Shown one piece after another: positions 1 through 64,000 of a DNA stretch of 64,000 bases. Source of the DNA: an uncultured Pirellulaceae bacterium (GTDB lineage: Bacteria; Planctomycetota; Planctomycetia; Pirellulales; Pirellulaceae). How positions within the stretch are numbered: position 1 is the stretch's first letter; each line of letters starts with the position of its first letter. The stretch covers positions 1 to 64,000 of the forward strand of contig CALCJM010000132.1 in the NCBI GenBank assembly GCA_937967505.1. The letters are read 5' to 3'. Position numbers and translations under genes: made by a program. Below the pieces are notes generated by a model. The model searched no databases, was not told the DNA's origin, and saw only the letters and a program-made list of their open reading frames with translations.

Positions 1-1
1 A

Positions 2-442
2 GTTGTCGCGATTGAGCACCAGCGAGGCGGTCGAGGCCGCGAAGTTTTCTACAGCACCGAAGTTACGGCCCAAGCAACCATGATTCTGTTGTGGTTCTCA
101 TGGCGATGGCCGATTGAAGTCACTTTTCTTGATAGCAAGCAGCATTTAGGATTGGGCGAAGCAGAGAACCGAAAAACGAAAGCGGTTCGTCGCACCGTTC
201 CAACAGGGCTGCTGATGTATTCGCTGATTGTTTTGTGGCACGAGTGCATTCGCCAGAAACCGGCTCCTTCGCTCCGCAAATGGCGTGGGAAGGAGCACGC
301 TTCTTTCGCCGAGATGGTGGCCGCATTGAGAACCGACTCTTTAGCCGATTTCCGGAGAAAACATTTATCAACCCCCGGGATTCCAAGGGCGGTTCATAAA
401 ATACTCAAGCCACTGGAATACCTCATCGCACTCGCTGCATAA
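2..442 (+). CDS. DDE-type transposase, C-terminal part (IS4/IS701-like), truncated by window start
   Basis: Frame is open from base 2 (VVAIEHQRGGRGREVFYSTEVTAQATMILLWFSWRWPIEVTFLDSKQHLGLGEAENRKTKAVRRT...). The RWPIEVTF-D-KQ-LG motif is typical of DDE transposase C-termini. Confidence 0.75.
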   Translation, partial: VVAIEHQRGGRGREVFYSTEVTAQATMILLWFSWRWPIEVTFLDSKQHLGLGEAENRKTKAVRRTVPTGLLMYSLIVLWHECIRQKPAPSLRKWRGKEHASFAEMVAALRTDSLADFRRKHLSTPGIPRAVHKILKPLEYLIALAA

Positions 443-650
443 CTGCGAAAGACGAAATAAGGCGTTGTCTCGATAACGGAAGCATTTCAGCATTGATCAA
501 GCAGCTATTTTCGTGGTCGCCATCCCAGTAAGGAGCACTGACCACCAAGTTAACGACAACCACCGTGTCGGAGGCAGAGCATCGTTCAAGTGTGAAGCAT
601 TCCCCTTCGCGATTTGAGTTAAGAGCGGCGATTACCAATGTGAATTCCAA
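423..650 (-). CDS. Putative cassette ORF, 3' end likely disrupted by the adjacent IS
   Basis: ORF (TTG start) begins immediately downstream of attC A on the minus strand and runs into the transposase end. Confidence 0.35.
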   Translation of the reverse strand: MEFTLVIAALNSNREGECFTLERCSASDTVVVVNLVVSAPYWDGDHENSCLINAEMLPLSRQRLISSFAVMQRVR

Positions 651-653
651 GCG

Positions 654-744
654 GGATAACGTCAGGGATCACCGGGCACGAACGAAAAACTAACCACTTC
701 ACACCCGCCCGAATGAGTGCTCCGTGTGCATCCCATTGTTATCC
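654..744 (-). repeat. attC-like site A
   Basis: GGATAAC...GTTATCC ends. On the minus strand, arm GGGAT[G]CAC pairs with GTGATCCC and leaves one extrahelical G. Confidence 0.8.
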
Positions 745-819
745 GACGATTGAGGGCAGCGTTGCTTGCCATTACATTTTACCGCGAATCACGCACTTTA
801 CGGCAAATTAAATAGATGC

Positions 820-1068
820 CTAACGATTTGTGCTCTTTTTGTATCTGTTCATGTAGACCAACGAATTGATTGCCAGAAAGACCAACATGCCACCGATAGT
901 TGCGGGGTGCACCACAAATTTGGGTAATTTCTCCACGGGCAACCAAGCAAGTGCGAACCAACCCAACCCCAGAAAGATTTGCAGATAGATTCCATAGGAA
1001 ATGTATTTTAGCGATCGTTCTCCCGCTACCGAATTGTTCTGTTCAGAAGGCATATTCATTTGGGCCAA
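820..1068 (-). CDS. Cassette-encoded small membrane protein (about 2 TM)
   Basis: 82 aa with hydrophobic stretches YISYGIYLQIFLGLGWFALAWL and IGGMLVFLAINSLVYM; lies between attC A and B. Confidence 0.55.
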   Translation of the reverse strand: MAQMNMPSEQNNSVAGERSLKYISYGIYLQIFLGLGWFALAWLPVEKLPKFVVHPATIGGMLVFLAINSLVYMNRYKKSTNR

Positions 1069-1160
1069 TAGTTAAATATTTGTTTGAGTGTAGTGAACGG
1101 TACATTCTAGCAGGTTTGGTTAACAAGTCGTTTGCCATCTCGAATCTGGTTGCTCGAGTC

Positions 1161-1251
1161 GGATAACGGCGGCGATCACCGGGCCGCGGCAATCGGCATT
1201 GATTTCAGAAACCGCGCGGCCCGCGGCTCCGTGTGAATCGCTTTGTTATCC
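1161..1251 (-). repeat. attC-like site B
   Basis: GGATAAC...GTTATCC ends. Minus-strand arm GCGAT[T]CAC pairs with GTGATCGC (one extrahelical T). CCGCGG stem. Confidence 0.85.
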
Positions 1252-1684
1252 CAGATATGGTGAAATTGCGAGTCCAACCGTCGCCACGATGAATAGCAAT
1301 CCCGTTATTACTGCGGACGCCTTTGCGGCAAAATCTAGATTTCCGAGTGAGCTTAAGTAGCCCCAAAGTACGCCGACCAAGCCGAGAAGACCAAACGCTG
1401 CGATTATAAAGGGCAACAGCGATGGGCCACATCGCCGCGACAAAGAAGTGCTCTTGCACTCCTTGCCAAGACGAGGCGAACAGGCCGCGGTATCCATGTT
1501 CTCCAAACACGAAAATCACAAGCCAAATTGTTGCGGCAACACCGACTAGGCCGCCAATGATTTTAGCATCTTCATTCCCTACGTCGAACATCTTCAAAAC
1601 GCCGAAAAACACCACTGCTGTCCATAACGCAGCAAAGAGGCCGATCAGCAGAGACGCGGCGATAAAAAGAATGGTGTGCAACAT
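1246..1684 (-). pseudogene. Cassette-encoded multi-TM protein with apparent +1 frameshift near 1395-1430
   Basis: N-terminal frame (MLHTILFIAASLLIGLFAALWTAVVFFG...MWPIAVALYN) continues as FIIAAFGLLGLVGVLWGYL...GLAISPYLG* in the +1 frame. The final TAA lies inside GGATAAC of attC B. Confidence 0.55.
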
Positions 1685-1720
1685 TTCGTGTATCCGAACG
1701 ATCTACCCATTGGGTCTTTG

Positions 1721-1812
1721 GGATAACGGCAGTGATCACCGAGCCGGAACGATTGGTCATCCATTTCAAAAGCACGCGCAAGTCCGGCTTCGCGTGTATC
1801 ACATTGTTATCC
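1721..1812 (-). repeat. attC-like site C
   Basis: GGATAAC...GTTATCC ends. Minus-strand arm GTGAT[A]CAC pairs with GTGATCAC (one extrahelical A). GCCGGA/TCCGGC stem. Confidence 0.85.
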
Positions 1813-1873
1813 GGCGCATTCTGCATTGGCCGAAACCGGAACACCGCGAGTGCGATCAACGCAGGGATTTGTC

Positions 1874-2104
1874 TCAACTCTTTGCCAGACGCCGGCGGTT
1901 TCGGCCTGCGATCATGAGAATCACGGGAACACCAAATGCGAACAGCGCCCCCGAAGCAAAGCCGTATGTCAGTCCTGCGTACCAGTTCGTCGAGATTGTC
2001 ATAAAAAGACACATGGCACAACCAAACGCAATTCCTGCCCCAAGAAAAAGCCGAACCAATTGTAAGTAGAGTTTCATTGCAAACCTCAAATTTCCAGACG
2101 ACAT
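1874..2104 (-). CDS. Cassette-encoded small membrane protein (possible start at 2077)
   Basis: MKLYLQLVRLFLGAGIAFGCAMCLFMTISTNWYAGLTYGFASGALFAFGVPVILMIAG; lies between attC C and D. Confidence 0.5.
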   Translation of the reverse strand: MSSGNLRFAMKLYLQLVRLFLGAGIAFGCAMCLFMTISTNWYAGLTYGFASGALFAFGVPVILMIAGRNRRRLAKS

Positions 2105-2170
2105 GTATTAATGATCATTGTCCGCAAATCTTCGCGGTTTATCAAGCAAATTCTGGCCAAGCCCGAAGCC

Positions 2171-2263
2171 GGATAACGTCAACGTTCACCGGGCCGCGGC
2201 GAAAGACATGCAAGCAGAAAAAGCCGCGCGGCCCGCGGCTCCGTGTGCAACGTATTGTTATCC
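2171..2263 (-). repeat. attC-like site D
   Basis: GGATAAC...GTTATCC ends. Minus-strand arm ACGTT[G]CAC pairs with GTGAACGT (one extrahelical G). CCGCGG stem. Confidence 0.85.
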
Positions 2264-2467
2264 GCCGTTGCATTGCGGAAAACGTACCATTGAAGTTACG
2301 GCTCGCCAACGCTTGCGATGTCCGCGCACTTCGTAACGTTCGATAGCATTGTCCATTACCAGCACGTGTAAATCAAGTCGATTCTGCGCGAGCATGTCGG
2401 CGCGCTGTGTTTTTTGAAGTGGCAAAACGGTCTGCCTCACGCAAAGCCGCGAGGTTGTTGTCCGCAT
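2258..2467 (-). CDS. Hypothetical cassette ORF
   Basis: Minus-strand ORF whose TAA stop falls inside the GGATAAC R'' box of attC D (AAC GGC GGA TAA C). Coding status otherwise uncertain. Confidence 0.35.
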   Translation of the reverse strand: MRTTTSRLCVRQTVLPLQKTQRADMLAQNRLDLHVLVMDNAIERYEVRGHRKRWRAVTSMVRFPQCNGG

Positions 2468-2546
2468 TTCAATCTTGCATCATCTAAAACGAAATGCGGA
2501 CGACTACCGAAGTGGCGGAGCGTATTCAACCAAGGCCTTGGAGGAA

Positions 2547-2610
2547 GCGACGTTCTCCCGCCACATGAAAACACTATCCAATCTAAAGTCATGTGGCGGG
2601 AGTACGTCGC
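2547..2610. repeat. 22-bp near-perfect inverted repeat (hairpin), 21/22 matched, inside a cassette
   Basis: GCGACGTTCTCCCGCCACATGA ... TCATGTGGCGGGAGTACGTCGC. Confidence 0.7.
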
Positions 2611-2839
2611 GCCCGGACGTTAACTCAGAGTGAAATTCTCCAATACCAATTCGCCGGTTCTGTTTTGGTTTTGAATCGCGTTTGTGCGGTTTCCAATCGG
2701 TGCGACTTAAACCACGCTTGCGAATAATTGGTGGCGATTGAAGTCAGCCATCGAAACTGGGCTGAAATACTGGTGCTGCGTTCAAATAAACGAGCATGTC
2801 GATGATCGCACGCGCCGGTGGTGTTTCATTGACTGAGGC

Positions 2840-2932
2840 GGATAACGTCAGCGTTCACCGGGCCGCGGCGAAAGTCATGCAAGCAGAAAAAGCCGCGCGG
2901 CCCGCGGCTCCGTGTGCAACGTATTGTTATCA
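2840..2932 (-). repeat. attC-like site E
   Basis: Nearly identical to site D through the body, but the right end is GTTATCACGC, whose complement GCGTGATAAC occurs at 3467-3476. Confidence 0.85.
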
Positions 2933-3346
2933 CGCGTCAGTTCGACGATGAGGCACTATTAGATTGAAAAGAGTAACTGCTATCCATCCCGAACTCACTG
3001 ACACCAATGAAGCAATAGGGCATAATATCATACACAATACAACAGGGCCAAATACCAAAGCAAAACTATCGTCGATATTCGAGAAAGATTTGTCATGAAA
3101 GAGACATCCCCACAAAGCGAGCACCCAAAGCACAAAGACGAGGCAAGCAATGAGCGATGCTCCAATTTGCGCAGCGACTTTTAACGGGTGTGAATTACGA
3201 AACTGCAGGGACGCGTAAGCCCCAAGCAGCACGGCGGAAGCAAATACATGCACTTTGAGTTCTTCCCCATCGTTGGCGCTGAAGCTCCACACGACCGCTG
3301 AAAAAAAAGTTGCAAGTAAAAACAGCGATGATGTGCGGAACTGCAT
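2930..3346 (-). CDS. Cassette-encoded multi-TM protein
   Basis: 138 aa, MQFRTSSLFLLATFFSAVVWSF... with several hydrophobic segments. Stop TGA overlaps the GTGATAAC box of attC E. Confidence 0.6.
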   Translation of the reverse strand: MQFRTSSLFLLATFFSAVVWSFSANDGEELKVHVFASAVLLGAYASLQFRNSHPLKVAAQIGASLIACLVFVLWVLALWGCLFHDKSFSNIDDSFALVFGPVVLCMILCPIASLVSVSSGWIAVTLFNLIVPHRRTDA

Positions 3347-3466
3347 ACAATTTATGATTCGAATTATTAACGCCGAGTTAAGCTAATCCACGTTCTGTAA
3401 AACAAAACTACCCGTCGTTACTAGGTTGTCGGGCCGTGCATTCATCCTCTGTCGTGGTGAGACGCA

Positions 3467-3476
3467 AGCGTGATAA
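3467..3476 (-). other. Cassette boundary (attI remnant or truncated attC)
   Basis: GCGTGATAAC is the exact reverse complement of GTTATCACGC at site E. No full attC fold follows it. Confidence 0.5.
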
Positions 3477-3839
3477 CGATTTACTTATCGGCGGAAGCTG
3501 ACCGGGAAAGTCCGGAAATCACGACTTATCACCTGAAAGCGCCAATTGTTGACAAGAATTATCGCCGTGTCAAGAAAGTTCATTTTCGGAAGAATGGGGG
3601 TTTTGGGTGGTGCGCGGTGAGTTGGTCATCAGTTGAGGCGGTGTGTGATATTGCCAGATCTGAGGTGTACTGCGTCTGCCTGATATCTCTCGTACGACAC
3701 ATTGTGGCTGCAATTTCCGGAGGTTTTTCATTGGCCCCTCCGGTAGCCATCCACCCTAAAAAACGGTTGAAGTGCTGCTTGCTTGGTGGGGCAAAAGTTT
3801 GCTTCGCAAGATCCAGATGCGCTCTGCGATCACTTTGGA

Positions 3840-4616
3840 TCATCGCCACAATTGATCGTCGTTGAAGGGGTGGATTGGGGCGTCGAATTGAGGCGCTGGC
3901 ATCCCCTGCAGAAATAGCCCGGCCAATTGCAGGTCATCTTGTGTGGTGATTTTGATGTTCAAACGCGAGCCGGGGACCATTGCAACAGGCAGCCCTTGCT
4001 GTTCGGCCAGTTGTGCCTCGTCGGTTGGCTGCGCCTGGTTGGTCGGTTGAAGTGCGCCCCGTTTGTCGGGTTTGTCTCGTTGGGCAAACATTTGCGTTAG
4101 CAACGCGCGCTCAAAAACTTGCGGGGTCTGCGACAGGTAAAGGTTGCTGCGATCGACGGTTTGGTCCACAAACTGGCCGTCGGTCGAGCGTTTGAGCGTA
4201 CTGTGGACCGGGACGGTTGGAACCGCAATCTTGTGCTCCCGTGCCGCTGTGAATACCGCATCGACCATGGCGTCATGAATGCAGGGGCGCGCTGCATCGT
4301 GAATCGCCACAAATTCTATCTCAGGCCGCACTTGGCCCAGCGCATTGCCCACAGAATCCGAGCGCTCGGCACCGCCGATGACCACATCGATTCCGTGGAT
4401 GGCGATGTTGGCACCGAATTTCATCCTGAATTCGTCCTGGTCCTCCCGGGCAATGACCACAATCAACTGCTTGACTTCGGTGCGTTTTAAAAACAGTTCC
4501 GCCGAGTGTAGCCAGACGGCTTTACCGGCCAGAGGTGCGAAGGGTTTCTTGGTGTTGGCAGTGCTGAAGCGACTGCTTTTCCCGGCAGCGGCAAGGATCA
4601 CGCAAAAGTTGGGCAT
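3840..4616 (-). CDS. ispD: 2-C-methyl-D-erythritol 4-phosphate cytidylyltransferase
   Basis: N-terminal VILAAAGKSSRF, FVAIHDAARPCI, QTPQVFERALL: IspD motifs. Confidence 0.9.
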   Translation of the reverse strand: MPNFCVILAAAGKSSRFSTANTKKPFAPLAGKAVWLHSAELFLKRTEVKQLIVVIAREDQDEFRMKFGANIAIHGIDVVIGGAERSDSVGNALGQVRPEIEFVAIHDAARPCIHDAMVDAVFTAAREHKIAVPTVPVHSTLKRSTDGQFVDQTVDRSNLYLSQTPQVFERALLTQMFAQRDKPDKRGALQPTNQAQPTDEAQLAEQQGLPVAMVPGSRLNIKITTQDDLQLAGLFLQGMPAPQFDAPIHPFNDDQLWR

Positions 4617-4669
4617 AGCGAAACGCGCTTGGTAAAGCGCTTCATTGAGCGAGCGGAGGCAGAGAGCAA

Positions 4670-5866
4670 CTAGCGTTCTTCGCCCAATTGTAGCGTGATG
4701 CGAATCATTTGTCCTCCGCGCAGCACATCCAGTTCGACGCGGTCGCCCGGGTTTTTTTCTTCGACCACAATTTGAAGATCATCCAAGCCGCTGACGGGAT
4801 TGCCGTCGATGCTGGTGATGATGTCTGCCGATTCCTTGATCCATTTAGGCACCACGACGCGCTGGTTGCCGAGTGCGATCACTTGCCGTTCGGCCCTCAG
4901 GCCTTGCAACCCGGCCTGGTCCGCTGGCCCACCGGGGACGACTTTGGCAACGCCAATCCCGCGATCGGACTTCCAGAAATAATCCACTCCCAGCCACGGG
5001 CTGCGGAATTTCCCGAATTGAATCAGTTGCGGCACTACCCGCTTGATCGTGCGGGCGGGGACCGCGAACCCGACCCCCGAGTTACCTCCATTGAGTGTCG
5101 CGATCGCGGTGTTCATCCCCACCAGCGTCCCACCGCTGTCCAGCAGCGGTCCGCCCGAGTTACCCTGATTGAGTGCGGCGTCGATCTGGATGACATTGCG
5201 AATTTGCTGTCCGCTTTTAGAGTCCAGCGAACGGTTCAGGCTGGAAATGATGCCGACGGTCATCGTGCGGTTGAGTCCAAAGGGGTTTCCGATCGCAAAA
5301 ATCTTTTGCCCGACGCGCAGTGAATCTGATTCGCCAAGGCTGACCGGCGACAACCGATCCGGATCGATATTGACTTTCAGCACGGCGATATCATTGCGGG
5401 GATCGACGCCGATGACTTCGGCCGGATAGGATTCGGCTTCGCCCAGTGTGACGTTGACGATGTCGCTGTCCTGAACAACATGGTAGTTGGTGACAATGTG
5501 TCCGGCTTTATCGAGGACCCATCCTGATCCTGATCCTTCTTTTTCCTGCGCGCCCAACCAACGTACGTTGACGATGGTTTTGGTATCGATATTGACGACA
5601 CTTTTCTGGCATTTTTCATAGACGCCGATATTGGTTTGTTCGTCGGTACTGAAACGACGCATCGCCGGGCCGTTAGCGTTTTCAACGGGCAACGGTGCGC
5701 GCCCCATGTTGCCGGCGCGTACTGGTGGGTCTTCGAATCTGGGCGACTGGGGACGCAAAGTTTGTTGGGCGGTGGCCGGTTGTTCCAACCATTGTTGGGA
5801 CAGTGCGATCACAAACGCCCCGCCCATCACTCCGGCCAGGAAACAGATCAATACATTGAACTTCAT
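4670..5866 (-). CDS. HtrA/DegP-like trypsin-like serine protease with PDZ domain
   Basis: VVNIDTK...HIVTNYHVVQDSD...NDIAVLKV...QIDAALNQGNSGGPLLDSGG; C-terminal PDZ. Start set at MKFNVLICFL (signal anchor). Confidence 0.9.
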   Translation of the reverse strand: MKFNVLICFLAGVMGGAFVIALSQQWLEQPATAQQTLRPQSPRFEDPPVRAGNMGRAPLPVENANGPAMRRFSTDEQTNIGVYEKCQKSVVNIDTKTIVNVRWLGAQEKEGSGSGWVLDKAGHIVTNYHVVQDSDIVNVTLGEAESYPAEVIGVDPRNDIAVLKVNIDPDRLSPVSLGESDSLRVGQKIFAIGNPFGLNRTMTVGIISSLNRSLDSKSGQQIRNVIQIDAALNQGNSGGPLLDSGGTLVGMNTAIATLNGGNSGVGFAVPARTIKRVVPQLIQFGKFRSPWLGVDYFWKSDRGIGVAKVVPGGPADQAGLQGLRAERQVIALGNQRVVVPKWIKESADIITSIDGNPVSGLDDLQIVVEEKNPGDRVELDVLRGGQMIRITLQLGEER

Positions 5867-6284
5867 GCGTGTTACTCTTGGTTTGACGATACAAGGAAGC
5901 GTGTCTTCAGGAGGCAGTACGCAGACCGGATTCCCGGGGTTCACACCGGTCACTGGATGCCCATTGGTGACGCGCCAATCAACTTACCACTTCCCTAAAC
6001 TATTTCAGATCGCAGCCTGAAGGTAAAGGACCACAATTCGGGATTGGACAATTTTCGTTGCCACCGGTACAGCCCGCAAATTCACAGTTGACCCGCGCGA
6101 TTTTCCCAGTCGCCAACGTTTATGGAAAAGGATCGTTTCCCCTCAGGTCGATGAACCGATTATCAAAGACTTCCGGCCTCGGTGCACCTTCAGCCACCGG
6201 AGGCTCAACCACACAATCAGAAGTCGCTTACCCAACAATGCTCGCACGGACGCGATCGTTCCAATACTGGCGGAGTTTTCCATC

Positions 6285-7355
6285 ATGTTACGGTCCTCGT
6301 ATGGTCTTGTGTTGTTTTTATTTATGGCTGCCTCGGTCACCGTTGGGTTTGGGGGGGCTGCTGCGGTTGGTGTAACAGTGCCGGTCGGTGCGAAAGTTGT
6401 ACTGGAGGTTTCTTTGATGTCATTGCGACAGCCCCGGACACCGATCGGCCAGTATTTTGATGACATGCAGCAATCGCTGAATCAGGAAGTTGAAGCGACG
6501 TGCGCAACATGGAGGCAGCTGTCGGGCATTGCAGATCGGGAGATCGACAGTGTGCTGAATAAGTGCCGCATGGGAATGTTTGGTTCATCCGGAACGCGAT
6601 TGGTGTGCGGCGTGGATCTGATCGTACAGCTACAGCGTGCGGGGCTATCGCGCGTGGGTGGGCGCATGTTTGGGCCAGTGAAGAATTGGAGATTTCCCGC
6701 CGGGAATTTTGAGTTTCAGCGTCAACCGTTGATGGTAAAGGGCGAACGGAAACGTCGTCAGTTCGGTGATCTAAAAACGGCCGTGTCGCTGTTGGCACCG
6801 TTTGCCGACGCCGTCGGGGGCAAACTGGACGCGGCACGTGAAGTCTGCATTCGGCAGCAACATCGACTGGCCACGCTTACAAAAAGGAAAGCAACCGAGA
6901 TTGGGTTGGCCGTCGCGCGTCCTGTGTGGCCCATTTTTCGGATCGCCGGTGGTGGTGTACAGCATTTGTTAACCGCCATGAGAAAAACAAGCGGCCCGGT
7001 CACTGGCCCCATTCACACTGCCATTCACACTCTCATTCGCACTGCGCGGGCGGAACTCAATGAGAGTCGTCTTGATGTTTATTGGAAGTGTTATAGTGCT
7101 TGCGACCGTTGGCAGGTGTTGCTGGTCGCTCCTGCGCCGTCAGCCCGGGAACATGCTGGTGACAGGTCAGATGGCCGGACGGCAGGAGCTGATTCTTTCG
7201 GCGGCGCGCTGGCGGTGTTTGGAGGCTACTGGGACCACCTGTCTCGTTCCGCTGGAGCAAAATTGAACTGGTTGACATCAAATGTGCGACAGTGGGTAGA
7301 AGCGTGTTTGGAATCGTTGGGGCCGCAGTTTTTAATTGCTGAACCGCACGCTTAG
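6285..7355 (+). CDS. Hypothetical protein (orphan ORF)
   Basis: 356-aa open frame with hydrophobic N-terminus; no family recognised. Confidence 0.35.
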   Translation: MLRSSYGLVLFLFMAASVTVGFGGAAAVGVTVPVGAKVVLEVSLMSLRQPRTPIGQYFDDMQQSLNQEVEATCATWRQLSGIADREIDSVLNKCRMGMFGSSGTRLVCGVDLIVQLQRAGLSRVGGRMFGPVKNWRFPAGNFEFQRQPLMVKGERKRRQFGDLKTAVSLLAPFADAVGGKLDAAREVCIRQQHRLATLTKRKATEIGLAVARPVWPIFRIAGGGVQHLLTAMRKTSGPVTGPIHTAIHTLIRTARAELNESRLDVYWKCYSACDRWQVLLVAPAPSAREHAGDRSDGRTAGADSFGGALAVFGGYWDHLSRSAGAKLNWLTSNVRQWVEACLESLGPQFLIAEPHA

Positions 7356-7867
7356 GGATTTAAACGGTTTTTTGGATTGTTTGGGTGGTCGTCGCCGGCA
7401 CCGCCAGCGCGAGGCATTTGCGGGGGGCGATCTCACAGTGCCAGCCGATTCTGTCTCGCCTTTTGCTAAACTTTCGCTTGTTGCTACCGTTTGCCTAAAG
7501 AGATTGAATGCCCTTTGCGCTGGTAAAGAGCAGTATTGGCGGCGGATTTGCTGGCAAGAGTGGCGTCTGGTCCCCGATACCATCAAGAATCGGTGAGAGA
7601 TCCGTTGGTGGGCTGTTGGATTGGTGCATTTGCCGGGCCTTACCTGGCACAGAGATTGCCGAAGTGGAGATTGGATTTTCAGTATTCGGAGGCTCGTCCG
7701 TGGCTAATCTTGCCTTTGATTGCCGAAACTTAGGGATATACCGACTTTAAAAGTCAGGTAAGCAAGTAAAATTGGTGAAATTCTGTGGCGGTTGGCCGTC
7801 AAGGAAAATAAACTATCTACGCCGGGATCATCGACATCCCTTCATAATAAACGTGTTGGAGTTAGAT

Positions 7868-10800
7868 ATGACTACACGCAGCTCATTGAGAGTCGCGATT
7901 TGCTTGGCTTTGGGATTTCTGACCTGCGGGTCGGCATCGGTGACGATGGCCCAGACAAATTCTGAGACGCAACGACCGCACATGTCCACATTTGATAATG
8001 CGGAAGGCGAGACGTGTTTTTCGTTGAGCCTTGGTAAAGTCACTGCGGAAGCCGAGAACTCTTCGGACGTGATGATTTTTGTCGATACGTCTGCCAGTCA
8101 GACGGGTCAGTACAAGGAGCAGTCGCTTGAGCTGGTGAAGGGGATTCTGGAAAACCTGAATTCTGAAGACACTGTGCAGTTATTCGCGATTGATCTGGAC
8201 CCGGTGCCCTTGCACGAGGGGTTTGCCTCGCCCGGTTCCAGTGAAGTTCAGATGGCTGTCGAAGCCCTGCGTGATCGTGTGGCACTGGGTTCCACCAACA
8301 TGAAATCGATGCTGTCCAAGGCATCGACCAGTTTTACGTCGATGAAAAATCGTAACCGTAGTGTGGTGTATGTCGGCGACGGGCTTAGCCGCGCGGGATT
8401 GCTGCACAGTAAAGCGTTCACTGCTGCGGTGAAAAGATTGGTCAAGAAACAGATCACGGTTTCCAGTTTTGCGATTGGCCCGGATTCCAATGTGGAACTT
8501 CTGTCGGCGTTGGCCAACCACACCGGCGGAAACATACAGGTCTCCTCAGGTAAGAAGGATGATGAATCGATCTCTGCCGCCGCCGCTCGGCTGTCGGCAA
8601 CGGTTCATGGTACTGTGTTCTGGCCCAAAACCGCAGCGCTACCTGAATCCATCGTGGAGGTTTATCCGCGGATTTGCCCACCGCTGCGATCGGATCGTGA
8701 TAGTGTTGTGTTTGGTACGATTTCCAACCGCGATGCGGTTGAACTGGAGATGGGCGGTGTGGTCAACGGCATCAACAGAGACATCGTCTTCCGTGTGGTG
8801 CCTGCCGCCAATCATAGTGATTTTGCATTTCTCCCGACGTTGCTGAAGGATTCCCGCAAAAACGGTGGACTGGAATTGCCTACGGTGGGTTCGGCCGGCC
8901 TGCGCGACTACGTTCGCAATCTGAATAAAACATCCAGCGTGATGGCGTCCTTGGGAGCGCGCGAACTGGAGACCGGTGATGTCAAAACTGCCGCACAGTT
9001 CGCAAAAGCCGCGCTGCTGCGTAATCCCCAGGACAAGGGGGCATTGAATTTGGCGATGGCCACCAGTTACCCGGTCCAGGACGATGACATTTTTGGTGAT
9101 GCCGAAGCAGGCGCAGTTGCCGAGAACCCCTTTGGTGTTGAAGAGGAAATGGCGGAGGATTCGGTTTCTCCGAAGGAGAATGGTCCACCTGCCGATGACG
9201 ACGTTTTTGGTACTGAGCCAGCCGGTGACGAGCCCGCTGTTGTGGAAGTTCCGCTAACCGATGAATCCGAACAACCGATGGCCGCTGATGTGTTAGTCGA
9301 TGCAGGCGACCAAGACCCTGTTGTTGAAGCACCTCAGCCTGATGAATCTGATGAACTGAATTTCAACGATGCCAACGGTAATGATCTCGCCGCTCCATTA
9401 ACAATGGGCAGTCCCGTTGCTGCCGGACCTGTTTCCGGGGAGATGAACTCGAGAATCGACCAGTTGCTGGCGGAAGCCGGCAAGGCCAGCAAAGAGGCCT
9501 TGGATAATCAGAAGAACCTGCAGGCGGTTGTCAACCAGAAGATCAGCAAACAGGTGCGTTACGAGATTCAGAGAGCGCAGTCCGAGATTGGTTCGAACCC
9601 CAGTGAGGCGATCAATCGCCTGAAGAATATGATTGAGGTAGTCGATCAGACTCCGGAACTGGCCGAATCAACGTTGGTTGATTTGCGTTATTCGCTGGAA
9701 TCTGCTCTCGATTCGGCTCGCCAGAGGAAGCTGGAATTCGAGGCCAGAGAAAACGAACAGGCCCGTAACCGTGCGACTGCGGCGTCAATGGAACTGGCGT
9801 CTGATGCTTATCAGCGGAATGAAGATAAAAAAGCGCGATTCATTAACCAGTTTGATTCGCTGATGAAAGAAGGTAACTACACATTTGCGGCCGGGGTTGC
9901 CGATAGCGTCTTCGCTTTGGCCCCTGATTCGCCGGAGGCGGCACTGACCGGCGAGCGTAGTCGTGCCCAGATTAACTACCAGCGTTCGGAAGAGTTCACG
10001 AGGCTGCGTGAACAGGCGTTCATGACTTCCGCTCATTCGCTCGATCGGGCGATGTCCGGATTTATCGATGATCGTCTGATTACTTTCCCGGATGCCGAGG
10101 AGTGGTTGGAGAAGAAAAAGGCACGGGCCAAATTTGCCAACGCTCGTCTGACCGGTAGTGCACGCGACGAGGATATCTTGGACGCGTTGGAAACGCCGAC
10201 CAATCTCGAATACGAGGAAACCCAGTTCTCTGATGTGAAAGCCGAACTGGAAGAGAAATTCAGGATCAACATCGTGCTTGATCCAACTGCGATCGATGAT
10301 TCGCTGACCGAAGAGGAACTGGTGACTGTTCGAATTCGTGGCGTTCGCCTGAAGAACGCGCTGCGATTGATGCTCAAGCCTTTCAATGCGACTTACATTG
10401 TTCGCGATGAAGTGCTGCGAATCATCTCGATTGACAACATCAACGACCCTGAAAACCTTGTCACAGACGTTTACAATGTCGGCGACCTTGTGGCACCACG
10501 GTTCAATGCCGGCGGCGGGTTCGGCGGTGGTGGTGGAATCGGCGGTGGTGGTGGAATCGGCGGTGGCGGTGGAATCGGCGGTGGTGGTGGACGCGGTGGC
10601 GGTGGTGCTGGTGGCGGTGGAGGGGTGTTCTGTATTCAGGACGCACCGGTCGCAACGGTGCCTGTGATGCATAAGGCGTCCACCAAATCTGCACGGTCGG
10701 CGCGGGCGATTGAGCTGAACCATGGCGGCAATGCCGAACAAGCATGGACCGAGTACTTTTCGAAAGTTCATCCTGCAGCGGCCGACGTGAGAGCAACCGT

Positions 10801-12115
10801 CCGAAAGCGGTTAAAAGAGAAACGCTATGATGAAATCGTGGCAATGATCTATGGTGCGATTCGTAATGACGAAGTTCAGCCGTGGATGTTTGAGGCACTG
10901 GGCCTGTCGATGAAACTGGCCGGTAAAAGCCAGCATGAGATGGAACGGGCGTTTATGTCGGCGGTTGATTTCTCGTCAAATGCCGAATCCGCGATGGAGG
11001 CAGCAAAATACATGCTCAATGCCGGCATGGAAAAACGCGCACTGACTGTACTGATGGATGTTTCTGTTGCCGATGTCGCTTCGGTTGAGCCCTATCGCAT
11101 GGGCTTGGATGCGGCAGAGCGTGTCAATGACATGGAGGCGCGGCAGTGGGCTGTTCTGGGAGTTCTGTCGCAAGACTGGCCCAAGGGCAAGTATCTGGTG
11201 AAGCGTGCAAGCTATCTGGCAAAGACCATTCAGCAGTCGCTGCAGGCCAGCGGCGACAAAGACGCTTTGGACGAATTCAACGAGCAGCTTGCCGCCGCAA
11301 AGCAGCGCGATTGCATTGTTGAAATCAGCTATACCGGTGACGCTGACGTTGATTTGTCTGTCAGGGAGCCAGGCGGAACGGTCTGTTCAAGGCTGATTCG
11401 ACGAACCACCGCCGGTGGTGTTCATGAAGGAGACAACGCGTCTACAGGGCCTAACCAGTCCGGCATGGTGACCGAGCGATATGTGTTGGCAAAAGGGTTT
11501 GCCGGTGACTATCAGGTGATCGTCCGCAAACAAACGGGCAGGGTCACTTCCGGAAAAGTCAACGTCGATGTCAGGCACAATGTCAATACTCCCTATGAGA
11601 CTCGTCAGTCTGAACTGGTAGAAATCGGCGACAAGGGAGCCCTGGTGAACTTCAAGCTTGCCAAAGGAAGGCGTGTTGATTCGTTGGAGGAGCACACTCT
11701 TAAAACTATCGTGGAACGTCAAATGGTATCCAAGCGGCAAGTGCTGGCCCAGCAGCTGGCCAGAAGCTACAGTTCTTCTGCCGCCAGCGATTACTACGGT
11801 GGTCTGATTCAGTCGGCCGAAGCGGGCAACCCGTTTGCCGTTGATCAGCTGGTCAACGATCCGGGGTTGAACGCCGGCGTCGTTGGTTATCAGCCCAACA
11901 TTCAGTTTTTCGATCTTTCAACGTCACTGAATGTGCAGCACGCAACCACTTCTGACCGCCTGTACGTGATGGTCAGCCTGTCTCCGCTTGTGACAGATCT
12001 GCAATCGATCTCAAACTTCAACTCCTTGGGTAACGCTGATACTGCTGGCGGTGGTGTTGGTGGTATCGGTGCTGGAGGCGCCGGCGGTGGTGCGGGTGGA
12101 CTTGGTGGACCATAG
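7868..12115 (+). CDS. Large secreted protein: VWA domain, STN-like domain, Gly-rich linker, C-terminal DUF2135-like segment
   Basis: Signal peptide MTTRSSLRVAICLALGFLTCG; MIDAS-like DTSAS; STN-like LEYEETQFSDVKAELEEKFRINIVLD...LKNALRLMLKPFNATYIVRDEVLRI; DADVDLSVREPGGTVCS segment. Confidence 0.75.
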   Translation: MTTRSSLRVAICLALGFLTCGSASVTMAQTNSETQRPHMSTFDNAEGETCFSLSLGKVTAEAENSSDVMIFVDTSASQTGQYKEQSLELVKGILENLNSEDTVQLFAIDLDPVPLHEGFASPGSSEVQMAVEALRDRVALGSTNMKSMLSKASTSFTSMKNRNRSVVYVGDGLSRAGLLHSKAFTAAVKRLVKKQITVSSFAIGPDSNVELLSALANHTGGNIQVSSGKKDDESISAAAARLSATVHGTVFWPKTAALPESIVEVYPRICPPLRSDRDSVVFGTISNRDAVELEMGGVVNGINRDIVFRVVPAANHSDFAFLPTLLKDSRKNGGLELPTVGSAGLRDYVRNLNKTSSVMASLGARELETGDVKTAAQFAKAALLRNPQDKGALNLAMATSYPVQDDDIFGDAEAGAVAENPFGVEEEMAEDSVSPKENGPPADDDVFGTEPAGDEPAVVEVPLTDESEQPMAADVLVDAGDQDPVVEAPQPDESDELNFNDANGNDLAAPLTMGSPVAAGPVSGEMNSRIDQLLAEAGKASKEALDNQKNLQAVVNQKISKQVRYEIQRAQSEIGSNPSEAINRLKNMIEVVDQTPELAESTLVDLRYSLESALDSARQRKLEFEARENEQARNRATAASMELASDAYQRNEDKKARFINQFDSLMKEGNYTFAAGVADSVFALAPDSPEAALTGERSRAQINYQRSEEFTRLREQAFMTSAHSLDRAMSGFIDDRLITFPDAEEWLEKKKARAKFANARLTGSARDEDILDALETPTNLEYEETQFSDVKAELEEKFRINIVLDPTAIDDSLTEEELVTVRIRGVRLKNALRLMLKPFNATYIVRDEVLRIISIDNINDPENLVTDVYNVGDLVAPRFNAGGGFGGGGGIGGGGGIGGGGGIGGGGGRGGGGAGGGGGVFCIQDAPVATVPVMHKASTKSARSARAIELNHGGNAEQAWTEYFSKVHPAAADVRATVRKRLKEKRYDEIVAMIYGAIRNDEVQPWMFEALGLSMKLAGKSQHEMERAFMSAVDFSSNAESAMEAAKYMLNAGMEKRALTVLMDVSVADVASVEPYRMGLDAAERVNDMEARQWAVLGVLSQDWPKGKYLVKRASYLAKTIQQSLQASGDKDALDEFNEQLAAAKQRDCIVEISYTGDADVDLSVREPGGTVCSRLIRRTTAGGVHEGDNASTGPNQSGMVTERYVLAKGFAGDYQVIVRKQTGRVTSGKVNVDVRHNVNTPYETRQSELVEIGDKGALVNFKLAKGRRVDSLEEHTLKTIVERQMVSKRQVLAQQLARSYSSSAASDYYGGLIQSAEAGNPFAVDQLVNDPGLNAGVVGYQPNIQFFDLSTSLNVQHATTSDRLYVMVSLSPLVTDLQSISNFNSLGNADTAGGGVGGIGAGGAGGGAGGLGGP
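10510..10625 (+). repeat. In-frame 18-bp tandem repeat encoding GGGGGI units
   Basis: Repeated ggcggtggtggtggaatc units inside the VWA protein. Confidence 0.85.
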
Positions 12116-12185
12116 TCCGCTGCTGGATGATCGGGCCATGGCCGGACTTCCAATGCATCTTTCATGCGGGTCATTTCCAATCGTG

Positions 12186-12221
12186 AAAAAGCCCTCTGGA
12201 CAGTGGTCTGGAGGGCTTTTT
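12186..12221 (+). terminator. Rho-independent terminator
   Basis: AAAAAGCCCTCTGGACAGTGGTCTGGAGGGCTTTTT, between convergent genes. Confidence 0.8.
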
Positions 12222-12240
12222 GTTTGTCTGTTCAGTATCA

Positions 12241-13257
12241 CTATTGGGGCTTGGCGGGGACAGCAGTGTTTACCGTTTGCTTGAGTGTCAACCACACGAT
12301 CCAGCCGATCAAGGACACAAACAAGATGCACAACCGGTAGCCCAGGGCAACCAGGATGCCGCCCGGGTTGCCGAAGCACGAGTAAAGATAGGCCAATGCG
12401 GCCTCCATACCGCCGATACCGCCAGGCAACGGTAGCGAATTGGCCACCATTGCAATTGGCGCGATTACAAAATGGTCACCAATCTTCGGCACTTCTGGCG
12501 CGATCGCCAACGCTACCAGATAAATTGTGATACCAAACAACATATTGGTGCACAGGCTCAGCAGCATCGCGATCGGCACCACCGGTTTCTTTTTGCTGTA
12601 TAGTGCCGCAGCATCCATCACGCTCTCAAAAGCGCTACCGATCTTCGGCAATCCAACCAGCAGTTGGAACAGGCGGGTTTGCTTCAGGCCCGGGAAATAG
12701 AGCATCACTAGCAGTGCGATGACTCCGGCGGTCGATGCGAAACCGGCAAACGTGCACGCAAACTCGATTGCATGCTTGTCCGCCGAGGGTTCTCCGGGGA
12801 TGCCGTTAATTAGAAAGGCTGTGGCGGCGAAACCGCACATCACGATCAGGCCAATCACACGATCAATAAAAACGCTCAAGATGGCTTGTGGCGTTCTTCC
12901 GGGGGAGTGCCGGGCAGCGTAGAAGGCGCGCAGCGAATCGCCCCCTACGACGCCAAATGCCACCACATTGAAGAACGATCCAATAAACCCCAGCTTGATC
13001 GCCTCGCTGATTTTCAGCTTCAGATCAATCGCGTTGGCCAACAGATACCAGCGGATGTAGCTGAGCGTGAAGGCGAGGGTCATGGTAAACAGACCAACAG
13101 CCCACCAGTAGTAACGTTTCTTCGAATCGAAGAACTGAAGCAGTTCGTCCTGCCGCGACACAACCAGCATCGAAATAATGGCGATCGAAACCAGCCACTT
13201 GGCAATCAGAATTAGTTTCTTTCGTGATGATTTCCTGGAGGGAGGTTCGGCGGTCAT
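12241..13257 (-). CDS. Lysylphosphatidylglycerol synthase TM-region / UPF0104-like flippase-domain membrane protein
   Basis: Multi-TM with NVVAFGVVGGDSLRAFYAAR and NSLPLPGGIGGMEAALAYLY motifs. Confidence 0.8.
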   Translation of the reverse strand: MTAEPPSRKSSRKKLILIAKWLVSIAIISMLVVSRQDELLQFFDSKKRYYWWAVGLFTMTLAFTLSYIRWYLLANAIDLKLKISEAIKLGFIGSFFNVVAFGVVGGDSLRAFYAARHSPGRTPQAILSVFIDRVIGLIVMCGFAATAFLINGIPGEPSADKHAIEFACTFAGFASTAGVIALLVMLYFPGLKQTRLFQLLVGLPKIGSAFESVMDAAALYSKKKPVVPIAMLLSLCTNMLFGITIYLVALAIAPEVPKIGDHFVIAPIAMVANSLPLPGGIGGMEAALAYLYSCFGNPGGILVALGYRLCILFVSLIGWIVWLTLKQTVNTAVPAKPQ

Positions 13258-13453
13258 CGGTTCGGCTGTGAGCAGGGAAAGTGATAAAGTGGGGGAGGGC
13301 GGTGGTTTGCTGGAGTGCGCGGTTGTCCAATGGCCCGCAGCATATTGTAAATGGGAGGCGGCTGGCTACCGCAGTTCGACCGTCAATGATGTCGATTTTG
13401 CATGGACAACAATCGTTAGAACCGGCATCTGCAGTCCTTTTTTCCTGCTTGAC

Positions 13454-14638
13454 CTATTCAAAAATCGCTACGCTGGCGGTGAATCCGTGCAGGAATATCT
13501 GATCGCCGACTGCGCCAATCTCGCCGGCGGCGAAGAATCCCGCACAGGCCAATTCTCCCAGCACCCGGTTCACCATCAGTGCGTCGTGATGGGGATCAGG
13601 AAACAGCCATGTCCCGCGTCCGTTGCAGCTGAAGATCAACGCTCCTTGGGCGTCGGCGCGACCGGCATCGGCCATTTCCTGCCGGGTTTTTTTTAGCATC
13701 GACTCCAGCTCGGCAGATGCAGACAGGGCGTCACGGATATGGAACTGCACCGTTTTTCCCATCCTGATGTAGTCACTCACAGAGAAAATTTTCTCCTGTT
13801 CGTCGATGCCAATCACATTGCGAATCAAAAAATCACCGTATTCAAAGTGGTCTTTCAGTTCTGTCATGGCAATCCCCAGATGCAAACCACGCTCAACCTG
13901 CGCCTTGTCCTGCGTGGGGAGTTTGTCATACGTGGCCTTCAACACTTCAAAGGCAGGTTTCCCCCCCAGTGACCGGATCATATTGCGTTCTGAGGATGTC
14001 ACGATATGGGGTGTGCCGATCGGTCGGCACCCCTGGGAGACGACTGAATCAATTGCGACGCCACTGATCATGACCGCGATGGCCCCTTCGGTGTATGTCT
14101 GGTTGTCCAACAGTAACCGGGCCTCTCCGGGACGGGACGCGCCGTCTGCGATACCGCCAAATGCTTGAATGCCCGGGTGATCTTCGCCAATCCGCAGCAG
14201 CAGTGCGTCGATCGGAAATGAGAAAGGCTCCGACAGGAAAAAAAGCGTTGGATTTTCGTCCCACATTGCCTCCGACCGATCGGGCCAGCCCGCGAAGAAC
14301 TGTTCTCGTGTGTGTGTGCTGAATGTCAAGTGGAACGGGAGTACATTGGCGTGTTCGAAAGAGGCGGCCCACAGGCTGACACCGGATTGTCTCTCCAGTT
14401 CTTGCGCCCCTGCGATCAGCGAAACGCAGCTGATGCCCACCACATTTTTGCAACCGGTTAAATCGGCAATTTTGGGCATGGCCAGATCGAATTCTGCTCC
14501 GGCGTACCCCGCGGCAAACGCGAAAATCAAATCGGCATTCTTTCCTCCCAACGCTTCGTTCAGCATCAGTGATGCTTCGGTAACCGCCGAAATCGGATCC
14601 GAAGACATGCGATGAATGTTGGCGTACTGGTTGGGCAT
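13454..14638 (-). CDS. FIST domain (FIST_N/FIST_C) signal transduction protein
   Basis: LIFAFAAGYAG, VVGISCVSLIAGAQELE, AFGGIADGA, ALIFSCNGRGTWLF motifs typical of FIST proteins. Confidence 0.8.
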   Translation of the reverse strand: MPNQYANIHRMSSDPISAVTEASLMLNEALGGKNADLIFAFAAGYAGAEFDLAMPKIADLTGCKNVVGISCVSLIAGAQELERQSGVSLWAASFEHANVLPFHLTFSTHTREQFFAGWPDRSEAMWDENPTLFFLSEPFSFPIDALLLRIGEDHPGIQAFGGIADGASRPGEARLLLDNQTYTEGAIAVMISGVAIDSVVSQGCRPIGTPHIVTSSERNMIRSLGGKPAFEVLKATYDKLPTQDKAQVERGLHLGIAMTELKDHFEYGDFLIRNVIGIDEQEKIFSVSDYIRMGKTVQFHIRDALSASAELESMLKKTRQEMADAGRADAQGALIFSCNGRGTWLFPDPHHDALMVNRVLGELACAGFFAAGEIGAVGDQIFLHGFTASVAIFE

Positions 14639-14755
14639 CGGGGTGGACCTTTTTATGTTGTCGCCAGGGCGTTACAATTTGGTCCTAATTCTTACAAGTG
14701 TCGCGTCGGATGGGAATGGCGCCGCTTGTTTTCGATTAAACCAGAGGGAAATCGC

Positions 14756-15241
14756 ATGAGCGACGTACAAACAGGATTTGAGCCGCCGGTCGGCAACGTG
14801 CCACCAGCGAAAAAGGGAAACAAGCTCTGGGTTTTTGGTGGCGTGGGCTGCCTGCTGGCGTCGCTGCTTTGCGCGGGTGCCATTGCGTACAGCGTGTACG
14901 CATTCTCCGGCGTGATCGCGGCAGCGTTTGCCGAAATCACTTCGGCAAATGATGCCATTCAGAATTCTCCCCAAGTTCAAGCCGAATTGGGATCACCGCT
15001 TAACCTCGAACAAGGCCAACCTGCGCAGAGCGGACAGGCCATGATCGTTGATGGCACGGTCAGTGGTCCCGACGGATCGGGCACCTATCGCATCCGGCTT
15101 TCGACGGACGGGACTACTTTCACCACTGATTCGATTACCGTCGAGGCCAATGGAAAAACGATTGTCGTCGGCGATGAAATTGGCGAACTCGAAAGCGCCC
15201 TTGACGGTATAGAGGACATTGAAATCGGGATCGAACCCTGA
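14756..15241 (+). CDS. Hypothetical single-TM protein
   Basis: MSDVQTGFEPPVGNVPPAKKGNKLWVFGGVGCLLASLLCAGAIAYSVYAF: one TM followed by a soluble domain; purine-rich upstream sequence ccagaggga. Confidence 0.6.
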   Translation: MSDVQTGFEPPVGNVPPAKKGNKLWVFGGVGCLLASLLCAGAIAYSVYAFSGVIAAAFAEITSANDAIQNSPQVQAELGSPLNLEQGQPAQSGQAMIVDGTVSGPDGSGTYRIRLSTDGTTFTTDSITVEANGKTIVVGDEIGELESALDGIEDIEIGIEP

Positions 15242-15310
15242 CCACGAATACAATAACAGAACATTCCAACATCAATTTTAAACACACATTTTTTCACAGG
15301 AGACCAAACT

Positions 15311-15814
15311 ATGGCTGGAATTACACTTAAAGGCAACGCTTGCAACACCAGTGGCGATCTACCGGCGGTCGGATCTGCCGCACCCGCTTTTACGCTCGTA
15401 GGAGGTGATTTGGGCGAAGTTACGCTTGATTCATTTGCCGGTAAAAAAGTGATTCTGAACGTGGTACCCAGTTTTGATACTCCCGTTTGTGCCATCAGTG
15501 TCCAGACGTTTAATTCGAAAGTTGGCGATCTTGGCGACGCGGTAGTTCTGAACGTTTCCAAAGACTTGCCATTTGCTCAAAAGCGTTTTTGCGAATCCAA
15601 TAATGTCGAACATGTCACTAACGCTTCGGCATTCCGCTGTAGTGGGTTTGGCGACGGTTACGGGGTCACAATCGTAGACGGTCCGCTCAAGGGACTGTTG
15701 GCGCGAGCGATTGTTGTGATCGATTCCGATGGCAAGGTCGCCTACACCGAACTGGTCCCCGAAATTGCCCAGGAGCCCGCCTACGACGCGGCAGTGGCTG
15801 CCGCCAAAGCGTAG
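15311..15814 (+). CDS. tpx: Thiol peroxidase (atypical 2-Cys peroxiredoxin)
   Basis: ILNVVPSFDTPVCAISVQTFN and second Cys in QKRFCES; Tpx length and pattern. Confidence 0.95.
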   Translation: MAGITLKGNACNTSGDLPAVGSAAPAFTLVGGDLGEVTLDSFAGKKVILNVVPSFDTPVCAISVQTFNSKVGDLGDAVVLNVSKDLPFAQKRFCESNNVEHVTNASAFRCSGFGDGYGVTIVDGPLKGLLARAIVVIDSDGKVAYTELVPEIAQEPAYDAAVAAAKA

Positions 15815-15922
15815 TTGCGAACGCTTCGTCGTCGTGTTTGCTAGGTCATGGCTTTCGTTGCTGGCGAAAGAATCGTCGTTGCGAAGCATCGTTGAAGGTG
15901 TAACCTACAGCGTTATTTACTC

Positions 15923-16630
15923 ATGTCATTGATTCGCCATTTTACCACTCGATCGCAATTCCGGACCGCCGTCCGGTTTCGTTGGGTGGTGATGGCCAGT
16001 CTTTTGTTTGCGATTCTTGCTGCGTATTGGACGTACTTCGACATCGCCACGCTGCAACTGATGCGCCCCGACGTGCTGCGAGGAGACATTCGCCGCATGC
16101 TTAAACTGTCCGAGTTTTTTGCACATGGCATGAGCGTCGTGGTGGTGATGTGGGCCACGTGGGTCATGACACCCCAGTATCGCCGTCATCTGGTGCGTTT
16201 GGTGATGTGCGTGGTCTGGCCGCCGTTGGTGGTGCATGGTATCAAAACCTTCGTGGTGCGTTTGCGCCCCACCAGTTACCTGGACCAACAGCTGGTTCCC
16301 CACTACCCGACATCCATCCTCGAAACGTGGCAGGGATTCGTCTTTGGCGGTCAGTGGAACGTGGTTTATCAAAGCCAATCGTTCCCATCGGCCCATGCGG
16401 CCATGGTTTGGGGGTTTGCGATTGCGATGTGCTGGTTGTTTCCCAAGGGGAAATATCTGTTTATCTGTTTGGCCTGTTTGTCTTCGTTTCAGCGCATCGT
16501 CTTTCAAGCCCACTGGCCCAGCGACGTTTTTGCCGCGATCGCCGTCGCGATTCTGATCGCCGGGGGGCTGGTGCAGAATTGGGGGTTGGGCTATCTGTTG
16601 GGGAAATTTGAGGGCGGCGAGACAAAATAA
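15923..16630 (+). CDS. PAP2 superfamily membrane phosphatase
   Basis: KTFVVRLRPTSY, SFPSAHAAMVWGFA, FQAHWPSDVFAAI: PAP2 motifs. Confidence 0.85.
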   Translation: MSLIRHFTTRSQFRTAVRFRWVVMASLLFAILAAYWTYFDIATLQLMRPDVLRGDIRRMLKLSEFFAHGMSVVVVMWATWVMTPQYRRHLVRLVMCVVWPPLVVHGIKTFVVRLRPTSYLDQQLVPHYPTSILETWQGFVFGGQWNVVYQSQSFPSAHAAMVWGFAIAMCWLFPKGKYLFICLACLSSFQRIVFQAHWPSDVFAAIAVAILIAGGLVQNWGLGYLLGKFEGGETK

Positions 16631-16672
16631 GCACGACGGTTCCGCTGTTACCGAACCGAAAACGTTATTGTC

Positions 16673-17926
16673 TTACGTCAACGGGAAAAATAGCACACGC
16701 TCGCCTGCCGCCCATGGTTGAGCGCGTGGCGGCATTTGAATCAGACCTTCTGCTTGCCCCAGCGAAAACAAATCCGATGAACCGTTCCACGGCAGCGGTT
16801 CGACAGCTCCCGGCAGAGCACCGGAGGTTCGTACCCGTCTTCCCGGCCAATAGGTTGGGCGGTCACCGCGCGTTTGATGGGGGGTCGATAACACCGCCGG
16901 CAGGCTAAGCGGTGCCGCCGGAATCTGCCCTGACAGCAGCCGCAATGCCGTCGAAACGAATAACTGCACTCCAATTAGACTGCTGACAGGATTCCCGGGC
17001 AATCCAAACACCAGGCAGGGCCTGCCGCCGTCCCTTTGTCGCACACCAAAAAAAATCGGTTTACCGGGCTTGATTTTTACTTTGTGGAATACCTGCACGA
17101 CGTTTAGTGATTCCAAAATTCCCGGCACCAGATCCAGCGTACCTGCCGACACGCCGCCCGAAAGCAGCAACACGTCCTGATCCAAACCGACCTTAATCCG
17201 TGCGGTCAGATCCGCCGGATCGTCGGCTCCGATCCCAAGATCTGTCACATGCGTTCCCAAGTTTTGACAAATGGCACCCACCATCGGCCCGTTGCTGTTG
17301 CGGATTTGTGAATCGGCTGGTTGGCAACTGCAATCGACCAGTTCGTCACCGGTGGGCAAAACGGCAACCGTCGGTTGTCGTCGGACCTCCACCCAACTTG
17401 CTCCCACTTCAGCCAATAATCCAATATCCACTGCGCGAATTCGGTGGCCGATGGGAAAAATAGCCTGCCCTCGGGCAAAATTTTGGCCATGCTCCATCAT
17501 GTGTTTGCCGGAGAGAAATTTCTCTAGTGGCCCGTCCCACGTCAAAGTGACTTCATCGGGAGTGGGAGCGCTGTACCCGATGCTGGACAGTTCCACCATC
17601 ACCACCGCATCGGCACCGTCAGGCATCGGTGCACCGGTCATGATGCGAGAGGTCGTCCCTGAAGTTACCGTATGCGACGGCATTGTTCCGGCGGCGATTG
17701 TCTCCAGCACACGAAACTGCGTGATACCGCTGCGAATATCGGCACTGTTGACTGCAAACCCATCCATCACGGATTTGTGATGCGGTGGCGAATCGACATC
17801 GGCGACAATCTCGGTCGCCAGCACGCGTCCGACGGAATCCTGAACTGCAACTTTGGTGCTGTCCAGCGGTCCAATTTCGCGCACATGTTGTTCAATTAGC
17901 TCAAACGCTTCTTCGACGCTGATCAT
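16673..17926 (-). CDS. moeA: Molybdopterin molybdenumtransferase
   Basis: PHHKSVMDGFAV, RIMTGAPMPDGADAVVM, SGGVSAG, FGLPGNPVSSLI. Confidence 0.93.
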   Translation of the reverse strand: MISVEEAFELIEQHVREIGPLDSTKVAVQDSVGRVLATEIVADVDSPPHHKSVMDGFAVNSADIRSGITQFRVLETIAAGTMPSHTVTSGTTSRIMTGAPMPDGADAVVMVELSSIGYSAPTPDEVTLTWDGPLEKFLSGKHMMEHGQNFARGQAIFPIGHRIRAVDIGLLAEVGASWVEVRRQPTVAVLPTGDELVDCSCQPADSQIRNSNGPMVGAICQNLGTHVTDLGIGADDPADLTARIKVGLDQDVLLLSGGVSAGTLDLVPGILESLNVVQVFHKVKIKPGKPIFFGVRQRDGGRPCLVFGLPGNPVSSLIGVQLFVSTALRLLSGQIPAAPLSLPAVLSTPHQTRGDRPTYWPGRRVRTSGALPGAVEPLPWNGSSDLFSLGQAEGLIQMPPRAQPWAAGERVLFFPLT

Positions 17927-17932
17927 TGGTCG

Positions 17933-18514
17933 CTATATTTGGAGAAAATTATTCAGAAGTTCGGTCCCGCGCGTTGTCAGGAAACTTTCCGGATGGAACT
18001 GCAACCCGAAGGTTGGGCTGTTCTTGTGCTGGATTCCCATGATCTCGGTTTCTCCATCGGGTCCATCTGCCCAGGCCGTCATCTCAAATTCATCCGACAG
18101 CGTGTTCGGCTGGATCACCAATGAGTGGTAGCGCGTGGCGACCATCGGGTTGGGCAGTCCGGCGAAGATACCTGTTGAATTGTGGTGGATCTGGTCGGTT
18201 TTCCCGTGCATCAGACGCTTGGCACGAACAATCTTGCCCCCTGTCGCCTGTCCGATTGACTGATGTCCTAGGCAAACGCCCAGAATCGGCAGTTTCCCGT
18301 GGAAGTGCTGAACGCTTTGTACCGAAACACCGGCTGAATCAGGCGTGCACGGCCCTGGCGACACGATCAGTCTTTCCGGTGAAAGTTTGGTGATTTCTGC
18401 GAGGGTGATTTTGTCGTTGCGGACAACTTTTAAATCCAGCGCCGCGTCAATTTCGCCCAGCCGCTGGACCAGGTTGTAGGTAAACGAATCGTAGTTATCA
18501 ATAATCAGAATCAT
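17933..18514 (-). CDS. Anthranilate/aminodeoxychorismate synthase component II (glutamine amidotransferase)
   Basis: MILIIDNYDSFTYNLVQ, VSPGPCTPD, ILGVCLGHQSIGQ, FGLQFHPES. Confidence 0.93.
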   Translation of the reverse strand: MILIIDNYDSFTYNLVQRLGEIDAALDLKVVRNDKITLAEITKLSPERLIVSPGPCTPDSAGVSVQSVQHFHGKLPILGVCLGHQSIGQATGGKIVRAKRLMHGKTDQIHHNSTGIFAGLPNPMVATRYHSLVIQPNTLSDEFEMTAWADGPDGETEIMGIQHKNSPTFGLQFHPESFLTTRGTELLNNFLQI

Positions 18515-18803
18515 GGGCGGGCCATTTGACCAAAAGCATCACTGTGCAGGCATAGAATTACTTGAACCGGCCCTTTTGCGGTACCGTCGTTGTCGCTATG
18601 GCTGAAAGTGTAGCCGATGTGATTGGAGATTGGACCGCCAACGGTGAATTTTCCCGGCTTTCCACGGTAACTTCGGGCTCCGTCGAGAACCTGCGCGGGG
18701 CCTTTTGCCCGGAATTGTCGTGTTGACTGGAGCAGCCAATCTTTCTATTTTCACAACCGATCCAGATTGACGATTGATCCATCCGCAAGGAGGCGGGGGC
18801 CAA

Positions 18804-19994
18804 ATGAGTAACGTAAACGATACCAATACAAGTTCAAATCAACCTGTTTCCAGTGCTCCGTTGCTGGATGTTGGACGTGGCAACGCGCCGTTGAAGGACG
18901 AGATCATGGAATTGATTTCGGGAATCTATGATTCCGGCTGGTTCGTCGGCGGTCCGCACGTGGCTGAACTGGAGGCTTCGGTTGCCAAGGCCACCGGGGC
19001 GCAACATGCGGTTGGCTGTGCTTCAGGTAGCGATGCGTTGCTGGTGGCACTGATGATGTTGGGGATCGGGGATGGCGACCGCGTCATCTGTCCAAGCTTT
19101 ACTTTTTTCGCGACGGCCTCGGCAATCACGCGGTTGGGGGCTGAACCGGTATTTGTCGATATCGACCCGGACACCTTCAATTTGGATGTTGCCAAGGTCG
19201 AACAGGCGATCACTCCCAAGACCAAGGCCATCATTCCTGTTCATTTGTTTGGCCAGTGTGCCGATATGGACGGCATTATGACACTGGCGGACAAATACAG
19301 CCTGAAGGTTGTCGAGGACTGTGCGCAGTCCATTGGTGCGTCGTACAACGGCAACGGCTGTGGCAGTATTGGTGATGTGGGTTGTTTTAGTTTCTACCCC
19401 ACCAAAAATCTTGGCGGCATGGGCGATGGCGGCATGCTGACGACCAACGATCAGGAAACGGCCGATCGATTGCGTTTGTTCGCCAACCACGGTATGAAGC
19501 CGCGTTATTACCACCAGGTGATTGGCGTCAACAGCCGGCTGGACGCGATTCAGGCTGCGATTCTGAAGGTCAAAATGAAACACCTGGAGTCCTACGCATC
19601 GCGGCGCCGGCAAAACGCCGCAAACTACCTTCGATTGATGCAGGAAGCCGGCATCGACGCGGCCGTGTCAGCACCATCAGCCAATGCCGGCAACGCCCAC
19701 GTTTGGAATCAGTTTACCATTCGTATCACCGGAGGACGGCGTGATGTCGTGCGCAGTCAGCTGGCGGACAGGAAGATTGGGTCAGAGATTTACTATCCGA
19801 TTCCACTACACCAGCAATCGTGTTTTGCGTACTTGGGATACGGCAAGGGCAGTCTTCCGGAAACCGAACGTGCCGCCAGCGAAGTACTCAGCCTGCCAAT
19901 TTTTCCGGAACTCACATTGGCCGAACAAGAGTACACGGTGGAAAATCTTGCAGCAATTCTGGCCGGTGCGAATCAGGCGAAGCGCGCCGCATAA
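18804..19994 (+). CDS. DegT/DnrJ/EryC1/StrS family aminotransferase
   Basis: VGCASGSDALLVAL, VICPSFTFFATASA, FSFYPTKNLGGMGDGGML; SD aaggagg upstream. Confidence 0.9.
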   Translation: MSNVNDTNTSSNQPVSSAPLLDVGRGNAPLKDEIMELISGIYDSGWFVGGPHVAELEASVAKATGAQHAVGCASGSDALLVALMMLGIGDGDRVICPSFTFFATASAITRLGAEPVFVDIDPDTFNLDVAKVEQAITPKTKAIIPVHLFGQCADMDGIMTLADKYSLKVVEDCAQSIGASYNGNGCGSIGDVGCFSFYPTKNLGGMGDGGMLTTNDQETADRLRLFANHGMKPRYYHQVIGVNSRLDAIQAAILKVKMKHLESYASRRRQNAANYLRLMQEAGIDAAVSAPSANAGNAHVWNQFTIRITGGRRDVVRSQLADRKIGSEIYYPIPLHQQSCFAYLGYGKGSLPETERAASEVLSLPIFPELTLAEQEYTVENLAAILAGANQAKRAA

Positions 19995-20058
19995 CCCGGT
20001 TGGGAATTCCCAAAGGTATCGGCGCAGTCAACGGTAGCGTGAACCATTCATAAAAAAG

Positions 20059-20080
20059 ACCGCCCCTTTTCAGGGGCGGT
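20059..20080. terminator. Hairpin terminator between convergent genes
   Basis: ACCGCCCCTTTTCAGGGGCGGT with flanking A/T-rich tracts. Confidence 0.7.
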
Positions 20081-20118
20081 TCGGACTGTTTTTTACAAAC
20101 TACGATCTTGAGGGCAAC

Positions 20119-21363
20119 CTAAGGATTAAAAGGTTTGTTCCCACTTCGTGTCTTGAAGTTATTTGGGATCCCCTGGACATTGAAGAATACGTATTTCTGA
20201 CTCACGCCAGTGAGATTGTTATTGGTTATGGTGATGCCGGCAAAACCAGCTCCGGCGAATCCCGCGCCGGTGCCGGTGACGGTGTTTTTGTTGAAAGTTA
20301 TCCTTCGTACGCCGTTGGCAAAACGGCGCGGATTACCGTAATCAGTGAAGGCTGCCATACCGATGCCTCCTGGCACGCCGGCTCCGCCATTGAGTTTGAT
20401 CGTGTTGCCGGCAACGGTGATGCCGTTGGTGCGGTTCTCTAGGTGAATGCCACGACGGAAGGCGTTGCCATTCTTGGAAACCGTGAGGTTGTTGTCAAAA
20501 ACATTGATGCCGTTGACACGGGCCAAGGCAATTCCGAAGGCGCGGATGCCGGTAATTGTGTTGCCCTTAATAAGCGAACGTCCTTGGCCTGAGACGTAGA
20601 AATCAGTCGTGCGACCATTGACCGAGGCCCGCAGAGGGCTGTCCTGAGAGGGGAAGCTTGGGTCGCCATTACCGGCGATGCTGTTTGATTTGTTACTTCC
20701 ACCGTCGTTACCGGCATCGATAGTGATGCCAGCGCCAGTAGCATTATTGAAGGTATTGTTGACGATCTCAAACCGGCCTCCATCCAGAGCCCGGTTAACC
20801 TTGTTGTTGCCGGACATACGGACAACATCCCGGTTAAAGGCAATTCCGATTGGGACGTTATTGAAGGTGCACAAGCTAACATTCAGCCCGCGCGGGGGCT
20901 CGCCAACGTTCCGGATGCCGGCTGAACCATTGAAGAAAGCGCATCCTCGAATGCGTAGGTTTGCTGCTTCGGGAACAACCATCGCCCGGAATTTATTGCT
21001 GGCGACGGCGCGGAATTTAACCCCGAATATCCGGACGCCACTGGCTCTGACAACCAAGAGGCTAATTTGTTTCCCGGATTGCTCTATAATGGACTTACCT
21101 TTCCCGAGAATCGTAACATTTTTCGTGTTAATGATAACGGTGCGGTCCATCGTGATATTGCCAGTCAAGTTGACTGTGCCACCAACTCCAGCGCGCTTAA
21201 TCGCGCTGTCGAGTCCGGCGGCTTTCGTATTGCCAACGTTAATGGTAGCCGCAGGCGTCGTGGAGGACATACAGAGAAAGGCAAAGCCAATGGCGGCAAA
21301 GCACAACCAATGGTTCAAGGGGAGTGAGCCGTAGGCCCGGAGGGTAGGGGAAAGTGATCTCAT
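20119..21363 (-). CDS. Secreted right-handed parallel beta-helix (pectate-lyase-like fold) protein
   Basis: Signal-like hydrophobic N-terminus; repeated ITGN/NTI-type rungs (GNITMDRTVIINTKNVTILGKGKSIIEQ ... NTITGIRAFGIALARVNGINVFDNN...). Confidence 0.75.
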   Translation of the reverse strand: MRSLSPTLRAYGSLPLNHWLCFAAIGFAFLCMSSTTPAATINVGNTKAAGLDSAIKRAGVGGTVNLTGNITMDRTVIINTKNVTILGKGKSIIEQSGKQISLLVVRASGVRIFGVKFRAVASNKFRAMVVPEAANLRIRGCAFFNGSAGIRNVGEPPRGLNVSLCTFNNVPIGIAFNRDVVRMSGNNKVNRALDGGRFEIVNNTFNNATGAGITIDAGNDGGSNKSNSIAGNGDPSFPSQDSPLRASVNGRTTDFYVSGQGRSLIKGNTITGIRAFGIALARVNGINVFDNNLTVSKNGNAFRRGIHLENRTNGITVAGNTIKLNGGAGVPGGIGMAAFTDYGNPRRFANGVRRITFNKNTVTGTGAGFAGAGFAGITITNNNLTGVSQKYVFFNVQGIPNNFKTRSGNKPFNP

Positions 21364-21397
21364 AGTGATTCCTAAAAATGGAAAGAGTTAAAAATCC

Positions 21398-21421
21398 GAC
21401 CTCCGACTTCAGTTGGAGGTC
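21398..21421 (-). terminator. Stem-loop 5' of the beta-helix gene, followed by a U-tract on the minus strand
   Basis: GACCTCC...GGAGGTC; minus strand continues GGATTTTTAAC. Confidence 0.5.
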
Positions 21422-21900
21422 GAAAAAAATGTTTATGCCGAAAATTAACGACTGAACCAACCTAATGAAGGGAGGGGAACGCGGTCAACCTTCTGGCAAA
21501 AGCCATTGCAAAATTTACTCGTTATTAGGGAATTCCCGCCTGTGACTAGACGAAAGAGCGAAAGTGTGTTTATGCTGCCTGCCGATTGGTGCATCCTGAA
21601 AGAAACTTGAATCCGCGTCTGTCCGGTCCGTTTGATTTATGTGCACATCGCAGGCAATGGAATGGGGTTTGTGGAAAATTGTCGGGCGCACAATCCGAAG
21701 GAGTCGAAAAATTGGGATTTCAGCTAAAATCCTCCTCATCAGCTAATTTAATTTGAAGGTCTATTTTATAGCTGCGACAAATTACAAATCACCATCTTGG
21801 GTATGCTTTCATGGTAGATACCATTGGCCAGTTCTCGTTTGGCAGGATTCCGGAATCTGAAAGTGAACTACGCTTCCCTCTTTTTGTTACTGAAGTGCGC

Positions 21901-23400
21901 ATGTTACGAATATTTTTACTGCTCTTGATCATGTGTTTTAGCCGGACCGTTGGTGCCCAAGCGACTCCGGAACTGGCCGACGGCCCCTTGGCCGAACGAA
22001 ATCAATTAATCCAGTTTTCATTCAATAAGGCTGATTGGAAAGAGGTGATTTCCTGGTTTGCCGAACAAACGGGGTACTCTTGGCAGCCAATTTCTGATTG
22101 GCCCGAAGGTACGTTTACGCTTTCCGACGACCACAAATACACGCCAAGAGAGGCACTGGATCAGATTAATTTTGCACTTCGTTTGCGAAAACCACCCTAT
22201 ACGATCATCCGCAACCGCAATCAGCTGATCCTTGCCCAGGATTCCGGGATGCTTCCGGAGGAACTGATCGATACGATCACCCCCGAACAGCTTTCTGAAC
22301 GCGGTGATTACGAAATTGTGGTCTGCCATTTCCGGCTTGGTGATATCAACGTATTTGATGTTGAGCAAGATCTTCGTCAGGCTATTTCTCCGTCTTACGA
22401 AAAGTATGTTCGTGTCCTGCCTGCGGCCAATGAGTTTCACGCCAGAGACACGGGAGCCAATCTTCGTAAGATTCGCGATGCCATCAAATCGATGAACCGC
22501 CGCATTGCAACCGGTTTCGCAACTTATGGGCTCAAGCACTATGATGCAGAACAATTCATGCTGGTTGCGCGGCAGCTGCTGGGCATCGCCGGCGAAGAGT
22601 ACGAACGCGCAGACGGTACCCTGGTGGTCGTGATTGATCCCTCAAGCAACCGCCTGATACTCAAAGGCACACCGACTGCAATCGAGGAATTTAGGAGTAT
22701 CGCCGCAGTGGTCGATGTCGAGGCAGAGATCCCCGAAGGCAATACAGAGCGACCGTATCTGAAGAGCTATCCGATTTTCACCGACCCCAAGGTTGCCCGC
22801 ATGGTCATGGAGACGATGTTGGACGGGACCGATGCCACTGTTGGTCAGGATGAAATGACAGGCGCGATCATCCTGCGGGCGCGCAAGGTGCATCATCAAT
22901 TGGCCGAAGAAACCATCAACACGCTCAAGGGAGAATCGGGGACCACAAAGATTGTGCAGCTACAAAATGCGAATGCTTCGGCGATTCTGAAGGCAGTTCA
23001 GTCGTTAATGAATTTGCCGACCGATCCCAAGGACGCCTCTGGTCCGAAACTGCTGGCCAATACGGTGCAAAACTATATCGTGGTCCGGGGCACGCCAGCG
23101 GAGATCTTTGAGGTGGCCCGGATGATCGAACAACTGGATCAGGCTCAGCAACTGGATCCTGACCGCATCCGCACCAACGCCCGGGTGATCAAGATGAGTG
23201 CCGGAAAACGGGATGATTTGATTGGCACTGTCGAGGACTATTGGCGATCGACGGGGCGGAAAAATAGTCTACGCATTATTATGCCCTCCGATAGGAAGAA
23301 ACCGGTCATGGGTGGCTACCGACACGAACCCCAAGACGATGTTTCGGGCGCGCACAAGGACCAGAGTCAGAGCAGGAAAATTCACACGCGATTAAAGTAA
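21901..23400 (+). CDS. Secretin N-domain/STN-like secreted protein lacking an evident secretin barrel domain
   Basis: Signal peptide MLRIFLLLLIMCFSRTVGAQ; STN-like QFSFNKADWKEVISWFAEQTGYSW; repeated secretin-N-like segments; ends at 529 aa (ORF numbering). Confidence 0.65.
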   Translation: MLRIFLLLLIMCFSRTVGAQATPELADGPLAERNQLIQFSFNKADWKEVISWFAEQTGYSWQPISDWPEGTFTLSDDHKYTPREALDQINFALRLRKPPYTIIRNRNQLILAQDSGMLPEELIDTITPEQLSERGDYEIVVCHFRLGDINVFDVEQDLRQAISPSYEKYVRVLPAANEFHARDTGANLRKIRDAIKSMNRRIATGFATYGLKHYDAEQFMLVARQLLGIAGEEYERADGTLVVVIDPSSNRLILKGTPTAIEEFRSIAAVVDVEAEIPEGNTERPYLKSYPIFTDPKVARMVMETMLDGTDATVGQDEMTGAIILRARKVHHQLAEETINTLKGESGTTKIVQLQNANASAILKAVQSLMNLPTDPKDASGPKLLANTVQNYIVVRGTPAEIFEVARMIEQLDQAQQLDPDRIRTNARVIKMSAGKRDDLIGTVEDYWRSTGRKNSLRIIMPSDRKKPVMGGYRHEPQDDVSGAHKDQSQSRKIHTRLK

Positions 23401-23681
23401 AGAGGTCCGCTGTTTGTAATGGGCGCATCGATGTGGAGAGTTGAGTTACGAACAGCGACTCTCCAAGTTGTTGTTTTTAAAAAAGGGGCAGAATCCCGGC
23501 CCATCGGATGACAGCAGATTGAGCGGCATTCCACCGTTAGCCAGATATTCCATGGAATCGAGAGCCCGATTCATTCAGGAAAGTTAAGATTTCTTGAGCT
23601 GTATTTGAATATTGTTAAATTATTTTGTTTTTTAGTTGAGTATTGTTTACCTTCTGGCTTTTTGGGTTATCATTTGTTGCA

Positions 23682-24104
23682 ATGCCAGAATTGCCCCGCA
23701 CCAACGAATGTCCTTACTGCGATCGCGCGATGCGGGTCAGCCAATGTGCCTGCGATGCCTGTGCGGTGAAGATTGAGGGAGAGTTCCCCTCGATTCCACT
23801 GGGTAATTTGCCAACGGCACACCAGCGGTTTATTGAAATGTTCGTGCTGGCCAGCGGGAATCTGAAAGAGATCGCCAGCCATGCCGGCGTCTCGTATCCA
23901 ACGGTACGAAATCGTCTGGATAAAGTCATTGCTGCACTGCGCGATGAAATCACGACGGAACAGAAGAGGTCTTCGATCAAGAAAACTGGCAAAACAGTGC
24001 GGGGACCGCGCGAGAAAGGGAAAGACGTCGGGAAGTCATCGCACAAGCAACGTGCCGGGGTGCCCGATGGACCCAGCGTGGCGGAAATCATCAAACAGAT
24101 TTGA
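23682..24104 (+). CDS. DUF2089-like protein (Zn-ribbon-like plus HTH)
   Basis: CPYCDRAMRVSQCACDAC followed by IEMFVLASGNLKEIASHAGVSYPTVRNRLDKVI. Confidence 0.75.
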   Translation: MPELPRTNECPYCDRAMRVSQCACDACAVKIEGEFPSIPLGNLPTAHQRFIEMFVLASGNLKEIASHAGVSYPTVRNRLDKVIAALRDEITTEQKRSSIKKTGKTVRGPREKGKDVGKSSHKQRAGVPDGPSVAEIIKQI

Positions 24105-24158
24105 TGACGGTTGACAAACCCTAGTAGCCGTTTCAGAGAATGCAGGACAAGGTAACCG

Positions 24159-25436
24159 ATGGTCGGAAAAATGCACGAGACGATTGAAACAGGCCGACCT
24201 GCCGAGGAAGCACAGTTGGATCAGGCCATGACTTCCATGGACCCGATCCTGCAGGCATCGCTGAAGCGCGAGCAACAGCAGCGTCTGCGCAAAACTCTAA
24301 TCTATGGAGGTGTGGCAATGGCGACCGTTACAACAACCTTGATCGCATTGTTTTTTGTGTTTTCTAACCCGAACCCTGTTTCCCATGACGAACCGGATTC
24401 CCAACCTGCCGCAGGCGATGCGGCTTCCTCGGTTGCTCCTGCCGCAATGCCGGACGAGTTGAGTAAGGAGGGGTGGATGCTGTGGCGGGCCGGCAATTCG
24501 AGTGCCGCCGAAGCAAAATTTCGACAGGCGGTAACCGCTGACCCGGAAGACGCCGACCTGTTCAATGGGTTGGGCTGGAGCCAGATTGGCCAGCAGGAGT
24601 TCGATGCCGCGATTGAGTCATTCACAGATTGTGTCAAACTTCAACGCAATCACCCTGCCGGGCTCAACGGCTTGGGGCAGGCGTATTTGGCGAAGCGCGA
24701 GTACGATCTGGCAGAACCGTGGCTGCGGCGAGCGTCGGCCAAGGGAGCGTCCGCCGCGCGATTTGGCTTGGTGCGCGTCTATTTGCTGCAAGGCGAATTC
24801 GGGAAAGCCAAAGCGGCCTTGAAAAAATTGAAACGTGACGCAATGGATGCTCAACTGCTTCAACAGATGGCTGCGGCGGTGAAGAGCAAGGAACTGAGCG
24901 ATGATTTACGAGCGCAGTTGGAGCCGCAGGATCTGGAGCCGAAAACGGTTCCCGCGGTCGGCGAGAAATCTGCGGTGGCATACAATACAGCCGGTTGGAG
25001 GAGTTTCCAGTCCGGCGACAACGAGACTGCGGAAGCTGATTTCCGCAATGCTCTGAAGGTGACCCCAGATTTTCTGGCCGCTAAAAATGGCTTGGGGTTT
25101 GCTCTGTTGAATCAGGGCAAAAATGCGGAGGCGCTACCTATTTTTGAGGAACTGGTGCAGGCCAATCCCAAGCATGGAGGTTTCGTCAATGGTCTGGCGC
25201 GGTGTCATGCGGCTGAAGGTGATCATGAGAAAGCCGTGGAAATTTGGGGAACGCTCGAAAAAGGAACCGGTGCTCCTAACGCGCTTACTTGGGGCATGGC
25301 GCAAAGCTTGATCGCACTGGGCCGGCATGCCGATGCATTACCGTTGTTACAGCGGATTAAGGCCGCCGGCGGGAATCACATCGCAGGCGTTGATGAAATG
25401 CTGGCGGCCTGCGAGGCTGCCATATCCGCCCAATAG
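24159..25436 (+). CDS. TPR repeat membrane-anchored protein
   Basis: One TM (TLIYGGVAMATVTTTLIALFFVF) then TPR units (NGLGWSQIGQQEFDAAIESFTDCVKL...). Confidence 0.8.
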   Translation: MVGKMHETIETGRPAEEAQLDQAMTSMDPILQASLKREQQQRLRKTLIYGGVAMATVTTTLIALFFVFSNPNPVSHDEPDSQPAAGDAASSVAPAAMPDELSKEGWMLWRAGNSSAAEAKFRQAVTADPEDADLFNGLGWSQIGQQEFDAAIESFTDCVKLQRNHPAGLNGLGQAYLAKREYDLAEPWLRRASAKGASAARFGLVRVYLLQGEFGKAKAALKKLKRDAMDAQLLQQMAAAVKSKELSDDLRAQLEPQDLEPKTVPAVGEKSAVAYNTAGWRSFQSGDNETAEADFRNALKVTPDFLAAKNGLGFALLNQGKNAEALPIFEELVQANPKHGGFVNGLARCHAAEGDHEKAVEIWGTLEKGTGAPNALTWGMAQSLIALGRHADALPLLQRIKAAGGNHIAGVDEMLAACEAAISAQ

Positions 25437-25699
25437 CTCTCCCATTTGAATTATATCTGACCAAAAACAATCAGGTTTCCTTGGCTGGCGTGCGCTGAGT
25501 GCACGGTGCGCGACCGGTTGACCGGGATGGAGTTGTGCTCGTTGTGCAACTCCATCTTTATTTGACTGACCACCGCACACTGCCCGGGCGAAAAACGCAA
25601 CAGCGGCCGCCGTCGATCGAAGTTGGCCACGATCGACGCTTATCAGCAGGACAATCCCACGTGTGGCCTAGGTGGATCGCGGCTCCAATGATCGCCGCC

Positions 25700-26206
25700 T
25701 TAATTGGCAAAGCTGGAGGTGTTGACCGGCGATGGATAGCTTACCGAGCCAAAAGGGGCATGCGGGGCAGCGATCGTTTGTGCGTCATGGCGTTTTTCGA
25801 TATGGCTGTTCACCAAGTGCGGCATCCACAAAGAGCGATCGGCAATCTCCAGCAGCAGTTCGATGTCCAGTGGTTTTTTGACATGGTAGGATCCGGTTGA
25901 ATCGTACCGCCGCAGAATCACGTCAGGGGTTTGATGGCTGGAAAGGAACATGGCCGGCACTTCCGCACAGCCCGGCAGCGCACGAATTGCCTCCAAAATC
26001 TCCAACCCCGTTTGTTGTTCAACGAAGCAGTCGCAAATCACCAGATCAATGTTGCTTTTATCATTGGCAGCGATCCAGATTGCAGCCGCGATATCTTCGG
26101 CCGAAAAGGTCTGGAAACCGTGTGTCACCAGAGCCGTTTCAGCAATCTGCCGTGCGCTCGGGTCGGCATCGATGATCAAAACGCTGGGAGTCAACTTCGG
26201 TGGCAT
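25700..26206 (-). CDS. Response-regulator receiver domain protein
   Basis: MPPKLTPSVLIIDADPSARQIAETAL...DLVICDCFVEQQTGLEIL...VKKPLDIELLLEI. Confidence 0.75.
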   Translation of the reverse strand: MPPKLTPSVLIIDADPSARQIAETALVTHGFQTFSAEDIAAAIWIAANDKSNIDLVICDCFVEQQTGLEILEAIRALPGCAEVPAMFLSSHQTPDVILRRYDSTGSYHVKKPLDIELLLEIADRSLWMPHLVNSHIEKRHDAQTIAAPHAPFGSVSYPSPVNTSSFAN

Positions 26207-26813
26207 GGTGGTCGCTCTCGCAATGCGGCTGCCAAATCCATCTGGCAGACAACGTGAACCAGTTCCTAACTGGTGTTTGGCTGGTGGTGGGCGTTGCCCC
26301 AAGACGACCTGTCCAAGGCGGTGCCCGGGCAAGTATTCCCGAATCGTGCGGTGGTTACTACCCAATAACATCATCGTCAGGTTGGCGGGGAAGAATTGCC
26401 AGTGCTTTAAAACAAGAGGGTTGTCCCGGTTTTAGAGGATGGCCTGAAGGACCTGAATGGATTGCGTCAAATGTTTCGTGATCGACAAGGTCTGCCAGAC
26501 CGTTTCACGCTTGTTTATCAGCCGGGATTGGCTGGTCGATACAAAAAATCATCACCTCGGTTTTTGTTGACACGATTGGTCACTTCGTTTGGTTTTATGA
26601 AGAATTGACGACGATACACCGGACTGTCTGCCGGAACTGGAGAGTGATTTCCGTCGGCAGATACAAGATCAACTCGGCATTTCCACTGCGACAACGGCCT
26701 GAGCGATCCCGTGAAACGACTAGCGCGTCGCCATTTTTACGACGCAGAACAGCCCGCACCTGTCCCGATGATGCGGAATAAAAATATCCCCCCAGCTCAC
26801 TCAGGAGAAGAGA

Positions 26814-27572
26814 ATGAAATTCAAATTAATTGCCGCAATGGTGGCAGTCGTAGCGGTCGCCGGAATCTCTGGTGTTCAGGCACAGGATTGTGGTTGCGGT
26901 GGAGGCTACGGTGCTTATGCAGGCGTCGTGGAAGGCGGTTGCGGTGGATACGGATCGTTTGGCAATGTTGGTTACGCACCGGGGCCGAGCAATTGCTACC
27001 GTGGTTACAGTTCAGCTCAGGCATCCTCTCTATGGGCCGGTTACTGTAGTGACGACTGCTCCTACAAGGGACCTCAGCGACGCAAGCGATGCGGCGGTTG
27101 TGGGCTTCGTCACGGCGGCGGTGCTGGAGGTTGCGGTTGCGGAATAGATCAGGGGTGCTTTGGCTATCCGAGTGGCGGCTGTGGTTCTGCTTGTGGTGGC
27201 GCATCTTACAGCCCCGGCTGCGGGGCCGGTGGCGGCGTGTTGGCATCGGTTCGCGCGGGACATCGCGGTGGCTGTGGCCTGAAAAGTCGATTGGCCAATA
27301 AAGGTGGATGTGGTCTTCGTGGTGGTTGCCTAAGCGGTGGCTGCGGTGGCGGAGGGAAACTGCTGGGCCGTCATCGGGCGCGGTCGCAATCCTCTTGCGG
27401 ATGCAATGCTGCCCCTGTCGATTCATGTTCGACGTGTCTGAGCGGTGCCTGTGACAGTTGCGGGAACTGCGGTGGCTATTTCAATGAAGCCATCGGGTAC
27501 GAATATGGTAACGCCGGTATGCAAAGCTACGTTAGTGGCAGTCTGACCAGTGCTTGCGGTTGCGGCGGCTAA
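26814..27572 (+). CDS. Secreted Gly/Cys-rich protein
   Basis: Signal peptide MKFKLIAAMVAVVAVAGISGVQAQ then GGCGG/CGCG-rich body; tcaggagaag RBS. Confidence 0.75.
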   Translation: MKFKLIAAMVAVVAVAGISGVQAQDCGCGGGYGAYAGVVEGGCGGYGSFGNVGYAPGPSNCYRGYSSAQASSLWAGYCSDDCSYKGPQRRKRCGGCGLRHGGGAGGCGCGIDQGCFGYPSGGCGSACGGASYSPGCGAGGGVLASVRAGHRGGCGLKSRLANKGGCGLRGGCLSGGCGGGGKLLGRHRARSQSSCGCNAAPVDSCSTCLSGACDSCGNCGGYFNEAIGYEYGNAGMQSYVSGSLTSACGCGG

Positions 27573-27628
27573 AATAAAACGGCGGCTAAAAAAACTGTCG
27601 CGATTGATATCGAAAAACACTTGTAGTA

Positions 27629-27660
27629 ACAGGCCCGCATCAGCATTGATGGGGGCCTGT
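27629..27660 (+). terminator. Hairpin downstream of the Gly/Cys-rich gene
   Basis: ACAGGCCC...GGGCCTGT stem; no strong T-tract. Confidence 0.45.
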
Positions 27661-27706
27661 TGCGTTGGCGGTGGTGTTGCCTATAACCATGTTCTTCGTG
27701 ATTTTT

Positions 27707-28402
27707 TTACGTCAGCACACATGCCTTCACATGACGATCTTTGGCCTGGACGAATAGATCTGCGATCTTTGCTTCGACCAACGCCGATAGTTCCTTATCA
27801 TCCAGCAACGAATACTCCTCAAAAGTGATCGGGTCGCCGACAACGACCTGCACATTTCCGGGCATCGGTACTTTTGCTTGCCTTGGATAGGCCTGCCACG
27901 CCCCGTCCAACGCGACCGGCAGCAATGGCGTTTTGGTCCGTCTTGCCACTGTGCAAAACCCTTGCTTGACCGGCAGTGGCGTGCCGTCGGGTGATCGCGA
28001 ACCTTCCGGAAAGATCAACACCACTTCCCCGCGTTTCAATCGCTTGAGAGTTTCTTTGATTCCGCCAATCGCATTGGACTCACGCTGAATTGGGATGCAA
28101 TCGTTCCAACGCAGAAACCATCCCAGTGGTGGGAACCGGAACAACGACTGTTTGGCCAGGTAGTTTACCGGCCGCGGACTGACCACGCCCACGACGATCG
28201 GGTCAAGATTACTCTGATGGTTGACCAGCAGCAAAAGTGGTCCACCATCGGGAAACTTTTCCAGACCGTGGACGCGCACGCGCCAAAATGTCATCAGCGA
28301 CAGCCGAAAAAACCAGCGCACGATTCCCTGGGCCAGATCGATTGCCGGGCTTCGTCGAGGCCAACGGGAAGCTGCGAAGTCGGCGACGCGTGTGCGTGTC
28401 AT
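27707..28402 (-). CDS. 1-acyl-sn-glycerol-3-phosphate acyltransferase family
   Basis: LLLVNHQSNLDPIV, FPEGSRSPDG: NHX4D and FPEGTRS-like motifs. Confidence 0.9.
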   Translation of the reverse strand: MTRTRVADFAASRWPRRSPAIDLAQGIVRWFFRLSLMTFWRVRVHGLEKFPDGGPLLLLVNHQSNLDPIVVGVVSPRPVNYLAKQSLFRFPPLGWFLRWNDCIPIQRESNAIGGIKETLKRLKRGEVVLIFPEGSRSPDGTPLPVKQGFCTVARRTKTPLLPVALDGAWQAYPRQAKVPMPGNVQVVVGDPITFEEYSLLDDKELSALVEAKIADLFVQAKDRHVKACVLT

Positions 28403-28562
28403 CGGTATTGGGGCTCGTTTACGGTGGGGTGGGCACTAAAAACAGGAAACATTCGAACCGACACAGCACCGGGGCACTGACAGCGCGAACGCAATTTGCG
28501 ATAATAGAGGATCGAGTAACGGTTCAATGTCTACAGATCCACTATAGCCCGGCAAACGCATT

Positions 28563-29585
28563 TTGAAAATCAAAGACACTACGATCGAAGACACTTTTGC
28601 CGAAGGGTTTTCGATGCGCTTCACGCGGCTGGTTGTGACCGCCGCGACTCCCAGGTGGGTCAATGCAGCGGCTGGCGCGTTTACGGGATACGGCACTTCG
28701 GTGATTCAGTGTGACGCGGAGGCCGGAATCGAGGTGTTGCTGAGGCCAGAGGAAACTTTTGACAATCGCCCCGGTGCTTCGATGTTGGCTTTCGGTTTTT
28801 CCTCTGCTGCACTGGCCAAAGCGATTGGAAAACGATCGGGGCAGTGTTTAATGACGTGTGCGACCACGGCCGTGTTTGATGGCTATCCTGAGACACTTTA
28901 CCGGACAGATCAACAACGTGTCATTGACCAGGCGAAAGCAAAGGCGGATGCGGGAGATCAAAGAGGGCAAAGCGACGGGAAGAATGAACCGACTCCGGAG
29001 ATAGATCCTCAAAAAAGAATCCCGGTAGGGAGCCATTTACGATTTTTTGGCGACGGATATCAGAAAAGTAAACTGCTGGGCGGGCGCCGGTTCTGGCGAA
29101 TTCCGGTCATGGATGGTGAGTTTATTGCTGAACAAGATGTGGGCGTTGGCAAAGGCGTGGCCGGGGGGAATTTCCTGATCCAGTCCGTCGATCAAATGAC
29201 GGGCTTGGCGGCGGCCGAAGCTGCCGTCGATGCGATCGCGCCGTTGCCGAAGGTGATCACACCGTTTCCGGGAGGCGTGGTTCGCAGCGGCAGCAAGGTT
29301 GGATCGCGCTATGCGGGGATGATCGCCAGTACTTCGCACACGTACTGTCCAACGCTACGGGGACGGGTGAAGTCACAGTTACATCCCGAGGCAACTTGCG
29401 TCTACGAGATCGTGATTGATGGGACTGATTTTGCTGCGGTTGCCGACGCGATGCGCGTCGGCATCCACGCTGCGGCAGGAGAGGGGGTCGTGTCGATTGG
29501 AGCGGGAAACTACGGTGGGAAGCTGGGCAAACATCATTTTCATCTGCATCAGGTGCTGGAAGAGCAACCGGAACAACCGGGCTAA
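28563..29585 (+). CDS. ftr: Formylmethanofuran:tetrahydromethanopterin formyltransferase (TTG start)
   Basis: TTIEDTFAEGFSMRFTRLVVTA, GQCLMTCATTAVFDG, GGNFLIQS, GGVVRSGSKVGSRY, ISAGNYGGKLGKH-like C-terminus. Confidence 0.9.
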   Translation: MKIKDTTIEDTFAEGFSMRFTRLVVTAATPRWVNAAAGAFTGYGTSVIQCDAEAGIEVLLRPEETFDNRPGASMLAFGFSSAALAKAIGKRSGQCLMTCATTAVFDGYPETLYRTDQQRVIDQAKAKADAGDQRGQSDGKNEPTPEIDPQKRIPVGSHLRFFGDGYQKSKLLGGRRFWRIPVMDGEFIAEQDVGVGKGVAGGNFLIQSVDQMTGLAAAEAAVDAIAPLPKVITPFPGGVVRSGSKVGSRYAGMIASTSHTYCPTLRGRVKSQLHPEATCVYEIVIDGTDFAAVADAMRVGIHAAAGEGVVSIGAGNYGGKLGKHHFHLHQVLEEQPEQPG

Positions 29586-29923
29586 ACGGGGCTGGCCGAC
29601 CCAGCTTTACGTCGGCACTTCGTGAAAATGTCCAGATTTTTTGGGATTTCTGTCGGACTGTCGCCGTCGGGCAGATGGCCGGCCAGGGGCCTCAAAAGCG
29701 GAATATTAGGCTCCCTTTGCGGCGATTCCCGCTACAACTGGCAGAAACATGAGATTTTACTGTCACTTTTACTACCGGCGATTAATATTATGTTGGAAAT
29801 TCCAATTGAAATTGACCGTCTGGCCTACACAACAATTCGTGAGGGCAGGCTCAGTGAAGATGCGATAAACAGTCGGTAACGCCACCTGTTCATCCATCCA
29901 CGACTTACCGGAGATTAAATCGA

Positions 29924-31321
29924 ATGCTCGGGCGATTCCCATTCTTGGCAGCAGTGACCTTTCTCACTGCCGTAACTTTGTTCAGTCAACCTACATTTGG
30001 ACAAGCTGGCGGTGGCGGTGACGATGGTGACGCGGTCGAAAACACCGCGGCCGGTGGTGTCGAAATCGACGCAGAAGGTTTTCTGTCGGCCCGCACCAAA
30101 GTGGACCCTACCGGTGCATTGACCATCCGCAGGCTTAATGAGGCCAAGGTCAGTGTCAATCAAAAACTGCAACAGCCAAGCCAGTTACGGAAAGTTTCTC
30201 TGGTCCGCTTGGAAAGACAGGTAAAGGAGCTGTTGGAGGCAGGCAAACCTGTTCCGGACGACATGCAGTACCTGGCAGGTTTGACTCGCATCACTCACGT
30301 ATTCTATTACCCTGAGACCGATGACATTGTTGTCGCCGGTCCTGCCGAGGGATATTTTCGCACGGCCAACAACCGCGTCGTCGGCATGACGACCGGACAG
30401 GCCGTCCTGCAACTTCAGGATCTGATCGTAGCTCTGAGAGCCTTTGCTCCGGACAATACCAACACCCGTGTGATCTCCGTCTCGATTGATCCCACTCAGG
30501 AAGGGCTGCGTCGTCTGAACAATGCGGTCCGACGCACCGGAGCGGTCGCCCCCAATCGCGCCATGGATGTCGCACGAATGTATCGCGACGAGGTTGGATA
30601 CCAGGAAATCACCATCAAAGGCGTCTCCCCCCGCACTCACTTTGCTCAAGTGCTGGTGGAAGCCGATTACAACATGAAATTGATTGGAATTGGCCTGGAA
30701 AAACCACCGGTCAACATCACCAGCTTTATTGATGCGGCCACCGTTCGTTCGGGAAGCGGTCTACAGCGTTGGTATTTCCAGCCCAACTACAATTCGGTCA
30801 CCGTTGCCGAAGATTCGCTGGCCATGGAACTGACAGGTTCCGGTGTAAAACTGGTTGGAGAAGACGAGCGTGTTTCCCGTCAGGGACAACGCACGCGCAC
30901 GGGAAAGGCCAACAAAGCCAGTCGCAAGTTCACGACATCGTTCACCAAATCCTACGATAATCTGGCTAACGTCAGTTCGGTGTATGGTGAGCTGAGAAAT
31001 CTGATGGATTTGTCGATCGCGGCTGCCTTCATCCAGAAGATGAACCTGTACCAAAAATCGGGTTGGTCAATGGATACTTTTGGCGACGAATCGGTCGTTT
31101 CAGTCGAGCGATTTCGCGCTCCACAAAAAGTCGATGCCGTTCTGAATGCGGTTTGGAAGGGGAGTTACCTGATGCCGGCGATTGCCGGTGGCGTGACCAT
31201 TCAGCCTCGCCTTGCTCTGAACTCTGATCAGGTCACCGTCGATACCGAAGGCAAGATTAACGAGGTCAAATCTTCGATTGTGTTGGATAACCTGAAAGAT
31301 GGGCAATGGTGGTGGGATTAA
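29924..31321 (+). CDS. DUF1598-like planctomycete secreted protein
   Basis: LRKVSLVRLERQV...MQYLAGLTRITHVFYYPETDDIVVAGPAEGY; signal peptide. Confidence 0.75.
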   Translation: MLGRFPFLAAVTFLTAVTLFSQPTFGQAGGGGDDGDAVENTAAGGVEIDAEGFLSARTKVDPTGALTIRRLNEAKVSVNQKLQQPSQLRKVSLVRLERQVKELLEAGKPVPDDMQYLAGLTRITHVFYYPETDDIVVAGPAEGYFRTANNRVVGMTTGQAVLQLQDLIVALRAFAPDNTNTRVISVSIDPTQEGLRRLNNAVRRTGAVAPNRAMDVARMYRDEVGYQEITIKGVSPRTHFAQVLVEADYNMKLIGIGLEKPPVNITSFIDAATVRSGSGLQRWYFQPNYNSVTVAEDSLAMELTGSGVKLVGEDERVSRQGQRTRTGKANKASRKFTTSFTKSYDNLANVSSVYGELRNLMDLSIAAAFIQKMNLYQKSGWSMDTFGDESVVSVERFRAPQKVDAVLNAVWKGSYLMPAIAGGVTIQPRLALNSDQVTVDTEGKINEVKSSIVLDNLKDGQWWWD

Positions 31322-31374
31322 CGATTAACTTCCCCCCAACTGAACACAAGTAACACAACTGAACACAAATGTAA

Positions 31375-31401
31375 GGGCGACTTTCAAGTCGCCTTTTTTT
31401 T
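31375..31401 (+). terminator. Rho-independent terminator
   Basis: GGCGACTTTCAAGTCGCC followed by an eight-T run. Confidence 0.9.
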
Positions 31402-31603
31402 ATGAAACGTGCGTGGCGATTGCCGGGGGGTATGCGATACAATCCTGAAGATACCAACACGCGTTTCCGGTGCGTCTTCAACGTTTGTGTTGTGTGTTGG
31501 CACCATTGTTGACCATTGACTGAGTCCAATCAGGCACGCCCCCATCATTTCCGCCTCCGATAATTCGATCCAGATAACGGCTTACCCCGGCTACGGGTTT
31601 CAG

Positions 31604-32602
31604 TTGCCCGATGGGCGCTGGAAGGTCAACGTGTCGGGCGTCGCATGGCAGTCACCGGTTGTGTTCAATCGGCGTCAAAAAATGCTGATCAAGATGCTCG
31701 GCGGCGTGATGCAGGCCACTCCCGAAGAGATGGCGTGCGAGTTATTCGAACAGCGCGTGACTCCGTTCATGGCCAATTGCGAATCGCGTCCGCGCATTTC
31801 CGTCAGGTTCGGTGACCGGCAACTGGATCTGGACAAAAAAACGAAACGCAACGGGCGATTCGAGCAGTGGTTTTTGCTCGATTCTGCTGACCTTCAAACG
31901 GTGGAGTGTAATTCGGGTGCGACGACCGAATTCGAAATTACGGTTCGTGGGGCCGAATCACAGCGCGGCGCGACCGATCGAGCGTTGGTCACATTGTTGC
32001 CGCGGCAGGGGATCAGCGTGGTGTCGGACATCGACGATACAATCAAGCAGTCCGCAGTCGGCAACCGCCGCGAACTGCTGCACAATACCTTTTTGCGTAA
32101 GTTCAAATCGTTTCCGCAAATGGCAGAAACCTATCAACACTGGGCATCTCTGGGGACCAGTTTTCACTATGTGTCGGCCAGTCCTTGGCAATTGTTTGGG
32201 CCGCTGGACCAATTGAGAGAGGATGATGGGTTTCCACCAGGCACCCTGCACCTGAGAAACTTTCGTCTGCGCGATCAACTGTTAAAAAAAGTGATCCTGC
32301 ACCGCAAGGGAAAACGGTTTGCGATCCAAAAACTGATCCGCAACCTGTCCGCCCGTCAATACATTCTGATTGGTGATTCGGGAGAAAAAGACCCCGAAAT
32401 CTACCGGAAAATTTGTCGCAAGCACCCGGGGAACATCATCGGTCTGTTTATTCGCGAACTGCCGGGACACCCGGTGGGGCCCGAACGCTGGAAAAAGATC
32501 TGTGATGACCTGCCCGGTGGCGTGTGTGAATTGTTCACCGATGGAAAAGACCTCCAGGAAAAAGCCGCCTGCCTGTTTGAGCCGCGATGGATTAGATCCT
32601 GA
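31604..32602 (+). CDS. App1/DUF2183 family phosphatase-like protein (true N-terminus may lie upstream)
   Basis: VVSDIDDTIKQSAVGN...HYVSASPWQLFGPL...ILIGDSGEKDPEIY: HAD-like App1 motifs. Confidence 0.8.
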   Translation: MPDGRWKVNVSGVAWQSPVVFNRRQKMLIKMLGGVMQATPEEMACELFEQRVTPFMANCESRPRISVRFGDRQLDLDKKTKRNGRFEQWFLLDSADLQTVECNSGATTEFEITVRGAESQRGATDRALVTLLPRQGISVVSDIDDTIKQSAVGNRRELLHNTFLRKFKSFPQMAETYQHWASLGTSFHYVSASPWQLFGPLDQLREDDGFPPGTLHLRNFRLRDQLLKKVILHRKGKRFAIQKLIRNLSARQYILIGDSGEKDPEIYRKICRKHPGNIIGLFIRELPGHPVGPERWKKICDDLPGGVCELFTDGKDLQEKAACLFEPRWIRS

Positions 32603-32744
32603 AACTGAGGCAGCAAAAGACGCCCGCAGACGTTATGCTGGTTTGGGGTGTCAGCATCAATCATTGGATACGGAGTGCCGGCATCCGATCTTGTGTGCTG
32701 CACCAACGTACTTGCCGACCTTTCTCCACTTCAGGACATCCCCC

Positions 32745-35700
32745 TTGGCCTCTAACGCTACCGACTTGCTGGAAAAACGCTCCGGAATTTGGGCTCCCAG
32801 TTTTCAGAGCCTGCTGTGGACCAACTGGTTGACGGCGATCAATGACAATGCCTTTCGCTGGTTTGTCATTGGTGCCGGTAAAACCTATGTCGATCCCGGT
32901 GGGGAGGGCACGATCCTGATGCTGGGGACGATCCTGTTCGTCGTGCCGTATCTCTTGTTGGCATCGCCGGCCGGTTGGCTGGCCGATCGTTTTAGCAAAC
33001 GCAACGTGATCGTCGCCTGCAAAGTGCTGGAGATTGTTGTGATGATGATCGGCGTCGGAGCGCTGTTGTTGGGCAGCCTGTCGTTATTGATGGTGACGGT
33101 ATTTCTGATGGGCGCGCAAAGCGCGCTGTTTGCACCCGCCAAGATTGGCACGATCCCGGAACTGTTGGACGAATCGGAAATCTCTGCCGGCAACGGCGTC
33201 TTCAACCTTGCCACTCTGTCAGCGGTAATTATTGGCATGGGTATCGGAGGCTGGTTGGCCGACATGGCTGGCGAACATGGCCAGTCAAATATCTGGCTGA
33301 CCGGCACAACGTTGATCGGTATTGCGCTTGCTGGAACCCTCATCAGCCTAGCAATCAGTTCACAGGGCGCGGCCAAACCGGACGCACCGTTTCCCAAAAA
33401 TATTCCAGGCCATACCCTGCGGGATCTGTTCAGCCTGTTTTCGATGGGGCGGCTGTTCCGCGTGGCACTGGGAGGCGTATTTTTCTATTCAATCGCCAGT
33501 TTCGCTCAACTGAACATCGATACTTTTGCCGCCGAAAGCGGTAGCATCAACGAGACGGAAAAACTCCCACTGCTGGTTTCCCTAGTGCTGGGACTGGGCG
33601 TGGGGAGTCTACTGGCGGGAATTATTTCGGGAGGGAAAATTCAGCTGGGACTGGTCCCGTGGGGAGCCACGGGGATGTGCATCTTTGGGCTGCTGTTATT
33701 TTTTGCTCCGGCAGATTTTATTACAGACAGCATTGGCTGGGGGTTTGTGATTGCCTGTGCATTGTTGGCGGCGTTGGGGATCAGTGCCGGTTTTTTCGAT
33801 GTGCCACTGGCCTCGTATCTTCAGCACAACAGCCCGCCCGAACGGCGCGGTGCGGTCCTGTCGGCGGCAAACTTTATGGTCTTTTCCGGAATTGCCTTGA
33901 TGGCGATGCTGTACGCAGGGCTGACCTATGGCACCACCGACGGAACACTGGCGAACCTTTCGCCATCACTTTATTCGCCTTCCGTTTCGACAGAAGAAGA
34001 CGGCCTGATCCAAACAGCCGTTGATCGTTATGTGGCAGACGCACGAGTGGCGCTGGCGGCGGCCGACCGGAAAACCGGGGCTCAGATCGACCTGCAAGCA
34101 GACCAGCTGCTGGAGTCACTTCCCGTGTCACTCCGGTCCACCGCATTTTCGAAGATGATCGATCGCGAGATCGACCTGCGGGCTGAAGCCGGTCTACAGA
34201 CGTCGATGGCCAGTTTCAATAATGCGGGGCGATTTTCGTCGTCCTGTCAGCGTCAGATTCGCAAAGTGCTTCAGCAATCGGGCAAGCTACCGATATTCAA
34301 TGCTCGTAGTGTGTTTCTGATAATGGGGCTGCTGACGATTCCGGTGGTGATGTACTCGGTCTGGCGGCTGTCGCGCGAGATGGTGCGAATGGCATGGCTG
34401 GTCATGCTGAGATTGATTTATAACATCCGGATTACCGGTATGGAGAACATTCCCAATGCGGGGGGGGCGGTGCTGGTGCCCAATCATTCATCATGGCTGG
34501 ATGCGGTAATCTTCCGCGTGTTTCCGCCTCGTACGGTCCGTATCATTGCCTGGGCCGGAAACTTCCAGAACTTCATCATGAAAAAATGGGCGGATTTTTG
34601 TGGTGTGATTTTGATTGGCGGCGGTCCCAAAGCAATTCGTGCTGCCTTTAAGGACGCGCGGGACGCGGTCGATGACGGAGAATTGCTGGGTGTGTTTGCC
34701 GAAGGCGGGATTTCGCGCTCCGGTCAGATACGCAGTTTCAAGCCCGGCCTGTTAAAAATTCTGGGGGACCGGAAAGTGCCCGTCATCCCGGTGTATTTCG
34801 ATGAATTATGGGGTAGTATCTTTAGTCACTCTGGAGGAAACGCGTTTACAAAATTTCCCCGCACCTTTCGGCGACCGATTTCCATCCATGTCGGTAAACC
34901 GATCGACCCGCATCCCGAAACGATGCACGACATTCAGAAAACTGTCCAACGATTGAGTACACAAACCGTGAAAAACTACGCCGGAAAAGTCTCGCCACCG
35001 ATTGTTGAATTTGTCTACTGCTGCAAGCGGCAAAAAAAGAAATCGAAAATTGCCGATTCATTGCGTTCCGAAGAAACCGGCGGCATGCTGCTGACGCGCG
35101 CGCTGGTGCTGCGACGTTTGCTGCGGCGAGAAATGCCCTCGGATAATCCCCATATCGGGGTGTTGATTCCGCCCACCGTTGGCGGGGCGATTGTCAATTT
35201 CGCGCTGGGACTGGATAAAAAGATTGCCGTCAACCTCAACTATTCGTTGTCCGAAGAACTGATCAACCATTGCATTAAAGAGGCCAATATCAAACACGTG
35301 CTGACGACCAGGCAGGTCGCCGACAAACTGAAACTGAAGCTCGATGCCGAGTTTATCTATCTGGACGATCTGAAGGAAAAGGTCACCGGGGCAGACAAAA
35401 TGTTGTCGTGGTTCGAGGCATTTTTGATGCCGGGATTCTTGCTGGTCCGAAAACTTGGCCTGCACAAGATTAAACCTGATGACGTGATGACGATTGTGTT
35501 TACCTCCGGATCAACTGGCGTCCCCAAAGGCGTGATGTTGACCCACCAGAACGTTTACTTTGATGTTCGTGGTTTTGAAAGGGCAGCCGGATTCAGGAAA
35601 AACACCGATACGATTTTGGGCGTTCTGCCGTTTTTCCATTCGTTCGGTTACACGGTCACGCTCTGGGCACCGATGATGTGCGAAATTCGGGGGGCCTACC

Positions 35701-36587
35701 ATTTGAATCCACTGGATGCAAAACAGATTGGCAAACTGACCAAACGCTATTCGGGTACTATTTTGATGACGACGCCCACCTTTCTGCGAACTTATATGCG
35801 GCGCTGTACGCCTGAACAGTTTGCGTCTTTGGACGCAGTCGTTACCGGGGCGGAGCGATTGCCGCCGGAGTTGGCGCAGCAGTTCGAGGAGAAGTTCGGC
35901 ATCATGCCGGTGGAAGGTTATGGTGTGACCGAGTTGTCACCGGCCGTTGCGGCCAATATTCCCGCGTCACGACAGACGGGAAAATTCCAGGTGGACGCCA
36001 AACCGGGAACCGTGGGGCGTCCGATCGCCAACGTGGCCGCCAAGGTGTGCGATTTGGACACGGGAGAGGAACTGCCGCCCAACGAGTCGGGCATGCTGTG
36101 GATCTCCGGGCCGATCGTGATGAAAGGTTACTTGAACAACCCCGCAGCGACCAACGAGGTGATCGTTGATGGCTGGTACAAAACGGGTGACGTGGCGATG
36201 ATCGACGAAGATGGCTTTATCAAGATCACGGGACGCATCAGTCGATTTTCAAAAATTGGCGGTGAGATGGTGCCGCATCTGAAGATCGAAGAACTGCTGT
36301 CGGAATTTCTGGATCTGACACCGGAGGACGATGAAGACGATCACCTGTCAGTCGCCGTGACGGCTGTGCCCTGTAAGAAAAAAGGTGAACGCTTAGTGGT
36401 GCTGTATACGCGTCCCCATAAATCAGTTGACGAGATGAAAACGATGCTGTCCGATGCCGGTTTGCCCAATGTGTTTATTCCGTCGTCGGACAGCTTCTAC
36501 AAGGTTGATGCGCTGCCAATTTTGGGTACCGGGAAGATCGATCTAAAGGGAATCAAGGACACTGCATTGACGTTGACGGCGGAGTGA
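32745..36587 (+). CDS. Aas-like fusion: MFS (LplT-like), PlsC acyltransferase and AMP-binding acyl-ACP synthetase
   Basis: MFS segment (LASPAGWLADRFSKRNVIVACK), PlsC (VPNHSSWLDAVIF, VFAEGGISRSGQ), ligase (IVFTSGSTGVPKGVMLTHQN, GWYKTGDVAMIDEDGFIKITGR). TTG start inferred. Confidence 0.85.
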   Translation: MASNATDLLEKRSGIWAPSFQSLLWTNWLTAINDNAFRWFVIGAGKTYVDPGGEGTILMLGTILFVVPYLLLASPAGWLADRFSKRNVIVACKVLEIVVMMIGVGALLLGSLSLLMVTVFLMGAQSALFAPAKIGTIPELLDESEISAGNGVFNLATLSAVIIGMGIGGWLADMAGEHGQSNIWLTGTTLIGIALAGTLISLAISSQGAAKPDAPFPKNIPGHTLRDLFSLFSMGRLFRVALGGVFFYSIASFAQLNIDTFAAESGSINETEKLPLLVSLVLGLGVGSLLAGIISGGKIQLGLVPWGATGMCIFGLLLFFAPADFITDSIGWGFVIACALLAALGISAGFFDVPLASYLQHNSPPERRGAVLSAANFMVFSGIALMAMLYAGLTYGTTDGTLANLSPSLYSPSVSTEEDGLIQTAVDRYVADARVALAAADRKTGAQIDLQADQLLESLPVSLRSTAFSKMIDREIDLRAEAGLQTSMASFNNAGRFSSSCQRQIRKVLQQSGKLPIFNARSVFLIMGLLTIPVVMYSVWRLSREMVRMAWLVMLRLIYNIRITGMENIPNAGGAVLVPNHSSWLDAVIFRVFPPRTVRIIAWAGNFQNFIMKKWADFCGVILIGGGPKAIRAAFKDARDAVDDGELLGVFAEGGISRSGQIRSFKPGLLKILGDRKVPVIPVYFDELWGSIFSHSGGNAFTKFPRTFRRPISIHVGKPIDPHPETMHDIQKTVQRLSTQTVKNYAGKVSPPIVEFVYCCKRQKKKSKIADSLRSEETGGMLLTRALVLRRLLRREMPSDNPHIGVLIPPTVGGAIVNFALGLDKKIAVNLNYSLSEELINHCIKEANIKHVLTTRQVADKLKLKLDAEFIYLDDLKEKVTGADKMLSWFEAFLMPGFLLVRKLGLHKIKPDDVMTIVFTSGSTGVPKGVMLTHQNVYFDVRGFERAAGFRKNTDTILGVLPFFHSFGYTVTLWAPMMCEIRGAYHLNPLDAKQIGKLTKRYSGTILMTTPTFLRTYMRRCTPEQFASLDAVVTGAERLPPELAQQFEEKFGIMPVEGYGVTELSPAVAANIPASRQTGKFQVDAKPGTVGRPIANVAAKVCDLDTGEELPPNESGMLWISGPIVMKGYLNNPAATNEVIVDGWYKTGDVAMIDEDGFIKITGRISRFSKIGGEMVPHLKIEELLSEFLDLTPEDDEDDHLSVAVTAVPCKKKGERLVVLYTRPHKSVDEMKTMLSDAGLPNVFIPSSDSFYKVDALPILGTGKIDLKGIKDTALTLTAE

Positions 36588-36807
36588 GCGGCTGGGCGGA
36601 GGGGGGTGTTGTTCTTTTTGTTTTGTATAGGCGCGGTGGCGAAAACGTGTCCGTAAATCTGCCCATTTCGTATTGGTCGGCAATGGATGCGTTTGCAGAG
36701 GTTGTTTATAATCTGGCGACGATGGGACAGGGGCCTTGCCGACATGTTCGCATCAACGTGTAAAACGCAACTTTGCCAGACGATTTTCCTACTCCCCAGA
36801 AGCATCG

Positions 36808-38169
36808 ATGAACAAAACCGATCAACCGGTCGTTGTCTCCCGGGTCTCATGGCGCGATTTGTGTCCGTGGACCATTATTTTCCGCGCCCTGTCGCCGGCA
36901 ACCAGCATCACTGTCATCGTCCTGGCGTTGGCAGCCCTGGTGTTGATGCCGATCGGGTGGATGATCAGTGACACCGTTTTTTTGAACGAGGAACTACGTT
37001 CAGACAGCGTATTGGCCAGTTTAATCGATGATAATCAAAAACCGTACAAACGAGTCTTTCGCGCGACAGATCCCGAAGAGAATTCGGTCAGTTTGTTGGG
37101 GGCGCGGCTTTCCGGTCCCCGGATGGTGTTTACGCAAATTGTCAATCCGTTCCGTCAGCTGTTTGCGCTTCCGGCCTATGCGACGGCGATCGACGGGACT
37201 GATTTGGGCCACGATCGCTGGTCGGTGCGGGCATTTTTGTATTTGCTGGGAGGTTGCGTATGGACGATTTTGTTGTGGTCGTTCGCAGGTGTCGGAATTT
37301 GCCGGGTCTGTCTGTTGAAGTTAACGCGCAACGAACCTGTAGGGCTCGATGACGCGGTTGAATTCGCACTTGATAAAGCACTGACCGTTGCGGCCGCCGT
37401 GGGCACGCCGTTGTTGGCGATTGCGGTGATGTGTGTGCCTGCTTTTTTCTTGGGGCTGGTGATGGGGTTGGATTTGGGGGTCCTGGTCGTTGGTTTGCTG
37501 TGGTTTGTCGTCCTAGCATTGGGCCTAGTGATGGCATTGCTGTTGTTGGGGTTAATGTTTGGCTGGCCATTGATGGTTGCCAGCGTGGCGTGCGAGGGAC
37601 AGAATAACTTTGATGCGATGACCCGATCTTACGCTTATGTCATGCAGCGCCCTTTACAGTACGGGCTGTACCTGCTGGTTGCGATGGTCTTTGGCGGATT
37701 TTGCTGGTTTGTGGTGGCCAATGTGGCTGACGGTGCGATTGGACTGGGGTACTGGTCGACCTCGTTTGGCACGCGTCTGGCCGGTGGAGATATGGACCGC
37801 ATGAATGTTATCCGAGACATTGCCCCACCGATGGGTATCGAAGACGGCAAATCAGTCGTGGTCGAACCATCGTCGTCGCTGGCAGGCGGTCGCGCGATGA
37901 TTCGAATGTGGACGTGGGTCGGCCGCAATGCTGCTGCTGCGTTTATTTATGGTTTGTTTTGGTGCATGATATCGGCGATTTACCTGCTGTTGAGAAAGGA
38001 CGTTGACGACACCGAGATGGACGAGATCTACATGGTGGACGAACGGCGTACCTATGAGCTGCCACCCTTGAAAACCGATGACAAGGGAATTCCGCAGGTG
38101 CAGAAGCCGGAGCCGGTTGAGGAGTTGGGCAGTGGGACCGATGTGGCCGCGGACGATTCAAAACACTAG
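36808..38169 (+). CDS. Hypothetical multi-TM membrane protein
   Basis: Several long hydrophobic segments; no family recognised with certainty. Confidence 0.65.
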   Translation: MNKTDQPVVVSRVSWRDLCPWTIIFRALSPATSITVIVLALAALVLMPIGWMISDTVFLNEELRSDSVLASLIDDNQKPYKRVFRATDPEENSVSLLGARLSGPRMVFTQIVNPFRQLFALPAYATAIDGTDLGHDRWSVRAFLYLLGGCVWTILLWSFAGVGICRVCLLKLTRNEPVGLDDAVEFALDKALTVAAAVGTPLLAIAVMCVPAFFLGLVMGLDLGVLVVGLLWFVVLALGLVMALLLLGLMFGWPLMVASVACEGQNNFDAMTRSYAYVMQRPLQYGLYLLVAMVFGGFCWFVVANVADGAIGLGYWSTSFGTRLAGGDMDRMNVIRDIAPPMGIEDGKSVVVEPSSSLAGGRAMIRMWTWVGRNAAAAFIYGLFWCMISAIYLLLRKDVDDTEMDEIYMVDERRTYELPPLKTDDKGIPQVQKPEPVEELGSGTDVAADDSKH

Positions 38170-38241
38170 TGTGGGGCTCTCCGGGAGAGAGGCTTTCTCA
38201 CCTGCTTTATTCATGGTTGTAGCCTTCGTAACACCCATGAG

Positions 38242-38270
38242 CAATGAACCAATGAACCAATGAACCAATG
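38242..38270. repeat. 8-bp short tandem repeat (CAATGAAC)n
   Basis: caatgaaccaatgaaccaatgaaccaatg, just upstream of the ORF at 38312. Confidence 0.8.
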
Positions 38271-38311
38271 GCCAGCCGATCAATCCCCTCTTGAAGTGAT
38301 TGTCGTACCCT

Positions 38312-39382
38312 ATGTTTGAACGCACGATCAACCATCACTATGACGACCCGGTCGATTTGATTTGGATGCGGGCCGCGGAGGATCTGGGGCTGAAGATCGT
38401 CCGGTCGGCTGATGTGTTTGCTGCCTACGACGGGAAAGGAACGCTGACCATCTCCCGGCCCGAAGACTTTGACGCCGACGACTGCCTGGCGCAGATGATT
38501 TTTCACGAGATTTGTCACTGGCTGGTTGCGGGACGACAAGCAAATCACCTAGAGGACTGGGGGCTGAGTAATATCGATGATCGGGATCTGGTCGTCGAAT
38601 ATGCGGCTCATCGTTTACAGGCAACGCTGTCAGCGCCGTATGGATTGCGTGATTTTATGGCAGTGACTACCGATTGGCGGCCGTACTGGGACGGTCTGCC
38701 GGATGACCCGTTGCGTGATGGCGATGATCCTGCCAGCAACGATCCAGCAACCACGTTGGCCAAGGATGGCGCGCATCTGGCGCGATTCGAACCGTTTGTT
38801 TCGGTCCTTCAACGCAGCCTTGCCGCTACCGCAGCCATTGCTGACGTTGTGCGCGAAATTGCCAACCCGTCCTCGCTGTGGCGCGAGACGCGCGCACGTC
38901 ATCGATTGGGCGCGTTGCTGTCCGCTGAAGATGATTTGAGGTGTGGGACGTGTGCCTGGGCATTTTCAGTAGGCGACAGTGATTCAGAACAGACTGCCGT
39001 CTGTCGTCAGCACAAACAGCCAAACCAAAAGTTTCCAGCGGTGCAACCGGATGAATGCGCGTGCGAGTGCTGGGAAAGGGTATTTACGATTGACGACTGT
39101 GGCACGTGCGGGGCGTGCTGTCATCGTGGATTCGATCTGCTAACGGTCGCTGAGGGTGATCCTTTTTTGGGCTTGCACCCGGAACTGGTGCAGCTGCGCG
39201 ACGACGGACAGCATTGCGTACCGCGCCCCGGTGGCATCTGTGTGGCATTGGAAGGGAATGGAGAATTGAGCGCACCGTATCGTTGCCGGGACTATGAAAA
39301 TCGGCCACGGAACTGCGCTGAATTTGAGGTTGCCGGGGACGCCTGTCTGGTGGCCCGCCGCCGTGTTGGCCTAAGTCGTTAG
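38312..39382 (+). CDS. HExxH-containing protein with C-terminal YkgJ-like Cys-cluster domain
   Basis: MIFHEICHWL motif; C-terminal CGTCGACCHRGFD...CRDYENRPRNCAEF. Confidence 0.7.
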   Translation: MFERTINHHYDDPVDLIWMRAAEDLGLKIVRSADVFAAYDGKGTLTISRPEDFDADDCLAQMIFHEICHWLVAGRQANHLEDWGLSNIDDRDLVVEYAAHRLQATLSAPYGLRDFMAVTTDWRPYWDGLPDDPLRDGDDPASNDPATTLAKDGAHLARFEPFVSVLQRSLAATAAIADVVREIANPSSLWRETRARHRLGALLSAEDDLRCGTCAWAFSVGDSDSEQTAVCRQHKQPNQKFPAVQPDECACECWERVFTIDDCGTCGACCHRGFDLLTVAEGDPFLGLHPELVQLRDDGQHCVPRPGGICVALEGNGELSAPYRCRDYENRPRNCAEFEVAGDACLVARRRVGLSR

Positions 39383-39498
39383 GCGACTGGCAGTCAGGAA
39401 TTTACCATCCGTTGCCAACGCTGCCAGCGTCGGAGCGAAGCTGGCAGCATCGCCAGCGGTGAGCTTTCAACTGCCAATCGCCTTGATTGAACGGAACG

Positions 39499-41892
39499 TT
39501 ATTTTACCTTCCGCAAATTGGTGAACGCGACGCGGAATTGCTTTTCACCGTGTTGCGGAAAATCGATCGTGGCGGTCTTCTTTTTACCTGCTCCTGCCAG
39601 GAACGTCACCACACCCACGCCGTAATCCATATGCTCCACATCCAGACCAACCTCAAATGCGTCGGGATCCAGCCGCGATTCAGAAGTCATCGAAGCGTGT
39701 TTTTTTGCCAGTTGAGCCCCGGTCATCATGTCTGCCATCGACGGTAGTGGTTTGACCGGTTTGATGGCTTTGTCCGTTTTAATCAGCCGGCCGCTGTCAG
39801 AGGTGGTTTCCGGTATGCTGCTGTCGCCGGGCGTATCGCGAATTTCGGGCAGGTCGTCCGCCGAATCTTCAAAAAATTGGTCGTCGTTACCGGACCAGTC
39901 CGTCATACGTGACAGCTGTTCCTGGAGGTGTGCGTCGGTCATGCCATGGCGGTTGCGGGGTTCGTAGATCTGCATCTCCGAGCGCGGAAGTTCCATCAAA
40001 AATCGACTGGGAAGTGCCGGCCAGTTACTGCCGCGACGAAAGCGGTTCTGGCAACGCGAAAGCTGGAGCTGATTTTCGGCGCGTGTGATCCCCACGAACA
40101 TTAACCGACGTTCCTCTTCGATTTGGTCATCGTCGTCGCAGCTACGCTCGTGCGGGAGGATACCGTCTTCCATGCCCACCAGATAAACGCAGGGGAATTC
40201 CAAGCCTTTGGCTGCGTGCAATGTCATCAGCGTCACAAAATCTGCTGAGGCCTCCCATGCGTCGGTGTCCGAAACCAGTGCCGTCTGTTCGAGGTAACGT
40301 TCCAGCCCGCCATCCTCGGGGTGTTCCGCGTCGAATTCCTGAGCCGCCACGACCAGTTCGTCAACGTTATTGGCCCGTTCGAATCCTTCCGCGCTGCCGT
40401 CGTCGGTCAACCAGGCCCGATACCCGGTGCGATCCAGAACCGCCTTGATTACGGTTTCGACATCGCTGGTGGCCAGTTCGATCAGGCCGTCGATTAACTG
40501 CACAAACGACTTCAGCTTCGATGATGGCGCGGCTTTGATGGATTCGATTTGATCCACATTGCGGGCCGCTTCGAGCATCGGAATCCCTTTGGCCAAAGCG
40601 TGGTTACGTAGCCTGGCAACGGTGACCTTGCCGATTTTTCGTGATGGCACATTAATTACACGCTCGAACGCAACGCCGTCCGCGTTGTTGTTGATCAGAT
40701 GCAGGTAGGCGACAACACCTTTGATCTCCTTGCGTTGGTAAAACTCGTGGCCGTTGACGATTTGATAGGGAACGCCGGCGGTGCGGAGTGCATGTTCTAG
40801 GGCCCGGGAAAGATAGTTGGTGCGATACAGGATGGCGAAGTCTTGCGGCCGTCGTTCGCCTTTTTGAATGGCAAGTGCAATGCTGTCGGCGATATCGACC
40901 GCCTCGTCTTGCGGCGATGGGTAGGCCACTAGGCGAACCGGCGCGCCTTCTTCGTTGTCCGTGACCAGCGACTTTTTCTTCCGCCGCGAATTATTGGCGA
41001 TCAGTTGATCGGCGATCCGCAAAATTGCTTTTGTCGACCGGTAGTTCTGTTCAAGTCGAACGACCGCGACATCGGGATAGTCTTTTTCAAATTCCAGAAT
41101 ATTACGAATGTTTGCCCCGCGCCACCCGTAAATTGACTGGTCCGGGTCACCGGTGACGCTCAGGTTCTGGTTGTTGTGATTCAGCAGGCGGATCAATTGA
41201 TATTGGGCGATGTTGGTATCCTGATACTCGTCGACCAACATGTATTGGAACCGGTGATCGAGTGCCGACCGGAGTTCGGGATTCTGCTTCAGCAGTTCGA
41301 CCGTCAGCGATAACAGATCATCAAAGTCAACGCCGTTGGACATCTGTAGCAGTTTTTGATATTCCGGGTAGACTTTGGCAACAATGTTGTCCATGACATT
41401 GCCGGTGCGCGGTTTGAAATTCTCGGGGGTGACGGCGACATTTTTGACGTTACTGATTTCGCCGGCAACGGCACCGGCCGAGTAATGCCGGAGATCGACC
41501 TCGGTGTTTTCGATTGCCTGCTTGACGACCTTTTGCGAATCCCCCATGTCATAAATGGTAAAGTTCTCGCGCAGGCCCACCATTGGCGCGTGCACACGGA
41601 GCAATCGTGAGCAAAACCGGTGAAACGTACCGGCCCAGGCAAGATTATCCGGTGCCAGCAACGCCAAACGTTTGCGCATCTCATCAGCGGCCTTGTTGGT
41701 GAAGGTCAGAGCCAAGATCTGTTGAGAGGGGATCCCGTTTTGAATCATGTACGCGATGCGATGGGTGATCACGCGCGTCTTGCCACTGCCGGGGCCGGCG
41801 ATAATTAGTAGCGGTCCGGTGATTTTTTGAACGGCCGATTGCTGGGCTGCGTTGAGCGGGTCAAGCAGTTGTTGGATAGAATGCTGAGGCAT
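39499..41892 (-). CDS. UvrD/PcrA/Rep-type DNA helicase
   Basis: LLIIAGPGSGKTRVITHRIAY, QYMLVDEYQDTN, GDPDQSIYGWRGA, TLHAAKGLEFPCVYLVGME. Confidence 0.95.
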   Translation of the reverse strand: MPQHSIQQLLDPLNAAQQSAVQKITGPLLIIAGPGSGKTRVITHRIAYMIQNGIPSQQILALTFTNKAADEMRKRLALLAPDNLAWAGTFHRFCSRLLRVHAPMVGLRENFTIYDMGDSQKVVKQAIENTEVDLRHYSAGAVAGEISNVKNVAVTPENFKPRTGNVMDNIVAKVYPEYQKLLQMSNGVDFDDLLSLTVELLKQNPELRSALDHRFQYMLVDEYQDTNIAQYQLIRLLNHNNQNLSVTGDPDQSIYGWRGANIRNILEFEKDYPDVAVVRLEQNYRSTKAILRIADQLIANNSRRKKKSLVTDNEEGAPVRLVAYPSPQDEAVDIADSIALAIQKGERRPQDFAILYRTNYLSRALEHALRTAGVPYQIVNGHEFYQRKEIKGVVAYLHLINNNADGVAFERVINVPSRKIGKVTVARLRNHALAKGIPMLEAARNVDQIESIKAAPSSKLKSFVQLIDGLIELATSDVETVIKAVLDRTGYRAWLTDDGSAEGFERANNVDELVVAAQEFDAEHPEDGGLERYLEQTALVSDTDAWEASADFVTLMTLHAAKGLEFPCVYLVGMEDGILPHERSCDDDDQIEEERRLMFVGITRAENQLQLSRCQNRFRRGSNWPALPSRFLMELPRSEMQIYEPRNRHGMTDAHLQEQLSRMTDWSGNDDQFFEDSADDLPEIRDTPGDSSIPETTSDSGRLIKTDKAIKPVKPLPSMADMMTGAQLAKKHASMTSESRLDPDAFEVGLDVEHMDYGVGVVTFLAGAGKKKTATIDFPQHGEKQFRVAFTNLRKVK

Positions 41893-42126
41893 GGCGGCTG
41901 ATCGGCGAGGGGAATGAGGTGCTAGCAAGGCGGCAGTTTTTTGGTCCGCTTCGCACCCGGTGTTTCCAAATATGGTATATTTGTTTCTTGGACAGGCAAA
42001 GGTGCGAAGTCGGGATTGGTTCGATTCTGGCGTTTGCGAGCCAGACGAGTCTTACGCAAATGATTGTGCAAGGTTTAGCCGGTCTGAAAAAACAATTCAT
42101 CACGACTCTATAACGGGAGGGACTCC

Positions 42127-42402
42127 ATGGCTCGTACTCGCATTCCACTTAGTGCTGCAGAAGAAGAAACACGTAACTTGCGTGAAAAACTGGACCTGAG
42201 CACCGCCGAAATCGGCTTGACCGTCCGCACGACCAATTGCCTTGAAGAGAAAGGTATTTTTAGTGTGCGCGATTTGTTGAACACCACTCGTGCCGATCTG
42301 TTAAGCATCTCCAATTTTGGCGAAAAAACGTTGGAGGAAGTTTTTAAATCCCTGGAAGACATCGGGTTTTATCGTCCCGGCCAGGATGTGAAGCCGCGTT
42401 AG
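42127..42402 (+). CDS. Stand-alone RNA polymerase alpha-subunit C-terminal-domain-like protein
   Basis: LDLSTAEIGLTVRTTNCLEEKGIFSVRDLLNTTRADLLSISNFGEKTLEEVFKSLEDIGF; RBS cgggaggg; only 91 aa. Confidence 0.85.
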   Translation: MARTRIPLSAAEEETRNLREKLDLSTAEIGLTVRTTNCLEEKGIFSVRDLLNTTRADLLSISNFGEKTLEEVFKSLEDIGFYRPGQDVKPR

Positions 42403-42467
42403 AAAACAGCGGCAGAAAGCATCATCAGGAACTTTACACCTTGCAAGTGCTAAGTGCTTTGAACAGC

Positions 42468-42497
42468 AGCCGGGTCCGATCAGAGCCCGGCTTTTTT
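42468..42497 (+). terminator. Rho-independent terminator
   Basis: AGCCGGG...CCCGGCTTTTTT. Confidence 0.85.
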
Positions 42498-42919
42498 GTT
42501 GGGTTTGAACAGTCCACCAAAAATTGGTCGAGCGTTGTTGGTGCTCTGCCGGGCAGATCCTGAATCCTGTTGCAGGATTGGGCTCGTATCCGGCCGGAGT
42601 CCAAGAGAACGGTTGAAACCAAGGGAACAGTTGAGGCCATCAACGGACGCAACCAGTCGCAACCGACGACAGTGTCCGGAGTGCGATTTGCAGTCCTACA
42701 ACCGGTTCTCCCGTCAAGTTCGAGCCTATCGTGGCGCAAAAGGCCCGGGAAGGGCTGCGAATCGACGTTGATTGGGGTTTGACACGTTTTTTCACGAATC
42801 TAAAATGATAGCACGGGTTTAAACTAACAGCTTCAGCTCGGTCGTTACTTGCTCTGAATGAACTCCGTAAATTCCAGACCTGTGTTTCGGGTCGGTAAAA
42901 TTCAATCACAGGAAAAGCT

Positions 42920-43153
42920 ATGTTTGGTTTGGGTACTCCCGAGCTCTTGATTGTGCTGGGTGTTTTCATTCTCCTTTTTGGAGGTGCGAAGCTACCGGGG
43001 TTGATGCGCAATATGGGGCGCAGCATCAACGAGTTTAAAGCGGGGATGCAAGAAAAACCCGTGCCGAAAAACATCGATAAACCAGAAAGCTCCGGTTCCG
43101 CCGAAGAACCGCCGGCCGAAGAAAAACCACAGGCCGAAAAGAGAGTTGGGTGA
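42920..43153 (+). CDS. tatA: Sec-independent translocase TatA/E family
   Basis: MFGLGTPELLIVLGVFILLFGGAKLPGLMRNMGRSINEFKAGM. Confidence 0.9.
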   Translation: MFGLGTPELLIVLGVFILLFGGAKLPGLMRNMGRSINEFKAGMQEKPVPKNIDKPESSGSAEEPPAEEKPQAEKRVG

Positions 43154-43241
43154 GCCTGAGATTCAATTCCACGGTCGTGGATAATGACGAACCAACCCCA
43201 GATACTCTTCGCCTGTTGCCCATTTTATATTCTGAAGTCGC

Positions 43242-43526
43242 ATGCTGCCGTTTAATATTGGTTTTGGAGAAATGGCGCTGATCGGCGTAATTGCCGTGAT
43301 GCTCTTTGGCAGCCGCCTTCCGGAAGTCGCCAGTCAACTGGGCAAGTCGTATCAGCAGTTTCGCAAAGGGCTGGATGAGATTAAATCCAGTATCAAAACG
43401 GACGTCGATCTGGACATCAATTCCGGTCCCGGCAGTGTGGGCCTGCCTGATTATTCTCAACAGCCCGCCGACGACTATGATGCCCCTGCAACCCCGGTGT
43501 TCGATGCGCCCGAGGATGAAGAATAG
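43242..43526 (+). CDS. Second TatA/B family protein
   Basis: MLPFNIGFGEMALIGVIAVMLFGSRLPEVASQLGKSYQQFRKGLDEIKSS. Confidence 0.85.
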   Translation: MLPFNIGFGEMALIGVIAVMLFGSRLPEVASQLGKSYQQFRKGLDEIKSSIKTDVDLDINSGPGSVGLPDYSQQPADDYDAPATPVFDAPEDEE

Positions 43527-43574
43527 CGATTGATGCCCCAAGGTGCAGACCGCCAGCGGCACCGAAGATCTCCG

Positions 43575-44000
43575 TCAGGAGATCTTCAGACCTGCGATCG
43601 AAGCCGCCGCAAGTTTCTTCCGGATCGCGTTAATCTCTGTGCTGGCGTAAGGGGTCAGCGGCTGATACCCCCAGACCGGATTGGGCCACGCGCAATCATC
43701 GACAAACCGCACGATATGATGCACATGCAATTGGGGTGTCATATTGCCCAGCGCCGCCACGTTCAGCTTATCACCGGAAAACACCCGCTTGATGGCGACG
43801 GAGAATCGTCGGGATTCTTCGCACAATTGCTGGTAGTCGGACAATTCCAGATCAATCGCGTCCTTGATGTTGTGGCGTTGCGGCACCAGTACAAACCACC
43901 GGTACGCGGAATCGTTGATCAGCAACACCAGCGACAATGGAAATGCGCCAATTTCGATGCCGTCGCGCTCAAGATCGGGATGGAGTTTAAATTTGGCCAC
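43575..44000 (-). CDS. HIT family protein
   Basis: NMTPQLHVHHIVRF (HxHxH). Confidence 0.8.
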   Translation of the reverse strand: MAKFKLHPDLERDGIEIGAFPLSLVLLINDSAYRWFVLVPQRHNIKDAIDLELSDYQQLCEESRRFSVAIKRVFSGDKLNVAALGNMTPQLHVHHIVRFVDDCAWPNPVWGYQPLTPYASTEINAIRKKLAAASIAGLKIS

Positions 44001-44013
44001 GACGGCATCCGTT

Positions 44014-45954
44014 CTATCGAGGTCGCTTTATCAGCAACAGTTTTTTGTTTTTCATGAAATAGTCCGCCTGTGCGACAACCTGATACCCCTCCGGTAGCTG
44101 CTGTTGCAGTTCGGGTAGATCATCCACGGTGGTAATTAACGGTGCATCCGGATTGCGTAACACAAATTGACGCACGCCGGGGCGCGGTTTCGGCTGCCAG
44201 AATTTTCGTGCAACCGGTTCGTTGGCGGAGGCGGATGGTTGACGCTCAAGTTCATACACCGGGCGGCCGGCATAAAACACCCATGAAGATTCGAGGCAAC
44301 CAAAGCTGGCCACTTTGATATGTGCGGGCAGTTTTCTTACGTGGCTGAGAATCTTCTGATTGTTTTGAAGTGCGGCGATCTGGCCGGTGCCGTAGCCAAA
44401 CAACGCCAACGCAAATAGGGCCGCACAAACCGTGAAGTTGGCGATGGCCTGACGCGACCGGTTGCGCAGTTGCAACAGTAGGCCCAAGGCCCCTGCCGCA
44501 ACGATGGGGATACCAATGGCAGCCAGCTGGACGGATTCCAGATAACGCTCTCCGGCGACCCATAATCCCAGCGCGATCGCCCCCCCCGTCAACAGGGTTG
44601 TCACAAACGCCGCCGGCATCCACCACCGGGCGAGCAGCCTTGGTTGCCGCATCCATTGCACCAGGCAGGCTGACGTCAGGATCGCAAGGCCGGGGTAGCA
44701 GGGGGTGATGTAGCTGGGCAATTTCGTCCGGGCCAGCGTGAACAGTGACACCTGTACGCCTACCCAGCACATCATCAATACTAGGCCGGGGTGAGTGCAC
44801 ACAAAGGACCGATTGCCTGACCGGGCATCACGGGCGAGTCGCTGGAGGATCAGCGCGACAGGTAACCAGAACAATGACCAAGGAAAAAAACCAAATAAAA
44901 TGGCAACCGGATAGTACCAGACACCGCCGCTGTGATTCTCAAAAGCAGTCGTTGACCGACCCAGATGCTCAGTCAGGAAAAAGATGCGCAGGAAATCTCC
45001 TTCGGTTCTCACGCCCACCCAAACATACCATGGCAGCGCAATCGCCAGAGCAACCAACCCCAACAACAGGGGGCGCATCGCCAAAGTCGTTTTGAAAAAG
45101 TGAACTGGATGGAATGCCTTGGTGACTGTCAGCAAAAATGTAGTGGTGTCGGCGAGGAACCCCGGTGGTTGCATGGTATGCGCTGTGGTTGGCAAAAAAA
45201 ACGCCTGTCGCATCAACAGCAGGTACATGCCAATGATCGCCATGGGCATCAAAAGACCGATTGGGCCCTTGGTCAGAATCGCTAACCCCATGCCGATTCC
45301 CACCAGCAACAACCAGCGCGTCCCTAAATGTTTGAAATCGACCGTCGGTGCCAGGTTGGTCGTGCTTGCTTCAGAGACTTTTGAGCGATGCAGTTGGTGG
45401 GAGTGCTTGTCGCGCGTCGCTCCCATCACAAACGAAAACAGTGTTGCCGTACTGAAAAAAATTAGTGCTGCATCCGGTGTTGCCGCACGGGACGCCACGA
45501 CAAACATGACGCTTGAGGTCAGTGCCAAGCCGCTGAGTGTGGCCGTTGTCTGGTCGAATAACCGGCGGGCGATCCCGTAGGTAAGCGCGACGGTACCGAC
45601 ACTCAACAGCGCGGACCAAAATCGGGCCGACCATTCATTGACGCCAAACAACCGATAGGCGGACATCATCAACCAGTATAGCATCACCGGTTTCTGATAT
45701 CGCAATTCGTCATTGAAGATCGGTACTACCCAGTCCCCGCGCTGCATCATTTCTGCTGCACAGCCGGCATTGCGAGGCTCATCGCGGTCCCACAACTGGC
45801 AGGCACCCAACTGGAGAAAGAAGATCGTCGTTGCACTTAAAATAACTACCGCCAGGCCAAAGTGCGTCTGCCATCCTCGCGCGGATTTTGTCAGCGCATT
45901 GGAGGTAGTTGAATTGGAGGCAGTGAAATTAGAACGGGTTTTAGTGGGGAACAC
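44014..45954 (-). CDS. ArnT/GT39-like glycosyltransferase
   Basis: LWDRDEPRNAGCAAEMMQRGDWVVPIFNDELRYQKPVMLYWLM: typical ArnT/PMT N-terminus; multi-TM. Confidence 0.9.
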   Translation of the reverse strand: MFPTKTRSNFTASNSTTSNALTKSARGWQTHFGLAVVILSATTIFFLQLGACQLWDRDEPRNAGCAAEMMQRGDWVVPIFNDELRYQKPVMLYWLMMSAYRLFGVNEWSARFWSALLSVGTVALTYGIARRLFDQTTATLSGLALTSSVMFVVASRAATPDAALIFFSTATLFSFVMGATRDKHSHQLHRSKVSEASTTNLAPTVDFKHLGTRWLLLVGIGMGLAILTKGPIGLLMPMAIIGMYLLLMRQAFFLPTTAHTMQPPGFLADTTTFLLTVTKAFHPVHFFKTTLAMRPLLLGLVALAIALPWYVWVGVRTEGDFLRIFFLTEHLGRSTTAFENHSGGVWYYPVAILFGFFPWSLFWLPVALILQRLARDARSGNRSFVCTHPGLVLMMCWVGVQVSLFTLARTKLPSYITPCYPGLAILTSACLVQWMRQPRLLARWWMPAAFVTTLLTGGAIALGLWVAGERYLESVQLAAIGIPIVAAGALGLLLQLRNRSRQAIANFTVCAALFALALFGYGTGQIAALQNNQKILSHVRKLPAHIKVASFGCLESSWVFYAGRPVYELERQPSASANEPVARKFWQPKPRPGVRQFVLRNPDAPLITTVDDLPELQQQLPEGYQVVAQADYFMKNKKLLLIKRPR

Positions 45955-46035
45955 GTTTTGACAATCTGCGTCGATTTTTGGCTACTTGCGATAGCCTGGG
46001 CAGGAACCGATTCTGTGAAGATGGACCAAATTATT

Positions 46036-46866
46036 TTACCGGACGGGGATAGATTGGGCCAAGATCATTCTGGCGGCGTCCAAAAACTGTTCCAGTCGTC
46101 GGGGGCATAGGCTGTTTTTACGAGTCTCGTGCCTGCCGGCCTGAGGAGCCGTCGATACGTTTTCCCGGCAGACCGCACCACGTACTCCGATCAAGTCTGC
46201 CCCGGTGGCAGCGGCCTGCACCAGATCAGCGATCTCGATCGATCCGGCCAGCACACCTGTCATGCCGGCCGCACGCGCCTGTTGGAATAGCCCCTGACAG
46301 GTTTCGGATGAATAGTGTGCGAAAGTGTTGCCGCTGTTTTTGTCGAACGTATCAAGCAATAGCACCGACAGTCCATCGTCCCCCAGATCGTGCAGGTCAC
46401 CGATCAGTTTCTCTGCCTGAGATGGTGACAACAAATCGACGTAGATGACCAACACTCGACGGACGTGAGTGGGCACCAATGAAAAAAAGTCTTGCAGGGG
46501 CTGGCGTACTGCGCTGCTGCGCGAATACCCGGACAGGCCAACCTTGACGAACGCTACTGCTGACCAGTTAATCTTTTCCAGTTCGTTCGTTGAAAACGCG
46601 GTGTGCGCTGATCTCGATGTGTGGATATGGTCTTGTTGGGGGGGCAGAAGGTGAGGGGCGAGGGACCACTGATGCAGTTCACCGCAAGCGATACTGACAC
46701 GCATCCGGCGAGTGATTGTGGTAATCGCCGCAATCACTTCGTTGGCCACCGCGCTGCCTGCAAATCCGAGTGCACCAGCCGATGGATCTTTTAGATCAAC
46801 GATCGATACGTCGGGACAGGCGGCGACGATCCGGGCTTCGGCAGAATCTTTTACGCTGATCAACAT
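46036..46866 (-). CDS. mfnB: (5-formylfuran-3-yl)methyl phosphate synthase (MfnB, DUF556)
   Basis: MLISVKDSAEARIVAACPDVSIVDLKDPSAGALG...VKVGLSG...LLDTFDKN...GSIEIADL...IGVRGAVC. Confidence 0.88.
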   Translation of the reverse strand: MLISVKDSAEARIVAACPDVSIVDLKDPSAGALGFAGSAVANEVIAAITTITRRMRVSIACGELHQWSLAPHLLPPQQDHIHTSRSAHTAFSTNELEKINWSAVAFVKVGLSGYSRSSAVRQPLQDFFSLVPTHVRRVLVIYVDLLSPSQAEKLIGDLHDLGDDGLSVLLLDTFDKNSGNTFAHYSSETCQGLFQQARAAGMTGVLAGSIEIADLVQAAATGADLIGVRGAVCRENVSTAPQAGRHETRKNSLCPRRLEQFLDAARMILAQSIPVR

Positions 46867-47001
46867 GGGGCGCGCGAGGGCTTGCGTTTCTTTGGGGGGG
46901 CAATGGCGGACGTGAGGGAGGCAGACGGGTACCAATATCTGCGGGGTTCCGTAAAATCTCGGGATCAAATCGAACGCCCCTCATCATCTCAAGCTTTTAT
47001 T

Positions 47002-48198
47002 ATGGCAGATGCCCGCGAGTTTCAACACATCACCGACGAACAATCTCTGGAGGAGTTTTGCAGGGAAGCAGCCAAGAGTCGCTATATCGGGTTTGATACC
47101 GAATTCGTGAGCGAAAACTGCTTCCGCCCACAGTTGTGTTTGATCCAGGTTTCGACGGAATCCACATTTGCGATCATCGACACGATGGCGGTCAAAAACA
47201 TCAATGTGTTTTGGAAAATGTTGTGTGAGGGCAACCATATTACGATTGTCCATGCCGCGCGCGAAGAGTTTCTGTTTTGCTTTCGCAGTTTCGGCAAATG
47301 GCCGTCGCGTTTGTTTGATGTGCAACTGGCTGCCGGATTGATCGGGTACGAGTACCCGGCCTCCTACGGTAATCTGGTGAACCGGACGATCGGGAAAATA
47401 ATCGACAAGGGCGAAACACGCACGGACTGGCGGCAGCGACCGCTGACCAAAAGCCAGATCGCTTACGCCCTGGAGGATGTCGTTCATCTTTGGCCTGTTT
47501 ATAAAAAACTGTGTAAGAGTCTGGACAAGCGCGGGCGTCTGCGTTGGATGGAATCCGAAATGTGTGATTGGCAACAGGCGCTGGAGGAAACCGTGACCAA
47601 GCCCCAATGGCGACGCGTTTCGGGAACCGCGCGACTCAAACCCAACCAGCTGGCGATTGTGAAAGAACTGTGGCTGTGGCGGGAGGAGGAAGCCGAACGC
47701 CGCAACCGGTCGGCGAAACGAACTCTGGCCGACGATCTGATCGTTGAATTGGCGCGACGAGGCACCAGTCAACAGAAGCAAATTCGTGCCATTCGCGGTT
47801 TCTCCAACCGGGTGTCGGCCAATTCGATGGACGGTATTTCGACAGCGATCGAGAAGGCGTTGCAGTTGCCCCCCAGCGCACATCCCAAGAAAATTTACAG
47901 CAATAAATCTGTGAATCTGGGATTACTGGGTCAGTTCGTGACAACGGCGATGAATGTGGTCTGTCATGAACAACAGATTGCGTCAGCGCTGGTCGGGACA
48001 GCCCAAGAGGTACGTGATCTGGCGGCGATTAAACTTGGCTTGCTGTCCAACAAAAAACAACAGCGTCTTGAGAAAGGTTGGCGAGCCGAAATTGTTGGCC
48101 AGCTGATTCAGCGTGTGCTGGCCGGAAAAGTCGCGATTCGTGTTGGTGACGCGAAAAGTGACCAACCGCTGGTGATGGAAGAAATTGGCAAAGTCTAA
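47002..48198 (+). CDS. rnd: Ribonuclease D
   Basis: YIGFDTEFVSENCFRPQLCLIQVST; HAAREEF; KSQIAYALEDVVHLWPVYKKL; HRDC-like C-terminus. Confidence 0.92.
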   Translation: MADAREFQHITDEQSLEEFCREAAKSRYIGFDTEFVSENCFRPQLCLIQVSTESTFAIIDTMAVKNINVFWKMLCEGNHITIVHAAREEFLFCFRSFGKWPSRLFDVQLAAGLIGYEYPASYGNLVNRTIGKIIDKGETRTDWRQRPLTKSQIAYALEDVVHLWPVYKKLCKSLDKRGRLRWMESEMCDWQQALEETVTKPQWRRVSGTARLKPNQLAIVKELWLWREEEAERRNRSAKRTLADDLIVELARRGTSQQKQIRAIRGFSNRVSANSMDGISTAIEKALQLPPSAHPKKIYSNKSVNLGLLGQFVTTAMNVVCHEQQIASALVGTAQEVRDLAAIKLGLLSNKKQQRLEKGWRAEIVGQLIQRVLAGKVAIRVGDAKSDQPLVMEEIGKV

Positions 48199-48347
48199 AG
48201 GTTGGGTGGATGATCGATGATCCAGTGGATAAGCCCGTGGAAGATCCAATCGGTGATCTTGCTGATTCCGGATTGGCGCTTGGTTTTCAGCACTGAATCG
48301 TCAACAATAGGGAATTCTCTGAGCCCACCCCTCTACACGCAGGATTT

Positions 48348-48959
48348 ATGTTTTTCGTTTTCGATGGAGTCGATGGCAGTGGAAAATCCACTCAGGTCGA
48401 TCGGCTATCGCGTTACCTTCAGGCCCACGGCGAAGTGGTCACCTGCAAGGACCCTGGCAGTACTGCGTTGGGTGAGTCGCTGCGGGCGATCCTTCTGGAA
48501 AAAGGGGAAACGCCGATTGACATGCGTTCTGAGATGATGCTGTTCACAACTGCCCGTACGCAATTGGTCCAGGAGGTCATCAAACCGGCACTTCAGCGCG
48601 GTGCGTTTGTGGTACTGGACCGGTTTGTGATGTCGACGGTCGTGTATCAAGGGCACGCCGGAAAACTATCACCCGATGACATTCGTGCCGTTAACCGATT
48701 TGCGACCGACGGGGTCATCCCGAGCCAAATTTTCGTCTTTGATGTGCCCGTTGCTACCGCGATGCAGCGCATCGGTGCGGCGCGTGACCGGATGGAATCA
48801 CGCGGCGACAAGTATTTTTCCGCTGTGCGAAACGGTTTTCTGGCCGAAACGCAAAACGATCCCAATGCTGTGCTGATCGATGGCACAAAATCCATTGATA
48901 TGATTGAGGCAAAGATCCGGACAATCGTCGACCACCTGCTGAAGGACCGGCCACGGTAG
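48348..48959 (+). CDS. tmk: Thymidylate kinase
   Basis: FFVFDGVDGSGKSTQVDRL; VVLDRFVMSTVVYQG. Confidence 0.93.
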   Translation: MFFVFDGVDGSGKSTQVDRLSRYLQAHGEVVTCKDPGSTALGESLRAILLEKGETPIDMRSEMMLFTTARTQLVQEVIKPALQRGAFVVLDRFVMSTVVYQGHAGKLSPDDIRAVNRFATDGVIPSQIFVFDVPVATAMQRIGAARDRMESRGDKYFSAVRNGFLAETQNDPNAVLIDGTKSIDMIEAKIRTIVDHLLKDRPR

Positions 48960-49009
48960 CCCCTCTCCATTTTCGCCCCGGTAACCTGTTTCCCTGTGAA
49001 TGTTTCGTT

Positions 49010-50101
49010 ATGTCTTGGTCTGAAATACTGAACCATCGCTCCGCACTGGAGCGGTTTCAAAAAAGTGTCGCCGGCAATCGTTTGGCCAGCACCTATTTGT
49101 TTGTGGGCAAGGATGGCGTGGGCAAGCACCTGTTTGCGCTTAAGCTGGCCCAGGCGCTTTTGTGTGAAAACAGTCTGCAGGAGCTTAATCCCTGCGGCAG
49201 TTGTTCTTCATGTGCGCAGGTCACTGCCCGAACGCATCCTGATCTGACTTTGGTTTCCAAACCGGCAGACAAGGCCTTTATTCCGCTGGAACTATTTATT
49301 GGTAAACCCGATCATCGTCGCCAATCGGGACTGTGTCACGAGATTGGGTTGAAGCCGTTTCGCGGCGGGCGGAAAATCGCGATTATCGACGATGCAGATT
49401 TCCTGAATGTGGAGGGAGCCAACGCACTGTTGAAAACGCTCGAAGAGCCCCCACCCAATTCGCTGTTGATTCTGATTGGATCCAGCGAGCATAAGCAGAT
49501 TTCGACGATCGTCTCTCGCAGCCAGACCGTGCGTTTTGGGGATCTGACCACGGATGAAGTGGCTACCATTTTGATGCGCATGCCAGACCTGGAAACGGCA
49601 ACGGACGTGAGCGCACTGGCTGCGGTCTCCGGTGGCAGTGTTGCCCGTGCGATCGAACTGGCCGACGACGAGACCTTTCAGTTTCGAAGTGCTTTCCTAG
49701 CCGCCATGGCATCGATTGATCCCGGAAAAGGAGCGTTTGCGGGAGAGGTGTTGGCCTTTGTGGACGGTGCGGGAAAGGATTCGGCGAAAAAACGCGCCCG
49801 TTTGGTGATGGTAGGAGATTTTGCGATTGAGTTTTTGCGCGGCGTGATTTCGGCCGTTCTCGGAACCGACAGCGGCTTGCCCGAATCGCTCCAACGATGT
49901 GCGTCATCTGCTGTAGACCAGATGCAAACTCGCAGGGGACTTTCTGCGCAGCGCATTGCCGAATCCGCCAGCAACGCGATCGAACGTACTATTGAGCTTC
50001 AGTTAGATGTGCGTACCAACGCCACGCCTGCCAACACGGTATCGCCGTGGTTTCGTGATATCGCACGTGTGCTGCACGGCGAAACCTTGGTCCGCAATTG
50101 A
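49010..50101 (+). CDS. holB: DNA polymerase III delta' subunit
   Basis: TYLFVGKDGVGKHLFALKLAQALLC; CGSCSSCAQV; VEGANALLKTLEEPPPNSLLILI. Confidence 0.9.
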   Translation: MSWSEILNHRSALERFQKSVAGNRLASTYLFVGKDGVGKHLFALKLAQALLCENSLQELNPCGSCSSCAQVTARTHPDLTLVSKPADKAFIPLELFIGKPDHRRQSGLCHEIGLKPFRGGRKIAIIDDADFLNVEGANALLKTLEEPPPNSLLILIGSSEHKQISTIVSRSQTVRFGDLTTDEVATILMRMPDLETATDVSALAAVSGGSVARAIELADDETFQFRSAFLAAMASIDPGKGAFAGEVLAFVDGAGKDSAKKRARLVMVGDFAIEFLRGVISAVLGTDSGLPESLQRCASSAVDQMQTRRGLSAQRIAESASNAIERTIELQLDVRTNATPANTVSPWFRDIARVLHGETLVRN

Positions 50102-50121
50102 CCGCATAACTGGCACAGCAA

Positions 50122-50207
50122 CGTGGCTACGCTCGCCAGAGCGTGGAAGCCGAACGGTCAGGCGAACCCAAGCCTGCCACGTCCACCGTCTGGCGACGGT
50201 AGCTACG
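50122..50207. repeat. Imperfect ~25-bp inverted repeat with nested palindromes (REP/MITE-like)
   Basis: CGTGGCTACGCTCGCCAGAGCGTGG ... CCACCGTCTGGCGACGGTAGCTACG. Confidence 0.7.
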
Positions 50208-50239
50208 TTTTCTGCCACCAAACGAGAAAGCATAAAGCA

Positions 50240-50872
50240 CTACAGTGCAAACCCCGCCGAAAGGCTGAACGATTTTAGCTTGCCAAAATCCTCACCAAGC
50301 CCACTGGAAAGTTTTTTAGGCTGATCTTCGGTTACGTCGTCCGAATCCACGCCAAGCATATCAATCCGTTCGGCGATCAGGCTGGCCAGCGGATCGGCGA
50401 CGACGACCACGACCACGCCCGATTTGTGTTTTCGGCTGACGCGTTTCAGAAATGCATCCACGCGTGGACGAACATCCATCAGCGTCTCACCCTCGGGTGG
50501 ACAAATTTGCTCAGGGTTGTCCTGCCACTGACGAACGAAACGTGGCTGATTGCTTTTTAGCTCCTTCAGCTCGCGCCCCTGCCACAATCCCATATCCACA
50601 TTTTTCAGTTCCGCGTTCACACGAGGGCGCACACGTGAATGAGAGGTGATTTCCACGGCCGTTTGCTGAGCGGCCAGGCAAGGGCCACTGTACACGGCCG
50701 TCAGTTCTGTAGTGGCCAGTTGGTCTGCCGCATTTCTGGCCTGCTCCAACCCGGAGTCGCTCAACGGCACATCCAGCGTGCCAACAATGCGACCTTGAGC
50801 ATCAAAGTCGGTTGCGCCAGGCTTGACCAGTACGATCTGTAGGTCGTTGTTGTGGGGTGAGTTATTGATCAT
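50240..50872 (-). CDS. Histidine phosphatase superfamily protein
   Basis: Phosphoglycerate-mutase-like fold pattern (RIVGTLDVPLSDSGLEQARNAADQL...VYSGPCLAAQQTA); the N-terminal RHG is not canonical (VKPGATD). Confidence 0.75.
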   Translation of the reverse strand: MINNSPHNNDLQIVLVKPGATDFDAQGRIVGTLDVPLSDSGLEQARNAADQLATTELTAVYSGPCLAAQQTAVEITSHSRVRPRVNAELKNVDMGLWQGRELKELKSNQPRFVRQWQDNPEQICPPEGETLMDVRPRVDAFLKRVSRKHKSGVVVVVVADPLASLIAERIDMLGVDSDDVTEDQPKKLSSGLGEDFGKLKSFSLSAGFAL

Positions 50873-51555
50873 GACTGGACGCCCTCCATCATAGTTTCGA
50901 TGGCGACCCGGTAATCATCCTGTTTGAAAACTGCGCTGCCGGCAACCAGAAGTTGTGCCCCGGCATCGGTACACTGCTTGACGGTGGTTGCGTTGATACC
51001 GCCATCCATCTCTAAAAGCACATCCTCCCCGCCAGGTGTTGTGCGAATTTGGCCCAGTTTTTCCAGGACCGATGTGTTGAAAGACTGGCCACCGAACCCC
51101 GCGTTGACGCTCATCACCAAAGCCAAATCTGCGTGGGGCAGGGCAGGGGCGATCTGCGAAACAGGAGTGTCCGGGTTGATCGCAATTCCGGCACCCGCAC
51201 CAAGGTCACGGATTTGATCCAAAACCGGACGTGCATCCTGAACCGCTTCGGCATGAATGGTGATGATGTCGGCACCGGCGTCAAAGAACTGCTGGATGTA
51301 TTTTTCCGGGTGGACCATCATCAGGTGAACGTCCAACGGCAACTCCGTCAGTTCACGCAATGCTTTCACGATGGTCATGCCGTAAGTGAAATTGGGGACA
51401 AATACACCATCCATTATGTCCAGATGAAGTGCGGTCACGCCGGCCTCTTCCAGCAACTCGATCTCTTTGGAGAGATTGCCGAAATCACACAGCAGTAGCG
51501 ATGGGAGAACTGACGGTGCAGAACGCGCTAATTCAGTTAAGTGTTGGCGTCTCAT
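50869..51555 (-). CDS. rpe: Ribulose-phosphate 3-epimerase
   Basis: VLPSLLLCDFGNLSKEIELLEEAGVTALHLDIMDGVFVPNFTYG; VMSVNAGFGGQSF; 4-bp overlap with downstream ORF. Confidence 0.95.
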   Translation of the reverse strand: MRRQHLTELARSAPSVLPSLLLCDFGNLSKEIELLEEAGVTALHLDIMDGVFVPNFTYGMTIVKALRELTELPLDVHLMMVHPEKYIQQFFDAGADIITIHAEAVQDARPVLDQIRDLGAGAGIAINPDTPVSQIAPALPHADLALVMSVNAGFGGQSFNTSVLEKLGQIRTTPGGEDVLLEMDGGINATTVKQCTDAGAQLLVAGSAVFKQDDYRVAIETMMEGVQS

Positions 51556-52102
51556 ATACTTTTTGTCTCAGGTGGAGCGTCATCCATGACCTTGGGAGGG
51601 TTGGTCTGCCAATCGGTTGGCCGACTGAATCGCTCTCATTCGCGATTCGCACTCTCATGGTTTCCTTTGCTCTGGCTTGCGATCGAGATACAGGTGATCC
51701 TCACGCCAAGATTGGAAGATTCTAGCCATCAGAAGTGCCAGCGATAGCCCTTCGGTGGAAACGCGTAAGTCCTTGCAGGTGCAGGGTTTATGCGTTTTTT
51801 TGCCGACAGGATCCTCGTAAACCCTTGTTTTTCCCGTGCCAACAGTACTGAAGAAAATGCAGATAAAAAAGCGTGCCAAAACGACCGTTTAAGACGTTTT
51901 TCCGCTATCTGAGGGGCAAAGTCAGGAGATCCCCCATAAACCGGGAAGATTGAGGCAAAGCAGGTATTTGTAAGCTAACGTGCAGAAAGAAAACGCAAGG
52001 CACCAGCCGGAATCATTGGACTGAAAGTCCGATAAACCGACTGGCGCTGTTTTTGCGTGTTGCCCACAGACAGGTATCGAATGGTCAACAGGAAATTGAG
52101 TA

Positions 52103-52606
52103 CTACCTGACTCGCGCGGGCATCGGCGTGAGGTTGCCCGAACCTGGTGCTGGAGCCATCGCGGGCGTTGGGGTCAGGTCGCCGGTGCCCGGCCCGGTCA
52201 AACCGACATCCCCTTCGGGAACCACGACACCGCCAGGTTGTCCTGGCTGGCCTGGAAATACGGGAGTTGGATTCGGGGATGGAAGAATCGTGACCGTGCC
52301 GGGGAAGGGCTGGGGAGTGTGCGCTGGTGGAACGTAAGCCGGTGGTGTGTAGGTTGGTGGTTGTTGTGGGTAGACCGGAGACGGGTTGTAGACCTGAGGT
52401 GGATAGGTTGGTGCGGGAATGTATTGTGGTGCCGGGGTGTACTGTGGCGCAGGGTTGTAAGTGGGTGCCGGGTTGTAGACAGGTGCTGGATTGTACGTGG
52501 GGGCGGGAGCATAGTGGCCGCCACCACCGGAACAATTTTGCGCCAGGGCAGGGGTGGCTGTTAGTGCAACCGCGACCAGACAAAGCAGAATTTTTTCAAT
52601 TTTCAT
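52103..52606 (-). CDS. Secreted Pro-rich repeat protein
   Basis: Signal peptide MKIEKILLCLVAVALTATPALAQ then YNPAPVYNPAPTYNPAPQYTPAPQYIPAPTY repeats. Confidence 0.7.
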   Translation of the reverse strand: MKIEKILLCLVAVALTATPALAQNCSGGGGHYAPAPTYNPAPVYNPAPTYNPAPQYTPAPQYIPAPTYPPQVYNPSPVYPQQPPTYTPPAYVPPAHTPQPFPGTVTILPSPNPTPVFPGQPGQPGGVVVPEGDVGLTGPGTGDLTPTPAMAPAPGSGNLTPMPARVR

Positions 52607-52729
52607 CTTTTCCTCATCAATAAAAAACAAGACTGATTTGAGCGCCAATGCTGCCGCCCGTAAAAGTGTGTGTGATATTAAAATGATCGTGCCTCGGGTC
52701 ATTCGACCGGCGGACCGGTTTGGTTTGGT

Positions 52730-54346
52730 TTATGGAAGTTGGGGCGATGGAAGACGGGTGAGTTCTGCTTTTGCTTGGGCGACACCTGCGTCCGCAGCCT
52801 TCTTCAGCCAGCGTCGCGCTTCATTAAGGTCTAACGGAACAGCGTGTCCTTGCTTATATAACAGTCCCAGCGTGTACTGCGATTGGGGGAAATTATCATT
52901 GGCGGCTACCTTGAACCATTTGATCGCGCGTTCCATATTTTTCGTTGTTCCCCTGCCTCTGGAGTACATCCGGGCCAGGCTGTCGCGCGAGTCATTACGG
53001 GGGTCGCGAAACCCCTGGTCTGCCGATTTTCGGTACCAGGAGAAAGCCTGTTTAAAATCGATGTCTACTCCCTCTCCCACTTCATACATATGTCCCATTT
53101 TGTACTGTGACGCAGCATCCCCACCTTCGGCCAATTTACGATAGATTTTCTTGGCTTCGTTAAAATCCTTTTCGATTCCAGATCCTTCCTCATAAGCCAT
53201 CGCAAGATGACGTAGGCCATTGGTGTCACCCATTGCAGCTGATCTTCGGTAGTACTTGAGCGATTCGCCCAGATCCTTCGTGACGCCGCGCCCTACCAGG
53301 TACATAAAACCCAGATTGTTCAACGCACGCGCGTTGTTATGGTCCGCCGCCTTTTTTGTCCATGCCAAAGCCTGTTTATAGTCAAGCTTAATTGGCTTTT
53401 TTCCCACCAGGTACATGAATCCCAATTGTGCCTCGGCCGCTGCGATGCCGTGTTCAGCATGCAGTCTGACCTGTTCGATGTCCAGCTTTTTATAGTCTTT
53501 GAAGGGCTTGATCGTTTTCTTTTTGACCGCGGGCTGGGGGGCCTCTGGTACAGCAATCTCCATCTCCGGTTTCAGCAGATAATGATCCATACTGGCATCC
53601 AGATCCAGAAACGCCCGTTGTCCCGTTTCCTTCTTCATTTGTCTGGCGACACTACGGAACAGATCCGTGACCTCCAACCCGCGCGGGTGATCCGCAGCCA
53701 CGGTGTCAATAAAGTGTTTTGCAAACGGCGAATTGGTACCTTCCCCGTCAGCGGCCTCGGTACCAGCGGCCGTCGAGTACGCGATGATGGTTCCTTCGGG
53801 AGCCTGCATGCTGGCGAGGCCCACTTTTCCTGATCGCATAAAACTGCGAAACGGATTATTGCGACAGGCGTCGAAGATGATCACCCGCAGGCTTGCCCCG
53901 GAACCCTCCATCGCTTCGGCAATGTAGTCCGCACAAACGCATCGTTGCGTCACGTGATGCTTGCGTTTGACGTTGGCATCAACAGGAACCAGGTAGTTTG
54001 TGCTGTTCAATTCCAAGCCGTGCCCCGCATAAAAAAACAGCACTGCGTCGCCGGCCTTCAGGCCGTCGGTAACCGCATCAACATCGTCTTCAATTTGGTG
54101 TTTCGTGCGGTCTAACTGGGTGGTGACCTTGAAACCGATCGACGTTAGCGACTGCGCGATTGCTGCGGCGTCGTTTTTGGGATTCTTCAGAGGCGCGTTG
54201 GGGTAGTTCGAATTGCCGATTACCAAAGCGACGCGCTGAGGCTGAGCCGGATCTACCGCTTGGGCGTGCAAAATTCCGGGGACCGCGCACGCCAGAATCG
54301 CGCATGCGTGGCAGAGCATTCTCCAAAGTAACATATGCCGTCTCAC
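52730..54346 (-). CDS. Secreted caspase-family (C14) peptidase with C-terminal Sel1-like repeats
   Basis: RVALVIGNSNYPNAPLKNPKNDAAAIAQ; AVLFFYAGHGLE (His); VIIFDACRNNPF (Cys); about six Sel1-type repeats. Confidence 0.88.
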   Translation of the reverse strand: MRRHMLLWRMLCHACAILACAVPGILHAQAVDPAQPQRVALVIGNSNYPNAPLKNPKNDAAAIAQSLTSIGFKVTTQLDRTKHQIEDDVDAVTDGLKAGDAVLFFYAGHGLELNSTNYLVPVDANVKRKHHVTQRCVCADYIAEAMEGSGASLRVIIFDACRNNPFRSFMRSGKVGLASMQAPEGTIIAYSTAAGTEAADGEGTNSPFAKHFIDTVAADHPRGLEVTDLFRSVARQMKKETGQRAFLDLDASMDHYLLKPEMEIAVPEAPQPAVKKKTIKPFKDYKKLDIEQVRLHAEHGIAAAEAQLGFMYLVGKKPIKLDYKQALAWTKKAADHNNARALNNLGFMYLVGRGVTKDLGESLKYYRRSAAMGDTNGLRHLAMAYEEGSGIEKDFNEAKKIYRKLAEGGDAASQYKMGHMYEVGEGVDIDFKQAFSWYRKSADQGFRDPRNDSRDSLARMYSRGRGTTKNMERAIKWFKVAANDNFPQSQYTLGLLYKQGHAVPLDLNEARRWLKKAADAGVAQAKAELTRLPSPQLP

Positions 54347-54707
54347 AATTTATCTCATCTAGGCCACGTGTTTATCCCTGCGCGTGGCATTCGTTCCCGC
54401 TTCCAATTGTATCCGCAATTGCTACTGCTTTACGGGAAAAATGCAATATTTAGGTGACGATGAACGGGTGGTAGGCACAGCAGGTATCCCTGATCGCCAA
54501 TAACAAAACGACCGCGATTCGGTTTTCTTCCGGGAAATTACGCGACCATTGGTCAACGTTCACTTGGCGGCGCCCAAACGTCCGGCTATGTAGCGAAAGG
54601 GCAGGTCGGGCACGAGTGCGATCTGTTGCCCCGGGGAGTTGGCCCCCCGACCACCGGGGCCACTATGCCGCTTGGCTGCTGCCTTACGACGGCAGGGCGC
54701 TGCACCG

Positions 54708-56795
54708 CTACGCCGCTTTCTTGCTGACTGCGGGGCGTTCGGCGGCGAATACCTCTTGACGGATGACGGCCAGTGCTTCCTCGTCGTCCCAGTAATTGAC
54801 GTGCCCGCGGCAGCCCAATGGATGCCCGGAATAAACTGGCATGAATGCCCCGAATTCGGTCATCCAAGATTGCTGTTTTGCGTTTTGTGGAAGTATCGGG
54901 AAATCGACTTCCTGCCCCACGAAATCATCAATCCGAAACAGGTTCACCCAGCGATCAATGCGCTGGCGCAGGTCATCCCAATAGGGCTCGTTCAGCGACG
55001 GGTATAGATGCCCAAAATAATGCTGGTACAGATAGGTCAGTGGCGAGCCCATCGTGACCAGCGTCGTCTTCGAAAATGATGAACTTAGCCACGACATTTC
55101 TGGGTCGTTCAAGATCTCGACGGCCACCATCGTCCCTTGGCTGTGGCTGATAATCACCAACTCCGGCCGGTGCAAAAGTCGTTCGCGGTAGTAGACCAAG
55201 ATTCTCTTAATGCGGCAGTGAATCATATCCCGACGGCTGAAGAACAGACTTCCGGATTCAAAAGTGGTTTCCTGAATGTCGAATTCGTCATCGTCGTCCA
55301 GAGCGTCTGCGATGTTGGTGGCTCGAAAGTAGAAGTGGTTCACCACATCCAGCAGGATATCAAAACCGGGGCGCAGATAGGGCAATACGACAATCGCCAC
55401 ACCACCCAGCGGCACCATCAACACGACGGCGTATTTATTGACCTCCATTAACGCGATTCCCGGTAGACTCGTCTGATAGGCAATGCTCAGCATATTCATG
55501 GTGCACAACAGGAACACCAGCGACACGCCTGCCAGAGTGCACACGCCAAGTGTCCATTGCTGTAGTGCGTTGACGATCAGCCGCGGGGGACGGCTTCCAC
55601 CGCTGAAACTGGTGATGTTGTTTTTTGAACGCCACGAAAAATACCGGAACAGTACCGCGCTGGTACTGATCGCCATTACAACCATCATCAGAAATTGCAC
55701 TCCCAGCAGAGGCAGTGCTTCATCAAACGCGGCGACGAATTCGGGAATGTGGTTCGTTTTGGAGATTCCTTCCCGGGCGAACAGCCACGCCATCGGCAAC
55801 GCTTGGCCCCAAATTCCAACGGCCAATGCGGGCAGCAGGAATCCAAGGTTGATGGCCGGCTTGTACACGCGCGGGTGTGACCAGGCCGAAAACCAGCACG
55901 CCCCCATTGCAATCACCACCATGCTTTCCACAAACCAAATCAACCCCAGCAGCACCACCAACACCCGACAAAACCAGATCAACCCCGGATGGGCACAATG
56001 ATCACAGTTGATTTCCGGGTACAGCGCGTCGATCCACAACGCTTTGGCCGTCATCAGGAAAACGGACCACACCGCAACGGTACAAATCCAGAACCAAAAC
56101 CGCATCACCACGCGCGAACGGGTGATACGCAGTCCGACCGCCGCGGCCGCGATGGCGACCGCCGCACAACCTCCCAGCAGAATTTGTGTCCAGACCGTAT
56201 CTTTATAGGATCCCGGCCACATGGTGTCGGTTCCAAATGCGGCGGCGGTGATCATACCCAGAAATACGGTAATCGCGAGAACCGGCCCCTGGAGTATGCG
56301 CGAGCTCATCAGGCCGAGTAATTTCAGATATCGCGCTGCGATACCGGGCTGGTCGGCGGCAATGTAGGCCACGTAGCGAAGCCCAAACAGGATTTGAAAC
56401 AATCCGTAAACCAGCCCCAATAGGCCACGTTTAACTTGGGACAGATCACCCCAGAAGACTTCGGCCATCTCACATTGATTGCCGTCGATGGACAGCTGTC
56501 GAACGTGGGCGGGGAAAGTGCGCGTACGGTTGGCCACCGTCGATTTTTCGCCCAACCAGATGGTGCTCTGGTGTTCGACCAACGGCTGTTCATCGCGCGC
56601 CAGAGAACGCGCAAAACGATTCAAGGTCCCTCCGGGGGGCGGATCGCCTACCCCGTGGATTACCAAAACCACTTTCTCAATCGTCGAATCCTCGATCGCC
56701 ACCGTCGGTCCGTACTCAAGCCGCAGGGGTTGGAAAAATCGGACTTTAGAGGAAGTTGGCTTCCACGGCAGCGGAGGTTTGAAAAGTGCTGTCAC
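54708..56795 (-). CDS. Membrane protein with alpha/beta-hydrolase motifs flanking a multi-TM region
   Basis: VVLVIHGVGDPPPGG near the N-terminus, LVIISHSQGTMVAVEIL near the C-terminus, with several TM helices between. Confidence 0.65.
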   Translation of the reverse strand: MTALFKPPLPWKPTSSKVRFFQPLRLEYGPTVAIEDSTIEKVVLVIHGVGDPPPGGTLNRFARSLARDEQPLVEHQSTIWLGEKSTVANRTRTFPAHVRQLSIDGNQCEMAEVFWGDLSQVKRGLLGLVYGLFQILFGLRYVAYIAADQPGIAARYLKLLGLMSSRILQGPVLAITVFLGMITAAAFGTDTMWPGSYKDTVWTQILLGGCAAVAIAAAAVGLRITRSRVVMRFWFWICTVAVWSVFLMTAKALWIDALYPEINCDHCAHPGLIWFCRVLVVLLGLIWFVESMVVIAMGACWFSAWSHPRVYKPAINLGFLLPALAVGIWGQALPMAWLFAREGISKTNHIPEFVAAFDEALPLLGVQFLMMVVMAISTSAVLFRYFSWRSKNNITSFSGGSRPPRLIVNALQQWTLGVCTLAGVSLVFLLCTMNMLSIAYQTSLPGIALMEVNKYAVVLMVPLGGVAIVVLPYLRPGFDILLDVVNHFYFRATNIADALDDDDEFDIQETTFESGSLFFSRRDMIHCRIKRILVYYRERLLHRPELVIISHSQGTMVAVEILNDPEMSWLSSSFSKTTLVTMGSPLTYLYQHYFGHLYPSLNEPYWDDLRQRIDRWVNLFRIDDFVGQEVDFPILPQNAKQQSWMTEFGAFMPVYSGHPLGCRGHVNYWDDEEALAVIRQEVFAAERPAVSKKAA

Positions 56796-57268
56796 TGGCG
56801 ACGGCGTGGCCCTCTGGGCCGATGATGGTGAGACAGCTTTGTGTTTTTCAAGATGAATGTGCAGAGAGTGTGCATGGCCGAATCTACCGCAGAAAAGTTT
56901 TTAAAAAATCCGGGAAGTTGGAGACTTGCAGGCAAATCAGCCGTTGTATGTGTCGTTTCCCGCCACTAAGTGGATTTGTAGTCGCCTAGCAATAACTACT
57001 GCCCGCACTATTGTTGACAGCAGCCGGCGGTTCTTTTATACTCCACAAGCCCACTCTAATGACATAATACCCACCTCCACCATCGCTTTTGTCTGTTGGC
57101 TTGGCAATTACACGAATCGGTCTCGCAGTCCATTTCCATCAGGAACTGGTGAAAGGCTTGAGATTGATTTGTCTTAATTGATCATTCAGCGACTTAACGC
57201 GGCAATGAAACTCTTCTGTTCTTACAAAAGTGCAGACTATCCAATTCATTTTGAAGGGCGTTCCAAAA

Positions 57269-60200
57269 ATGCGCAAGGACCACCTGCTGTTCAGTTTGAG
57301 ATCTCGAACATCGTCGGAATCTCGGCGTGTTTCGAGGTTTGACTACGAGACTCTTGAGCCGCGCCAACTGTTGGCTGCTGTTGTTGAAAACCCTCAGGAC
57401 TACCAGGTTGCTGAGTTGCTTTCCTCGGTTCAGCAATCGACCTTCACTCAGGAAACTTTGGCAGATAGTTCAGCTACGGCGATTACGGCGGTCGCAACCA
57501 GCTCTACCATCTGGGCGGTAGCCAGTGGAAATTGGGATAGTGGATCTACGTGGCAGGGTGGTGTTGTCCCGTCTGCCAGCTCCAGAGCAGTTATTCCACA
57601 AAACGTTACCGTTAATCTGAATGGTGCAAACACCACCGTCGGCGAGCTGGTGATTCAGGGTGTTTTGAACGTCACCGAGACCAGTGGTGCCGACAAGCGT
57701 CTGACATCGGCTTGGGTTCATGTAAACAGTGGCGGTGTTTTCCAGATTGGCTCTGCCGCCAATCGCTACGATAACAATGATTTTATCCTGACGTTAACGG
57801 GGGACGATCCCACGGAAACATTCCAGGTCGATATCGTCGATCAGGCTGGCAATGCGGGGGCGTTAACCATTACAAACAATAATGGTTTTCTGATGGCTCA
57901 CAGTGGCGGTCGATTGCAGTTTTTTGGTCAGGAAAAAATTGCGTTCACGAAGTTGGCTCAAACGGCCAACGTTGGCTCGAACCAAATTTTGGTCGAGCGC
58001 CAGATCGATCGTGATTTCGATGGTGACTTGGATTCTGTTGATGGCACTCTCGATTGGCAGGTCGGTGATCAAATTGTGATCGCCAGTTCGTCTGAGGATT
58101 ACGACGACGAAGAGATTCGTACGATCACGGCAATCACCAACCAGCCCAACAACAGGGCGTTGATTACTTTTTCCGGCAATTTGCGTAACCGTCACTACGG
58201 TGAGATCGAAACCTACAGCGACCCTGATGACAGCACACGGACGTGGGATTTGGATTTGCGAGCGGAAGTGGCGTTACTGAGTCGCAACGTGCGCGTCGAA
58301 GGCGAGGCACGGCACGATACCGATAATTCTTTTGGTGATCGCGCACGATTTACTCAAACGTTGGGAAATGAAGGCGATGGTTTTGGCGGCCATATCATGA
58401 TTATGGGCTCCGCCGGGCAGATCACCATTGATGGCGTTCAGCTGGATAAATTGGGTCAAACCGCACGTGTGGGACGTTATCCGATTCACTGGCACCTGGC
58501 AGGCGATCGCAGCGGTGATGTCTTGCGTCGCACCAGCATTACGAATTCCAACAACCGTGGCGTCACGATTCACGGGACTCATAATGTACTGTTACAGGAT
58601 GTGGTGCTGCATGACATTCACGGTCACGGCTTTTTCATGGAGGACGGCGTCGAAACCGGCAACCGATATTTGTCCAACATCGCTTTCGGGATACACAAGG
58701 TTGGTCGCAGTGCGGCAGTCGGGGATTTTGCCCCTGATTTGAACGACCCCTTCATTGTTGACACGCATGATCATGTTGGCCAGAACGCCAATCGTTTTCT
58801 AAGTTCAGCCGCTTATTGGATTACCAATCCGGACAACACTTGGATCGGCAACATTAGTGCGGGGTCTGAGGGAACCGGGTTTTGGTTTATTTTCCCGGGG
58901 GAAGCCATTGGCGCGTCGGCCAATGATCCCCAATATGCGAATGTGAGGCCTGACCGAACCAACCTGCGGCAATTTGATTTCAACGGCTCACACTCTTCGC
59001 CGGCCGGGCTGAACTTTGACCGTGGCTCTGATCTGGAAGTTCCCGTCGGCGGCAACATCAAGGCATTTTTTGATGGAGACAATTGGTTCCCCACAGTCGA
59101 ACCACAGATTAATAGTTTCACCGCCTACAAGCACAACGTGGGGATTTACCACCGCGGTTTCACCACAAATTTTAATGACAGTCGCCTTGCCGACAACAAT
59201 ATCGGTACCTTCATCACTTTTACGCAACGCATCACCGACTCGCTGTATGTTGGTCACTCACGTGGTAACGCTGATTTTTCTGATTCAGTGACGGGACATA
59301 CGATTTATGATGGTGCCAATACACTCGATGGGCTTCATTTCGCCGGTTTCGCGGCCAACAATGCTCACATGTTTCGTGTCAATGGATCCGCGTTGCGACA
59401 TACCAGCCATGTGACGCGCAACACGTCTTTTGAGAATGACGGCAGTGCCGGGCATGTCAGCATCGGGAGTCAGGGTGGCGGCTCCAGTCATGGCTCACCG
59501 TTCAACAATTCCTCAGCGGCCATCTATGACGAGGATGGCACGTTTACCGGTCACGTAGGGGGTGGTGCCGGAAGCACCATTGTGACGAATCATCCTTTTT
59601 ATTACGACGCCGACGATTTCCGCCCGGCTGGTTGGAATGCGGTGGTTTCGGACGACCTGTATTCGATGTTGTATTTTGTCCCCAACAATGGAAACGCGCG
59701 ATTTCGGGTGACATCGCCCGATGGCGACTCGATTGTTGACGAAGGCAGGAGCCGTAAGACCCATATCAAAAATGGCGATGCCCAGAATCCAAACGATGAC
59801 TACCTGATTGAATTATCCAGCGGCAGTCTCTCGGACACGTTTAACTTTAGACACTGGACAAGAACCGGGCCGTCGGGTTCGACGGTGTTGAGATTCGTCA
59901 ACTTTGGCGACACACTCCGACCACGGAACATGAATCGAGCCAGAACGCTCGCCGAATTAAGAAGTGCAACTCAAACGACTTTCACTGTTGTCAATGGTGA
60001 TGTCTATATCAAGGCATTCAACAGTTCGCGCGATATCTTGATGCGAAGTTTCAATAACACGACTCCCAATGCAAACAATGACTTGGCGTCAACCGATGCG
60101 GGCAGTTCGGTTACCATTGATGTGCTGTCCAACGACAGTGATCTTGATGGCGACTCGTTAACCGTGACCCCAACCAGTACGGCTACGGTCGTTGCTGATT

Positions 60201-62467
60201 ACCGTGATGATTTTACAACTCAAAACGGAACGCCCGCAGCAGGCTGGCAGTATCTCTGGAATGAAAGTGGCACCTTCGGGAATGCAAATAACTATTCGGT
60301 CATGGAGGCCGTTGGTAATTCGTATCGTCCTCAAAATCAGGTACAACAATTTTTAAACCTGAGTGCCACCTTTGGCCACCCGGGACCTGGCACCGACAAT
60401 TCCAACACCGTGGGGTATGACTTGTTTGCGATTGCCGCCTACACGGTCGCAGCCGACGGTGTGTACAGTATTGACGATAGTTTTATCTCTCGCGCCGGTC
60501 AGTTTAGTGACGGTGTTGAAGTGGTACTGCATGTAGGTAACGACATCACCCAAATTGCCAGTATCGCACCGCAGGGTTCTGGCAACTTCAATCGGTCACT
60601 GGGGTTTCTGCCAGCCAACACCACAATCTATATTGGAGTCGGACCAGACGGGCCCGGCAGTGGTTCCAGCGCAGGGCAGGATTCGTTTACCTGGGATTTC
60701 TCGATCACCCGTCAAAATACAAATGGCAATGGTCAGCTGATTGTCAATCCCGACCAGACGGTCACCTATATCCCCGATGCCGGATTCTCCGGGACTGATA
60801 CGTTTAGTTACCGCTTGAGCGACAACCGTGGCCGCTCGGATACCGCAAGCATTTCGGTGACCGTAAACCCCGTGCTTGCATCGACGGTTGAGGGAAGGCA
60901 TGTGTTTTACGCAGGTTCTTCTTTCGATAGCGGCACGACTAGGAACGCGATCGCAACGGATAAATCCGCGTTACTACCGGGCCAAACTGCGACCGTCAAT
61001 AATTACACCAGCTATTCAGGAGGCATCAACGGAATCATCGTCGATGTAGCCAACTTCAACGGTACGCCCACAAGATCCGATTTTGAATTCCGTGTCGGAA
61101 ACGACAACTCACCTGCAAGTTGGACCGCGTTGGATTCAAATTCGGGGGACGTGAGCTTCACTGCGGGCGCAGGCGCGGGAGGATCGGATCAGATAACCAT
61201 CACTTGGGATGCTGATTCTGCAATAAAAAAACAATGGTTGGAAATAACCATTCTGGCCAACGGGACCACGGGGCTATCAACGCCTGACGTGTTCTACTTC
61301 GGCAACGCGATTGGCGAAACCGGTAGCTCGGCCACCAGCGCTGCTGTCAATATCTTTGATCTTCTGGGGGTGCAGGACAATCCACATAACAATTCGAATC
61401 CGGCAAACATCGAGAATAAGTATGACATTAATCGTGATGGGCGCGTCAATATTCGAGACCTCCTGTTCATTCAGGATAATGGCACCAATAACAGCAATGA
61501 TCTGAACTTGATATCCGTGCCGGTCACCGGATCACGCGTGGCGGTCGTTGCACCAGCAACTTCTGCGGTGCAATCGACGGCGGTTGATGCCGCGCAAACC
61601 GATAATCCTGCAACTGATTCTGCGATAGCCGACCGGGCAAGTTATCCAATCCCCGAACCGGTGATTCGTCATGCTGTGTCTGAAGGAGGCCTGGTCAAAT
61701 CGTTGCAGATCCCGTCAAACGAAAACGAGCGGCAACCGACGGCGGTTGATGCCGCGCAAACCAGCGATACGGCAACGAATCCTGCGACAGTCGATCGGGC
61801 AAGTTATCCGACCCCCGAACCGGTGATTCATCACGCTGTGTCTGAAGCAGTCCCGGTCAAATCGTTGCAGATCTCGTCAAACGAAAACGAGCGGCAACCG
61901 ACGGCGGTTGATGCCGTGCACACCAGCGATACGGCATCGAATCCTGCGACAGTCGACCGGGCAAGTTATCCGACTCCCGAACCGGTAATTCGTCATGCTG
62001 TGTCTGAAGCAGTCCCAGTCAAATCGTTGCAGACCCCGTCAAATGAAAACGAGCGGCAACCGACGGCGGTTGATGCCGTGCACACCAGCGATGCGGCAAC
62101 GAATCCTGCGACAGTCGATCGGGCAAGTTATCCAATTCCCGAACCGGTGCTTCGTCGCGCTGTGTCTGAAACGGTTCCGGTCGAATCGTTGCAGATCCCG
62201 TCAAACCGAAATGCCAGTCGTTTTGTTTCGCCTTTGGTGACCGGCGTACGAATTCAGCCAAATAATCGCTTCCCGGACAGGACCGAAGCTAATCCGAAAG
62301 CGCTCAGACTACTGGGGGCGCAGACGACCGAACCGATCGCTCTGCTCCAGTTGGATAGGGTTTTTGCCGATCGTTATGATGATGACGGCACCCCGGAGCA
62401 TTTTACGGAATCGACGATTGAACCTTTGTTTTTAACAACATCTTCGCAGAGCGATCGATTTGAATAA
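57269..62467 (+). CDS. Giant secreted surface protein: LEPR-XLL motif, G8 domain, beta-helix, Ig/cadherin-like repeat, dockerin-like EF-hands, C-terminal tandem repeats
   Basis: FDYETLEPRQLLAAV; WDSGSTWQGGVVPSASSRAVIPQNVTVNL (G8); NDLASTDAGSSVTIDVLSNDSDLDGDSL; YDINRDGRVNIRDLLFIQDNGTN. Confidence 0.85.
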   Translation: MRKDHLLFSLRSRTSSESRRVSRFDYETLEPRQLLAAVVENPQDYQVAELLSSVQQSTFTQETLADSSATAITAVATSSTIWAVASGNWDSGSTWQGGVVPSASSRAVIPQNVTVNLNGANTTVGELVIQGVLNVTETSGADKRLTSAWVHVNSGGVFQIGSAANRYDNNDFILTLTGDDPTETFQVDIVDQAGNAGALTITNNNGFLMAHSGGRLQFFGQEKIAFTKLAQTANVGSNQILVERQIDRDFDGDLDSVDGTLDWQVGDQIVIASSSEDYDDEEIRTITAITNQPNNRALITFSGNLRNRHYGEIETYSDPDDSTRTWDLDLRAEVALLSRNVRVEGEARHDTDNSFGDRARFTQTLGNEGDGFGGHIMIMGSAGQITIDGVQLDKLGQTARVGRYPIHWHLAGDRSGDVLRRTSITNSNNRGVTIHGTHNVLLQDVVLHDIHGHGFFMEDGVETGNRYLSNIAFGIHKVGRSAAVGDFAPDLNDPFIVDTHDHVGQNANRFLSSAAYWITNPDNTWIGNISAGSEGTGFWFIFPGEAIGASANDPQYANVRPDRTNLRQFDFNGSHSSPAGLNFDRGSDLEVPVGGNIKAFFDGDNWFPTVEPQINSFTAYKHNVGIYHRGFTTNFNDSRLADNNIGTFITFTQRITDSLYVGHSRGNADFSDSVTGHTIYDGANTLDGLHFAGFAANNAHMFRVNGSALRHTSHVTRNTSFENDGSAGHVSIGSQGGGSSHGSPFNNSSAAIYDEDGTFTGHVGGGAGSTIVTNHPFYYDADDFRPAGWNAVVSDDLYSMLYFVPNNGNARFRVTSPDGDSIVDEGRSRKTHIKNGDAQNPNDDYLIELSSGSLSDTFNFRHWTRTGPSGSTVLRFVNFGDTLRPRNMNRARTLAELRSATQTTFTVVNGDVYIKAFNSSRDILMRSFNNTTPNANNDLASTDAGSSVTIDVLSNDSDLDGDSLTVTPTSTATVVADYRDDFTTQNGTPAAGWQYLWNESGTFGNANNYSVMEAVGNSYRPQNQVQQFLNLSATFGHPGPGTDNSNTVGYDLFAIAAYTVAADGVYSIDDSFISRAGQFSDGVEVVLHVGNDITQIASIAPQGSGNFNRSLGFLPANTTIYIGVGPDGPGSGSSAGQDSFTWDFSITRQNTNGNGQLIVNPDQTVTYIPDAGFSGTDTFSYRLSDNRGRSDTASISVTVNPVLASTVEGRHVFYAGSSFDSGTTRNAIATDKSALLPGQTATVNNYTSYSGGINGIIVDVANFNGTPTRSDFEFRVGNDNSPASWTALDSNSGDVSFTAGAGAGGSDQITITWDADSAIKKQWLEITILANGTTGLSTPDVFYFGNAIGETGSSATSAAVNIFDLLGVQDNPHNNSNPANIENKYDINRDGRVNIRDLLFIQDNGTNNSNDLNLISVPVTGSRVAVVAPATSAVQSTAVDAAQTDNPATDSAIADRASYPIPEPVIRHAVSEGGLVKSLQIPSNENERQPTAVDAAQTSDTATNPATVDRASYPTPEPVIHHAVSEAVPVKSLQISSNENERQPTAVDAVHTSDTASNPATVDRASYPTPEPVIRHAVSEAVPVKSLQTPSNENERQPTAVDAVHTSDAATNPATVDRASYPIPEPVLRRAVSETVPVESLQIPSNRNASRFVSPLVTGVRIQPNNRFPDRTEANPKALRLLGAQTTEPIALLQLDRVFADRYDDDGTPEHFTESTIEPLFLTTSSQSDRFE
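61579..62226 (+). repeat. Four tandem in-frame 162-bp (54-aa) repeats
   Basis: ggcggttgatgcc anchors at 61579, 61741, 61903 and 62065 (period 162). Confidence 0.92.
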
Positions 62468-62677
62468 TCGTTTCAATTTAACAAAGCCGAAATTGAAGGC
62501 GTTCCTGTTTCCATTGGAAATGGGCGGTTTTAGACAGCAACCCGCAGGTGGCAGGTTGAATTTTCAGACTTTAAAACAGACTTTTAAAAAATGAAAGTTC
62601 AAGATGATTGGAGTATAGTGAAGAGTTGCCCTCCGTCGATTTATTAAAGAGTCAATTGCTTTGAAGGTTTACGCATC

Positions 62678-63286
62678 ATGAGAATTTCCCTATCGCTTTT
62701 TCCAATTGCCTGCTTGTCATTTGCGATTTTGTTCGTGCCAAGCTATGAGGCTATCGGCCAAAATCCAATTCAGATCACGAGCAACACCAATGTTCTCGCA
62801 GGTAACACAGCGAATCAGGCAGTCGCTCTGTCTCTTAGCGGCACTGCTCAGACTCGGGCAGTCAATGTCTTTGCTGAGTTCGACCAGTTAGCGGGCGTTA
62901 ACCCCGGTATCACCTCGGCTGATATTCTGACCGGGACAGTATTTGGTTCCGTTGCCAATACCGGAGCATTCGACCTCGGAACTTCCCCCAACCGCGGCCT
63001 CGGGGTGTCTGTTTCGACCCAGTCCGGAACCGTTGCGACAGACGGGCTGCTGGTTACTTTCCTGGTTGATACGACAGGAATTTCTGATGGCGACTTCACA
63101 CTTAATCTGAATCCTGTCGCATTGGGAGACACTGAATTCATCAACGCATCTGGTGTGGATGTGATTCCGTTCGATTTCTCGAACAATGTCTTCACCGTCA
63201 GTACCTCAGTCGTTCCCGAACCTTCGTCGTTCTGTCTTTTGAGCGGTATCTTTGGCCTAATGGCGGTGCGTAGACGGCGGGTTTGA
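62678..63286 (+). CDS. PEP-CTERM sorting-signal secreted protein
   Basis: Signal peptide; C-terminal VVPEPSSFCLLSGIFGLMAVRRRRV. Confidence 0.88.
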   Translation: MRISLSLFPIACLSFAILFVPSYEAIGQNPIQITSNTNVLAGNTANQAVALSLSGTAQTRAVNVFAEFDQLAGVNPGITSADILTGTVFGSVANTGAFDLGTSPNRGLGVSVSTQSGTVATDGLLVTFLVDTTGISDGDFTLNLNPVALGDTEFINASGVDVIPFDFSNNVFTVSTSVVPEPSSFCLLSGIFGLMAVRRRRV

Positions 63287-63492
63287 CAGGGGGGGAAACC
63301 GATCGGCATGCGGTTAAGGCCAACCATTAAGGCCAACCACCATCGTTGCGGGATGCACAGGCCGTGACGAAGCAATGCGTAACAACGGCCAAGTTCGACC
63401 GCATTAATGCTTAAGGCGTTCGGTGTTGTGGTTGTTGTGTTTTTGCCCTGCCGGGTTTACCAGCTTCAATTTCAATGCACAAATCAATGTGC

Positions 63493-63532
63493 AACAAAAA
63501 ACGCCACGTCGTTAAACACGATGTGGCGTTTC
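63493..63532 (-). terminator. Rho-independent terminator
   Basis: Minus strand: AAACGCCACATCG...CGACGTGGCGTTTTTTG. Confidence 0.8.
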
Positions 63533-63553
63533 TCGTTTCCCCAGCTAAATGGT

Positions 63554-64000
63554 TTAGCTACGTCTGCGACGTGCTGCCAAGCCTGTCAGCGCGAGTCCAA
63601 TCAATATGCCTGTTGAAGGCTCCGGCACGGCTGACGCGGCGAGTGTGCCGCGAAGTTCTCCACCATTGAAACTGCCGCTGTGGATATTCAGATAGAGTTC
63701 TCCGTCGAGCAGGTCATCGACCAAGTCAAGGTTATTGGCAAATGAAACTGCCCCCGTGACGCGACCTGAGGTAGCACCGTCAGCGATTGCGGTGTTGGTG
63801 TTGGTGACCGCAGCGTCGGTGAACGAGTTCAGATTAAACACGATCCCACCAGTCTGGTTGAATGGATCGCCAGCAACGCCTGGAAGATGCAGGTGGATTC
63901 CACTGGCAGCGGCTGTAAGCAGCCCACCGCCAAGCCCCTCAAATTCGAAATCAAAGTTCAGCTGGTTGGTTTGCTGATTGAAAATCAGACCGGCACCTGC
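63554..64000 (-). CDS. CHRD-domain PEP-CTERM protein, truncated by window end
   Basis: IHLHLPGVAGDPFNQTGGIVFNL...LYLNIHSGSFNGGELRGTL...VPEPSTGILIGLALTGLAARRRRS; open to the window edge. Confidence 0.85.
   Translation of the reverse strand, partial: AGAGLIFNQQTNQLNFDFEFEGLGGGLLTAAASGIHLHLPGVAGDPFNQTGGIVFNLNSFTDAAVTNTNTAIADGATSGRVTGAVSFANNLDLVDDLLDGELYLNIHSGSFNGGELRGTLAASAVPEPSTGILIGLALTGLAARRRRS

Follow-up and report, generated by a model that had tools for sequence, protein, structure and literature searches.

Setting and layout of the array

The stretch of DNA analysed here (the window) comprises bases 1–64,000 of a 76-kb contig from a draft genome of 5.03 Mb (183 contigs, 88.9% complete), whose planctomycete origin, proposed earlier from the sequence alone, was borne out. 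Six cassette boundaries lie between 468 and 3536, all on the minus strand. Read along that strand, the locus starts with ispD, which ends at 3840, and continues through about 300 bp to an attI-like site (3536–3473), five cassettes and the beginning of a sixth. The complete cassettes carry attC sites at 2840–2932 (attC1), 2171–2263 (attC2), 1721–1812 (attC3), 1161–1251 (attC4) and 654–744 (attC5). Only the start of the sixth cassette is present (468–659, R′ at 660); an insertion sequence (IS) interrupts it before its attC, and no further attC was found to the left of this cassette start. The IS end occupies 1–460 on the plus strand and encodes the C-terminal part of a transposase (stop at 442), so that the contig starts within the element. 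Its breakpoint in the sixth cassette falls at about 456–468, copies elsewhere in the genome terminate at 453–468, and six more matching places occur on five other contigs of this genome. A Pfam search yielded no family assignment for the IS, and an Rfam search of window positions 1–5000 gave no match.

Structure of the attC sites

The sequence-only reading had described five inverted repeats of about 92 nt alternating with minus-strand ORFs, and these are present as described, with R″/R′ core boxes bearing AAC and GTT, unpaired central spacers and an L″/L′ helix. The GGATAAC start that it assigned to all five copies holds for four, but the copy at 2839–2933 (attC1; R″ TGATAAC, extrahelical G) begins GTGATAAC, while its R′ is still GTTATCC. 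This R′ departs from the GTTRRRY consensus, agreeing with it only in GTT, the A and the final Y, but the R′ of the textbook dfrA14 attC reads GTTATGT.

DNA folding of the single strands recovered the attC shape: a 7-bp R helix, then 3–4 unpaired bases, then an L helix whose unpaired bases, up to three in number, are confined to the R″ side. The extra base noted previously is thus found in all five arms, but folding allows up to three unpaired bases where a single one had been claimed. Counted from the end of the R″ AAC, the extrahelical base stands at the 9th position in 5/5 window sites and in 10/10 textbook sites, and in all 15 a 3-bp arm flanks it and the L′–R′ gap measures 5–6 nt. On the minus strand the minimum-energy fold gives the attC shape in four of the five sites; attC1, the R″ of which mismatches the array R′, folds differently there and adopts the attC shape on the plus strand. 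Folding energies of single sequences on the coding strand were only mildly better than those of shuffles (z −0.9 to −2.8), and energy alone is therefore no proof of structure.

Covariation of the stems with retention of the extrahelical base, another element of the initial description, was upheld. Across the five copies 96.6% of stem cells are paired, with double-sided changes at 6 of 24 pairs; none of 500 shuffles reached this level, and slid versions of the alignment paired at 29–50%. The same structure is seen in 149 distinct congener copies, in which 95.9% of cells are paired and 12 pairs show double-sided changes, in an alignment that was fitted to the model.

The identity of the sites was also examined with a covariance model that owes nothing to the window, built solely from ten attC sites of known class 1 resistance cassettes in plasmid regions (a model made here, distinct from that of IntegronFinder). 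When it was run over both strands of the 64 kb with no filters, the best five matches were exactly the five sites, on the minus strand, at 30.9 (attC5), 24.1 (attC2), 24.0 (attC4), 18.3 (attC1) and 14.2 bits (attC3), followed by a sixth-best match at 10.8 bits. E-values for the five ranged from 1.1e-5 to 0.24, the latter for attC3, which is a weak match to the textbook model.

Cassettes and their ends

Cassette 1 (2846–3476, 631 bp) contains an ORF at 2930–3346 for a protein of 138 aa with about three hydrophobic segments, whose stop lies within R″; by analogy with known integrons, its position next to attI would make it the only cassette expected to be expressed from an integron promoter. Cassette 2 (2177–2845, 669 bp) holds no convincing gene (a 69-aa ORF lies at 2258–2467). 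It has two strong internal hairpins, at 2453–2508 and 2547–2610, and is possibly regulatory or a decayed cassette. Cassette 3 (1727–2176, 450 bp) and cassette 5 (660–1166, 507 bp) each encode a small protein with two hydrophobic segments (76 aa at 1874–2104 and 82 aa at 820–1068, respectively), and cassette 4 (1167–1726, 560 bp) bears a membrane-protein gene that looks frameshifted (frames 1205–1684 and 1246–1506). The earlier picture of a single minus-strand ORF in each interval needs small corrections at cassettes 2 and 4. All cassettes lie on the minus strand; in four of the five, including the frameshifted one, an ORF precedes the attC in the same orientation and encodes a small protein with two or three hydrophobic segments. 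The cassette proteins had no significant match in Pfam or PADLOC.

In the circular form of a cassette, its start pairs with the R″ of its own attC. Within the window, R″ and its flank complement the start of their own cassette over 9–10 nt in 5/5 cases, versus 6–8 nt for every other boundary, and four textbook cassettes gave 8–13 nt for their own ends versus 5–6 nt. For 178 cassettes of a finished congener (G025), mean complementarity was 8.96 nt with the own end, 7.40 nt with the array partner and 7.36 nt with random ends; own exceeded partner in 98 cassettes, fell below it in 13 and tied in 67 (Wilcoxon p 2.5e-14). A formerly circular unit is expected to show such complementarity, whereas a generic palindrome family gives no reason for it. 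Copies of the repeat are indeed spread over many contigs of this genome, and some are isolated or interrupted, as a dispersed REP- or MITE-like family imitating attC would be. Nevertheless, the textbook attC geometry, the uniformly oriented arrays and the adjacency to intI and attI seen in relatives speak against that explanation, which the class 1 model matches and the own-end complementarity already contradict, and we consider it barely credible. These repeats are true attC sites of an integron, flanking five captured cassettes in the chromosome of a marine, Mariniblastus-type planctomycete; the cassette-array interpretation first made from the sequence stands, given the own-end complementarity in 5/5 cassettes and the same sites in arrays of relatives.

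Recurrence in the genome and in relatives

Scanning with a model of the five sites located 30 places on 12 contigs of the same genome at E < 1e-3, the window's five among them; of 60 genomes searched, 37 had matches at E ≤ 1e-5 and 14 had IntI scoring above the NCBI curated cut-off. An R1-type attC adjoins intI in four relatives (G007, G027, G020 and G002), and the canonical order of intI, attI, cassette and attC could be read directly in G007 and G027. When the whole array was used as a DNA query, the matches listed, from 31 genomes, all fell on attC sites and none on cassette bodies; among those matches, the sites are common to relatives and the cargo is not.

The scanned parts of the finished 6.57-Mb genome of G025 (C1) contain at least 201 attC sites, with arrays of 92 (2.352–2.407 Mb), 81 (2.666–2.718 Mb), 20 and 6, and hence 199 of the 201 lie in arrays of at least six rather than as the stand-alone dispersed repeats that would have undermined the original reading. 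The only intI detected there, at 3.500 Mb, has no array beside it, and the large arrays lie 0.2–1.5 Mb away. In several congeners, as in the present genome, attC arrays were found with no intI. Several IntI lineages exist within one genus (L114–L126), 37–53% identical to the G017 type, and one attC type adjoins at least three of them.

Elsewhere in the own genome, the 5′ ends of group II introns are joined to the attC L″ arm in 7 of 9 copies (L050:1364, L053:3936 and 5215, L055:6961, L058:5777, L059:3229 and L054:2088). This recurrent sequence, which adjoins many of the attC sites, had been considered an IS91 end, an assignment dropped once Rfam identified group II introns there; no reverse transcriptase gene was found on the intron-bearing contigs of this genome. 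A different recurrent sequence abuts the R′ of four attC sites (L058:3645, L059:3693, L053:3866 and L054:4434), the junction reading CGTT|GAACTTAAACAG or a near variant of it.

An attI-like leading edge

The edge of the array facing ispD resembles an integron attI site by comparison with a few congeners. A profile built from four congener attI sites, with the window left out, found its best window match at 3536–3473 (E 4e-4; next match, 1.1). In this putative site the core GTTATC starts at 3477, and the G|TT cut would be expected between 3477 and 3476. Of 34 genomes, three contain the 17-nt pattern RATAANTANATNGTTAT: G011 and G020, at their intI-proximal attI, and the present one, at the array edge; as the variable positions of the pattern were picked knowing these three sites, the result measures specificity and not three matches. 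GATAA is found at about −53 and at −12 in the attI-like site, as in G011, G020 and G036. The two-part pattern GATAA-N35..39-GATAANTANATNGTTAT occurs only in G011, G020, the array edge and G036 (4.1 Mb searched, both strands counted), and the match in G036, which belongs to a different genus and lay outside the pattern design, is 600 nt from intI.

An integrase acting in trans might have inserted cassettes off-target, into an ordinary (attG-type) chromosomal site that never had a local intI, an origin that is among those proposed for CALINs (PMC8618304) and that is in keeping with the distance between the large arrays and the sole intI found in G025. An off-target site would not be expected, however, to share about 60 nt of attI-like sequence with the intI-proximal attI of G011, G020 and G036, and we regard this origin as improbable. 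The CALIN label given by the sequence-only reading is apt in that at least two attC sites are present with no intI nearby, but it overlooked the attI-like site. With that site taken into account from the sequence comparisons, an integron whose integrase was lost, or is missing from the assembly, describes the locus better than a bare CALIN does.

The missing integrase and the ispD–scpA neighbourhood

The IntI profile TIGR02249 had no match on the window contig. Weak matches at 3579–3683 (E 0.15–0.9) were dismissed as chance, their strand being wrong for a divergent intI. No IntI was found in the draft genome, which is 89% complete; its best matches were XerC, XerD and an IS91-linked recombinase, all of which lack the IntI-specific insertion found between the catalytic patches of the congener IntIs. 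The last of these candidates, a 252-aa protein on contig C104 beside an IS91-type transposase fragment, was rejected as IntI for lack of this insertion; this tyrosine recombinase lies upstream of the transposase fragment (L009:1209–2805), and C104 itself bears attC. The earlier statement that there is no integrase ORF is accordingly true of both the window, which starts at contig base 1, and the 89% complete draft.

In a complete integron intI is adjacent to attI, an arrangement that is not found here. The expected intI start, 600–735 bp past attI, would lie at about 4073–4208, where ispD is found instead (3840–4616, minus strand; Pfam IspD E 3.4e-51). In two close congeners (G001 and G005) ispD and scpA are adjacent, convergent genes that lie within a few hundred bases of each other. 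In the present genome they are separated, and attC flanks the gap on either side: scpA lies on contig C81, the far end of which has attC on the matching strand. The simplest reading is that ispD and scpA bound one integron island with attI at the ispD end and intI deleted, in which C81 would join the window contig. Because the ispD–scpA spacer differs between congeners, no base-exact empty site is readable. In the G017 clade intI is surrounded by DUF2461-like, RluD-like and glycosyltransferase genes; the present genome does not conserve this neighbourhood, which is therefore of no use for judging an intI deletion. Another congener, G006, has a 3′ fragment of intI that contains an in-frame TGA (L081, G006:C249:29159–29374) and is likely an intI remnant.

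Loss of intI is likely, although in a draft of 183 contigs and 89% completeness the gene may be unassembled. The array might then be part of a complete, working integron that was split by assembly, its intI residing in the unassembled 11%, and merely seem integrase-less. Congener contigs with intI often stop no more than about 1.2 kb from it, at the first cassettes, draft genomes inflate CALIN counts (PMC9024848) and the window contig itself begins inside an IS. On the attI side, however, the sequence is contiguous from attI through about 300 bp to ispD, with no break at the expected place of intI; consequently, any intI elsewhere in this incomplete draft would be unlinked, as in G025. We consider such a split unlikely, albeit a serious contender.

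Discussion

We propose that the array belongs to a chromosomal integron island, of which it forms the leading (attI) end, and that the integrase gene of the island was lost or is absent from this draft; we assign this reading a probability of roughly 0.88. An IntI-type tyrosine recombinase would have recognised the folded bottom strand of each attC (the plus strand of the window) via the R and L helices together with the extrahelical bases. It would have cleaved the R′ core at G|TT and inserted circular cassettes at attI (3473–3536), with the newest nearest attI, such that the array extended from ispD toward scpA. The intI gene, 600–735 bp beyond attI, would then have been deleted, the break falling somewhere between 3536 and 3842, and the IS would afterwards have cut the distal side of the array. 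Without a local integrase the five cassettes would be frozen, unless an integrase acts in trans. The order of these events, like the role of IntI as builder, is a reconstruction.

CALINs, planctomycete intI and models of planctomycete attC have been published already (PMC9024848, PMC2426708 and PMC8352920), and since planctomycete integrons are known, the locus is a moderately interesting member of a well-known gene-capture system. Among the papers searched, none linked integrons and Mariniblastus. The locus offers a clear, checkable case of how an integrase-less array may originate, with attI kept, intI gone and array-free comparison sites in two congeners. Among published origins of CALINs, which include off-target insertion, intI loss and rearrangement (PMC8618304), it favours intI loss. 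More broadly, it belongs to a genus with unusually large, integrase-distant arrays, that could serve for studying the upkeep of silent cassettes in bacteria other than Vibrio. A tentative and rather doubtful extension is that Mariniblastus-type planctomycetes hold very large cassette reservoirs uncoupled from integrase and perhaps both maintained and shuffled in trans by diverse IntI lineages with one attC type in common.

The locus resembles a CALIN as defined in IntegronFinder 2.0 in having at least two arrayed attC sites and no detectable intI nearby (CALINs average about 6 attC; PMC9024848), but it differs in keeping an attI-like leading edge. With group IIC-attC introns (PMC7923331) the genome shares intron ends joined to attC bottom strands, although the usual insertion site of those introns is TTGT/T, whereas the introns of this genome join at the L″ arm beside the extrahelical base and lie outside the window array. 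The sedentary chromosomal integrons of Planctomycetota (PMC8352920 and PMC2426708) belong to the same phylum, and in congeners IntI, attI, cassettes and attC follow the standard order, from which the window array differs in being without intI. Relative to the class 1 mobile integron (IntI1, attI1 and resistance cassettes), the array is chromosomal, with an R′ core of GTTATCC, attC sites of about 92 nt and a cargo of small membrane-protein or unknown genes among which no resistance gene was recognised; yet the attC geometry and the position of the extrahelical base are identical in the two systems, and the IntI of a congener is 46% identical to IntI1.
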